Shown: positions 1 through 38,102 of the stretch, piece by piece | Numbering within the stretch: position 1 is the stretch's first letter | Layout: every line of letters begins with the position of its first letter | Assembly (NCBI GenBank): GCA_020720045.1 | Contig: DYPH01000051.1 | Coordinates: forward strand, 1-38,102 | Origin: Sorangium cellulosum | GTDB taxonomy: Bacteria > Myxococcota_A > Polyangia > Polyangiales > Polyangiaceae | Direction: 5' to 3' | DNA: 38,102 nucleotides | Made by a program: the position numbers and the translations under genes | Notes under the pieces: model-generated | Database searches by the model: none | Told to the model about the DNA's origin: nothing | The model's input: only the letters and a program-made list of their open reading frames with translations

Positions 1-2
1 AT

Positions 3-734
3 GCCACGATCGCGGGCGTCGAAGCGCTCACCCGCCACGGCGTGAAGGTGTGCGGGTGCATCGTGGTGACGCGCAAGAACGCCCACTACGTCGGCGCGAC
101 CCTCGAAAAGTTCGCGAGCCTCGGCGTACGCGACATCGCCCTCTCCCGCTTCTCACCGGCCGGCTACGCGGCCACGCACACCGCCGAACTCCTCCCCTCG
201 CGGAGCGACCTCCTCGACGCCCTCCGTCAGGCCCACACCTTCGCCGACGGCATGCGGATCCAGGTGACGATGCCGATCCCCCCGTGCGTGATCGACACCA
301 AAGAGTTCCCCAAGATCGCCTTTTCGAGCTGCCCGATCGGCACGGAAGCCCAGGAATTTGCTCTTGGAACCGACGGCAAGCTGCGTAACTGCACCCTGCA
401 TGCAACGACCCTCGGCGACGGACACACCGACAACTTCGCCGCCATGGTGACCAGCCCGAAGGTGGCCCAGTACCGGGACGTCACGCCCGAGTTCTGTGCG
501 CCGTGTCCGATGCGTGCATCCTGCATCGGTGGGTGTGGAGCCGCCGCCGCCGCCGCCGCGACCGACGACCGCCCGTCGGAATTTGCCGGCTTGGATCCGT
601 TCGTGGCCCAGCACGTCGACGATGCGCTCGCAGCCCGCTTGGCCGCGGCGCGGAACGGAGCCCCCTACGTGCCGCTCGGGCGCGCGAGACGGCGCGGTGA
701 ACTGCCGGTCCTTCCGACGACGGGGGGCAAATGA
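3..734 (+). CDS. Radical SAM protein with SPASM domain, C-terminal part
   Basis: The frame is open from base 3 to the stop at 732-734, so the start and the CxxxCxxC radical SAM cluster lie outside the window; about 243 residues are visible. The first part (..TRHGVKVCGCIVVTRKN..) fits the end of a radical SAM barrel. The second part carries a SPASM-type pattern: Cys-x14-Gly-x4-Cys (codons at 331 and 390), then Cys-x2-Cys-x5-Cys-x3-Cys (about 495-537). SPASM domains bind auxiliary Fe-S clusters in enzymes that modify peptides or proteins. The usual seventh, downstream Cys is absent; an Ala/Asp-rich tail follows instead. The stop overlaps the next gene's start (ATGA, 4 nt), which implies translational coupling to the repeat peptide, its likely substrate. 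The function is inferred from the motif and context. Confidence 0.85.
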   Translation, partial: ATIAGVEALTRHGVKVCGCIVVTRKNAHYVGATLEKFASLGVRDIALSRFSPAGYAATHTAELLPSRSDLLDALRQAHTFADGMRIQVTMPIPPCVIDTKEFPKIAFSSCPIGTEAQEFALGTDGKLRNCTLHATTLGDGHTDNFAAMVTSPKVAQYRDVTPEFCAPCPMRASCIGGCGAAAAAAATDDRPSEFAGLDPFVAQHVDDALAARLAAARNGAPYVPLGRARRRGELPVLPTTGGK

Positions 735-1090
735 GTACCCACGACGACGACCGCGCGGCCGTCCTGCGGCGACGGGCCCTCTTGGTCGCTTCCGCGCTTG
801 CCGGCCTCACCGCCGATGGGTGCCGGGAAAATCCGCCTCCGCAGCCGTGCCTCTCCCAGGTGGCAACGCCGCAAGACGCTGGGGAAACGGTAACGATCCC
901 CATGCCTTGCCTCACTCCACTGCCAAATCCAGACGCCGGGGAGCCGACACCACCGCCGATCGCCGACGAGCCCGATGGGGGCCCTCCGCCGCAACCGTGC
1001 CTCTCGCCGCCACCGCCGCACCCGTGCTTGTCGATTGCGCCGCCCAAGCCGCCGCCGCACCCGTGCTTGTCGCCGGTGCCCAGAAAATAG
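731..1090 (+). CDS. PxPCLS-repeat peptide 1, putative modified-peptide precursor
   Basis: This is a 119-residue protein that I do not recognise as a named family. The start overlaps the upstream radical SAM gene by 4 nt. Residues 1-31 form a charged start (MSTHDDDR), an RRR motif and a hydrophobic stretch ending at Cys31, like a Tat or lipoprotein signal, although the lipobox (ADGC) is poor. After it come five copies of a P-x-P-C-L-S/T motif with Cys at 40, 60, 90, 99 and 112, set in Pro-rich linkers. Asp-Ala-Gly or Asp-Gly-Gly occurs at residues 49-51, 68-70 and 82-84. Leader residues 6-23 match the peptide at 4255-4575 in register. Flanking genes encode two radical SAM proteins, so a RiPP-like precursor is the best inference. 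A plain Pro-rich lipoprotein remains possible. Confidence 0.8.
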   Translation: MSTHDDDRAAVLRRRALLVASALAGLTADGCRENPPPQPCLSQVATPQDAGETVTIPMPCLTPLPNPDAGEPTPPPIADEPDGGPPPQPCLSPPPPHPCLSIAPPKPPPHPCLSPVPRK

Positions 1091-1103
1091 GAACGCACCA
1101 CCG

Positions 1104-3434
1104 ATGAACCAGGTCTCGCTCCTGCTGGTATGGCCGGGGACCCACGGCGCGGCGGCGGGGAACTTTGGAGTACCCCAGCTCGTCGGCTTGGCGACCTATG
1201 TTCGTGGAAAAACAGGCGCTTCCGTCGCGGTACGCGATCTAGGCGCTGAGCGGGCCCGCGGGACCGACATTTGGAAAATGCTCGCCGGTGACGAGAACGG
1301 CCAGCCGTGGAGCATCATCGGCCTCTCCTGCTACTCGAGCTACGACTACCTCCTCTGCCAGGCGATCGCCCTCCGAATTGCAGAGATTTCGCCGGAAACC
1401 ATCGTCGTCGCGGGCGGCTACCACCCGAGCGCGCGCCCCGGCGATTTCACCCCCGACGACGGCTTCGACGTATGTGTGATCGGTGAAGGGGAGAAGCCGC
1501 TCGTGACGATCGTCGAAGCGGTCGCCGGCGGCGTGCGCGAGTCGCTGCGGGGGCTCACCCTCGGCCCCGACGCCATTGCCCATTACGACGAGCTTCCGCT
1601 GTCCGATTGGTCGCTCCTCAATCGCTACAAATCGGTCGCACGGCGGATCGCAAGCCAGGCGGAGATCTACCTCTCCCGCGGCTGCCCCTTTGATTGTGCA
1701 TTCTGCATGGAACGGGCGAAGCGGGAGACGTCTTGGCGGGCCTTCGACGTCGAGCGTGCGCTCGAAGAGTTCAAGAATCTTAACGAATTTTTGAATCTCG
1801 AGCGATGGACCGTCTACGTAGCCGACGCCCTCTTCGGCATGCGGAAGCAGTGGCGACGGGCCTTCCTCGAAGGGCTCGCACGGAGCGACATCAAGACGGT
1901 TCGCACCTGGCTCCTGGTACGCGTCGACATGATCGACGACGAAGATCTCCAACTGTTTCAGGCGGCCAATTGTGCCCCTGGGTTCGGTCTGGAGTCGGGC
2001 GATCCGGTGCAGCTTGCACGGATTCGAAAGTCGGGTCGCCTCGACGACTACCTGGCGAAGATGGAGCACGTCTCCGCGCGCGCCCGCGAGCTCGATCTGC
2101 CGTGGGGGGCGAACGTCATCGTCGGCCATCCTGGCGAAACCGAAGCAAGCATGCGAACTTCGGCCGCTTACCTAAGGCGCCTCTTCCACGACCCTCGCGG
2201 CGTAACCGGCTTCCTTTCCGTAGACCCGTTCCGCCTCTACCCGGGCTCGCCCATCGACGACGATCGCGCCACCTGGCAGGCGCAGACCGGCTGTCGCTTC
2301 TACCGCCCCGAGTGGTGGAAGGACGGCGACCAGGAATTTCTCAGCGAGTGGGTCGATCCCTCCTACGACCTTGGCTACGACCGGCGCGTTGCGCTGACGA
2401 ACGAACTCTTCGCGCCGCTCGTGCAGGATGCACCGAAGTACTTTGCCTACCGAGGGACGGGCGGCGGCAGCGCCGAAGAATCACGCGCCTACTTCCGGCG
2501 GGCCCTCGACGGCCAGATCGAGCAGTTCGCGCCGCGGACGCGCATGCACTACCGTAAACTTCGGTATTCATGGGCCAAATACACCGGTCGTGGCGCAGAG
2601 GCCCGGCGCGCACTTCGCGACGACGCCGACTTCGCCCGCGACGCCGCCGAGCGGCGCGCTGCGACGATCGCCGGGCTCGACGTTGGGCCCTCGATCCTCG
2701 ACGCACTTCGGACGGTCCCCCGGGAGCGCTTCGTCCTGCTCGATGCCCTGGGCGACGCCCACAAGGACCAAGCGATCCCCCTCGACGCCAGCGGCGACAG
2801 CTCGGTGAGCGCCTTTCACGCCTACCTGCGGACGTTCACACTCGCTGGTATTTCCAAAGGAATGCACGTACTCGACCTCGGTGCCGGGACCGGCTACGGA
2901 ACCGCCCTCCTGGCGACGATCGTCGGCGAAACGGGGAGCGTCCTCGGCGTCGAACTCGACCCAAGCCACGCCGCCGTCGGGGCGGAAACGCTCGCCGCTT
3001 GGCCCCAGGCAACGCTCGTCGCCGGCGACGCATTTGTCTCCGCCCGGCGAGACGCCGGATCGGAGAACGCGTTTGTCTCCGCCCGGCGAGACGCCGGATC
3101 GGAGAACGCTTTCGCCAGCGAATTTGCAGGGGATGCACGCTGGGATGCCATTGTCGTCGGCTTCACGATCGCCGAGATCCCGGCCACGTGGCATCGGGTC
3201 GGCCGCGTCATCGTCGCGCCGGTCGCCGTCGCCGGGAGTACAACCGACGCGCGGCTTACGCGTGCAATCTGCACAGAAAAGGGCTTTGAGACGGAAGTCT
3301 TTGAGGAGGTGCGCTACGTGCGAACGCGGGCCGCCGCGGACGTCGGCGTGCCCGAGCGGACGTCGCCGAATTACGGCACGACTTCCGACACTTCCCTAGG
3401 AACGCGCAGGTCGCTACCGGTCGTCACCCGCTAG
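1104..3434 (+). CDS. B12-binding radical SAM enzyme fused to PCMT-like methyltransferase
   Basis: This is a 776-residue protein. I chose ATG 1104, 13 nt after the peptide gene, because the earlier in-frame sequence is only a shadow of that gene. Residues 1-150 resemble a cobalamin-binding domain (VAGGYHP.., VCVIGEGE). Residues 185-400 are a radical SAM barrel with CPFDCAFC, Cys194, Cys198 and Cys201 (CxxxCxxC). After a linker, the C-terminal third has the layout of protein-L-isoaspartate O-methyltransferase: VPRERF, then the SAM-binding loop VLDLGAGTGYGTALLA, then an acidic VELD strand. B12 radical SAM enzymes often methylate unactivated carbons. PCMT relatives in some RiPP clusters methylate Asp and lead to aspartimide or isoaspartate. 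A 39-bp tandem duplication lies in the methyltransferase part. The 3' end overlaps the convergent gene by 21 nt. Confidence 0.85.
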   Translation: MNQVSLLLVWPGTHGAAAGNFGVPQLVGLATYVRGKTGASVAVRDLGAERARGTDIWKMLAGDENGQPWSIIGLSCYSSYDYLLCQAIALRIAEISPETIVVAGGYHPSARPGDFTPDDGFDVCVIGEGEKPLVTIVEAVAGGVRESLRGLTLGPDAIAHYDELPLSDWSLLNRYKSVARRIASQAEIYLSRGCPFDCAFCMERAKRETSWRAFDVERALEEFKNLNEFLNLERWTVYVADALFGMRKQWRRAFLEGLARSDIKTVRTWLLVRVDMIDDEDLQLFQAANCAPGFGLESGDPVQLARIRKSGRLDDYLAKMEHVSARARELDLPWGANVIVGHPGETEASMRTSAAYLRRLFHDPRGVTGFLSVDPFRLYPGSPIDDDRATWQAQTGCRFYRPEWWKDGDQEFLSEWVDPSYDLGYDRRVALTNELFAPLVQDAPKYFAYRGTGGGSAEESRAYFRRALDGQIEQFAPRTRMHYRKLRYSWAKYTGRGAEARRALRDDADFARDAAERRAATIAGLDVGPSILDALRTVPRERFVLLDALGDAHKDQAIPLDASGDSSVSAFHAYLRTFTLAGISKGMHVLDLGAGTGYGTALLATIVGETGSVLGVELDPSHAAVGAETLAAWPQATLVAGDAFVSARRDAGSENAFVSARRDAGSENAFASEFAGDARWDAIVVGFTIAEIPATWHRVGRVIVAPVAVAGSTTDARLTRAICTEKGFETEVFEEVRYVRTRAAADVGVPERTSPNYGTTSDTSLGTRRSLPVVTR
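3030..3107 (+). repeat. In-frame 39-bp tandem duplication
   Basis: Two 39-bp units (3030-3068 and 3069-3107) differ only at the third base (gca versus gcg). Each encodes 13 residues beginning AFVSARRDAG, and a partial third start (AFAS) follows. The array lies within the methyltransferase domain, just after the GDAF strand, where a loop could accept extra length. It may be a recent slippage event with variable copy number between strains, or an assembly artefact. Confidence 0.95.
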
Positions 3435-4274
3435 GAGAGCAGCAACCCACGCGGCGCGCTCTTCGTCGCTGGTCGCGAGGCGATCGAGGGCCCACCGCCC
3501 AAGGAGGCGCTCGTAGTCGGCGAGGAGTCCGCGAGCCCCTGTCAAGGTGGGCCCGCCGTCTCTCGCGACGCCGCTTCCTGCAATTTCGCTGGCGGTCGCG
3601 AACGGACGGGCCGCGTAGCGGAGATACATGCAGAGTCCATCGATTGCGTCGCGTTCGGTCCGGGCCCACCGGGAAAACTCGGCGTTCGGCCGCCGCCGAA
3701 GTACTTCCTCGGCGGCAACGACGGCGCTCTCGTGGAGGTAGAGCGCGACCGTCGTTCCGATCGTCCCGTCGTGCCAGGGGGCTGGCGCGCCGACGACGAT
3801 GGAATCGCCCAGGACGCGCCCCCGCGGGCCGAGGGCATGACTCACCCAGAGCGGCGCACGCGCCCCCGGGACGGCGGCACGCGCAGCTTCGATGCGGGCA
3901 ATCGACGCCTCAGGGAGCGTCGTTGGAAGCGCCATCGCGAGGGGCTCGGCGACGATCCACGAGGTGGTGAGCAGCTCGACGACGATGGGACTTTCCGAAG
4001 CAATTTCATTCTCATCGGCGAGGAGGGCGTAGGGTTCCCGCTCGACGAGGAGTGGCAGGCGCTCGGGATGGCGCGCCGTCGCGAGAACCCGCGCGAGGAT
4101 CCCATCATCGGCACCGACAAACGCAGCAAGCGGCGGGGCCGCTTCCGCAAGCCACGCCGCATAACGTGCATCATACAGAGAACCGAAGGTCGTCGCCGGG
4201 CTCGCCGCGAGGAGGGCGAACAGGGCCGCTTCGCGGGGCGTCTCTGCGCGGGGATCAGCCGCCGTCGCCGCCAT
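3414..4274 (-). CDS. Unknown protein coupled to repeat peptide 2
   Basis: This is a 286-residue protein that I cannot place in a family. The start ATG at 4274-4272 lies 20 nt inside the end of the peptide 2 gene, so the two are probably translationally coupled. Longer upstream extensions only read through the peptide gene in another frame. The protein is Ala/Leu/Glu-rich and looks soluble, with no signal peptide or clear membrane segment. Its most distinctive stretch is WHDGTIGTTVALYLHE near residue 190, with clustered His and Glu that might bind a metal, but there is no HExxH motif. By context it may serve the peptide system as a maturation partner, peptidase or recognition protein. The 3' end overlaps the convergent B12 radical SAM gene by 21 nt. 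Confidence 0.75.
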   Translation of the reverse strand: MAATAADPRAETPREAALFALLAASPATTFGSLYDARYAAWLAEAAPPLAAFVGADDGILARVLATARHPERLPLLVEREPYALLADENEIASESPIVVELLTTSWIVAEPLAMALPTTLPEASIARIEAARAAVPGARAPLWVSHALGPRGRVLGDSIVVGAPAPWHDGTIGTTVALYLHESAVVAAEEVLRRRPNAEFSRWARTERDAIDGLCMYLRYAARPFATASEIAGSGVARDGGPTLTGARGLLADYERLLGRWALDRLATSDEERAAWVAALLAGDDR

Positions 4275-4575
4275 CCGAAATCGCAATGTCGAGGCAGGGT
4301 TGCGGGGCGGCGTCGCCAGCATCAATCGGGGCCGAAAGGCAGGGCTGGGGCGCGCCATCGGCGGCGGCATCGCGTGCGACCGGTGAGAGGCACGGTTGCG
4401 GGGCAGCGTCGGTGCCGGAATCGAGGGCGATGCTGAGGCAAGGTTGGGGCGCCGGGTCAGCATCGGACCCGCAGGCGATGGCGACGCTGGCGCTTGCCAT
4501 CGAAAGGAGCGCGGCCTTCACAAGGCGGCTCCGGCGGGCCAAAATCGCGGCTTTGTCGTCTTGATCGTCGTTCAT
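4255..4575 (-). CDS. PxPCLS-repeat peptide 2, putative modified-peptide precursor
   Basis: This is a 106-residue protein, paralogous in layout to the peptide at 731-1090. The leader carries DDKAAILARR at 6-15 and LVKAAL at 18-23, the same register as peptide 1, followed by a hydrophobic segment ending at Cys35. Four clean repeats follow, with Cys46, Cys62, Cys79 and Cys94 spaced 16, 17 and 15 residues apart. Each unit reads PQPCL-S/D, a few hydrophobic residues, then an Asp context (LDSG, RDAA, IDAG, SDGG). A Shine-Dalgarno-like GAGG lies 7 nt before the ATG. Asp-Gly, Asp-Ser and Asp-Ala are the kind of sites that PCMT-type enzymes act near, so each unit offers a Cys and an Asp target. The function is inferred from the repeats and the radical SAM neighbours. 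Confidence 0.8.
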   Translation of the reverse strand: MNDDQDDKAAILARRSRLVKAALLSMASASVAIACGSDADPAPQPCLSIALDSGTDAAPQPCLSPVARDAAADGAPQPCLSAPIDAGDAAPQPCLDIAISDGGDGG

Positions 4576-4672
4576 GAGGGCGCCTCAACCGTGCACCGAA
4601 CGGGGGCCGTTGGCGAGGGGAAACGGCGCGTCGGCCATTGACGATACGCGGTCACGGTGGTCGGTTGCGAGC

Positions 4673-5200
4673 ATGGCTCATCCTGGCGTCGCCGTCGTTC
4701 GCGCAGTCCTCGAAAATTTGGAGTTGGTCTTCGAGGAGACCGACATGGGGGATGACGTCGTCCGCTTCGCCGTCGATACCGGCGACGAAGACATCCTCCT
4801 CGCCGGCGCTTTGGCAACCCACCAGCCGGGGAGTTTCGTGTTTCACATCGTGAGCCGCGCCGAGTTTGAGGAGAAGCACGTCCCGTCGCTCTTCGCCTAT
4901 GCGGCCGCGGTGAACGCCTACGATCCGCACGTGACACTAGAAATTGAGCCGCCGCGCCCCGATCAGGCCGGCGTCATCATGATCCGCGCAAGCGTGAACT
5001 ATGCACGTATTGACGTCCTCGAAGAGGGCTACGTCGCCAGCGCGATCGGCGCCGCTATCGAGGGGAGCGAACGGTGGTTTGCCGGCATCGAACCGGTCCT
5101 CGACGGCGAAGACCCCTTCGAGGTGGCCGAAGCCTATGCAGACTACACCGATGAGGACGAAGCGGGTGCTCCGGAAGTCGACGCGAAGAATCTGAATTGA
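4673..5200 (+). CDS. YbjN-like small protein
   Basis: This is a 175-residue acidic protein starting at ATG 4673 (MAHPGVAVVRAVLENLEL). The 97-bp gap to the divergent peptide 2 start must hold both promoters, but I could not identify convincing -35/-10 boxes. The order of a short helix, mixed beta strands (VVRFAVDTG, SFVFHIVS, VTLEIE, VIMIRASV) and a closing helix is reminiscent of the YbjN/type III chaperone-like fold. Proteins of that kind are cytoplasmic and poorly understood. The acidic tail (YADYTDEDEAG) is probably disordered. The hrpA gene starts 24 nt downstream, so co-transcription is likely. The assignment rests on general fold impression only. Confidence 0.65.
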   Translation: MAHPGVAVVRAVLENLELVFEETDMGDDVVRFAVDTGDEDILLAGALATHQPGSFVFHIVSRAEFEEKHVPSLFAYAAAVNAYDPHVTLEIEPPRPDQAGVIMIRASVNYARIDVLEEGYVASAIGAAIEGSERWFAGIEPVLDGEDPFEVAEAYADYTDEDEAGAPEVDAKNLN

Positions 5201-5224
5201 ACGTGTGGTAGTGGCGCCCTTCCC

Positions 5225-8200
5225 ATGGCATCGGAAGCGCCCCCTGCCCCGCCTTCGTCGGGGTCTATTGAGTTCCCGCCCGGCCTGCCGATCAGCAGCC
5301 GCGTCGCAGACATTGCGCGCGCTATCCATGAAAACTCGGTCGTGATCGTTGCCGGAGCGACCGGCTCCGGCAAGACGACCCAGCTCCCAAAGATCGCGCT
5401 CGCGATGGGGCGCGGCCTCGAGAAGGTCATCGGCGTCACGCAGCCACGACGGATCGCGGCGACGAGCGTGGCGGCCCGCGTCGCCAGCGAGCTCGGGAGC
5501 CCCCTCGGGACCGACGTCGGCTACCAGGTGCGCTTCGACGACCGCACCTCGGCGGCGACCTACGTGAAGTTCATGACCGACGGGATTCTTCTCGCGGAAA
5601 TTCATGGAGATCCGCTGCTTCGCAAGTACGACACGCTGATCATCGATGAGGCCCATGAGCGGAGCCTCACGATTGATTTCTTGCTCGGCTACCTGAAGCG
5701 AATCCTGCCGGAACGCCCCGATCTGAAAGTGATCGTAAGCTCTGCCACGATTGAGCATGAGCGTTTTTCGGAATTCTTCGGGGGTGCGCCGGTCCTTCAA
5801 GTCGAAGGGCGGACGTTCCCCGTCGAGGTCCTCTACGAGCCCCCTGCCGAAGAGACCGACCTCGCCGTCGCCGTCGCCGATGCCGTCGAGAACGTGACGC
5901 GCCTCGATCCACACGGTGACATTCTCGTCTTTTTCCCCGGCGAGCGTGAGATCCGTGAGGCGGAGAGCGAACTCGTCGGGCGACGCCTCCGTCATACGGT
6001 GATTCAGCCGCTTTACGGGCGCCTCGAAGCGAGTGCCCAGCAGAAAGTCTTTACGAGCATTTCCGAGCGTCGCGTCGTCCTCGCAACAAACGTCGCGGAG
6101 ACGTCGATCACGATCCCGGGCATCGTCTACGTCATCGACACCGGGTCGGCCCGCCTCTCTCGCTATGACGGTCGCTCAGGGACGACACGCCTGCATGTGG
6201 AAGGAATTTCACAAGCTAGCGCCGATCAGCGGAAAGGGCGCTGCGGCCGCGTTCGTGAGGGGGTCTGCATTCGCCTCTTCGACGAAGCGAGCTTTCAAGC
6301 GCGCCCCGCCTACACCGATCCCGAGATCAAGCGAACCGGTCTCGCAGGTGTGATTCTTCGTATGAAGGCGCTCGATTTGGGCGATGTCGAGAGCTTTCCG
6401 TTCCTCGATCCGCCGGACAAAGGCGCGATCGCCGAGGGGTACCGGGTCCTTGAAGAGCTCGGGGCATTGACGAAAGAACGGACCCTCACCGCCATCGGTC
6501 GCGAGCTCGCTCGGTTCCCCGTCGATCCCCGCATCGCGCGAATGGTGCTGGCCGGCCGCGACCTTGGATGCCTCGAAGATGTGCTCGTCGTCGCCGCCGC
6601 GCTCAACGTCCAAGACGTCCGCGAGCGCCCCCGGGAACACCTCCAAAAGGCCGACGATCTTCACCGACGTTTCCGCGACGAACAGTCCGATTTCGTCGGA
6701 ATTTTGAAGCTGTGGGACTTCGTCCGCGAGGCCGAAGCGAAGGGGACGAGTCACCTTCGGCGCGTCTGTCGGGACTCTTTTCTCTCTTTTCTTCGCATCC
6801 GTGAATGGCGAGACGTCCATCGACAGCTCGAAGAACTTTGCCAGGACTTGAAGGTCGTCAAAGGGGCAAAAGCAAAAAAGCAGAACGGAACGACTACCGG
6901 AGAGCAACGAGGCCTCCAGCTCTCGAAGGCGCTGTTGACCGGTCTTTTGTCGAAGATCGGCCAGTGGAATCCGGAAACGCGGACCTACGTCGGCGCGAAG
7001 CAAACGCGCTTTGTGATCCACCCCTCTTCCGCACTTGCGCGAAAGAATCCCCAGTGGATGATGGCGTTTGAGCTTGTCGACACCTCGCAACTCTTTGCGC
7101 GAATGGCAGCAAAGATTGAGCCCGAGTGGCTCGCCGAGCTGGCCCCCCACCTCCTGCGCACGAGCTACGGCGAGGCCCACTGGTCCGAGCGCACCGCACG
7201 CGCTGTCGTAAAGGAACACGGGACCCTCTTCGGCCTCACCGTCTACCGGGATCGAAACGTGGATTATTCACGGATCGAGCCGGCGCGCGCGCGCCTCCTG
7301 TTCCTTGATCACGCGCTCGTGCGCGGCGAGTTCGAGACGCGTGGCGCTTTTCAGAAGAAAAATCGGGAACTTCTTGAGCACGTCGCCACGCTGCGCGCCA
7401 AGGCCCGGAAGAGCGACATGCTCTCCGACGACGACGCGCTCCTCGCATTTTTCGACGCCCGCGTGCCGAGCGACGTCACCCAGGGGAAGGACTTTGAGGC
7501 GTGGCGGGCGACCGCCGAGGCGAGCGACCCGAACCTCCTCGTGTTGCGCCTCGAAGACGTCCTCGCCGGCGAGAGCGCCCTCCGCGACGAGGATCTCCCG
7601 GACAGCATTTGCTTGCATGGTGCAACATTGCCGCTTCGCTACATCTTCGATCCTGCCCGCGACGACGACGGCATCACGGTGACGCTCCCGCTGGTGCTCG
7701 TGCCTCAGATTCGCGCTGGTGAACTCGATGGGACGGTTCCGGGGGCCCTTCGCGAAAAAGTGTACACGCTCCTCCGCGACCTTTCAAAAGGCATTCAACG
7801 GGATCTCAAAGCGGCTTACTCGGCCGAGGCAGACCCGCTCTACGCCCTTGCGACGGCGGTGGCGCGACGAATTGCGCCATTGACGCAGAGCGGAAAGCCC
7901 ATTGCGGAGCCCTTCTTACCCGCACTGAGTGCTGCCATTGAAATTGAGGCGGATGTGCACGTCCCCCCGAGCGCCTTCCGCCTGGAGTTCTTGCCGCCGT
8001 TCCAGCGCCTCCTCCTTCGGATCGTCGATGGAAAAGGGAAGGTCGTCGGCGAGGGGCGTGACGCCGACGCCCTTCTGGAGCGCTTCGGCATGGAAGCGCG
8101 CGCGGCGTTCCGTGCGGCGGCGCCGGTCGTTCCTCAAGCGAAAGCAGGATTGACGGCGTGGACCTTTGGCGATTTGTTACCCCACGTCGTGCGACAGGTC

Positions 8201-9001
8201 GGTGGCGCGACAGTACGGAGCTATCCGGCCCTCGTCGACCGGGAGACCTCGGTCGAGTTCGCCCTCCTCGAAGCAGGCGATGCGGCCGAGCTGGCGACGC
8301 GCGGCGGCGTACGGCGCTTGGTCCTCATCGCCCATCGCGTGCAAATTTCCTCGATCAGCGCGCGCTTGCCGCGGCCACTTACGGTGCGGACGGGGCTCCT
8401 CCCGAAGTCCTTTGAGGATGCGGCTCGGCGAGCACTGCTGCACCGGATCGTCGATGAGGCCTACCGTCTCGACGACGGACCGATCCCGCGAAACAAGACC
8501 GATTTCGATGCGTTGCTCAATGCAGGAATCGGGAGACTTCAATCCGTTTTCCAGCAGTGGCATGCTGCGATTGGCGCGGCTGCCCTTGAGCTCACGAAGG
8601 CGCTCACGGCGATGCAGAGCGCCGCGAAGCACCCGGGGGCGAAGCTTGCGCTCGGCGATCTCCACGAGCAGCTCACGCGGATGCTCCCGGAAGACCTCTA
8701 CGCCCACGTCCCCTTCGCGGTGCTCCAGCAATTTCCAAGGTATTTCCGTGCGATGCCGCTTCGTCTCGGGCGCGCGATCACCGATCCTCGCAAGGATTCT
8801 GCGAAGCTAGAGCCGCTGACGCCGGCCCTCGCGGCCTTCGTAAAGAAGCGAGCCGCCTCAAAGACGCCGAATGCACTCGCGTGGCACGCGTTGCGCTGGG
8901 ACCTCGAAGAGCTCCGCGTGGCGATTTTTGCCCCCGAGCTCAAGAACCCCTACCCGGTTTCCTTGGCGAAATGGACGGCGGCCCTCGCGGCCCTTTCGTG
9001 A
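5225..9001 (+). CDS. hrpA: ATP-dependent RNA helicase HrpA (DEAH box)
   Basis: This 1258-residue protein has nearly the full length of HrpA (about 1300). Walker A is GATGSGKTT at residues 44-52, the DEAH box is at 141-144 (LIIDEAHERSL), SAT is at 173-175, and the motif VI region (SADQRKGRCGRVREG) follows the RecA-like core. The helicase-associated and OB-like regions and the long C-terminal DUF3418-type region complete it. HrpA is a cytoplasmic 3'-5' RNA helicase; in Escherichia coli it acts on stalled or collided ribosomes. The start at ATG 5225 leaves a short Pro-rich N-terminal tail. Codon use is even throughout and I see no break. It is an ordinary household gene set between two unusual peptide-related loci. 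Confidence 0.95.
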   Translation: MASEAPPAPPSSGSIEFPPGLPISSRVADIARAIHENSVVIVAGATGSGKTTQLPKIALAMGRGLEKVIGVTQPRRIAATSVAARVASELGSPLGTDVGYQVRFDDRTSAATYVKFMTDGILLAEIHGDPLLRKYDTLIIDEAHERSLTIDFLLGYLKRILPERPDLKVIVSSATIEHERFSEFFGGAPVLQVEGRTFPVEVLYEPPAEETDLAVAVADAVENVTRLDPHGDILVFFPGEREIREAESELVGRRLRHTVIQPLYGRLEASAQQKVFTSISERRVVLATNVAETSITIPGIVYVIDTGSARLSRYDGRSGTTRLHVEGISQASADQRKGRCGRVREGVCIRLFDEASFQARPAYTDPEIKRTGLAGVILRMKALDLGDVESFPFLDPPDKGAIAEGYRVLEELGALTKERTLTAIGRELARFPVDPRIARMVLAGRDLGCLEDVLVVAAALNVQDVRERPREHLQKADDLHRRFRDEQSDFVGILKLWDFVREAEAKGTSHLRRVCRDSFLSFLRIREWRDVHRQLEELCQDLKVVKGAKAKKQNGTTTGEQRGLQLSKALLTGLLSKIGQWNPETRTYVGAKQTRFVIHPSSALARKNPQWMMAFELVDTSQLFARMAAKIEPEWLAELAPHLLRTSYGEAHWSERTARAVVKEHGTLFGLTVYRDRNVDYSRIEPARARLLFLDHALVRGEFETRGAFQKKNRELLEHVATLRAKARKSDMLSDDDALLAFFDARVPSDVTQGKDFEAWRATAEASDPNLLVLRLEDVLAGESALRDEDLPDSICLHGATLPLRYIFDPARDDDGITVTLPLVLVPQIRAGELDGTVPGALREKVYTLLRDLSKGIQRDLKAAYSAEADPLYALATAVARRIAPLTQSGKPIAEPFLPALSAAIEIEADVHVPPSAFRLEFLPPFQRLLLRIVDGKGKVVGEGRDADALLERFGMEARAAFRAAAPVVPQAKAGLTAWTFGDLLPHVVRQVGGATVRSYPALVDRETSVEFALLEAGDAAELATRGGVRRLVLIAHRVQISSISARLPRPLTVRTGLLPKSFEDAARRALLHRIVDEAYRLDDGPIPRNKTDFDALLNAGIGRLQSVFQQWHAAIGAAALELTKALTAMQSAAKHPGAKLALGDLHEQLTRMLPEDLYAHVPFAVLQQFPRYFRAMPLRLGRAITDPRKDSAKLEPLTPALAAFVKKRAASKTPNALAWHALRWDLEELRVAIFAPELKNPYPVSLAKWTAALAALS

Positions 9002-9040
9002 ACGGTGGCGCCGACGCGCCACCTCCGTATGCTCGCGCCG

Positions 9041-9832
9041 ATGGAAAGACGCCCCCTCGCCGCAAACGCCCTCGGAATTGCGCTCGCCCTCGTCGCGACC
9101 GCCTTGAACGCCCAGGCGGAGCCGACCAAGGCCTCGCCCAGTGGCGAGCCGCCTGTAGCGGCACCGCCCGCGACCACCGCCCCGCAGGCGCGCGTCGAGG
9201 GCATCGTGGTCGACGCCGACGCGACAAGCGACGCCCTCGTATTGACCGATACCGTCGCAAAGAAGACCTACCGCCTTCATCCCATCGCCGCCGCAGTTTA
9301 CGCGTCTTCCGACGGAAAAACCTCGGCAGAGGCGATCGCAACGTCTGTTTCAGAGGGGCTAGGATCGACCATTTCGGCGAACGATGTATGGGATTTGTGT
9401 GACCTTCTCGCCGACGCGAATTTGCTAGTCACACGGGTGACGCCGGCGGGCCTTCACCCGGGGAGCTTTTTGGTTCTTCCTGATGGGACGGACGCAAGCG
9501 GCGTCGTGAGATTGCAGAGCGATTCGCCGCAAAAAGCAGCCCCCACGCAGAGCGTCGCCGATCGACGGGGCAAGCTCGCCAAGGAAAAAGACCGAAAAGT
9601 GAGCCATCGGGACAGCATTCGCGCCGAAGAAGCGAAGAAGGTCGCCGATCCCGAGATTGCGGCACTTCGCACGCAGCGCGGCAAGATTCGTGAGCGCTTC
9701 AAATCCGCTTCTGAACAGGAACAAAAGACGCTCACAGTTGCCGCCACGGAAGTCTCCGGGCATGAACTTCGGAAGCGAAGGAAGGGCGAGGAAGCGAAAA
9801 AGTTCCAACAACACGACCTCCAGAAACGGTAG
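9041..9832 (+). CDS. Secreted protein with PqqD-like domain
   Basis: This protein has 263 residues from ATG 9041; GTG 9005 and ATG 9029 are in-frame alternatives and no site has a strong ribosome binding site. Residues 1-26 look like a signal peptide (RR, hydrophobic ALGIALALVATAL, cleavage after AQA). A Pro/Ala linker follows. Residues 52-132 then resemble PqqD: a short hydrophobic beta start, YRLHPIAAAVYASSDGKTS, a helix, and VWDLCDLLADANLL. PqqD-type domains are RiPP recognition elements that bind leader peptides in the cytoplasm, so a signal peptide on one is odd. The rest (170-263) is highly charged and probably helical. The ATP-grasp gene starts 10 nt downstream. The PqqD call is by pattern and not tested by alignment. 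Confidence 0.7.
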   Translation: MERRPLAANALGIALALVATALNAQAEPTKASPSGEPPVAAPPATTAPQARVEGIVVDADATSDALVLTDTVAKKTYRLHPIAAAVYASSDGKTSAEAIATSVSEGLGSTISANDVWDLCDLLADANLLVTRVTPAGLHPGSFLVLPDGTDASGVVRLQSDSPQKAAPTQSVADRRGKLAKEKDRKVSHRDSIRAEEAKKVADPEIAALRTQRGKIRERFKSASEQEQKTLTVAATEVSGHELRKRRKGEEAKKFQQHDLQKR

Positions 9833-9842
9833 CTGGGAAGCA

Positions 9843-10679
9843 ATGCTGGTTCTCGTCCACGATGGAACGCCGGAGACGACGCGCGACCTCCTCGTCGCCG
9901 CGGCGGGCGCGCGAAACGTCCCCGTGCGCGAGATCGAGGCGAGCACTTTCCGCTTTTCGCCGGCCGATCGCCTCCCGGCACGTGCTGCCCTCTTTCGGAC
10001 CGCCGGCTCTTCGCTGGCCATCGATGTTGAGCACTTTCTGTGGGCAACCGCCGAAGCGCCACCGGCGACTTTTTACAAAGACTCTCCTTACTTCGCCTGC
10101 ATCAGCCCCGAGCTCGCCTTTCGGAGCGCTGGGCTTACCGTCCCCCGGAGCGCGGCGCTCCGAAGCACCGCTCGCCCGCAGGTCGAGGCGCTCGTGGCGA
10201 CGCTCGGCGGCTTTCCGGTCGTTGTAAAGTGCAGCGGTGGCGAGGGGGGCGTCGGCGTCTTTCGGGCCGACGACCTGCGCACTCTCCTGCCGCTCCTCGA
10301 CTTCCTAATCCGCGGTCGCGGGGAGACGCCGCGCCTTCTCGCTTACGTCGGGGAGGCGATTCACCATCGTGTGATCGTCGTCGGCGATCGAGCGGTTGTA
10401 TCTTACACGAATCCAACCGCCCCCGACGACTTCCGGTCCCAACCGAGCGGCGAGCGGGCCGACTACACCGACCGACCGGAGCCGCACCTCGCCGATGCCG
10501 CGGTCCGCGCGGCGAACGCGCTCCGGGTTGCCTTCGCTGGCGTCGATCTCCTCGTGCATCGGAGCGGCCGCATCTACGTGCTGGAAGCAAATTTCCCCTG
10601 CTATTTTGCGCAAGTAGCCGAGGTCTGCCCCGAGTTCGACGTCGCAGGGACGGTACTCGATAGCCTGCTTCCGCGGTAA
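9843..10679 (+). CDS. RimK-like ATP-grasp ligase
   Basis: This is a 278-residue protein starting at ATG 9843, 10 nt after the PqqD-like gene; codons before it are shadows of that gene. The N-terminal 100 residues form a Rossmann-like pre-ATP-grasp region (MLVLVHDGTPETTRDLLVAAA). The ATP-grasp fold follows, with the lysine strand and Gly-rich loop FPVVVKCSGGEGGVGVF, the hinge region (RLLAYVGEAI) and the metal/ATP-binding end FAGVDLLVHRSGRIYVLEANF. This layout matches RimK-type enzymes, which join a carboxylate to an amine or thiol; related enzymes crosslink graspetide peptides. The substrate is unknown. Pairing with a PqqD-like protein favours peptide modification, possibly linked to the repeat peptides 5 kb upstream. 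It faces the convergent beta-helix gene 2 nt away. Confidence 0.8.
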   Translation: MLVLVHDGTPETTRDLLVAAAGARNVPVREIEASTFRFSPADRLPARAALFRTAGSSLAIDVEHFLWATAEAPPATFYKDSPYFACISPELAFRSAGLTVPRSAALRSTARPQVEALVATLGGFPVVVKCSGGEGGVGVFRADDLRTLLPLLDFLIRGRGETPRLLAYVGEAIHHRVIVVGDRAVVSYTNPTAPDDFRSQPSGERADYTDRPEPHLADAAVRAANALRVAFAGVDLLVHRSGRIYVLEANFPCYFAQVAEVCPEFDVAGTVLDSLLPR

Positions 10680-10681
10680 CG

Positions 10682-12100
10682 TCAGCGCTTGCGCCGGCGG
10701 GCAGCGACGAGCCCCGCAACGAGGAGTGCAAGCCCGGCGACCCGGGTCGTCCCGGTCGCGCGATGCACGGTGCAGCTGCAGTCGCCATCGCCACTTTGGG
10801 TGAGAGGGGTGCGGCCGTCACCGGTCACGCCGGAATCGGTCCCGACAGTGCCGCCGTCGCGGACGACACCCCCGCCGTCGGTTCCGAGCACCACGCCGCC
10901 GTCGGCTTCAACTACCGGTCCACCGCCGCCCAGCTCGAAGGCGCCGATGTCGATGGCGGCGCCGGCGACGGAACGCCCTTCCTGGGAGGCGACAGCGACG
11001 TACTGGGCCGTCGGGAGCAGGGAGAGCCCGCCGCCAGTGCCCGGATCGGCCCCTTTGTCGACGAGTTCGGAACCGGCAACGAGGCGAAAGTCGTGGCCAT
11101 CGAGGTTGACGAAACCGGGATTGGTGGTCGTCGAGTTATTGGCGAGGAGCGCGGAAGCTTGCGCAGTCACCGTACCAGTACCGAAGAAGACATTGTTCTT
11201 AACAACGGCAGGCGTCGGCGCAGCATCAACCAGAAATGTGCCACCAGCACGGCGATTGACAACCGTATCGTTTACCACAAACAGCGACTGATCCGGATTG
11301 CTCCGACTCTCCTCGGCATAGGAGATAATGTTCGGATTGTGAGTCGTCGCGTTCTGCTCGATCACATTGCCGATGATGAAGGTCTTCCCGCCGTCGGGGA
11401 CGTTGATCTCGTAGCTCGGCGTCCCGTTGTCACCGTCCCAGATATGGTTGTAAAGAATATGATTTTCGGAGGCTCGCGTCTTCACAAGGTGGCCCTCTTT
11501 CGCGTCGTGCGAGGAGGAGCTGACGAGCCAGAACTCGGCGTAGTGGTTTAGATACATATTGTGCTCGTAGCCGCTCTTGAGCACACCATTCTGGGAGAAC
11601 TCGCTACGCTCAATACGAACAACGCCATTCCCAGAAGCGTCACTTCCGTCGGGATTGAGCGGACCACCAAGGATGCCGTTCTGGTTGTCGTGAAAGTAGC
11701 TATTCCGAATCGTCAACTTCAGTCCCTGATGGCGAATCGCCGCTCCATTTGTGTCGCTCGTATTCAATACCTGACCGAACATCTCGAAGCCATCAATGGT
11801 GGCATTGGCCGCGTAGATGACCCAGGTCCCCTTCCCCTGCGCGTTCTTCCCGCCGGCGTTGATCTTCGCGCGGCCGTTCACGGAGCGGAGGGTGAGGTTA
11901 TCGGTCTTCCTGGCGCAGACGTCCCCGACGTAGGTTCCGGCAGCATCGACCTCGATGGTGTCGCCGGGCTGGGCGGCGGCGATCGCCGCGCAGGGGGCCG
12001 CGTAGGTTTTGCCGGGGCCGACGGCGAGGGTTCCGGCGGCGGCGAGGGAGGGAACAGCGAGGATCGCGCAGCTTACGAACGGGGCTAGACGGAGCTTCAT
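10682..12100 (-). CDS. Right-handed beta-helix surface protein with MYXO-CTERM-like tail
   Basis: This is a 472-residue protein starting at ATG 12100, where a Sec signal peptide begins (MKLRLAPFVSCAILAVPSLAAAG). The body has repeated short Asn/Gly-rich turns and parallel beta-helix rungs (TLRSVNGRAKINAGG, IRNSYFHDNQNGI, NHILYNHIWDG, FIIGNVIEQN), as in polysaccharide lyase or NosD-like folds. A Gly/Asp-rich linker follows. The end has a CSC motif, a hydrophobic stretch VAGLALLVAGLVA and the basic tail ARRRKR, the layout of MYXO-CTERM sorting signals in Myxococcota. Those are thought to direct surface display with removal of the tail. No catalytic residues can be assigned, so adhesion and polysaccharide binding or cleavage are all open. 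Confidence 0.85.
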   Translation of the reverse strand: MKLRLAPFVSCAILAVPSLAAAGTLAVGPGKTYAAPCAAIAAAQPGDTIEVDAAGTYVGDVCARKTDNLTLRSVNGRAKINAGGKNAQGKGTWVIYAANATIDGFEMFGQVLNTSDTNGAAIRHQGLKLTIRNSYFHDNQNGILGGPLNPDGSDASGNGVVRIERSEFSQNGVLKSGYEHNMYLNHYAEFWLVSSSSHDAKEGHLVKTRASENHILYNHIWDGDNGTPSYEINVPDGGKTFIIGNVIEQNATTHNPNIISYAEESRSNPDQSLFVVNDTVVNRRAGGTFLVDAAPTPAVVKNNVFFGTGTVTAQASALLANNSTTTNPGFVNLDGHDFRLVAGSELVDKGADPGTGGGLSLLPTAQYVAVASQEGRSVAGAAIDIGAFELGGGGPVVEADGGVVLGTDGGGVVRDGGTVGTDSGVTGDGRTPLTQSGDGDCSCTVHRATGTTRVAGLALLVAGLVAARRRKR

Positions 12101-12238
12101 CGCTACCCGTTCGTGGGCGGCGCTCGCGAGAAAACTCCGGGAAAATAGGGATTCCAAGGCTGGGGAATTTTGCCTCACACGCTTCTGTGCACACCCGTGC
12201 TGTCGTGCGCGCATGGCTGCAAGCGGAGCTCTTTGGCG

Positions 12239-12616
12239 ATGAAACTCAACAACGCACTTGTGTTCGGATTGATCCTTCTCGCGCTCGGAATCGGAGCGAC
12301 GCTCCTGAGCGGCGGGCAGACGGTCTGGTATAGCGCTGTAATCGTTGGTCTTTTGAACATAGGCCGCGGCCTTGCTGCCGGCGGGAGTTACAACCCAGCC
12401 GAGGACCCAAATGTCGAGGCGTCCCTCGACAGGGGTGGCGGCATGCAGACGCAGTTGGCGGGGCAGTCTTGCGTGCAATGCACACGCAAGCTCCTCGGCA
12501 ACTTTGAAGGGCGAGCCTGCAGCGGGTGCGGCAGCGCCGTCCATCGGGACTGCTACGCGGCTCACCGCGACGCCGCCCACCCGAAAGTCGGCGGCTACCG
12601 GGACTCCCCCCGATAG
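12239..12616 (+). CDS. Small two-helix membrane protein with zinc-finger-like tail
   Basis: This is a 125-residue protein starting at ATG 12239, with GGAG about 10 nt upstream. An upstream in-frame start would add a poor Cys-rich extension. Two close membrane segments lie at about 8-25 and 28-46, joined by a short turn. After a hydrophilic linker comes a Cys/His cluster: Cys78-x2-Cys81, Cys94-x2-Cys97, His102, Cys105, His109 and His114. The order recalls eukaryote-like treble-clef or RING/B-box fingers (CVQC..CSGCGSAVHRDC). It probably binds zinc on the cytoplasmic face, but I do not know its partner. It is divergent from the beta-helix gene and convergent with recA. Confidence 0.7.
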   Translation: MKLNNALVFGLILLALGIGATLLSGGQTVWYSAVIVGLLNIGRGLAAGGSYNPAEDPNVEASLDRGGGMQTQLAGQSCVQCTRKLLGNFEGRACSGCGSAVHRDCYAAHRDAAHPKVGGYRDSPR

Positions 12617-12636
12617 CCGCCTGTCAATCTCGTCGG

Positions 12637-13656
12637 TCAATTCATCGATGAACGCCCCTTCTTAGGTGGATTCGCAGCGATGATCGCCTCACGAATCATC
12701 CCACACAGTTCCGGATTCTCGCGGAGCGACTCTCGGGAGCGCTCGCGACCATTCCCGAGGGCGGTGCCGGCAAAGGACAGGTGACTGCCGCTCTTTTCGA
12801 CGAGACCGGCCGCCATTCCGAGGTCGAGCAGCTCGGAGAGTTCGTCGATTCCATGACCGTAACGAATCTCGAATTCGGCTTCGGTAAACGGCGATGCCAT
12901 CTTGTTCTTCGCGACTTTGACGCGTGTACGTCCGCCGACGACCTCCTCACCGACCTTGATCTGGCCGATGCGACGGACGTCGAGGCGCATGCTCGCGTAA
13001 AACTTGAGCGCGTTGCCGCCAGTCGTCGTTTCGGGGCTTCCAAAGACGACGCCGATCTTCTGCCGAAGCTGATTGATAAAGAGCATCGTCGTCTCGGTTT
13101 TGTGGGCAACGGCCGTCAGCTTTCGGAGCGCCTGACTCATCAAGCGCGCCTGGAGCCCCATGTGCTGATCCCCCATATCCCCTTCGATTTCCGCTTTCGG
13201 CACGAGGGCGGCGACCGAGTCGATGACGACAAGATCAATCGCACCGGATCGGACGAGGAGCTCGGCAATTTCCAACGCCTGTTCGCCGGTATCCGGTTGG
13301 GAAACAAGCAGTTTTTCGGTCTCGACACCGAGGGCGCGTGCGTAGCGAACATCGAGGGCATGCTCAGCGTCAATGAAGGCACAGAGGCCCCCAGCTTTCT
13401 GGGCACTCGCGATGGCGTGGAGGGCGAGCGTCGTCTTTCCGCTCGCTTCCGGCCCGTAAATCTCGACGACGCGCCCCCGCGGCAGCCCTCCGATTCCCGT
13501 CGCAAAATCGAGGGTGAGGGATCCCGTCGAGAGGACTGCAACATCGGCAACTTCACCGTCCCCGAGCTGCATGATCGCCCCTTTGCCGAACTGTTTTTCG
13601 ACGCTGGAGACGACCGACTTCACTGCCTTGAGCTTCTCTGCGATTTCCATGAACAT
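12637..13656 (-). CDS. recA: Recombinase RecA
   Basis: This is a 339-residue RecA of near-normal length. The start [12 protein letters not shown] (ATG 13656) is favoured because AGGAG lies 6 nt before it; GTG 13662 is too close to that site and ATG 13650 is an alternative. Walker A is GPEASGKTT at 68-76; Walker B ([12 protein letters not shown]), the L1/L2 DNA-binding loops ([21 protein letters not shown] in shorter form) and [10 protein letters not shown] are all present. The C-terminal tail is short and basic ([11 protein letters not shown]), without the long acidic tail of E. coli RecA. It catalyses strand exchange and stimulates LexA cleavage. It follows comM by 82 bp on the same strand, and I saw no clear SOS box in that gap. 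Confidence 0.98.
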
Positions 13657-13738
13657 ACACAACTCCTAGAATTGAATACAACGTGTTAGAGAGGATGAGA
13701 GAGGAGAGAAATCTTTGTTGAGGCGCGCTTCGACCGCC

Positions 13739-15346
13739 TCACGTGGGGCTTCGGTCGAGGACTCGGAAGGAGAGAGCCTCGGCGACATGGCGGGCGAGGA
13801 CGGCGTCGACGCCGTCGAGGTCGGCGAGCGTTCGCCCGACGCGGAGGACCTTTCCGAAGGCGCGCGCGGAGAGGCCAAGCCGTTGTGCGGCCCGCGAGAG
13901 CAGGGAGGCGCCCGCCTCGTCGAGGGCGGAAAACCGTTCGAGATCGGCCCCTTGCAGGCGGGCATTGCAGGAAGCGTGGGCCCCATGGCGGCGCCGTTCT
14001 GCCTGCGCGTCCCTCGCGGCGATCGCCCGCGCACGGACGACCTCGGAGGTTTCGCCGCGCTCTCCGCTGTAGAGTGCACCGACTTCCACCGGAGGCAGCA
14101 CGACGTGGAGGTCGAGGCGATCGACCAGCGGACCGCTCATGCGCGCCCGGTAGGCACGGACCCGCTCCGGCGAGCAGGCGCAGCGTCGCGAGCCGTCCCC
14201 CGCATACCCGCAGGGGCACGGGTTCATCGCGGCGACAACGAGGGGCGAAGCGGGGAACGTCGCCTTCGCAGATGCTCGAGATACCGTGACAATTCCGTCT
14301 TCGAGGGGCTGGCGGAGCGCTTCCAGGGCGCTCCTTCGGAACTCGGGGAGTTCGTCGAGGAAGAGGACGCCGTGATGCGCCAAACTCACCTCGCCCGGCC
14401 GTGGGGGATCGCCGCCGCCGACGAGGGCGACGTCGCTCACGGTGTGGTGGGGCGCGCGGAAGGGGCGCGTTCCGGCGAGGACCGCCGCTGCGTCGGCACG
14501 ACCAACGCCGGCTACGCTTTGTACGGCGAGCACCGAAAGGCGCTCTTCGTCGTCGAGGGGCGGAAGAATCCCCGGGAGGCGGCGCGCGAGCATCGTCTTG
14601 CCGACGCCGGGCGGCCCCAGCAGCAAGAGGTTGTGGCCACCGGCGGCGGCGACTTCAAGGGCGCGGCGCGCGAGCGTCTGACCGCGCACATCGGCAAGTT
14701 CGTCGAGGCCGGAGGGTGTACGTGCAGGTTGCACATAGCTCGGCGCGTCGAGGGGGCGTCGATCGTTGAGGGCATCGGCGACTTCGGCGAGGTGGTCGGC
14801 GACGCGAATCTCAAGAGCGCCGGGACCAAACTCAAGCGCCGCCACAAGCGCCGCTTCGGCACCGTTTGACCGTGGAACGATGACCCGTTTGATGGCGGTA
14901 GACAACGAATCCTCCTCGGATTTATCGCGTGCATCATGCCCATTTTTTCGCGTACGACGACGCGCGCCGAGGAGATGGGGGAGCGTCCCGCGGAGGGGAT
15001 GGAGCGTTCCGTCGAGGGCGAGTTCACCGAGGAGGAGCGTCTCCTCAAGGGCCTCCCGGGGGACGCGCCCAAGGGCCCCCAAGACGCCGCCGGCGATGGC
15101 GAGGTCGAAGCCCGACCCATGCTTACGGAGGTCGGCGGGGGCGAGGTTGACCACGACCCGACGTTCCGCGAGGTCGACACCGATTTGAAAGAGGGCGCTT
15201 TTTACGCGTACGCGGCTCTCGCGAACGGCGGTCTCGGCGAGGCCGACGAGTTCGAAGCTGGGGATCGACGTGGCGACGTCGACTTCGACGCGAACCGCAT
15301 GAGCATCGAGTCCAACAAGCGCGGAAGCGTGGGCGGTGGCGAGCAT
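13739..15346 (-). CDS. comM: ComM/YifB-family Mg-chelatase-like AAA+ ATPase
   Basis: This is a 535-residue protein with the YifB/ComM layout: an N-terminal Lon-protease-like (ChlI) domain (MLATAHASALVGLDA, VGLAETAVRESRVRVKSAL), an AAA+ module with Walker A GPPGVGKT at 244-251 and Walker B (VLFLDELPEF), a zinc-like Cys cluster (NPCPCGYAGDGSRRCAC) and a C-terminal Mg-chelatase domain. ComM is a hexameric helicase that promotes branch migration during natural transformation in Vibrio, and the recA neighbour fits a recombination role. A charged insert at about 128-160 (RRRTRKNGHDARDKSEED) makes it slightly longer than usual. GGAAGGGG lies just before the ATG. Confidence 0.93.
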   Translation of the reverse strand: MLATAHASALVGLDAHAVRVEVDVATSIPSFELVGLAETAVRESRVRVKSALFQIGVDLAERRVVVNLAPADLRKHGSGFDLAIAGGVLGALGRVPREALEETLLLGELALDGTLHPLRGTLPHLLGARRRTRKNGHDARDKSEEDSLSTAIKRVIVPRSNGAEAALVAALEFGPGALEIRVADHLAEVADALNDRRPLDAPSYVQPARTPSGLDELADVRGQTLARRALEVAAAGGHNLLLLGPPGVGKTMLARRLPGILPPLDDEERLSVLAVQSVAGVGRADAAAVLAGTRPFRAPHHTVSDVALVGGGDPPRPGEVSLAHHGVLFLDELPEFRRSALEALRQPLEDGIVTVSRASAKATFPASPLVVAAMNPCPCGYAGDGSRRCACSPERVRAYRARMSGPLVDRLDLHVVLPPVEVGALYSGERGETSEVVRARAIAARDAQAERRRHGAHASCNARLQGADLERFSALDEAGASLLSRAAQRLGLSARAFGKVLRVGRTLADLDGVDAVLARHVAEALSFRVLDRSPT

Positions 15347-15410
15347 GGCCCCCCTTCCTCACGCCCCGTGCCAATTCAAATTTCGAGCGAATCGAGAGAT
15401 TTCGGTCGGT

Positions 15411-15458
15411 ATCCCCCCTGGCCCTCCGCCAAAAAGGGTGGCCCGGGCCAGGGGGGAT
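15411..15458. repeat. Long perfect inverted repeat (hairpin element)
   Basis: The arms atcccccctggccc (15411-15424) and gggccaggggggat (15445-15458) are perfect 14-bp complements around a 20-nt centre. The centre can extend the stem with CCGCC against GGTGG, leaving an A-rich loop. The element lies in the 199-bp gap between divergent comM and the CoA-transferase gene, 87 nt before the latter's start. There is no T-run, so a simple terminator is unlikely on either strand. It could be a REP-like dispersed hairpin, an operator, or a 5'-leader structure. Confidence 0.8.
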
Positions 15459-15545
15459 CGGCGCACGGCGGAGCGTGCGGATCGGATCGCTCGCCTGTGC
15501 ATTCGTCCCCTTCCCGGAAGCGCGACCGTCCCTTAAGAGGCGCCC

Positions 15546-16844
15546 ATGTCTGATCCCCGCCTCAACCGGCCAATTTCCGTCGCAGAACTCGCCGCGCTCG
15601 TTCCGAACGGCGCGAAGGCTTTCGTCCACGGCGCCGCGATGACGCCGGTCCCCCTCTTGGATGCGCTCGCCGCGCGCGCCGACGTCGAGGGGGTCACGCT
15701 CTATCACCTGCATACTGCAGGGACCGATTCCTTCGTCGCCCCGGCGGTCGCCGGCCGCATCCGCTCCGTCTCCTTTTTTGCGGCGGGGAACGTCCGGAAG
15801 GCGATCGCCGAGGGGCGCGCCGACTACCTCCCCATCTTTCTCGCCGATATTCCTCGATTGTTCCTTGGTGGGACGATCCCCCTCGACGTCGCGCTTGTGC
15901 AGGTCTCCCCGCCAGACCGCCATGGCCTCGTCAGCCTCGGCACCTCCGTCGATGCCGCCCTCGCCGCCGTGATGACGGCGAAGAAGGTCTTTGCGCTCAT
16001 CAATCCGAACGTGCCGCGCACCCATGGCGCCGCCGCATTCCCCTTCGCAAAGATCGACGCATTCGCGCTCGTCGATCGGCCGCTGATCGCCCACGAGGCG
16101 GGCAAGGAACCGACAGAGGTCGAAGGCAAAATCGGCCAAGAAATTGCTAATTTAGTCGTCGATGGGGCGACGCTTCAGATGGGGATCGGCGCCATCCCCG
16201 ACGCGGTCCTCACGCGGCTTGGCGGGAAGAACGATCTCGGCGTTCATACCGAGATGTTCTCCGACCACCTCGTGCCGCTTCTCGAGAGTGGCGTCGTGAA
16301 CAATCGGCGGAAGAACGTCTATCCCGGCGTCTCGATCACAAGTTTTGTCAACGGAACCAAGAAGGTCTTTGACTACGTCGATGACAACCCGATGGTGCAG
16401 TTCCACCCCTGCAACCACACCAACGACACGCTGATGATTCGCAAGAACGACAACGTCGTCGCGATCAACTCGGCGATCGAGATCGATTTGACCGGGCAGG
16501 TCTGCGCCGATTCGATGGGCTTCTCCATCTATTCGGGCATCGGCGGGCAGATGGACTTCATCCGCGGCGCCGCCCTCTCGAAGGGGGGGAAGCCGATCCT
16601 TGCCCTTCCGTCGACGGCGGCCAAAGGCACCGTCTCCCGCATCGTCCCCTCCTTGAAGCCGGGGGCCGGGGTGGTCACCACGCGCGGACACGTCCACTAC
16701 GTCGTCACCGAGTACGGCACCGTGAACCTCGTCGGCAAGACGCTCCGCGAGCGCGCCGAGGCACTGATCGCCATCGCGCCCCCCGACTTCCGGGCAGAGC
16801 TGCGGCGCGCGGTCGCCGACGTCCGCCACTACCTGCTCAGCTAA
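15546..16844 (+). CDS. Acetyl-CoA hydrolase/transferase family protein
   Basis: This is a 432-residue protein starting at ATG 15546, with AAGAGG upstream at good spacing. It has the two CoA-transferase domains of the acetyl-CoA hydrolase/4-hydroxybutyrate CoA-transferase family: an N-terminal half with FVHGAAMTPVPLLDAL and INPNVPRTHGAA, and a C-terminal half with the catalytic glutamate in GVHTEMFSD (Glu236), then SGIGGQMDFIRGAA and GGKPILALPSTAAKGTVSRIVP. The Glu forms a glutamyl-CoA thioester during transfer. The acceptor (acetate, succinate, 4-hydroxybutyrate or propionate) cannot be read from the sequence. It acts in the cytoplasm, in carboxylate activation or CoA recycling. It stands alone in its transcription unit. 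Confidence 0.93.
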   Translation: MSDPRLNRPISVAELAALVPNGAKAFVHGAAMTPVPLLDALAARADVEGVTLYHLHTAGTDSFVAPAVAGRIRSVSFFAAGNVRKAIAEGRADYLPIFLADIPRLFLGGTIPLDVALVQVSPPDRHGLVSLGTSVDAALAAVMTAKKVFALINPNVPRTHGAAAFPFAKIDAFALVDRPLIAHEAGKEPTEVEGKIGQEIANLVVDGATLQMGIGAIPDAVLTRLGGKNDLGVHTEMFSDHLVPLLESGVVNNRRKNVYPGVSITSFVNGTKKVFDYVDDNPMVQFHPCNHTNDTLMIRKNDNVVAINSAIEIDLTGQVCADSMGFSIYSGIGGQMDFIRGAALSKGGKPILALPSTAAKGTVSRIVPSLKPGAGVVTTRGHVHYVVTEYGTVNLVGKTLRERAEALIAIAPPDFRAELRRAVADVRHYLLS

Positions 16845-17132
16845 CGGCGGTGAGGAAACGGCGAGCGCCGTCAACCTTCCATCGGCCCCCCGGCGCGGGA
16901 CCGACAAGATCGCAACGGTGCTCGGTGACGATGGAGCAAATCCGCGGAAAATTCTGCTTTTCAAGACGGAACGGATCCTGCATTGTCGCCCACCACAACG
17001 GCGTCGAGGTCACCCTCCCCGGCGCCACGTCTTGATTCCGCCCTCGAAACGCACCCGCCCTCACCGTCCTTCGGTGGGGGGCGTCCCATCCGAGCTCGAC
17101 GGCCCCGCGCCGCCGATGCCCCTGGAGCTCCC
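16845..17132. other. 288-bp intergenic region with doubtful small reading frames
   Basis: The gap between the CoA-transferase and the outer-membrane barrel contains overlapping frames on both strands. The + frame 16850-17035 (61 codons, GTG start, ending ..VAHHNGVEVTLPGATS) and the - frame ending at 16837 (48 codons from its best ATG) each look somewhat protein-like. Neither has a ribosome binding site I trust, and neither is recognisable. The promoter of the barrel gene must also lie here. Confidence 0.4.
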
Positions 17133-18407
17133 GTGAAGCTGTCCGTCCTTTCGCTCTTCGTCGCTACTCCGGTCCTCGCTTTTGCTGCACAAGCGCACGC
17201 TGGTGGAGCCTCGGACGCCGCGCCGGCCCTCGGTTACGCGCCGCCGGTCGCCGCCCAGACGGTCTCGGGAACGGCAGCACCGACCGACCCGACGCAACCG
17301 CCGAGCGCAGCTGCGCCGACGGCGACCGTCACCGTCGGCGGAACGGCGACGCCCGCGACGACCGATGCGCCACCTCCGGCCCCGGAGACCGAGAAGGCGC
17401 CGGAAAAGAGCTGGATCGATAACTTTGCCGGTTCGTCGGTCTTTACCCAGACCGGGGCGACGCTGTCGACGCTCGTGAAGAGCTACAACGGCGACTACAA
17501 CCCGACGGTTCAGACGTTTACGTCTTTCAGCCCTCGTTACAAAATCAACAAGAATTTCCAGCTTCGTGGCCGTATCGCGGCGACCTACGAGTGGACCAAC
17601 TCGGACTCGACGAACTACGCCCACGAACTTGAGCTCAGCGACACCAACGTCCAGCTCTTCTACCAGGGCATCAAGGCGTTCGACCTCGGTGGGGGCGTGA
17701 AGTTGAAGCTTTCGCCGTTCCTCGGCGCCGGCCTCCCGACGTCCAAACAATCGCGCTACCGCACGATGTTTGTTTCGCCGAGCCTCGGCGTTCAGGCGGC
17801 CCTCCCGATCGAAAAACTCTTCGGTGGCGAGTGGATGATCATCGCGAATACGATCTTCACGCACCCCTTCTACCGCTACACGAACGCCGTCGTTGACAAC
17901 GGCCCGGCGAACGCGACGCTCGATGATGTCCGCCCCGAAAACGCAGGAAATATCGCGTATACCGGGAGTTCCCAGCGCCTCGGCGCCGGGTCGGGCAGCA
18001 TGGCGAATGCGCTGAGCTGGACCGCTATCGTCGTCGCCGAATACGGCAAATTCTCGCCGGGCGCCTTTATGCTCGGGTCGAGCCAGTTCTACTACACGCC
18101 GAAAGCAACGCCGGGCCTGTCGGCGAGCACCGACCCGCCGAACGTCCGTAACTCTACGTTCTTCGCGGCGTGGCTCGACTACCACTTCAACGATTGGCTC
18201 ACTCCGGAAGTTGGCTACCAGCAGTTCCGTTCGAGCCTTGCCGCCGACGGCAAGTTCGGGAACCCGTTCTTCTCGAAGTACCAGGACGCAACCGTCTACC
18301 TCGGCGCGAACATCCAGCTCGACTCGCTCTACAAGGCGCTTTCGGGCAGCCAGGGCGCGGCCGGCGTCGTGCGTGCGAAGAACAACACGCCGATCCGCTT
18401 CTACTGA
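17133..18407 (+). CDS. Outer-membrane beta-barrel protein
   Basis: This is a 424-residue protein. GTG 17133 is chosen because GGAG lies 7 nt upstream and a signal peptide starts there (MKLSVLSLFVATPVLAFAAQAHAGG). Residues 30-95 are a Pro/Ala/Thr-rich linker. The rest alternates aromatic and polar residues in amphipathic strands (FTSFSPRYKINKNFQLRGRIAATYEW, LKLSPFLGAGLP, WTAIVVAEYGKFSPGAFMLGSSQFYY when cut into strands) and ends in a strand closing with Phe-Tyr, as for a BAM-assembled barrel. The channel's substrate is unknown. A strong bidirectional terminator follows at 18424-18454. It has no operon partner. Confidence 0.85.
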   Translation: MKLSVLSLFVATPVLAFAAQAHAGGASDAAPALGYAPPVAAQTVSGTAAPTDPTQPPSAAAPTATVTVGGTATPATTDAPPPAPETEKAPEKSWIDNFAGSSVFTQTGATLSTLVKSYNGDYNPTVQTFTSFSPRYKINKNFQLRGRIAATYEWTNSDSTNYAHELELSDTNVQLFYQGIKAFDLGGGVKLKLSPFLGAGLPTSKQSRYRTMFVSPSLGVQAALPIEKLFGGEWMIIANTIFTHPFYRYTNAVVDNGPANATLDDVRPENAGNIAYTGSSQRLGAGSGSMANALSWTAIVVAEYGKFSPGAFMLGSSQFYYTPKATPGLSASTDPPNVRNSTFFAAWLDYHFNDWLTPEVGYQQFRSSLAADGKFGNPFFSKYQDATVYLGANIQLDSLYKALSGSQGAAGVVRAKNNTPIRFY

Positions 18408-18423
18408 GCAGTCGCCCACAAAG

Positions 18424-18454
18424 AAACGCGAAGTCCTCACCGGACTTCGCGTTT
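18424..18454. terminator. Bidirectional intrinsic terminator
   Basis: The arms aaacgcgaagtcc (18424-18436) and ggacttcgcgttt (18442-18454) are perfect 13-bp complements with a 5-nt loop (tcacc). The + strand exits into TTTTCTCGTTTG. It sits between the ends of the convergent barrel gene and SUMF1 lipoprotein gene and probably stops both. Confidence 0.9.
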
Positions 18455-18472
18455 TCTCGTTTGTTGGGGCAC

Positions 18473-19456
18473 TTAGCGAGATTTGACGCAGCGGAAACCG
18501 ACGTCGCCGATCTTCGCCTTGCTGTTCGTGTGGGTGTAGTTCCGAATGACCAACTCATCGGCGCCGGACAGGTAGCTCCCCCCCATCACGTAGCGGTCGG
18601 CGTTGGTGGAAAGCGAGTCGTCGGAGGCGTAGGGGACGCTCGTCATTGGTGGGGGGACGTCGTTGACGAGGTCCCAGGTCCATTCGCGGACGCCGCCCGC
18701 AAGGCCGAAGATCCCTTCCCGCGTTTGCCCCGCCGCGAACTCCTGAGTGCCACGGTAGGGATCGCAGTCCTTGGGCGCTGTCACCGTCGCCCCTTCGTCG
18801 ACCGTAGCCTCGCCGGAATAAAGTGCGCGATTGCAGTTTGAAGTCGGCGCTTCCGAGCCCCACGGGTACTGCAGGATTCCGGTTTCGGTATTCGCGGCAT
18901 AGATCCATTCAGGGAGCGTCGGAAGGCGCGCCCCACGAAACGCGCAATAGGCGAGGGCCTGCTCCCAGGGGACGTTATCCACGGCGGGTGGATCGGAGTT
19001 ACTTCCACCGCTTCCGCTACTGTAACCCCCTTGATAGGTGGCCGATTTTCGCCCCCCAACGCCGACACGCTGCGAATCTCGGAACGCAGAAGACCGAGCA
19101 GCGGTGTTCCAGTCTTTCCGCCAAACCATCTTGTCCTTGTAGGGACCGGAATCGAGGATGGCCCCCTCCTTGGGGAGGGGCATTCCTGCGTCGACCCAAA
19201 CCTTGAAATCGCGCACATTCACTTCGTAGCGATCGACGGCGATTTGGTAGGAATCGAGATGCACGTGCCGAGTCACCGCTCCGTACTGCACCTCAAATTG
19301 CGAAGGTCCCTCGTTGAGGAGGGCCATGCCATCCACCCCGCCAGCGTCGGTGGTGTCTCCGTCCGTTGGGAAGGTGAACGTCGGGAAGCAGCCGCCGAGG
19401 CCGAGGACCGCAAGGGCGAGCAGCGGAGGGCGCGACGCAAACCGGTTCCGTTTCAT
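18473..19456 (-). CDS. SUMF1/formylglycine-generating-enzyme-like lipoprotein
   Basis: This is a 327-residue protein starting at ATG 19456, where a lipoprotein signal begins (MKRNRFASRPPLLALAVLGLGGC, Cys23). The body follows the FGE-sulfatase (SUMF1) fold: YQIAVDRYEVNVRDFKVWVDAG, then VDNVPWEQALAYCAFRGARLPTLPEW, YPWGSE, GIFGLAGGVREWTWD, RYVMGGSYLS and a closing GDVGFRCVKSR. True FGEs oxidise a Cys to formylglycine using paired active-site cysteines. I do not see that pair clearly, and many bacterial SUMF1 lipoproteins have lost or changed this activity. It is likely an outer-membrane-anchored protein of unknown role. A second member lies at 25459-26349. Confidence 0.88.
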   Translation of the reverse strand: MKRNRFASRPPLLALAVLGLGGCFPTFTFPTDGDTTDAGGVDGMALLNEGPSQFEVQYGAVTRHVHLDSYQIAVDRYEVNVRDFKVWVDAGMPLPKEGAILDSGPYKDKMVWRKDWNTAARSSAFRDSQRVGVGGRKSATYQGGYSSGSGGSNSDPPAVDNVPWEQALAYCAFRGARLPTLPEWIYAANTETGILQYPWGSEAPTSNCNRALYSGEATVDEGATVTAPKDCDPYRGTQEFAAGQTREGIFGLAGGVREWTWDLVNDVPPPMTSVPYASDDSLSTNADRYVMGGSYLSGADELVIRNYTHTNSKAKIGDVGFRCVKSR

Positions 19457-19543
19457 GAGCGAAGGAATTGCCCGCTTTGGCCGCCGGCGCAAGACGCCGT
19501 TCCCCCGCGGACGCTGAAAAATCCGTGCTAGTGCGCGGGGCAC

Positions 19544-20905
19544 ATGGCGAAAGAAGAACGTCCGAAAGCGGTCCTCGTGGCAGTGAAGCTCCCGGAGACG
19601 ACCGATGCCGAATTCGCATCTGGTCTCGAGGAGCTTGGGCGGCTCGTAACGACCCTCGGCTACGACCCGGTCGCGACGGTGACCCAGACGCGGACGCATT
19701 TGGCGTCGGGAGCGGTGCTCGGCGAGGGAAAACTCGAGGAGCTCTCAGAGCTTACTGGAGGTACCGGGCGCGTGGAAGGGTTCGTCGTCCAGAAGAAGGA
19801 CAAGGCCCGGCTCCGGCGCGAGGAGGCGGCCGGCTTCGCCGAGGAGGATCGTAGCGACGCGGAAGAGGTCGATCCGAGCACGCTCCCCCACGGCAAGATC
19901 GCGCTCATCGCCGTCGACCACGACATCTCCCCGAGCCAGGCGCGCAACCTGGAAAAGGCGACCGGCGTCGACGTCCTCGACCGGACTGGCGTCATCGTCG
20001 ATATTTTCCACCGCCACGCGAAGAGCCGTGAGGCGCGCTTGCAGGTCGAAATTGCACGACTGACCTACACAGCGCCGCGGCTCCGCGAGTCCCCTTCTGG
20101 CAAAGAACGGCAGCAAGGCAAAGGGGCTGGCGAAGCGGCCCTTGAGCTTGATCGCCGCAAGATTCGCGATCGAATTGCCGAACTACGCGAAGAGCTCGAA
20201 GCGATTCAGAAGAACCAATCGGTCCGCCGCGCCCACCGCCGAGAAGCCCGTCGTGTCGCCCTCGTCGGCTACACCAATGCGGGAAAATCTTCGCTAATGC
20301 GAGCACTTACCGGCAGCGAAGTTTACGTCGAAAACAAGCTCTTCGCGACGCTCGACACCACCGTGCGTGCGCTCCATCCGGAAGTCAAACCGCGTATCTT
20401 GGTGTCGGACACCGTCGGTTTCATCAAGAAGCTCCCCCACGATCTCGTGGCGAGCTTCAAGTCGACCCTCGACGAAGCGCTCGAAGCCTCTTTGCTCCTT
20501 CATATCGTCGATGGATCGGACCCCGCCTGGGAAACCCAAGGGGATGTGACGAAAGAGGTCCTCGCCGAGATCGGCGCCGACGCGGTCCCCTACCAGCTCG
20601 TCTTCAACAAGCGCGATCGCATCGACGAGGAGACGCGAGCCCAGCTCGCACGCCGCTACCCGGATGCCTGGTTTGTCTCCGCCCACGAGCCGAGCGATGT
20701 CACGGAACTTCATGGCAAAATCGTAGCGTTCTTCGCGGCGAGCTATGTGGCCCGCGAGTTCGTTGTACCTTACACGCGTCAGGCGCTCATTCACGAGATG
20801 CACGAGACCGGCCGCGTCGCCCGGGAGGACTACGGCGAAGCCGGGATCACGGTGCTCTTCGAGAGCGACAAGGAAGCGGTCGAGCGCATCGCGGCGAAGC
20901 TGTGA
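19544..20905 (+). CDS. hflX: GTPase HflX
   Basis: This is a 453-residue protein starting at ATG 19544. The N-terminal HflX domain (EFASGLEELGRLVTTLGY, LASGAVLGEGKLEEL) leads to the conserved linker; the usual RGPGE(T/S)QLE motif appears here as GKGAGEAALELDRRKI. A coiled coil follows (about 200-225). The G domain has G1 GYTNAGKSS at 242-250, G3 DTVGF from 289 and G4 NKRD. HflX binds the 50S subunit and splits stalled ribosomes, for example after heat stress. Compared with E. coli HflX it has an acidic insert near 95-112 (EEDRSDAEEVD). Its promoter lies in the 87-bp gap to the divergent lipoprotein gene. Confidence 0.95.
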   Translation: MAKEERPKAVLVAVKLPETTDAEFASGLEELGRLVTTLGYDPVATVTQTRTHLASGAVLGEGKLEELSELTGGTGRVEGFVVQKKDKARLRREEAAGFAEEDRSDAEEVDPSTLPHGKIALIAVDHDISPSQARNLEKATGVDVLDRTGVIVDIFHRHAKSREARLQVEIARLTYTAPRLRESPSGKERQQGKGAGEAALELDRRKIRDRIAELREELEAIQKNQSVRRAHRREARRVALVGYTNAGKSSLMRALTGSEVYVENKLFATLDTTVRALHPEVKPRILVSDTVGFIKKLPHDLVASFKSTLDEALEASLLLHIVDGSDPAWETQGDVTKEVLAEIGADAVPYQLVFNKRDRIDEETRAQLARRYPDAWFVSAHEPSDVTELHGKIVAFFAASYVAREFVVPYTRQALIHEMHETGRVAREDYGEAGITVLFESDKEAVERIAAKL

Positions 20906-20935
20906 TTTCCCAGGCATATTGAGTAGCGTGGCGCG

Positions 20936-22207
20936 GTGAACTCCGCCGAGACCCTCACCGATTTCCTCGCCTACTTGGGCGCCTCCCCGACGCCCTACCA
21001 CGCCGTCTTGGAAGCAGAGACGCGCCTCGCCGCTGCCGGCTTTTCGAAGCTCGATGAGCGGGAGGCGTGGAACCTCACCGAGGGGTCTGCCCATTGGGTC
21101 GTTTTTGGGGGGACGTGCCTTATTGCATTTGTCGTCCCGAAGGCGCCGCGCGGATTCCACATTATCGGCGCGCATACCGACTCCCCAAATCTTCGGTTGA
21201 AGCCGAACGCCGAGTACGAAAAAGAAGGCTATCGGCAACTGGGGGTCGAAGTGTACGGCGGGGCGCTTTTGAACTCGTGGCTCGACCGTGACCTCTCCGT
21301 CGGAGGTGCCCTGCTCACTGCAGGTTCAAACGGGGAAGTTCTGCGGACGCTCGTCAAGCTTGATCGCCCGATCGCGCGGGTCGCTCAACTTGCAATTCAC
21401 CTCGATCGTGACGCCAACGACAAAGGGGTCGTCCTCAATCGCCAGGAGCATCTGCCGCCGCTCGTCGGCCTCGCCGGCGCTGGCAAAACGGGCCTCTTCG
21501 ACGCCCTCGCGAAGGCGGCTGGCGTCGACAAAGAGTCGATCGTCGGCCACGACCTGATGCTCTACGACACCCTCGCGCCCGCCCAAGGGGGGCTCGACGG
21601 CGAGTTCGTCTATTCGGCACGCCTCGACAACCTCGCCTCCTGCCATGCCGCGATCGGCGCCCTCATCGACGCCAAAGCGTCCGTCGGCGGCCACGTCGCC
21701 GTTGCGGCCCTCTTCGATCATGAAGAGGTCGGAAGCGGGAGCGCCTACGGGGCGGAGTCGTCGTTTCTTCCTCGAATTCTGGAACGAATTTCGGGCGATC
21801 GGAGCCGTTACTTCCAGCTCCTCGCCGGCTCGGCCTGCGTCAGCGCCGACATGGCCCACGCGGTCCACCCGAACTACGCGGAGCGCCACGAGCGGAACCA
21901 CAAGCCGCGCCTCAACGCGGGCCCCGTCATCAAGACGAACTCCCAGCAGCGCTACGCGACGAGCGCGGAGACGGCGGCGCATTTCCGTGCACTCTGCAAA
22001 GATGTCGACGTCCCCGTGCAAACCTACGCCCACCGGACCGACCTCCCCTGCGGTTCTACGATCGGCCCGATCACGTCAACGTTGCTCGCAATTCCGACGG
22101 TCGACGTCGGCAACCCGATGCTTGGAATGCACTCGGCGCGCGAGGCCTGCGGCTCCGAGGATCAGGCGCTGATGATCCGTGTACTTTCCCGGTTCTTCGC
22201 GACGTGA
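20936..22207 (+). CDS. apeB: M18 family aminopeptidase
   Basis: This is a 423-residue protein starting at GTG 20936, 30 nt after hflX. The M18 signatures are present: the first zinc ligands in IGAHTDSPNLRLKP (His80, Asp82), the bridging Asp region ARLDNLASCHAA, the catalytic Glu pair in LFDHEEVGSGS and the last His in GMHSAREACG. M18 enzymes are large cytosolic oligomers that remove N-terminal, often acidic, residues from peptides, aiding peptide turnover. Length and motif order are normal. Its stop codon overlaps the start of the Cys-rich lipoprotein gene (GTGA). Confidence 0.95.
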   Translation: MNSAETLTDFLAYLGASPTPYHAVLEAETRLAAAGFSKLDEREAWNLTEGSAHWVVFGGTCLIAFVVPKAPRGFHIIGAHTDSPNLRLKPNAEYEKEGYRQLGVEVYGGALLNSWLDRDLSVGGALLTAGSNGEVLRTLVKLDRPIARVAQLAIHLDRDANDKGVVLNRQEHLPPLVGLAGAGKTGLFDALAKAAGVDKESIVGHDLMLYDTLAPAQGGLDGEFVYSARLDNLASCHAAIGALIDAKASVGGHVAVAALFDHEEVGSGSAYGAESSFLPRILERISGDRSRYFQLLAGSACVSADMAHAVHPNYAERHERNHKPRLNAGPVIKTNSQQRYATSAETAAHFRALCKDVDVPVQTYAHRTDLPCGSTIGPITSTLLAIPTVDVGNPMLGMHSAREACGSEDQALMIRVLSRFFAT

Positions 22208-22944
22208 GCGGCTCTACGTTCCGCTCGCTCCTCGCCCTGGCGCTCGCCATGCTCCCGCTCCTCGGCGGTGGGTGTACGTCGAAGGTCGGTGCAGCCTGCA
22301 AGAAAGGGCAGGTCGCCTGCGCCGACGCCGCGACGATGCTGGTCTGCGCGACGAGCGGCTCCGACGACGCCCCAGGGACCTTCGAAGCGGTCCGCTGCGC
22401 GGGGCCGAAGGGCTGCACCAAAGGGGGAAAAATCGCCTGCGATGGCCCGGTTGCGCACCTTGGCGGTGCCTGCTTGGGGAACGATGCATCCTGCACAGAA
22501 TCGGGCACCGAAGCGCTGCGTTGTGACAATGGAAAGTACGCGCCATGGCTCGCCTGCCGGGGCCCGAAGAAGTGCCTCGGAGCAGGGAAAAACCTCGCGT
22601 GCGACGCATCGATCGCCCGCACGGACGAGGCCTGCACGAAGCCCGGCATCTACGCCTGCGCCGATGGGGGCAAGGAGCTGCTCCAGTGCGACGGGAGCCT
22701 CTGGAAGACCTTCCGACGGTGCCGCGGAGTGAGCGGCTGCCGCTTCGACGCGGCGACGAGCGAAGCGAGCTGCGACATGAGCGTGGCAGATGCCGCCGAC
22801 CCCTGCGCAACGCCTGGAATTGTCGCCTGTTCGAGCGACGGCAAGGCGGAACTCGTCTGCCGGGCGGGCGTCTTTGCGGTCTCGCGGGCCTGCCCGAAAA
22901 AGGGGTGCCGCAGCACCGACCGCAAGCGCATCGAATGCGAGTAG
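22204..22944 (+). CDS. Cys-rich lipoprotein with four six-cysteine modules
   Basis: This is a 246-residue protein starting at GTG 22204, overlapping the aminopeptidase stop by 4 nt. The signal peptide (MSGSTFRSLLALALAMLPLL) ends at Cys24 with an imperfect lipobox (GGGC). The mature part is four tandem modules, each with six Cys: 32/39/48/65/71/79, 90/97/107/118/124/133, 144/152/162/173/179/190 and 201/209/219/230/235/245. Within a module the pattern is [DGA]-x-C-x(6-7)-C, then C ending a short strand before a turn, C after a hydrophobic loop, C-x(4-5)-C spacing and a closing C[DE]. The modules probably form three disulfides each in the periplasm or at the surface. I do not recognise the fold; a binding or protease-resistant domain is plausible. 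Confidence 0.82.
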   Translation: MSGSTFRSLLALALAMLPLLGGGCTSKVGAACKKGQVACADAATMLVCATSGSDDAPGTFEAVRCAGPKGCTKGGKIACDGPVAHLGGACLGNDASCTESGTEALRCDNGKYAPWLACRGPKKCLGAGKNLACDASIARTDEACTKPGIYACADGGKELLQCDGSLWKTFRRCRGVSGCRFDAATSEASCDMSVADAADPCATPGIVACSSDGKAELVCRAGVFAVSRACPKKGCRSTDRKRIECE

Positions 22945-22949
22945 CGGCG

Positions 22950-23936
22950 TTAGAAGCGCCCCGCGCAGCCGAGACCGAGGAGCCCACCGCCGAGCGCTGG
23001 TGCGCAAGCGACCGCTGAACCGTTCGAAGTTCCAACGGTTTTCGTCGACGGAGCGCCGAGTGCCACCATGAGGGCACCTCCGACGAGGAGTGCGCCCCCG
23101 CCGATGGCCGTCCCAAGACCGACGTTCCGCCAGAGCTTGGTGGAGTTGGCGAGGTCGTCGCAGTTCTTGCTGAGGTCCTTCAAGCAGGTGTTGTGATCGC
23201 CGGCGTTCTTCTCGCCGAGGCCGAAGGAGACGCCGGAAACGACGCCGAGCAGTGCGCCACCGCCAACGAAGACCCAGCCAACCGTCCGCAGCCCGCCATT
23301 GCTCACGACGACGGTCACCGGAGGCGGCGGCGTTCCTGGCCCCTTCGCGTCGTGGGATTCCTTCGGGACGACGGCGACCGGGGCGAGGGTGAACGACTCG
23401 CGGGCCAGCGCACCGCGTTCGACGGTGATCGACCGGCTGCCGCGCTCAAAGCCCTCGGCGGTGACGACAAGCGTGTGGGGACCGACGGCGACCCGAAGCG
23501 GCGTTGCAAGCGGCGTCGCCCCCTGGGCCTCGCCGTCGATAAGCAGGGAGGCCGGGACCGACGTACGAACGTCGAGGGAGCCGAGACGGTCTGCGACATT
23601 TTTCCGAGCGTCTTCCAGCGTTTGGCGATGCTTGGTGATCCACGCGTCCGTCGTCGCGGCGAGCGCCTCGTCGAGGTGCTTTTCCGCGGCGGGGAAGAGT
23701 CCGAGCGCCTGCTCGGCGAGGGCGACCTGGGCCAGCGTCCGAGGCGCCGGCGCGAGTTCCTGCGCCTTGCGAAACTTCGCAAGGGCCTCTTCGTCGCGCC
23801 CCGCTTTGCGCAGGTCTTGACCTCCGAGCACGAGCTTATTCGCCGTTTCTACCGGCTTTTCAGGCTCAGCAAACGCGGTAACGGAAAAAAGCGTGGCGAA
23901 CGAAAGGGCGCATACGAACGAGAGTTTTCGCATCAT
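22950..23936 (-). CDS. TPR/PEGA-type envelope protein
   Basis: This is a 328-residue protein whose ATG directly follows the kinase stop codon, so it is coupled to that gene. Residues 1-23 are a Sec signal peptide (cleavage near VTAFA). TPR-like helices follow (LRKAGRDEEALAKFRKAQELAP, TLAQVALAEQALGLFPAAEKHLDEAL), then a PEGA-like beta domain (SLDVRTSVPASLLIDGEAQGATPL..VGPHTLVVTAEG). Two Gly-rich hydrophobic segments come next (VGWVFVGGGALLGVVSG and GTAIGGGALLVGGALMVALGA), and the end is the GLGCAGRF tail. Such proteins are common beside Ser/Thr kinases in Polyangia and may be envelope partners. The protein at 29631-30579 is a diverged homologue with the tail GLGCAGTF. Confidence 0.85.
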   Translation of the reverse strand: MMRKLSFVCALSFATLFSVTAFAEPEKPVETANKLVLGGQDLRKAGRDEEALAKFRKAQELAPAPRTLAQVALAEQALGLFPAAEKHLDEALAATTDAWITKHRQTLEDARKNVADRLGSLDVRTSVPASLLIDGEAQGATPLATPLRVAVGPHTLVVTAEGFERGSRSITVERGALARESFTLAPVAVVPKESHDAKGPGTPPPPVTVVVSNGGLRTVGWVFVGGGALLGVVSGVSFGLGEKNAGDHNTCLKDLSKNCDDLANSTKLWRNVGLGTAIGGGALLVGGALMVALGAPSTKTVGTSNGSAVACAPALGGGLLGLGCAGRF

Positions 23937-25400
23937 TCAATCCGTAATGACGGGGGCGCCGTTCGCCCCTGTAGCCGGTTTTGCCGGAGCAGAAGCGCTG
24001 GGGGCCGTCGACGGGACGACGCGCGCACTGGAGGAAGTGACGACCGAAGAGGCACCGACCGGCTTCGCCACGGTGTGGGACTCCCGCTCGGTCGCCGCCG
24101 GGAGGGCGGTCACCGAAATGCCGGTCGCCGAAGCGACGGCCGACGGAGTCGCGGAGACCTCCGTCGGCGCAATCGCGCTAGACGCGGAGCCGTTGGTCGC
24201 CGAGCCCGCGGGGCCGCGACGGGCCGCGAAATAACCGCCAATCCCTGCGCCGACGAGTAAAAACCCTGCGACGAAGGGCCAAACGCGGAACGAACGCCGC
24301 GGTGGCACGAGCGGCTCCCCTTCCCAGGCACGCGCGGTATCGCCGGCGGTGGATGGGCGCCTCCCGTCGAGGGAGGGCGAGGCGACCGTCGCCCCGACGG
24401 AGTGCACCGCGGCGGACGTTTCGACGAAGGCCGGCACGAGCGAGGGGGCGGGTACCGACCGAGCCCCCGGGCGGGACGAGAGCGCGAAGCGTGGTCCCGT
24501 CGATCCGGGACCCCCAAGCGCTTCGGGCGCGGCGAGCGGAAACAGAGCCGCTGCGAGATCTTCCGCCATTGAAAAGCGGTCTTCCGGATTCTTCTGAAGG
24601 CAGCGTTCGAGGATGAACGAGAACTCTTCGGGAATCCCTTCTCGCAACGTATGAACGGGAACAGGCGCCTGCGTGCAAATCTTCATCGAAAGATCGATGA
24701 GCGTATTTCCATCGAAAGGCGGCTGACCGGCGAGCATCTCATAGAGAATGACGCCAAGCGCCCAGACGTCGGTGCGGCGATCGACGTCTTTCGGGGCCGT
24801 CAGCTGTTCGGGGGACATGTAGAGCGGAGACCCGAGGACGGTGCCGGTCTGCGTCAGCCCGCGCGCTTCCCGCGTAAAATCAAGCGATTCAAAACGCTTA
24901 GCGATACCAAAATCGAGGACCTTCAGCCGGGTCCCGCCGGTAGCGGTCGCCATCAAGAATAGGTTCTGAGGCTTGAGATCGCGATGGACGATCCCGAGGC
25001 TGTGCGCCTCGCCGATCGCCTCGCACGCTTGGATCAAGAGACCGGCGGCGATCCCCGGAGCGATCGGCCCCTCCTCAAGGCGCGCGGCGAGATCGCGGCC
25101 GGTGAGGTGCTCCATCACCAGGTACGGGAGCCCGTCGTGCTCGCCGAAATCGTGGACGCGCGCCACGTGGGGGCTCGTCAACGACGCAGCAACCTGCGCT
25201 TCCCGCTGGAGTCGGAGCCGCCACTCGTCCTGGACGGCGCCGTTAACCCCGCGCACAAACTTGAGCGCGACCTTCGTCCCGAGCGCAAGGTTCGTCGCCG
25301 CGACGACAAACCCCATCCCGCCAGCCCCGAGCAGGCGTTCGACGCGGTACTTCCCCCCGATCGTCTCACCGAGGGGAATGGTCTGTTCGTGGTCGGCCAT
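23937..25400 (-). CDS. Hanks-type Ser/Thr protein kinase with C-terminal membrane anchor
   Basis: This is a 487-residue protein starting at ATG 25400 (MADHEQTIPLGETIGGKYRV). The kinase domain spans about 19-275: Gly loop GAGGMGFV, catalytic-site Lys47 in VALKFV, HRDLKPQN, DFGIAK and GSPLYMSPEQ, so it should be active. A Pro/Ser-rich linker follows, then one membrane helix (VWPFVAGFLLVGAGIGGYFAA) and a low-complexity Ala/Ser/Thr periplasmic tail with no known sensor domain. The order kinase then TPR/PEGA protein is shared with the inverted pair at 28169-30579. The upstream SUMF1 gene ends 58 bp before it, so a three-gene transcript is possible. Substrates are unknown. Confidence 0.93.
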   Translation of the reverse strand: MADHEQTIPLGETIGGKYRVERLLGAGGMGFVVAATNLALGTKVALKFVRGVNGAVQDEWRLRLQREAQVAASLTSPHVARVHDFGEHDGLPYLVMEHLTGRDLAARLEEGPIAPGIAAGLLIQACEAIGEAHSLGIVHRDLKPQNLFLMATATGGTRLKVLDFGIAKRFESLDFTREARGLTQTGTVLGSPLYMSPEQLTAPKDVDRRTDVWALGVILYEMLAGQPPFDGNTLIDLSMKICTQAPVPVHTLREGIPEEFSFILERCLQKNPEDRFSMAEDLAAALFPLAAPEALGGPGSTGPRFALSSRPGARSVPAPSLVPAFVETSAAVHSVGATVASPSLDGRRPSTAGDTARAWEGEPLVPPRRSFRVWPFVAGFLLVGAGIGGYFAARRGPAGSATNGSASSAIAPTEVSATPSAVASATGISVTALPAATERESHTVAKPVGASSVVTSSSARVVPSTAPSASAPAKPATGANGAPVITD

Positions 25401-25458
25401 CGTCGCGGCGGGACCGTAGCAAAATGCAGCGCCGAAAGATCGATTGTCGACGTGGGAA

Positions 25459-26349
25459 TCAGCCGTCTTTGCAGCAGCGGAAGCCGGTCGAGTAGTCGTG
25501 GTAGGCGACATCGTGGGCATCGGTCCGGTAGTGGCACCCGTCGCCATTTTGCGCGGTGTCCAGGTAGTAGCCGCCGCGGAACGTCCCGTTCGGGTCGTCG
25601 ACCCACTCGTGGAGGTTTCCCACCAGATCGTAGGCTCCAAACGACGACTTGCACTTCCCATGGCGCCCCGTCTTCGAGACGGTGCCCGGCTGCTGGTTCA
25701 GCCGAGGATCATTCATGGTTTGGGCGCCGTAAAGATCGGGCCCGGAGAGCTTCGGATAGAGGGTCGCAAGCGGCGCTTTCCCATTATCGTTGCAGACTGC
25801 ATCTTTCCGGTCGTTGCCGTAGGGGAAGGTCGTCCCCTTCTTCCCTTCGCAGGCGGTGACCCACTCCGCCTCGGCACAAAGGCGCTTTCCTGCCGCCTGA
25901 CAGGCCGCTTCCGCATCATTCTTAGAGACATAAGCCTGCGGAACAACCCCGGCTCGCGAGACCGCTTTCACCGTTTTTCCGGCCGGATTCTCGTAGGGGG
26001 AGAAAGCGACCCACGCCCCCCCCTTCTTCTCGACGAGCGAAGCTTCCCACTTGTCGATGCAGACTCGCCCATGAAAACGGGCAGTTGCGGGCCCTTTTGA
26101 GGCATCGACGAGGACCATTTCCTTCGGGCAGCCCCGATGCCTCGACGACGACTTCGCCTTTGTCCCGTCGGAGGATTTCGACTCCTTGTCCGATTTCCCC
26201 GCGCCAGGTTTCGGCTTTGAGTCGCTCTTGCCGCGCGCGTAGCTTGGCGTAACGACAAGAGCTGCACCGAAGACGAAAACGCCGACCGCCGCTAGCCAAT
26301 GCGTCCCTCCGCGAAGCGGAAGACGGCGGGGAACTCTCTGCAAACGCAT
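25459..26349 (-). CDS. SUMF1/FGE-like secreted or anchored protein
   Basis: This is a 296-residue protein from ATG 26349. The first 46 residues form a long signal or signal-anchor (basic start, then WLAAVGVFVFGAALVV). A Lys/Ser/Asp-rich spacer of about 40 residues follows, then an FGE-sulfatase domain: MVLVDASKG, VCIDKWEASLVEKKGG, AEAACQAAGKRLCAEAEWVTACEG, FPYGND, GAYDLVGNLHEWVDD, FRGGYYLD and the closing DYSTGFRCCKDG. The Cys content (GKRLCAEAEW, GCHYRT, RCC) suggests disulfides. It is not close in sequence to the lipoprotein at 18473-19456, though the fold is the same. As for many bacterial members, formylglycine-generating activity cannot be assumed. It precedes the kinase on the same strand. 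Confidence 0.87.
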   Translation of the reverse strand: MRLQRVPRRLPLRGGTHWLAAVGVFVFGAALVVTPSYARGKSDSKPKPGAGKSDKESKSSDGTKAKSSSRHRGCPKEMVLVDASKGPATARFHGRVCIDKWEASLVEKKGGAWVAFSPYENPAGKTVKAVSRAGVVPQAYVSKNDAEAACQAAGKRLCAEAEWVTACEGKKGTTFPYGNDRKDAVCNDNGKAPLATLYPKLSGPDLYGAQTMNDPRLNQQPGTVSKTGRHGKCKSSFGAYDLVGNLHEWVDDPNGTFRGGYYLDTAQNGDGCHYRTDAHDVAYHDYSTGFRCCKDG

Positions 26350-26374
26350 GGGCAGGCGAGCTAGCAGACTCGAC

Positions 26375-26414
26375 GAAAAACGCCCGTTTCTCGGCAAAAT
26401 CCGAAAACGGGCGT
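26375..26414 (-). terminator. Intrinsic terminator of the downstream kinase gene
   Basis: On the - strand, acgcccgttt (26414-26405) pairs with aaacgggcgt (26389-26380) and is followed by TTTTT (26380-26376). The 15-nt centre can add CGG/CCG pairing. It lies 46 nt after the stop of the kinase at 26460-27935, so it should end that transcript before the SUMF1 gene. Confidence 0.85.
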
Positions 26415-26459
26415 AAATTCAGCGAGTTTACGAGTTTGCTGCTCCGTCGGCGCCGCCTC

Positions 26460-27935
26460 TCAGTGCGGAATCACGCCGCCAAACCAGGCGGCAGCCCCCG
26501 CCGCGGCGATGACGACGAGGAGACCGACGGCGATGACCGGTCCGTTGCCCGCTTTTTTCGCCGGGATCGGCTCTGGCGGCGGCGCGATCTGCGCGGCAGC
26601 GGCGGCGGTGACCGGAGCCATGATGTTCATTCCGGGTGGAATGGTCCCCCCCGGCGGAATCGGACGGGGCGGGGCCGGCGGCGGCTCGGAGCGCATCGGG
26701 AGGCCGAAAGAGGTCTCTTCGAGGTCGGCGAGGTTCCCCTCCGAGAGGTTCTTGATGCTCGAGCGAATGGAGTCTTCTTTGCGCTTTTGGGCGGTCTGCG
26801 CGGTCTGGGCGACGTCGCCGAGGCCGAAATCGGCAGCCCAATTCGTCGGATCGACGAAGCTTGCCGCCGCCGACGGACCGAGCGTGCTGCGGTGGATATC
26901 AGCGACGGGGGCGGCCGGCTTCTCTTCGACGTCCTTGTCGGTCAGCGAGGTGAACTCGAAGAGCGCCTCCTCGATGAGCTTGTCGATGATGCTCCCCTGC
27001 GGCTTCGGAACCTTTGCCTTTTCGCGCATCGTCCCTTCGACGATTTGCGCGAGGTCGAAGGTCGAGACGGGGCGTCCGAAGGCAAACAGGAAGCGCGTGA
27101 GGTCTTGGCCGAGCTCCCGGGCCGTCAGATAGCGCTCGGACGGATCGCGGGCGAGCGACTTGAGCAGGATGCGTTCAAGTTCCGCCGGGACGTCTTTGTT
27201 GATTTGACGGACCGACGGCACTTCCGCCATCTGGACCTTTTTCACCGTTTGAAAATCGGTGTCGCCCATAAAGAGGCGCTGGCCCGTAAGGAGCTCGAAG
27301 AGGATAATTCCGACGGCGAAGATGTCGGTCCGGAGATCGACCTCTTGCCCCATCGCCGCTTCCGGAGAGAGGTAGGAGAACTTCCCCTTGATGATACCTG
27401 GCTCGCTCTTTTCGAGCTGCGACGATGCCTTCGCGAGGCCGAAGTCCACGATCTTTACTTCGCCGTATTTCGTGATGAGCACGTTCGGCGGAGACATGTC
27501 GCGGTGGACGATTTCAAGGGGGACGCCGCTGTTGTCCGTGAGCTCGTGGGCGTAGCTCAAACCCTTGCAAATTTCGACCGCTATATGGGTTGCAACCTGC
27601 ACGGAGAATTGCTTCCCCGTCTTCTTCATTTGCTCGGCTACGCTCTTGAGGTTCGCCCCATCGACGAACTCCATGACGATGAAGAAGGCATTGTCGCCGA
27701 CGCCGATATCGAAGACTTGAACGCAATTCGAGTGACTGAGTCGCGCGGAAAGACGCGCCTCGTCCAAGAACATCGCGATGAAGCGCTTCTTCTCTGAAAG
27801 GTGGGGGAGGACGCGTTTGATTGCGACCTGTTTCTTGAACCCTTCAAGCCCCTCACTCTCCGCACGGAACACCTCGGCCATGCCGCCGGATTCCAGCTTT
27901 TCGAGAACGCGATACCGATGCGGAGAGTCGGTCAT
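26460..27935 (-). CDS. Hanks-type Ser/Thr protein kinase with tail membrane anchor
   Basis: This is a 491-residue protein starting at ATG 27935 (MTDSPHRYRVLEKLESGGMAEVF), with an AAGG-type site about 8 nt before it. The kinase domain (about 8-270) has VAIKRV with Lys40, HRDMSPPNVLI, DFGLAK and the activation segment KGKFSYLSPEA, all of the myxobacterial subtype where HRDxxPxN carries Met-Ser instead of Leu-Lys. A regulatory linker of about 190 residues with Pro-rich parts follows. A last helix (AVGLLVVIAAAGAAAWFGG) four residues from the end makes it tail-anchored, with the kinase and linker in the cytoplasm. It has its own terminator at 26375-26414 and diverges from the broken kinase gene at 28169. 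Confidence 0.93.
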   Translation of the reverse strand: MTDSPHRYRVLEKLESGGMAEVFRAESEGLEGFKKQVAIKRVLPHLSEKKRFIAMFLDEARLSARLSHSNCVQVFDIGVGDNAFFIVMEFVDGANLKSVAEQMKKTGKQFSVQVATHIAVEICKGLSYAHELTDNSGVPLEIVHRDMSPPNVLITKYGEVKIVDFGLAKASSQLEKSEPGIIKGKFSYLSPEAAMGQEVDLRTDIFAVGIILFELLTGQRLFMGDTDFQTVKKVQMAEVPSVRQINKDVPAELERILLKSLARDPSERYLTARELGQDLTRFLFAFGRPVSTFDLAQIVEGTMREKAKVPKPQGSIIDKLIEEALFEFTSLTDKDVEEKPAAPVADIHRSTLGPSAAASFVDPTNWAADFGLGDVAQTAQTAQKRKEDSIRSSIKNLSEGNLADLEETSFGLPMRSEPPPAPPRPIPPGGTIPPGMNIMAPVTAAAAAQIAPPPEPIPAKKAGNGPVIAVGLLVVIAAAGAAAWFGGVIPH

Positions 27936-28168
27936 GAATCGTACCTTCCCCGTCAGTTCCGGGGCAATGTGGAGGCAAGCGCGAGCGGCAACGACCCCCG
28001 GCGGGGGCCAGAGCACCGATCGGGGGGAATCTGCCACCTTCCGTAGAGGAGGGTCAATGCTGTTACTCGCCAAACCGGTTCCGCCGCGGGGGCGCCAGCG
28101 AAGATCGGCGGGGGAGCGCGGCGGGAAGTTCGTGAAGAGGGGCGGTGCGTGCTAGGCTCACGCGCCTA

Positions 28169-29582
28169 ATGACGGCGACTCTTGGGATGAACGATCTTGT
28201 CGCGGGGAAGTATCGCCTCGTCGCCATGATCGGCGAAGGGGGCCTCGGCCAGGTATGGAGCGCCAGGCACGAGTTGCTTGGCGGCGACGTTGCGTTGAAG
28301 TTCCTGAAGCCGACGGAGGCCTCCAAGGCCGACGCCGTCGGTCGCTTTCTTCGGGAGGCTCGCGCCGCCTCCGCGCTCCGAAGCGACCATGTTTGTAAGG
28401 TTTTTGACGTCGGTACCCACCAGGGCATGCCCTTCTTGGTCATGGAGAAGCTCGAAGGGGAAGACCTCGGCTCCCTCCTCGACCACTGCGGGACACTTCA
28501 GCCGTCGCTCATCGCGGAGATCGTCGTTCAGGCCTGCCACGCGCTCTCGGAAGCGCACGCGCTCGGGATCATCCACCGGGACGTCAAGCCGGAGAACCTG
28601 TTCGTCCTTTGGCGGGGCGATCGCCCGATCGTATAAGGTGCTCGATTTCGGGCTCGCCACCGGTGCGACCCAGGATTTGCAAGCGCAGCGACTTACCGCA
28701 ACGACGACGACCTTCGGGACGCCCCTCTACATGGCGCCCGAGCAGCTCCGCGCCGCGAAAAATGCCGACGCCCGCTCAGATCTCTGGTCGCTTGGGGTCG
28801 TGCTCTTCTTCGCAAGCGCCGGGCGGCACCCCTACGTCGCCGAAGCGATCCATGAACTCTGCATCAAGATCGCAACCGAGCCGGCGCCGCCCCTCGGCTC
28901 GGTCTGGCTCGGGGCACCCCCGGATTTCGCTGCGATCGTCGATCGTTGCCTCGCGCGCGATCCTGCCCGCCGCTTTGCTTCCGTCGCGGAACTTGCCGAT
29001 GCCTTGCGTCCGATGGCGCGCCCCCAGGGGCGCCCGATGCCGCTGCCTCTGGAGGCGCGCCCGCAACTCTCCTCCCCCGACATTTCCGGCCATTCCCCGC
29101 ACGCGGCGACCCTCGTTCGCGAAACGCCCCCCTTCGGTGGCACGATGTCGCCGGTCTCTTCCGGGCGGAGCGGAGGCGCGCCGGCGCCCAAGCGCCCGGT
29201 GGCTCTTCTTGCGAGCGGTGCCATCGCCGGCCTCGTAATTCTCGGGTCGGTCGGTGCGATCGCCGCGCGGCTCCTCCGCGACCCGCCACCAGGAAATTCG
29301 CTGGGGAACGCCGCATCGGAGACGGCCCAGACCGCCGTAACAGCCGCGCCCACGCCAAGTGCGACGGCACCGGCTACCGCCTCGGCACCGGCATCGGCCC
29401 CGACGACCACAGCCCCCTCGGCGCCGCCCGTTGCCAGCGCGGCGCCGGTCGCCTCGGGGAAGGCGGCCGCGACCGGAAAGACGCCGGCAACCGGAAAAGC
29501 GGCGGCCGTTCCGTCGACAGCCCCCCCCCAAGCGACCGGAACAACGGCAACGGGCGCAAATGGCTCCCTGATTCTTCGCTAG
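28169..29582 (+). pseudogene. Ser/Thr protein kinase gene split by a +1 frameshift
   Basis: The first part (28169-28636) encodes a start MTATLGMNDLVAGKYRL, GEGGLGQVW, VALKFL (Lys44) and HRDVKPENL, then stops at TAA 28634-28636. The next frame resumes at once with KVLDFGLATG, GTPLYMAPEQ, the rest of the kinase lobe, one membrane helix (VALLASGAIAGLVILGSVGAIAA) and an Ala/Thr/Pro-rich tail to 29582. Removing T28634 gives ..RPIVKVLDFG.., a normal kinase. So a single inserted base separates HRD from DFG and should inactivate it. The rest of both frames is intact, so the event is recent, a strain variant, or a sequencing error. Order and domain plan match the kinase at 23937-25400. Confidence 0.85.
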
Positions 29583-29630
29583 CGCTTCGTCGTTACTTCC
29601 TCCAGCAACTGCGGTAGTCCCCCCCTCCTC

Positions 29631-30579
29631 ATGAACGCTCGCTCCTTCGCCTTCGCGGTTGCATCGATTCTTGTTTCGGCCTCGACCGCCTACGCGGGGA
29701 CGCCGACCGAGCTCGTACAAGAGGGCGTAGCTCTTCGCGAAAAGGGGGACGACAAGGGGGCACTCGAGAAATTTCGCGAAGCCGATACCGCCGCCCCCTC
29801 CGGCGAGGCGAAGGCTCAGATGGCACTCGCCGAGCAGGCACTTGGGCGTTGGTCCGACGCAGAGCTTCATTTGAAGGCGGCGCTTGAAGACGGCACAAAC
29901 GCCTTTGTAAAGCGGAACCGGAAGCCCCTCGAAGGGGCGCTAGAAACGATCGGCAAGCACCTGGCGACGATCTCCCTGGTCGACCTGCCCGAAGGTGCCC
30001 TCGTCGCCCTCGACGACAAGGATTTCGCGCCTGCCCTCCCCTCCTACCGGGTTTCGAACGGCGTCCACCGCTTCCGCGGGCTTCGCAGACACCCCGAAAG
30101 ACGTGAATTGCGACGCTGGCCAGACGTGCCGCGAGTCGGTCACTCTCTTGCCCAAGGTCGTGCTCGATTCCGAACACCCGATCGGCTCCGGAGGCAATGG
30201 AAATGGTTCCGGAAACGGCAACGTCGGCCCCGCTCCGCAAGCGCCCCAAAACACCTGGATGAAGCCGGTCGGCATCACCCTCGCGGGCGTCGGCGTCATC
30301 GGCCTCGGTCTGGGGATTTTCTCGGAGCTTCAGGTGAGTTCAGCGGCTGGTAAGTCAGATGGCGGGAAGTGTCTTTCAGGTTCGCCGTGCGAAACCGCCG
30401 TAAATGATGCAGAGAAATGGGTCACCGTACGCCCGGTCGCGTTCATCGCGGGCGGCGCGCTCTTCGCGACGGGAGCCGCCCTGTTTTTGCTGGCGCCGAG
30501 CAGCAAAGAGGCCCCGAAAGGCGCAAGCGTCCGCTGCGCGCCGACCCTCGGTGGCCTCGGCTGCGCAGGGACCTTCTGA
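29631..30579 (+). pseudogene. TPR/PEGA-type envelope protein gene with a +1 frameshift
   Basis: The first frame starts at ATG 29631 with a signal peptide (MNARSFAFAVASILVSASTAYAG), TPR-like helices (ALREKGDDKGALEKFREAD, QMALAEQALGRWSDAELHLKAAL) and the start of a PEGA-like domain (LVDLPEGALVALDDKDF). After ..VSNGVHRFR the coding sense moves to the +1 frame at the GGG of 30078-30080 (GFADTPKDVNCDAGQTCRESV..). It continues through two hydrophobic segments to the tail GLGCAGTF at 30579. One extra G explains the break. The homologue at 22950-23936 is unbroken and shows the expected continuous order. It is 48 bp downstream of the broken kinase, matching the kinase/TPR pair on the other strand. Confidence 0.82.
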
Positions 30580-30626
30580 GCGAAAAAGCGGAAACGTGAG
30601 CGGGCTCCGTGCGATACTGACCCGCT

Positions 30627-32032
30627 GTGAAACGCCTCCTTACGCTTATCCTCGCGGCAACGGCCTGCACCTCGCTTCCTAACGTGGAGCCTGCCCCCGA
30701 CGGCGGTCTCGGGGTACGCCCTGCAGGGACGCCCTGAAGGCGCGGCTGCCGGCGGGTGCCGTTGCAGCCCTGGGAGACGTCACCGGGAGCGCATTGGCAG
30801 CTGTCGAGGTATCGACGGGCCCAGGAAAGACGGAGCCCGCCATCGCTTGGGTTGGCAAATGTCCGAGCTTCGAAAAGTCCGCGATCTACATCACAAGGCA
30901 ATCTTCGCTGGTTCCAACGGCGGACGGACTCGCCGACTTGTGCGCAGGCGCCGTCCGTTTTGGCCTCTCCGAGTTCAAGGACGACGACGCGCGGAAGCCG
31001 GTACGACTGATCCCAAGCGATCGAGTCCCTACGTTCATGTGCGCCATTTCAGCGGCGAGTGTGGGTGGATTCCCGGAACCAGCCCCTCAGGTGAGCTGCT
31101 TCGGCTTCGCAAGAGGTCAGGTAAACGTGGGTATCGCCCCCAACGAGTATCTCCTCGCTGCGTTTCAATCCAACCCCATCCTTCCTTCCGGAATTCGCGT
31201 CGTCTTTACGAGAGAGAAAATCGTCTTTACGCGTTTGATTCGGAACCCAAACAGTATTCTTGAGGCGACGGAACCTGTAGCGGTCAGAGCTTTCGAAGCA
31301 GGGGAGGAAGAGTCAACGGCTGGATTTTCCCCCGATCTTCTCTCCGACGAGGGGTTTGGGGCACCAGACGGGTTTCTTGAAGTCTTGCAAGATGTACCCG
31401 GGAAAGCGCAGTTTCGGCGCTACAGTTCGGATGGAAAAGTGTTCCGCGACAACGCGATCTTCACGTTGACGGCAAATGGCGTTTCCCCGGCGAACAAGCT
31501 GTCTTTTGGCGAAACTGGCACGGTGCCCGTCTCCACTCTTCTTGGCTTCGAGGGAGGGAGACCGACTGGCCGCCAACGGGTCGTCATCATCAGCCCGCGT
31601 TCAAAAGACGGTCTGGGCGCTCCGGCAACACTCAACTATCCGGTGGATCTGACGTCGCGGACCCAGCTCGAATCGTTGGGTGCGAACTCAGGGACTCTCG
31701 AACGGTTTGCTTTCGCGCCGTCCGCCGATCTCAAATCGGGAGCGGTTCTAGTGATGTTGAGGGGCCTTGTGACGGGTGGCGAAACGGAGATCTCCGCGCT
31801 CGTAAAGCTCGGAAGCAACCAACTCGCGAACGCGACGACGGACAACGCCGTGCTTGTGCCCGAGAAACTCCCGGTCCTACCCAAGAGTTACGGAATGGCG
31901 CTCGGGACCTCGGGCACCGGAACGAAAGCGACTGCTTCCGGGTACCTGGCAGTTCGCACTGTGGACGCCTTCAAATGGACCGACCGTTGCGAACGTGGGG
32001 TCGTGGCGGCTTTCCCGGTCAGCCTCAAGTAA
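30627..32032 (+). pseudogene. Lipoprotein-like gene, signal peptide and body in different frames
   Basis: GTG 30627 opens a lipoprotein signal (MKRLLTLILAATACTSLPN) that stops at TGA 30735-30737. The body is in another frame, open from 30683 and running to TAA 32030-32032 (..CRDALKARLPAGAVAALGDVTG..ending ..VVAAFPVSLK). A single missing base (or two extra) between 30683 and 30737 would explain this. A TTG at 30794 could be read as a start for the body alone, but that would leave it with no signal peptide. The body is about 430 residues of mixed beta character and I do not recognise it. Its base composition is visibly more AT-rich than its neighbours (for example around 31201-31260), which suggests foreign origin or relaxed selection. 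Confidence 0.7.
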
Positions 32033-32036
32033 CCGT

Positions 32037-32873
32037 TCACCGGCCGCAGGCGAGGGTGACCGTCGTGGAGACGTTTCGCGTGCCGGTAACAGTGGCGCGG
32101 CCGGTCCCATTGAAGGTGACGGTCACCGTGCGCCCGTCGTCGGGGTCCTCGAGGACGAGCGTCCCGCCCGCTTCTGGGCACGATCCTTTGCATTTTTTAA
32201 AACCGGCAATCGTCGTCTTCAAACGCCGTTCCCCGTAGGTACCGCTGCTCGTTCCGTCGATGGTGAGGCAGGCGTCGCTGGTGTCCCAGGTGAAGACCTT
32301 TTCGTTGGAACGGTCGACACTTACTCTATTTCCTGTCGTCCCTTTGACCGATCCCGTCCACTTTGCAGTGCGCTGGGTACCGCTCGCGGTCACGTCGGCG
32401 GCCGCCGACCAATCGTAGCTCCCCGCATTGATCTGGAGACCGGTTGCCGCATAGTCGAGGTGCATCGCGGAGGCGCCGGTGACCGCCCAGGTCACGGTGA
32501 CCGCGCCGGTGACCTTCGCGAGCCCCTTCGGGCCCGTACAGCCGTTGAAGAGGTAGGTGACCTTCTTGGCAGCGACGTCGTTCGTCACGGCGAGGCAGCC
32601 GGCCGGGGCGAAGAAGGCCTTGGCGCGGTCGCCGATCTCCGCCGGAGTAAGCGCCCCCTCGGCGAGGGCGGTGGCCGGCTGGAGCTCGCCGGAGGCCCCT
32701 TCGCCAACGAGAACCTGGGAAAGCGCCGCGACGTCGTTCTCCGCTTCGGCGGTCTGTGTGCCGTCGGCGGCGAGGTCGAGGTCTTTGGCGGCCGCGCACC
32801 CGGCGAGGGCGACGACGCCTGCGAGCAGGGGGATCATTGAGGCGAAGCGATATTTGGTCGATGCAGAATCCAT
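32037..32873 (-). CDS. Lipoprotein of unknown function
   Basis: This is a 278-residue protein starting at ATG 32873, with GGGAGG 4 nt upstream. The signal ends in a good lipobox (ALAGC, Cys26). An Ala/Glu-rich spacer follows, then a Thr/Val/Gly-rich beta domain (KVTGAVTVTWAVTG, MHLDYAATGLQINAG, ASGTQRTAKWTGSVKGTT, RTVTVTFNGTGRATVTG). Paired cysteines occur late (GCLAV/FNGCTG and KKCKGSCPE). It resembles the many lipid-anchored beta-sandwich proteins of Myxococcota, but I cannot name a family. The gene is convergent with the disrupted gene (4 nt apart) and divergent from the outer-membrane barrel, sharing a 72-bp promoter gap. Confidence 0.8.
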   Translation of the reverse strand: MDSASTKYRFASMIPLLAGVVALAGCAAAKDLDLAADGTQTAEAENDVAALSQVLVGEGASGELQPATALAEGALTPAEIGDRAKAFFAPAGCLAVTNDVAAKKVTYLFNGCTGPKGLAKVTGAVTVTWAVTGASAMHLDYAATGLQINAGSYDWSAAADVTASGTQRTAKWTGSVKGTTGNRVSVDRSNEKVFTWDTSDACLTIDGTSSGTYGERRLKTTIAGFKKCKGSCPEAGGTLVLEDPDDGRTVTVTFNGTGRATVTGTRNVSTTVTLACGR

Positions 32874-32945
32874 AAGTCCTCCCGTTGCGGCGGCGACGAA
32901 TCGGCGCGCGTAAACCTAGCCGCAAGAATACCGCTCCGAGAGGAA

Positions 32946-34586
32946 ATGACAGCCGCCTCTGGGCATGTTTTGGTGGCGACCGCCGTGCGTCCCCCCCTTC
33001 GAAGTGCCCTCGCGGCGACGCTCGTGCTCACGCCGCTTGGCGTGGCGCTCCCGACGGGAGCACGGGCGGGAGACGTTGAATTCACAAGCGATTCCTCCTT
33101 CCAGGCCTACGACGTGCGGAGCCCGAACGGGCAGGCGGTGCTCGTTCGTCGGCGCTTCACGACCAGCATCGGCGTCGAGAGTTTCGACCTCTTCGGCACC
33201 GTCGATGCCCCGCGACCGCGACCGACCGCCCTCGAACAGACCGGTGCGCCGAAAGCAGAATACGCCTTCCGCGCACGGCTACGCTACGACGGTGATGCCG
33301 GCATTTCCGAGCGCGAGATCAATCCAGGTAGTCCCTCCAATTTTCTCCCCAATCTCTTCCGGAGCCGCTTCGACTTCCCCTATGGCTACCTGGAGGGGCG
33401 CAACCTCGTCGGCGGGCGCATCGGCTTTCGGCTCGGGCGAATGTACCAGGTCGATCCGCTCGGCTTCTGGAACTTCGACGGCGCCCAGGTCCGCGTCGCC
33501 CCGCTCCGCATCCCGGTCGCGTTAACGGCGCTTGGAGGTGCAGAAGTCCGCGGAGGACTTGCCCTTTCCAGCCCTCGCTTCGAAGCGGAAGGGGCCTACC
33601 GGGGGGACCGGAACGGCCTCGACCCGAGCGTCCAACCGGCCTACCAGCAGGCGGCGCTCGCGCCGGCCGCCGGCCTTGGGCTGGAGGGGACCTTCGCAAG
33701 ACACGTGCATGCTGCACTTTCCTGGCGGAAGGTCTGGAACACCGGCGTCGCCTCCACCAACCTGTTTGAGCGCGTCGATGCGACCGGCGGTACCCCCATT
33801 GGAAATGGGGTCGCTTCGGCCACGACGGGGACGCTCGTCGACGGGCTCCGCGTCTCGACGGAGCGCCTCGGAGGGACTCTTGGCGCGAGCTTTGGGGACC
33901 ACGGCGGCGGCCGCGCGGGGGTCGTCTGGGATGTGCATTTTGCACGCGTTCGGAGCGGCTACGCCTCCGTCGACTGGATGCCGACGACGAAGGCGACCCT
34001 CTCCCTCGACTACGACTTCGTGCGCCCCTCCTACGACGGCGATTCCATTTGGAATTTCTTCGCTGTTTCGCCGACAAACGATCTCGGTTTTCGAGCGAGC
34101 TTCGCCCCGTCGAGGGCCCTCTCGATCGCCCTCGGGAGCCGCCTGCGCGCCTTTGGGAACGACACGACGACGACCGCCAATCCGGCGCTCCCGGCGGGGA
34201 CCACGCCAGCAGGCTACCTGCCGGCAACGGCGCGCATGTACGCGACCGGCGGGAACGTCGGTGTACGCTACACCTATGGCTCGTGGCGCATCGGCGGGCG
34301 TGTCGACGGCTCGGCCTCCCCGGATGCCTCACGCGTCGGTACCGATGTCTACGTGGAGCGCCTCTGGGACGACCGCTTCATCACCGCCCTCCGCGGCTCC
34401 CTCTGGCGCTGGCACGACGGCCTCCGCGCCGACCGGGACGCGACGAGCGTCGGGTGGGTCGGCTCCTTCGGCTACCGGTTTGACCCGAGGACTCAGGGGC
34501 GGATGGAGGTCGAGCACAACGTCAATCGGCTCTACGGCGGCCGCTTCCGCCTCCTGTTTGTTCTTACGGTGGCGGTGTCGAAATGA
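32946..34586 (+). CDS. Outer-membrane beta-barrel, likely partner of multiheme cytochrome
   Basis: This is a 546-residue protein starting at ATG 32946 (GAGAGGAA just upstream). A long signal peptide ends near TGARA. The rest is many amphipathic strands with aromatic girdles (GYLEGRNLVGGRIGFRLGRMYQ, YASVDWMPTTKATLSLDYDFV, YVERLWDDRFITALRGSLWRW) and a C-terminal strand RFRLLFVLTVAVSK. Its stop overlaps the 13-heme cytochrome start by 4 nt (ATGA). In known porin-cytochrome conduits, a barrel encases a multiheme cytochrome to carry electrons across the outer membrane. That role is inferred from the pairing; the barrel itself shows no family motif I recognise. Confidence 0.82.
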   Translation: MTAASGHVLVATAVRPPLRSALAATLVLTPLGVALPTGARAGDVEFTSDSSFQAYDVRSPNGQAVLVRRRFTTSIGVESFDLFGTVDAPRPRPTALEQTGAPKAEYAFRARLRYDGDAGISEREINPGSPSNFLPNLFRSRFDFPYGYLEGRNLVGGRIGFRLGRMYQVDPLGFWNFDGAQVRVAPLRIPVALTALGGAEVRGGLALSSPRFEAEGAYRGDRNGLDPSVQPAYQQAALAPAAGLGLEGTFARHVHAALSWRKVWNTGVASTNLFERVDATGGTPIGNGVASATTGTLVDGLRVSTERLGGTLGASFGDHGGGRAGVVWDVHFARVRSGYASVDWMPTTKATLSLDYDFVRPSYDGDSIWNFFAVSPTNDLGFRASFAPSRALSIALGSRLRAFGNDTTTTANPALPAGTTPAGYLPATARMYATGGNVGVRYTYGSWRIGGRVDGSASPDASRVGTDVYVERLWDDRFITALRGSLWRWHDGLRADRDATSVGWVGSFGYRFDPRTQGRMEVEHNVNRLYGGRFRLLFVLTVAVSK

Positions 34587-35944
34587 AGCGCGCAGAGCCT
34601 CTTTTGCTGGGCGGCCTCTTCGCCGCCGCCTTCTGGGCCCTCGCCGGCGCCCCCGCGACGACCGACCACGAAAACGTGCAAGATGCATCGGTAACCTTGC
34701 AAGATGCATCGATGCAACCTCCACGTGCCGACGAGCGATCCCCGGTGATTTACCCGGCGCAGACGATCGCGCTCCGCTTCGATCACGAAAAGCACCTCGC
34801 GCAAGGCGGCGACTGCGTGACGTGCCACGCGCAAGCGAAGACGTCGCGCCGTGTGAGTGACTCACTGATTCCGACGGGGCGGGCCTGCGACAGCTGCCAC
34901 AGCGTCGATCACGGCGATCTCAACTCGGTTCATTTTACGCAGGAAAAGCCGACGAACACCTCCATCCCTGCTGGCGGTTCCGGGCGGACGAGCACCTGCG
35001 CGACCTGCCACGTCGGGTGGGTCGCCGCCGATGGCGGGAAGGTCGCCCCGAGTCGGTTCCCGACGCCCCACCTCGCCGCGAGCGACCACGCCTTGCACGC
35101 GGCGCGCAACATCGGCTGTGCCCAGTGCCACGGCTCGATGAAAGGGGTCGGCCTGGCGACCCGCGATCAGCTCCCGACGATGGAGACCTGCCTCCGCTGC
35201 CACCAGAACGGGAGCGAGGCGGAATTTTCTCAAAAAGTGCAAGGACTTCCCAAAGGCACCTGTACGACGTGCCACGAGGCTCGCACGGAGAGCAACGGCG
35301 GCGTCGCGAAGGAGGGGCAGCGCCTCGGCGGGCGGATGCGGGTCGTTTTCCCCGAGGGGACGCTCCTCCCGCCGATGACGATGAACGGCGCCGGCCATGA
35401 CGTCGACTTCCTCGCGCGCCACAAGTTCGTCGCCGGGCTCGACTCCTCCCTCTGCGCGAACTGCCATACCGATGCATCCTGCACCGATTGCCACGACGGG
35501 CGCGTGCGGCCGCGGAACATCCATCCGAACGACTACCTCTCGCTGCATGCGACGGAAAGCCGTCTCAAAACAACGACATGTACCTCGTGTCACCAGGAGA
35601 CGAACTTCTGCCTCCCCTGCCACCAGCGCCTCGGGATCGCGTCGAGTTCGCCGCTGAACCGGAAGGACGCCTCCCGCTTTCATCCTCCGAAGGAGATCTT
35701 CTCCGACCTCCCGCGGAAGCCGGGCCACCACGCGCAAGAGGCGGCGCGCAACCTCGATAGTTGCGTCTCCTGCCATACCGAACGGGACTGCGTCGCCTGC
35801 CACGGTGCCGGCGGTCGCGGAGGCGGCTTCGATCCACACCCGAGCGGCTTCGTCGCCCGATGCGCGACGCTTTATGCGCGAAATCCGAGACCTTGCCTCG
35901 TGTGCCACGAACCGGACAGCCGCGACCTCTCGACCTGCCGCTGA
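34583..35944 (+). CDS. 13-heme c-type cytochrome
   Basis: This is a 453-residue protein starting at ATG 34583 inside the barrel gene's stop. A signal segment (LLLGGLFAAAFWALAGAPA) leads to a Pro/Asp-rich start. Thirteen CXXCH heme motifs lie at residues 78, 102, 139, 179, 203, 227, 291, 300, 333, 343, 394, 403 and 438 (first Cys). Extra His residues (FDHEKH, TPHLAASDHALH, GHH) can serve as distal ligands, as in c3/c7-type cytochromes. The protein would be exported and matured by the Ccm system and could shuttle electrons through the periplasm or through the paired barrel. The early stretch NVQDASVTLQDAS is a near tandem repeat at the DNA level. Confidence 0.95.
   Translation: MKRAEPLLLGGLFAAAFWALAGAPATTDHENVQDASVTLQDASMQPPRADERSPVIYPAQTIALRFDHEKHLAQGGDCVTCHAQAKTSRRVSDSLIPTGRACDSCHSVDHGDLNSVHFTQEKPTNTSIPAGGSGRTSTCATCHVGWVAADGGKVAPSRFPTPHLAASDHALHAARNIGCAQCHGSMKGVGLATRDQLPTMETCLRCHQNGSEAEFSQKVQGLPKGTCTTCHEARTESNGGVAKEGQRLGGRMRVVFPEGTLLPPMTMNGAGHDVDFLARHKFVAGLDSSLCANCHTDASCTDCHDGRVRPRNIHPNDYLSLHATESRLKTTTCTSCHQETNFCLPCHQRLGIASSSPLNRKDASRFHPPKEIFSDLPRKPGHHAQEAARNLDSCVSCHTERDCVACHGAGGRGGGFDPHPSGFVARCATLYARNPRPCLVCHEPDSRDLSTCR
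34677..34711 (+). repeat. Two adjacent TGCA-N3-TGCA words in a 21-bp offset repeat
   Basis: The 13-mer gcaagatgcatcg occurs at 34678-34690 and again at 34699-34711, each preceded by T to give TGCAAGATGCA. The copies encode VQDAS and LQDAS. They are the closest pair of the dispersed motif found across the window. Confidence 0.85.
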
Positions 35945-35983
35945 GCTCACCCCCAGCGACCAACAAGTTGCCAAATCGGCCGG

Positions 35984-36005
35984 GGACCGGTATCCAAACC
36001 GGTCC
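35984..36005. repeat. Short inverted repeat after the cytochrome gene
   Basis: The arms ggaccggt (35984-35991) and accggtcc (35998-36005) are perfect 8-bp complements with a 6-nt loop, 40 nt after the cytochrome stop. No T-run follows. It may be a weak terminator, an mRNA-stabilising hairpin, or an operator for the next small gene. Confidence 0.55.
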
Positions 36006-36070
36006 GCGTGGCGTGCGCAAGCCCCTTCCGGCCTGCGACGGACTCAACCGGATCCGGAAAAGGAACTGCT

Positions 36071-36325
36071 GTGAAAGAACTCGTTCGCCTGTTGCTCGAG
36101 AACCTGGTCCTCGATTTCCAAGGGGAAATCACCAGTGAGATTGTCCGTCAGCACCTGCGCGCCGACGGGAGCAAAGAGGCGAAGGCGCTCCTCGGAAAGC
36201 TTGTCGCCGACCAGGGCGTCGACGACCTCCTCCTCGTCCTGGCAGACACGCTCAAGGAGCGTCTTCGCACGGGAATCAACGAAGAAGTCGTCCGCGAAGA
36301 GCTCTCCACCTACGCCGACTCCTGA
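36071..36325 (+). CDS. Small helical protein of unknown function
   Basis: This is an 84-residue protein starting at GTG 36071, with AAAAGGA about 6 nt upstream, which decides the start. It has no signal peptide, membrane segment or cysteine. It reads as three or four amphipathic, acidic helices (KELVRLLLENLVLDF, ITSEIVRQHL, EAKALLGKLVADQGVDDLLLVLADTLKERL, INEEVVREELSTY as separate pieces). It is probably a cytoplasmic oligomerising or adaptor protein. It lies between the multiheme cytochrome and the monoheme lipoprotein, but at 126 bp from the former it may have its own promoter. I do not recognise it. Confidence 0.7.
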   Translation: MKELVRLLLENLVLDFQGEITSEIVRQHLRADGSKEAKALLGKLVADQGVDDLLLVLADTLKERLRTGINEEVVREELSTYADS

Positions 36326-36390
36326 GCGCGTGCGCCTCCGCAGATTGCGCTGCGGGGTGCCCCACTCCACCGACGGGTCGAAGAGACACA

Positions 36391-37359
36391 ATGCCGGCAA
36401 TCCTTCGCACTTCTTTCGTGCTGGTTGCCGGTTTTTTGCTGCTTGCCTGTGAAGATACTGGGGGGCTTTCGGCGCTCCCTCAAAGCATCGATCCGGTGCA
36501 CGTCACCGGGACGAACCTCGTCGACGGCGAGCTCCGGGAGCCCGAGCTCCGCGTCCGCTTCGATCGGCCGCTGTTGCCGATCAGCGTGCTCCGGCAGTCG
36601 TTGGTCGTCGTCACGAACGACAATCGGAGCGTCGAGCCGCCGGTCGTCCGTTACGACCCCGTGCTGCGCGAGATCGCGGTCGCGAGCCCGTTTCCTCCAG
36701 GAAAAGAATGGCTTACCGAGGGGGGCTACTACCGGCTCGTGCTCGGTGTCCCCGACGAGGGGGCGACGGTCGGCGGGGTGCGCGCCGTCGATGGCGGGAC
36801 GCTGGCGCGCAACGCGACGCGGACCTTCGGCTTTGTCGTCCGTGGGGCACCGACGCCGACGACGGCGACCGACTACTGCCGCGACCTGCAGCCGTGGCTC
36901 TCGGCGCGCTGCGGAAACTGCCACGGGGCGAGCGGCGGCGTGCTCGGGCTCGACGTCACGAGCCCGGCGGGCCTCAAGCGGACGGCGATCGGCGTCGTCG
37001 CCCGGCAGACGGCGAAGGGCCCAACGGTCGGCGGGACGGAACCGAGTGCGTTGGTGCTTGCCCAAGATCTTCCGAGGATCGCCCCGGGGGACCCGTCGCG
37101 TAGTTACCTGATTTACAAGGCTTTTCTCGGCGAGCAGCCACCCGCTTCGGCCCCCATCGGGTGCCCGGCGACGCCGTTCTCTGAGGCGGAACGAGGGGAG
37201 CCGCTCGCCGACCGCGATCGAAGTGCCCTCGCCGACCGGATTCCTGGCGGGGCGATGCCGCTCACCGGCCCCGGCGCGACCCGCGACGAGCTCCTCCATC
37301 TCAGCCGCTGGATCGCGGCAGGGGCGGTGCTACCGACATCGTGCGACGCCTGTCGGTAG
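36391..37359 (+). CDS. Monoheme c-type cytochrome lipoprotein with Ig-like domain
   Basis: This is a 322-residue protein starting at ATG 36391. The signal peptide ends in a lipobox (FLLLAC, Cys20). Residues 35-150 form an Ig-like beta domain of the SbsA/Big_5 kind, in which a loading-strand pattern (LRVRFDRPLLPISVLRQSLVVV) begins the domain. A single heme site CGNCH is at 174-178, in the context common to surface cytochrome lipoproteins of Polyangia. The C-terminal part has ALADRIPGGAMPLTGPGATRDELLHLSRWIAAGA, as in c-type cytochrome ends with a distal Met. It may act as an electron donor or acceptor near the multiheme conduit. Confidence 0.85.
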   Translation: MPAILRTSFVLVAGFLLLACEDTGGLSALPQSIDPVHVTGTNLVDGELREPELRVRFDRPLLPISVLRQSLVVVTNDNRSVEPPVVRYDPVLREIAVASPFPPGKEWLTEGGYYRLVLGVPDEGATVGGVRAVDGGTLARNATRTFGFVVRGAPTPTTATDYCRDLQPWLSARCGNCHGASGGVLGLDVTSPAGLKRTAIGVVARQTAKGPTVGGTEPSALVLAQDLPRIAPGDPSRSYLIYKAFLGEQPPASAPIGCPATPFSEAERGEPLADRDRSALADRIPGGAMPLTGPGATRDELLHLSRWIAAGAVLPTSCDACR

Positions 37360-37384
37360 TAGGTAGCTTCGCTTTCCGAAATAT

Positions 37385-37933
37385 TCAGTGGCTATAGGCG
37401 CTTCGCAACAATGCGAACACTACGACGCCGGTCACCGAGACGTAGAGCCAGATCGGGAAAAGAAACTTCGTAATCTTCCGATGCACGGTGAAGTTCTTCT
37501 GGAACGCGTAATAGAAGGCCGCGAGCGCCAGCGGGACGACGGGGATCGAAAGAAGCACGTGGCTCGCAAGAAGAAGCAAATACGCAAGCTTTGCGCCGCC
37601 CGCCCCCGGATACTTCGTATCGCCGTGGACGTAATGGTAGGCGAGGTAGCCGACGAGGAAGAACGTCGATGAGGCGAAGGCCCCGAGCATGAGCGCCTGA
37701 TGTTGCGCCTGCTTTTTCTGTTTGATGGCGAGCACCCCCAGAACAAGCAGAACCGCCGCAAGACCATTGAAGCTGGCATTAATCGCCGGCATAAACGCGA
37801 GCGAAGTACCGTCGTTGTGCCCCCCTTGACGGATCAGGAGCAGGTAGGCGAGAAGGGCGAGGGCGGCGACAGAGACGACGCCGTTGATGATCCAGAAGGG
37901 GCGATCGTTTTTTTCGGGGGCGGCGACGTCCAT
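37385..37933 (-). CDS. DUF420/CtaM-like membrane protein
   Basis: This is a 182-residue protein with four or five membrane helices (WIINGVVSVAALALLAYLLL, ASFNGLAAVLLVLGVLAI, LMLGAFASSTFFLVGYLAYHYV, LAYLLLLASHVLLSIPVVPLAL, FLFPIWLYVSVTGVVVFALL, each cut to size). The typical DUF420 sequence is clear: PAINASFNGLA, HGDTKYPG, SHVLLS, HRKITKFLFPIWLYVSVTGVVV. The CtaM branch of this family is needed for maturation of heme A-containing cytochrome c oxidase in Firmicutes. The conserved His residues could bind copper or heme. The partial gene at 38010 lies 76 bp upstream on the same strand. The gene faces the monoheme lipoprotein gene. Confidence 0.92.
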   Translation of the reverse strand: MDVAAPEKNDRPFWIINGVVSVAALALLAYLLLIRQGGHNDGTSLAFMPAINASFNGLAAVLLVLGVLAIKQKKQAQHQALMLGAFASSTFFLVGYLAYHYVHGDTKYPGAGGAKLAYLLLLASHVLLSIPVVPLALAAFYYAFQKNFTVHRKITKFLFPIWLYVSVTGVVVFALLRSAYSH

Positions 37934-38009
37934 GGCGCCGCGTCCTAGTGCACTCGACGACGATCGGCGAGGGGCACGAACGGAAGAAGGCCCGCGTGGA
38001 TGGGGTCGG

Positions 38010-38102
38010 TCAAAACGGATTCCCCACGCCCCCGAAGAGCTGCGAGACTCCTAGGTAGCTGCTCGGAATCTCCTTTTCGGAGTGCGACACGTCCTCGCGA
38101 AA
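38010..38102 (-). CDS. C-terminal 30 residues of a truncated gene
   Basis: From the window edge, one - strand frame is open for 30 codons to TGA 38012-38010 (..EIPSSYLGVSQLFGGVGNPF). Its third positions are about three-quarters G/C, higher than in a competing frame that runs to 37945. It is too short to identify. Its neighbour suggests, without proof, a respiratory or oxidase-related gene. Confidence 0.5.
   Translation of the reverse strand, partial: FREDVSHSEKEIPSSYLGVSQLFGGVGNPF

Follow-up and report, generated by a model that had tools for sequence, protein, structure and literature searches.

The window analysed here, 38,102 nt of a Sorangium cellulosum contig, starts at a contig end of a 6.34 Mb genome that is divided into 357 contigs, and the genes discussed below lie in its first 4,575 nt. 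Because the window starts at the contig end, only the 3′ part of the SPASM gene is present; the missing N-terminal 170 residues of the enzyme were found at the end of contig C196 (24461-24970). The features are:

3..734, + strand: SPASM radical-SAM enzyme, 3′ part, 243 aa (TIGR04085, 28.2 bits vs a cutoff of 27)
731..1090, + strand: precursor A, 119 aa, leader/signal in residues 1-31 and five PxPCL[ST] units (read from sequence, leader HMM)
839..1072, + strand: core of precursor A, residues 37-114, with PQPCLS, PMPCLT, PQPCLS, PHPCLS, PHPCLS (sequence and 359-unit consensus)
1104..3434, + strand: fusion enzyme, B12-binding at aa 70-136, radical SAM at aa 189-354 (CPFDCAFC), PCMT from aa 529 (Pfam, AF2/Foldseek)
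3414..4274, − strand: gene X, 286 aa, unnamed conserved partner (co-occurrence, alignments, AF2 of the L047 orthologue)
4255..4575, − strand: precursor B, 106 aa, leader/signal and four PQPCL[SD] units (read from sequence, leader HMM)
4288..4449, − strand: core of precursor B, residues 43-96, with PQPCLS, PQPCLS, PQPCLS, PQPCLD (read from sequence)

Apart from minor corrections, these five genes are real and placed as an earlier sequence-only reading had described them, and its spacings were found again in the sequence: the SPASM stop and the start of precursor A overlap by 4 nt (ATGA at 731-734), 13 nt separate precursor A from the fusion start at 1104, and gene X and precursor B overlap by 20 nt on the minus strand. 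Gene X and the fusion (3′ end at 3434) meet tail to tail with a 21-nt overlap. The leader that both peptides were said to have in common is borne out by their relatedness at E 4e-7, a comparison independent of the leader HMM; against that HMM, precursor A scored E 4.7e-11, being itself part of the training set. PxPCL[ST] copies had been assigned to both peptides, which holds for all five units of precursor A but not for precursor B, where one unit is PQPCLD. Neither precursor has a usable match in Pfam or NCBIfam. Both the arrangement and the motifs recur across Myxococcota and are not chance.

The enzyme pair and its distribution

The SPASM, B12 radical SAM, and PCMT domains recognised earlier all scored above the cutoffs of TIGR04085, PF02310, PF04055, and PF01135. 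The SPASM enzyme contains the CxxxCxxC and the SPASM auxiliary-cluster motifs. Its complete orthologue (L041:5294-6511, 405 aa) has CNQKCSYC and CX2CX5CX3C and matches PF04055 at E 5e-24, and PF13186 is above cutoff in the SPASM members of the follower clade described below. It missed every NCBIfam equivalog cutoff examined by far (best 98 bits vs 400), including those for sactipeptide, PqqE, mycofactocin, WgkB, and other enzymes, and the fusion reached no curated equivalog cutoff either.

For the fusion, the scores were 37.6 bits for PF02310 (B12-binding; cutoff 32.1), 47.4 bits for PF04055 (Radical_SAM; cutoff 29.5), and 60.5 bits for PF01135 (PCMT; cutoff 20.3). Foldseek searches with its AF2 model (pLDDT 84) linked the first part with AprD4, MgmA, and TsrM, and for the last part they found isoaspartate methyltransferases (2yxe, TMt 0.83), with E about 1e-13 to 1e-14 across both parts. 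Since some of these fold relatives transfer no methyl group, such as AprD4, which is a dehydratase and not a methylase, the B12 domain alone is no proof of methyl transfer by the fusion.

A scan of GTDB genomes yielded 22 fusion loci, and the group names in their titles are Myxococcota lineages or Deltaproteobacteria in the older usage. The SPASM gene lies directly upstream of the fusion in all 22 of them and in the window. Where a genome has both genes, they are at most 3 kb apart on one strand in 41 of 45 cases. A phylum-wide survey of 284 genomes recovered the fusion from 31, some of them outside the class of the window.

Leader, gene X and co-inheritance

The precursors of most loci have a leader in common, with the consensus DRxAILARRARFVAxALAG...C. 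Its RR is invariant (26/26 leaders), and compared with the Tat motif [ST]RRxFLK the hydrophobic pair stands one residue further on. By inspection, the hydrophobic stretch is closed by a Cys, mostly after A, G, or S, which is absent in several large leader proteins. These regions look like signal peptides, often probably of the lipoprotein type, which agrees on inspection with the export signals proposed earlier for the products.

Co-occurrence was assessed in 318 genomes of the window's class, with thresholds set by us (E<1e-5 for the leader). At this threshold 49 genomes have the leader. SPASM enzyme and leader were shared by 47 genomes, each was found alone in 2, and 267 had neither (Fisher p 3e-51, inflated by shared ancestry). 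Fusion and leader were shared by 45 genomes, with the fusion alone in 9 and the leader alone in 4; for gene X and the leader, the numbers were 44 shared, 4 with X alone, and 5 with the leader alone. Contrasts within genera agree, as G255 is with and G028 without both, and likewise G023 and G246. Co-occurrence of the leader with the fusion protein had been proposed as the check, and the outcome upholds the claim that the five genes belong together: by these counts, leader, SPASM enzyme, fusion, and gene X are one co-inherited system.

Four genomes have the leader without the fusion. In G029, a small contig carries a leader with a SPASM gene next to it, and G159 and G161 are 65% and 71% complete. 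The fourth, G309, is 98% complete and has nine leader matches at E≤0.01, yet no fusion, SPASM, or X at the thresholds used. In a few other genomes, one of the pairs is broken; several of these genomes are fragmented or incomplete.

For gene X, neither Pfam, NCBIfam, nor a PDB sequence profile gave a usable match. Of 47 leader-clade genomes, 44 contain it, as do the leader-type loci L286 and L296 from outside the class; all seven follower-only genomes lack it. Its position was compared in 43 genomes: in 23 it adjoins the fusion and, like its counterpart in the window, always lies on the other strand; in the remaining 20 it is further off or on another contig. We assign gene X to the leader because it is found with leader-type systems and is absent from follower-only genomes; the most likely function of its product is leader binding, leader shielding, or substrate delivery. 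The AF2 model of the L047 orthologue (pLDDT 95.9) is mostly helical with a small sheet, and the invariant residues, among them D53, R178, H206, E207, and E222 (L047 numbering), could also mean catalysis. Foldseek gave no match to this model with E below 1 in the PDB, which does not amount to demonstrating a new fold.

The Cys-Leu core, dispersed substrates and the follower clade

The 102 distinct leader proteins contain 359 units with the consensus P-Q-P-C-L-S-[PVI]-[PA]. Over these units, Pro occupies position -3 in 85% and position -1 in 71%, and P, V, or A stands at -1 in 96%. Beyond the signal of 87 small leader proteins, Cys precedes Leu in 294 of 301 cases (98%), with Leu making up 2% of the other residues. 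Very likely, Cys-Leu is the core that is modified, as its conservation suggests. The sequence-only reading had brought in the PCMT domain as an enzyme acting on Asp, and this claim is not supported. Asp occurs in the flank (-4 to +6) of 110 of 359 units, and Asp or Glu in about half; many linkers of the sister clade are Thr/Ser/Gly-rich. With Asp in just a third of the flanks, an obligatory Asp target lacks support, and on conservation we reject Asp as the PCMT target in the core.

Five genomes, G249 (5 contigs), G021, G013, G310, and G197, have 7-11 leader matches each at E≤0.01, nearly all distant from the enzymes, and none of the ten in G249 is at the enzyme locus. There is no adjacent precursor at L042, L043, L048, L052, L055, L057, L059, and L060; for L042, which was taken as genome G197, nine leader matches are located elsewhere in the genome. 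That precursors are solely local is ruled out by these scattered leader proteins. About 35 scattered leader regions were inspected, with proteins picked solely by their leader. In loci without the fusion, all 58 distinct leader proteins contain CL. The strict motif [PAS]x[PVAI]CL is present in 57 of these 58 proteins vs 210 of 7988 (2.6%) background ORFs (other ORFs of at least 100 codons, non-coding frames included); as the leader HMM was trained on proteins first chosen by the PCL motif, such statistics are circular for adjacent precursors and not for scattered ones.

The substrates have repeat peptides of roughly 90-160 residues at one end of their range and multi-domain proteins at the other, the latter with one or two units placed in a linker. 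Ten leader proteins were tested for domains, and the OmpA family (PF00691) was found in three and PEGA (PF08308) in one. No convincing recurrent partner gene stands beside the scattered substrates. Repeat peptides without any radical-SAM neighbour had been named as contrary evidence: as far as direct neighbours are concerned, such peptides do exist, and by genome the leader appears in only 2 of 269 genomes that lack a strong SPASM match. Of the earlier description as a RiPP-like locus, the single maturation system stands and the single local cluster does not, the system appearing to act in trans on dispersed substrates.

Fusions of a sister clade, with about 33-41% identity, occur in the same and in other lineages and adjoin a SPASM gene and precursors, often in tandem. 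These precursors have an N-terminal signal that is hydrophobic and lacks the RR motif, linkers rich in Thr/Ser/Gly or Asp/Pro, units such as GPCL[SDE]xPP, and a common C-terminal follower of about RxAVLxRLLxAGVLPxDVxARLR. Away from the enzymes, follower matches at E<1e-4 number nine: eight are ORFs that contain one CL or more, and one is a fragment of 50 residues. In L280, L283, and L284, a hydrophobic segment and a basic tail precede the follower, which by inspection is therefore probably cytoplasmic. Because the sister clade keeps the PCL core with another signal and a follower, Cys-Leu is very likely the modified core and the tag exchangeable.

In a maximum-likelihood tree of 44 fusions, the two tag types split with 100/100 support. 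Some rows, for example L042, L043, L048, L052, L055, L059, L060, L246, L247, L244, L297, and L298, were labelled by enzyme similarity, as no precursor was seen beside the enzyme; the tree is one of two enzyme clades, with which the tags agree wherever precursors are visible. Genome G170, taken as Paraliomyxa miuraensis SMH-27-4, has both clades. The genome paper of this species reports 17 clusters, and the types that its text names include no radical-SAM one (PMC9960870).

Proposed maturation system, alternatives and related systems

The comparison across genomes shows co-inheritance, a link from tag to core, near-invariance of Cys-Leu, and dispersed substrates. The substrates consist of a tag and a variable core and are co-inherited with the enzymes, as in RiPP-type systems. 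We consider it highly probable that the radical-SAM pair is a trans-acting maturation system for exported proteins with dispersed substrates, a claim that concerns the system and not its chemistry. The SPASM enzyme and the B12-radical-SAM/PCMT fusion would act in the cytoplasm and would recognise the substrates by the N-terminal signal peptide, that is, an acidic stretch and xxILARRxRFVxxALxG...(C). The Cys-Leu of each (P)xPCL(S) unit would be modified, once or many times per chain, and export would follow modification, often as a probable lipoprotein. Gene X would bind or shield the leader or deliver the substrate for the leader-type tag only, and for the enzyme pair of the sister clade the C-terminal follower would serve as the tag instead. 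As for the chemistry, a speculative and rather doubtful guess is that the SPASM enzyme forms a Cys-derived thioether or an oxidised Cys, that methylation of a nearby Leu or Pro carbon falls to the B12 enzyme, and O- or S-methylation to the PCMT domain. A role of the modified proteins in the cell envelope is a natural guess.

The broadest version of this proposal seems to us a serious possibility that falls somewhat short of an even chance: a general new class of protein maturation in Myxococcota, with a Cys-Leu modification new to chemistry, dispersed envelope proteins as substrates, and a tag that was swapped between a signal peptide (with gene X) and a follower (without it). No description of the combination was found in the open-licence papers searched, and there is no curated family that gives the precursors or gene X a name. 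The enzyme pair and its substrates are apparently undescribed, in agreement with the sequence-only reading, which recognised no described class. Leader-directed radical-SAM chemistry usually belongs to small clusters making one peptide, and here it would have many dispersed targets. The two branches form a natural experiment in which one RiPP-type enzyme pair would rely on a leader in one and on a follower in the other, and gene X, an unnamed and highly conserved protein family, gains a candidate role. As the putative code of tag and PCL is readable and present in several Myxococcota lineages and a cultured strain, chemistry and role can be tested directly.

Myxobacterial envelope proteins commonly have export signals and Pro/Asp-rich linkers, which favours the reading that the leader is an ordinary signal peptide, the PCL repeats are compositional Pro-rich linkers, and the enzymes act elsewhere, leaving Cys-Leu unmodified. 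We regard this as very improbable, since the leader is nearly absent from enzyme-less genomes, the motif exceeds its background as given above, and Cys-Leu is kept in two clades with unrelated tags and linkers. A classical RiPP product, in which modification and cleavage of the local precursors would release diffusible bioactive peptides and the scattered leader proteins would be duplicated or decayed precursors, would account for the local precursor genes adjoining two radical-SAM genes, for the multi-core architecture, and for the patchy distribution. It is nonetheless unlikely, because scattered substrates outnumber local ones in several genomes, some loci have no local ones (G249), some substrates are multi-domain OmpA/PEGA proteins, and no protease or transporter family is prominent among the gene clusters common to the loci, not all of these clusters being named.

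Two further readings accept the trans-acting system and add a role to it. In one, the modified Cys-Leu would form a covalent link to peptidoglycan, polysaccharide, or another protein at the cell surface. The flexible linkers in which the units lie do belong to envelope proteins, OmpA-domain and TPR/PEGA proteins among them, and some follower proteins end with a hydrophobic segment and a basic tail; yet the argument is positional only and no recurrent ligase or transferase was seen, so that such attachment seems improbable. In the other, modified Cys-Leu units would be exported ligands of a metal, e.g., copper. This follows the logic of bufferins, with a signal peptide as leader, several Cys, and some lipoprotein signals and fusions (PMC12452194). 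We think it a shade less probable still: each unit has a single Cys and no nearby His or Cys, the scattered substrates lack a recurrent partner gene, and no MNIO, DUF2063, or DoxX match was found among the six window genes scanned.

Bufferins and oxazolins are MNIO-modified RiPPs that use a Sec signal peptide as leader, and a partner has been suggested to mask the signal peptide (PMC12452194). The trans-acting system proposed here resembles them in the signal peptide serving as leader, the proposed modification of Cys before export, the proposed masking partner, and some lipoprotein or multi-domain forms. It differs in having a radical-SAM pair and not an MNIO (DUF692) enzyme (a Pfam scan of the six window genes matched neither MNIO nor DUF2063), another partner, xPCL repeats, many dispersed substrates, and the follower clade. 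With SPASM peptide maturases (sactipeptide, ranthipeptide, WgkB, PqqE) it has in common the radical SAM and SPASM domains, a Cys substrate, and the leader-dependent logic; unlike in these, the SPASM enzyme is paired with a B12-radical-SAM/PCMT fusion and the putative substrates are exported proteins. In their predicted folds, the two parts of the fusion correspond to cobalamin-type radical-SAM enzymes (AprD4, MgmA, TsrM) and to protein isoaspartate methyltransferase, but here both are in one chain that is conserved across the phylum beside a SPASM enzyme. The family TIGR04133 (rSAM_w_lipo), also of SPASM enzymes, is linked to a lipoprotein by its name; follower-clade SPASM enzymes do not belong to it (59 bits vs a cutoff of 425).

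The first rows of a VIA-align search with gene X contained the domain of an alpha-ketoglutarate-dependent HExxH oxygenase and zinc-protease folds, with Z about 6. The best row was 8s5f (Z 6.1, rmsd 5.6, 158 aligned residues), a value within the range of common arrangements, and it points to alpha-ketoglutarate HExxH peptide beta-hydroxylases of the ChlB type. We treat this likeness as a lead only. Unlike these hydroxylases, gene X has HExxV and not HExxH: the second His is not conserved, and HE(x)xV is found in most of 33 sequences.

A repeat within the fusion enzyme

The gene for the fusion of B12-binding, radical-SAM and PCMT domains carries a repeat:

window 3037-3105: 39-nt element in two tandem copies with the palindromic core TCTCCGCCCGGCGAGACGCCGGATCGGAGA, in frame and inside the PCMT domain of the fusion

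This insertion was absent from the 19 aligned homologues, and the predicted structure of the fusion had pLDDT values <50 over the repeat stretch. The translation of this stretch, FVSARRDAGSEN, matched about ten further sites elsewhere in the window's own genome; the element is a dispersed in-frame repeat of that genome.

Placement of the SPASM gene

The gene of the SPASM radical-SAM partner is broken across two contigs of the assembly, at the window edge (1-3) and at G000:C196:24461-24970. Separation of the SPASM gene from the fusion was found in a few genomes (G015, G024, G045 and G261). On contig C29 of G045 it is adjoined by the conserved partner gene X and not by the fusion, and in G015 SPASM gene and fusion lie apart on one contig:

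G015:C2:78252-79304 and G015:C2:97958-99844: SPASM/fusion pair

Leader and follower tags across genomes

The 98%-complete genome G309 (loci L171-L175 and L249) contained nine matches to the N-terminal leader at E<=0.01, several of them in OmpA- or TPR-type proteins with the PCL core motif; fusion, SPASM gene and gene X were not found there at the thresholds used. A cultured strain, of Paraliomyxa miuraensis (G170), possesses leader-type and follower-type systems together (loci L245 and L050). In L280, L283 and L284, the C-terminal follower tag is preceded by a Cys/hydrophobic/basic C-terminal segment with an apparent resemblance to a MYXO-CTERM-like sorting signal.
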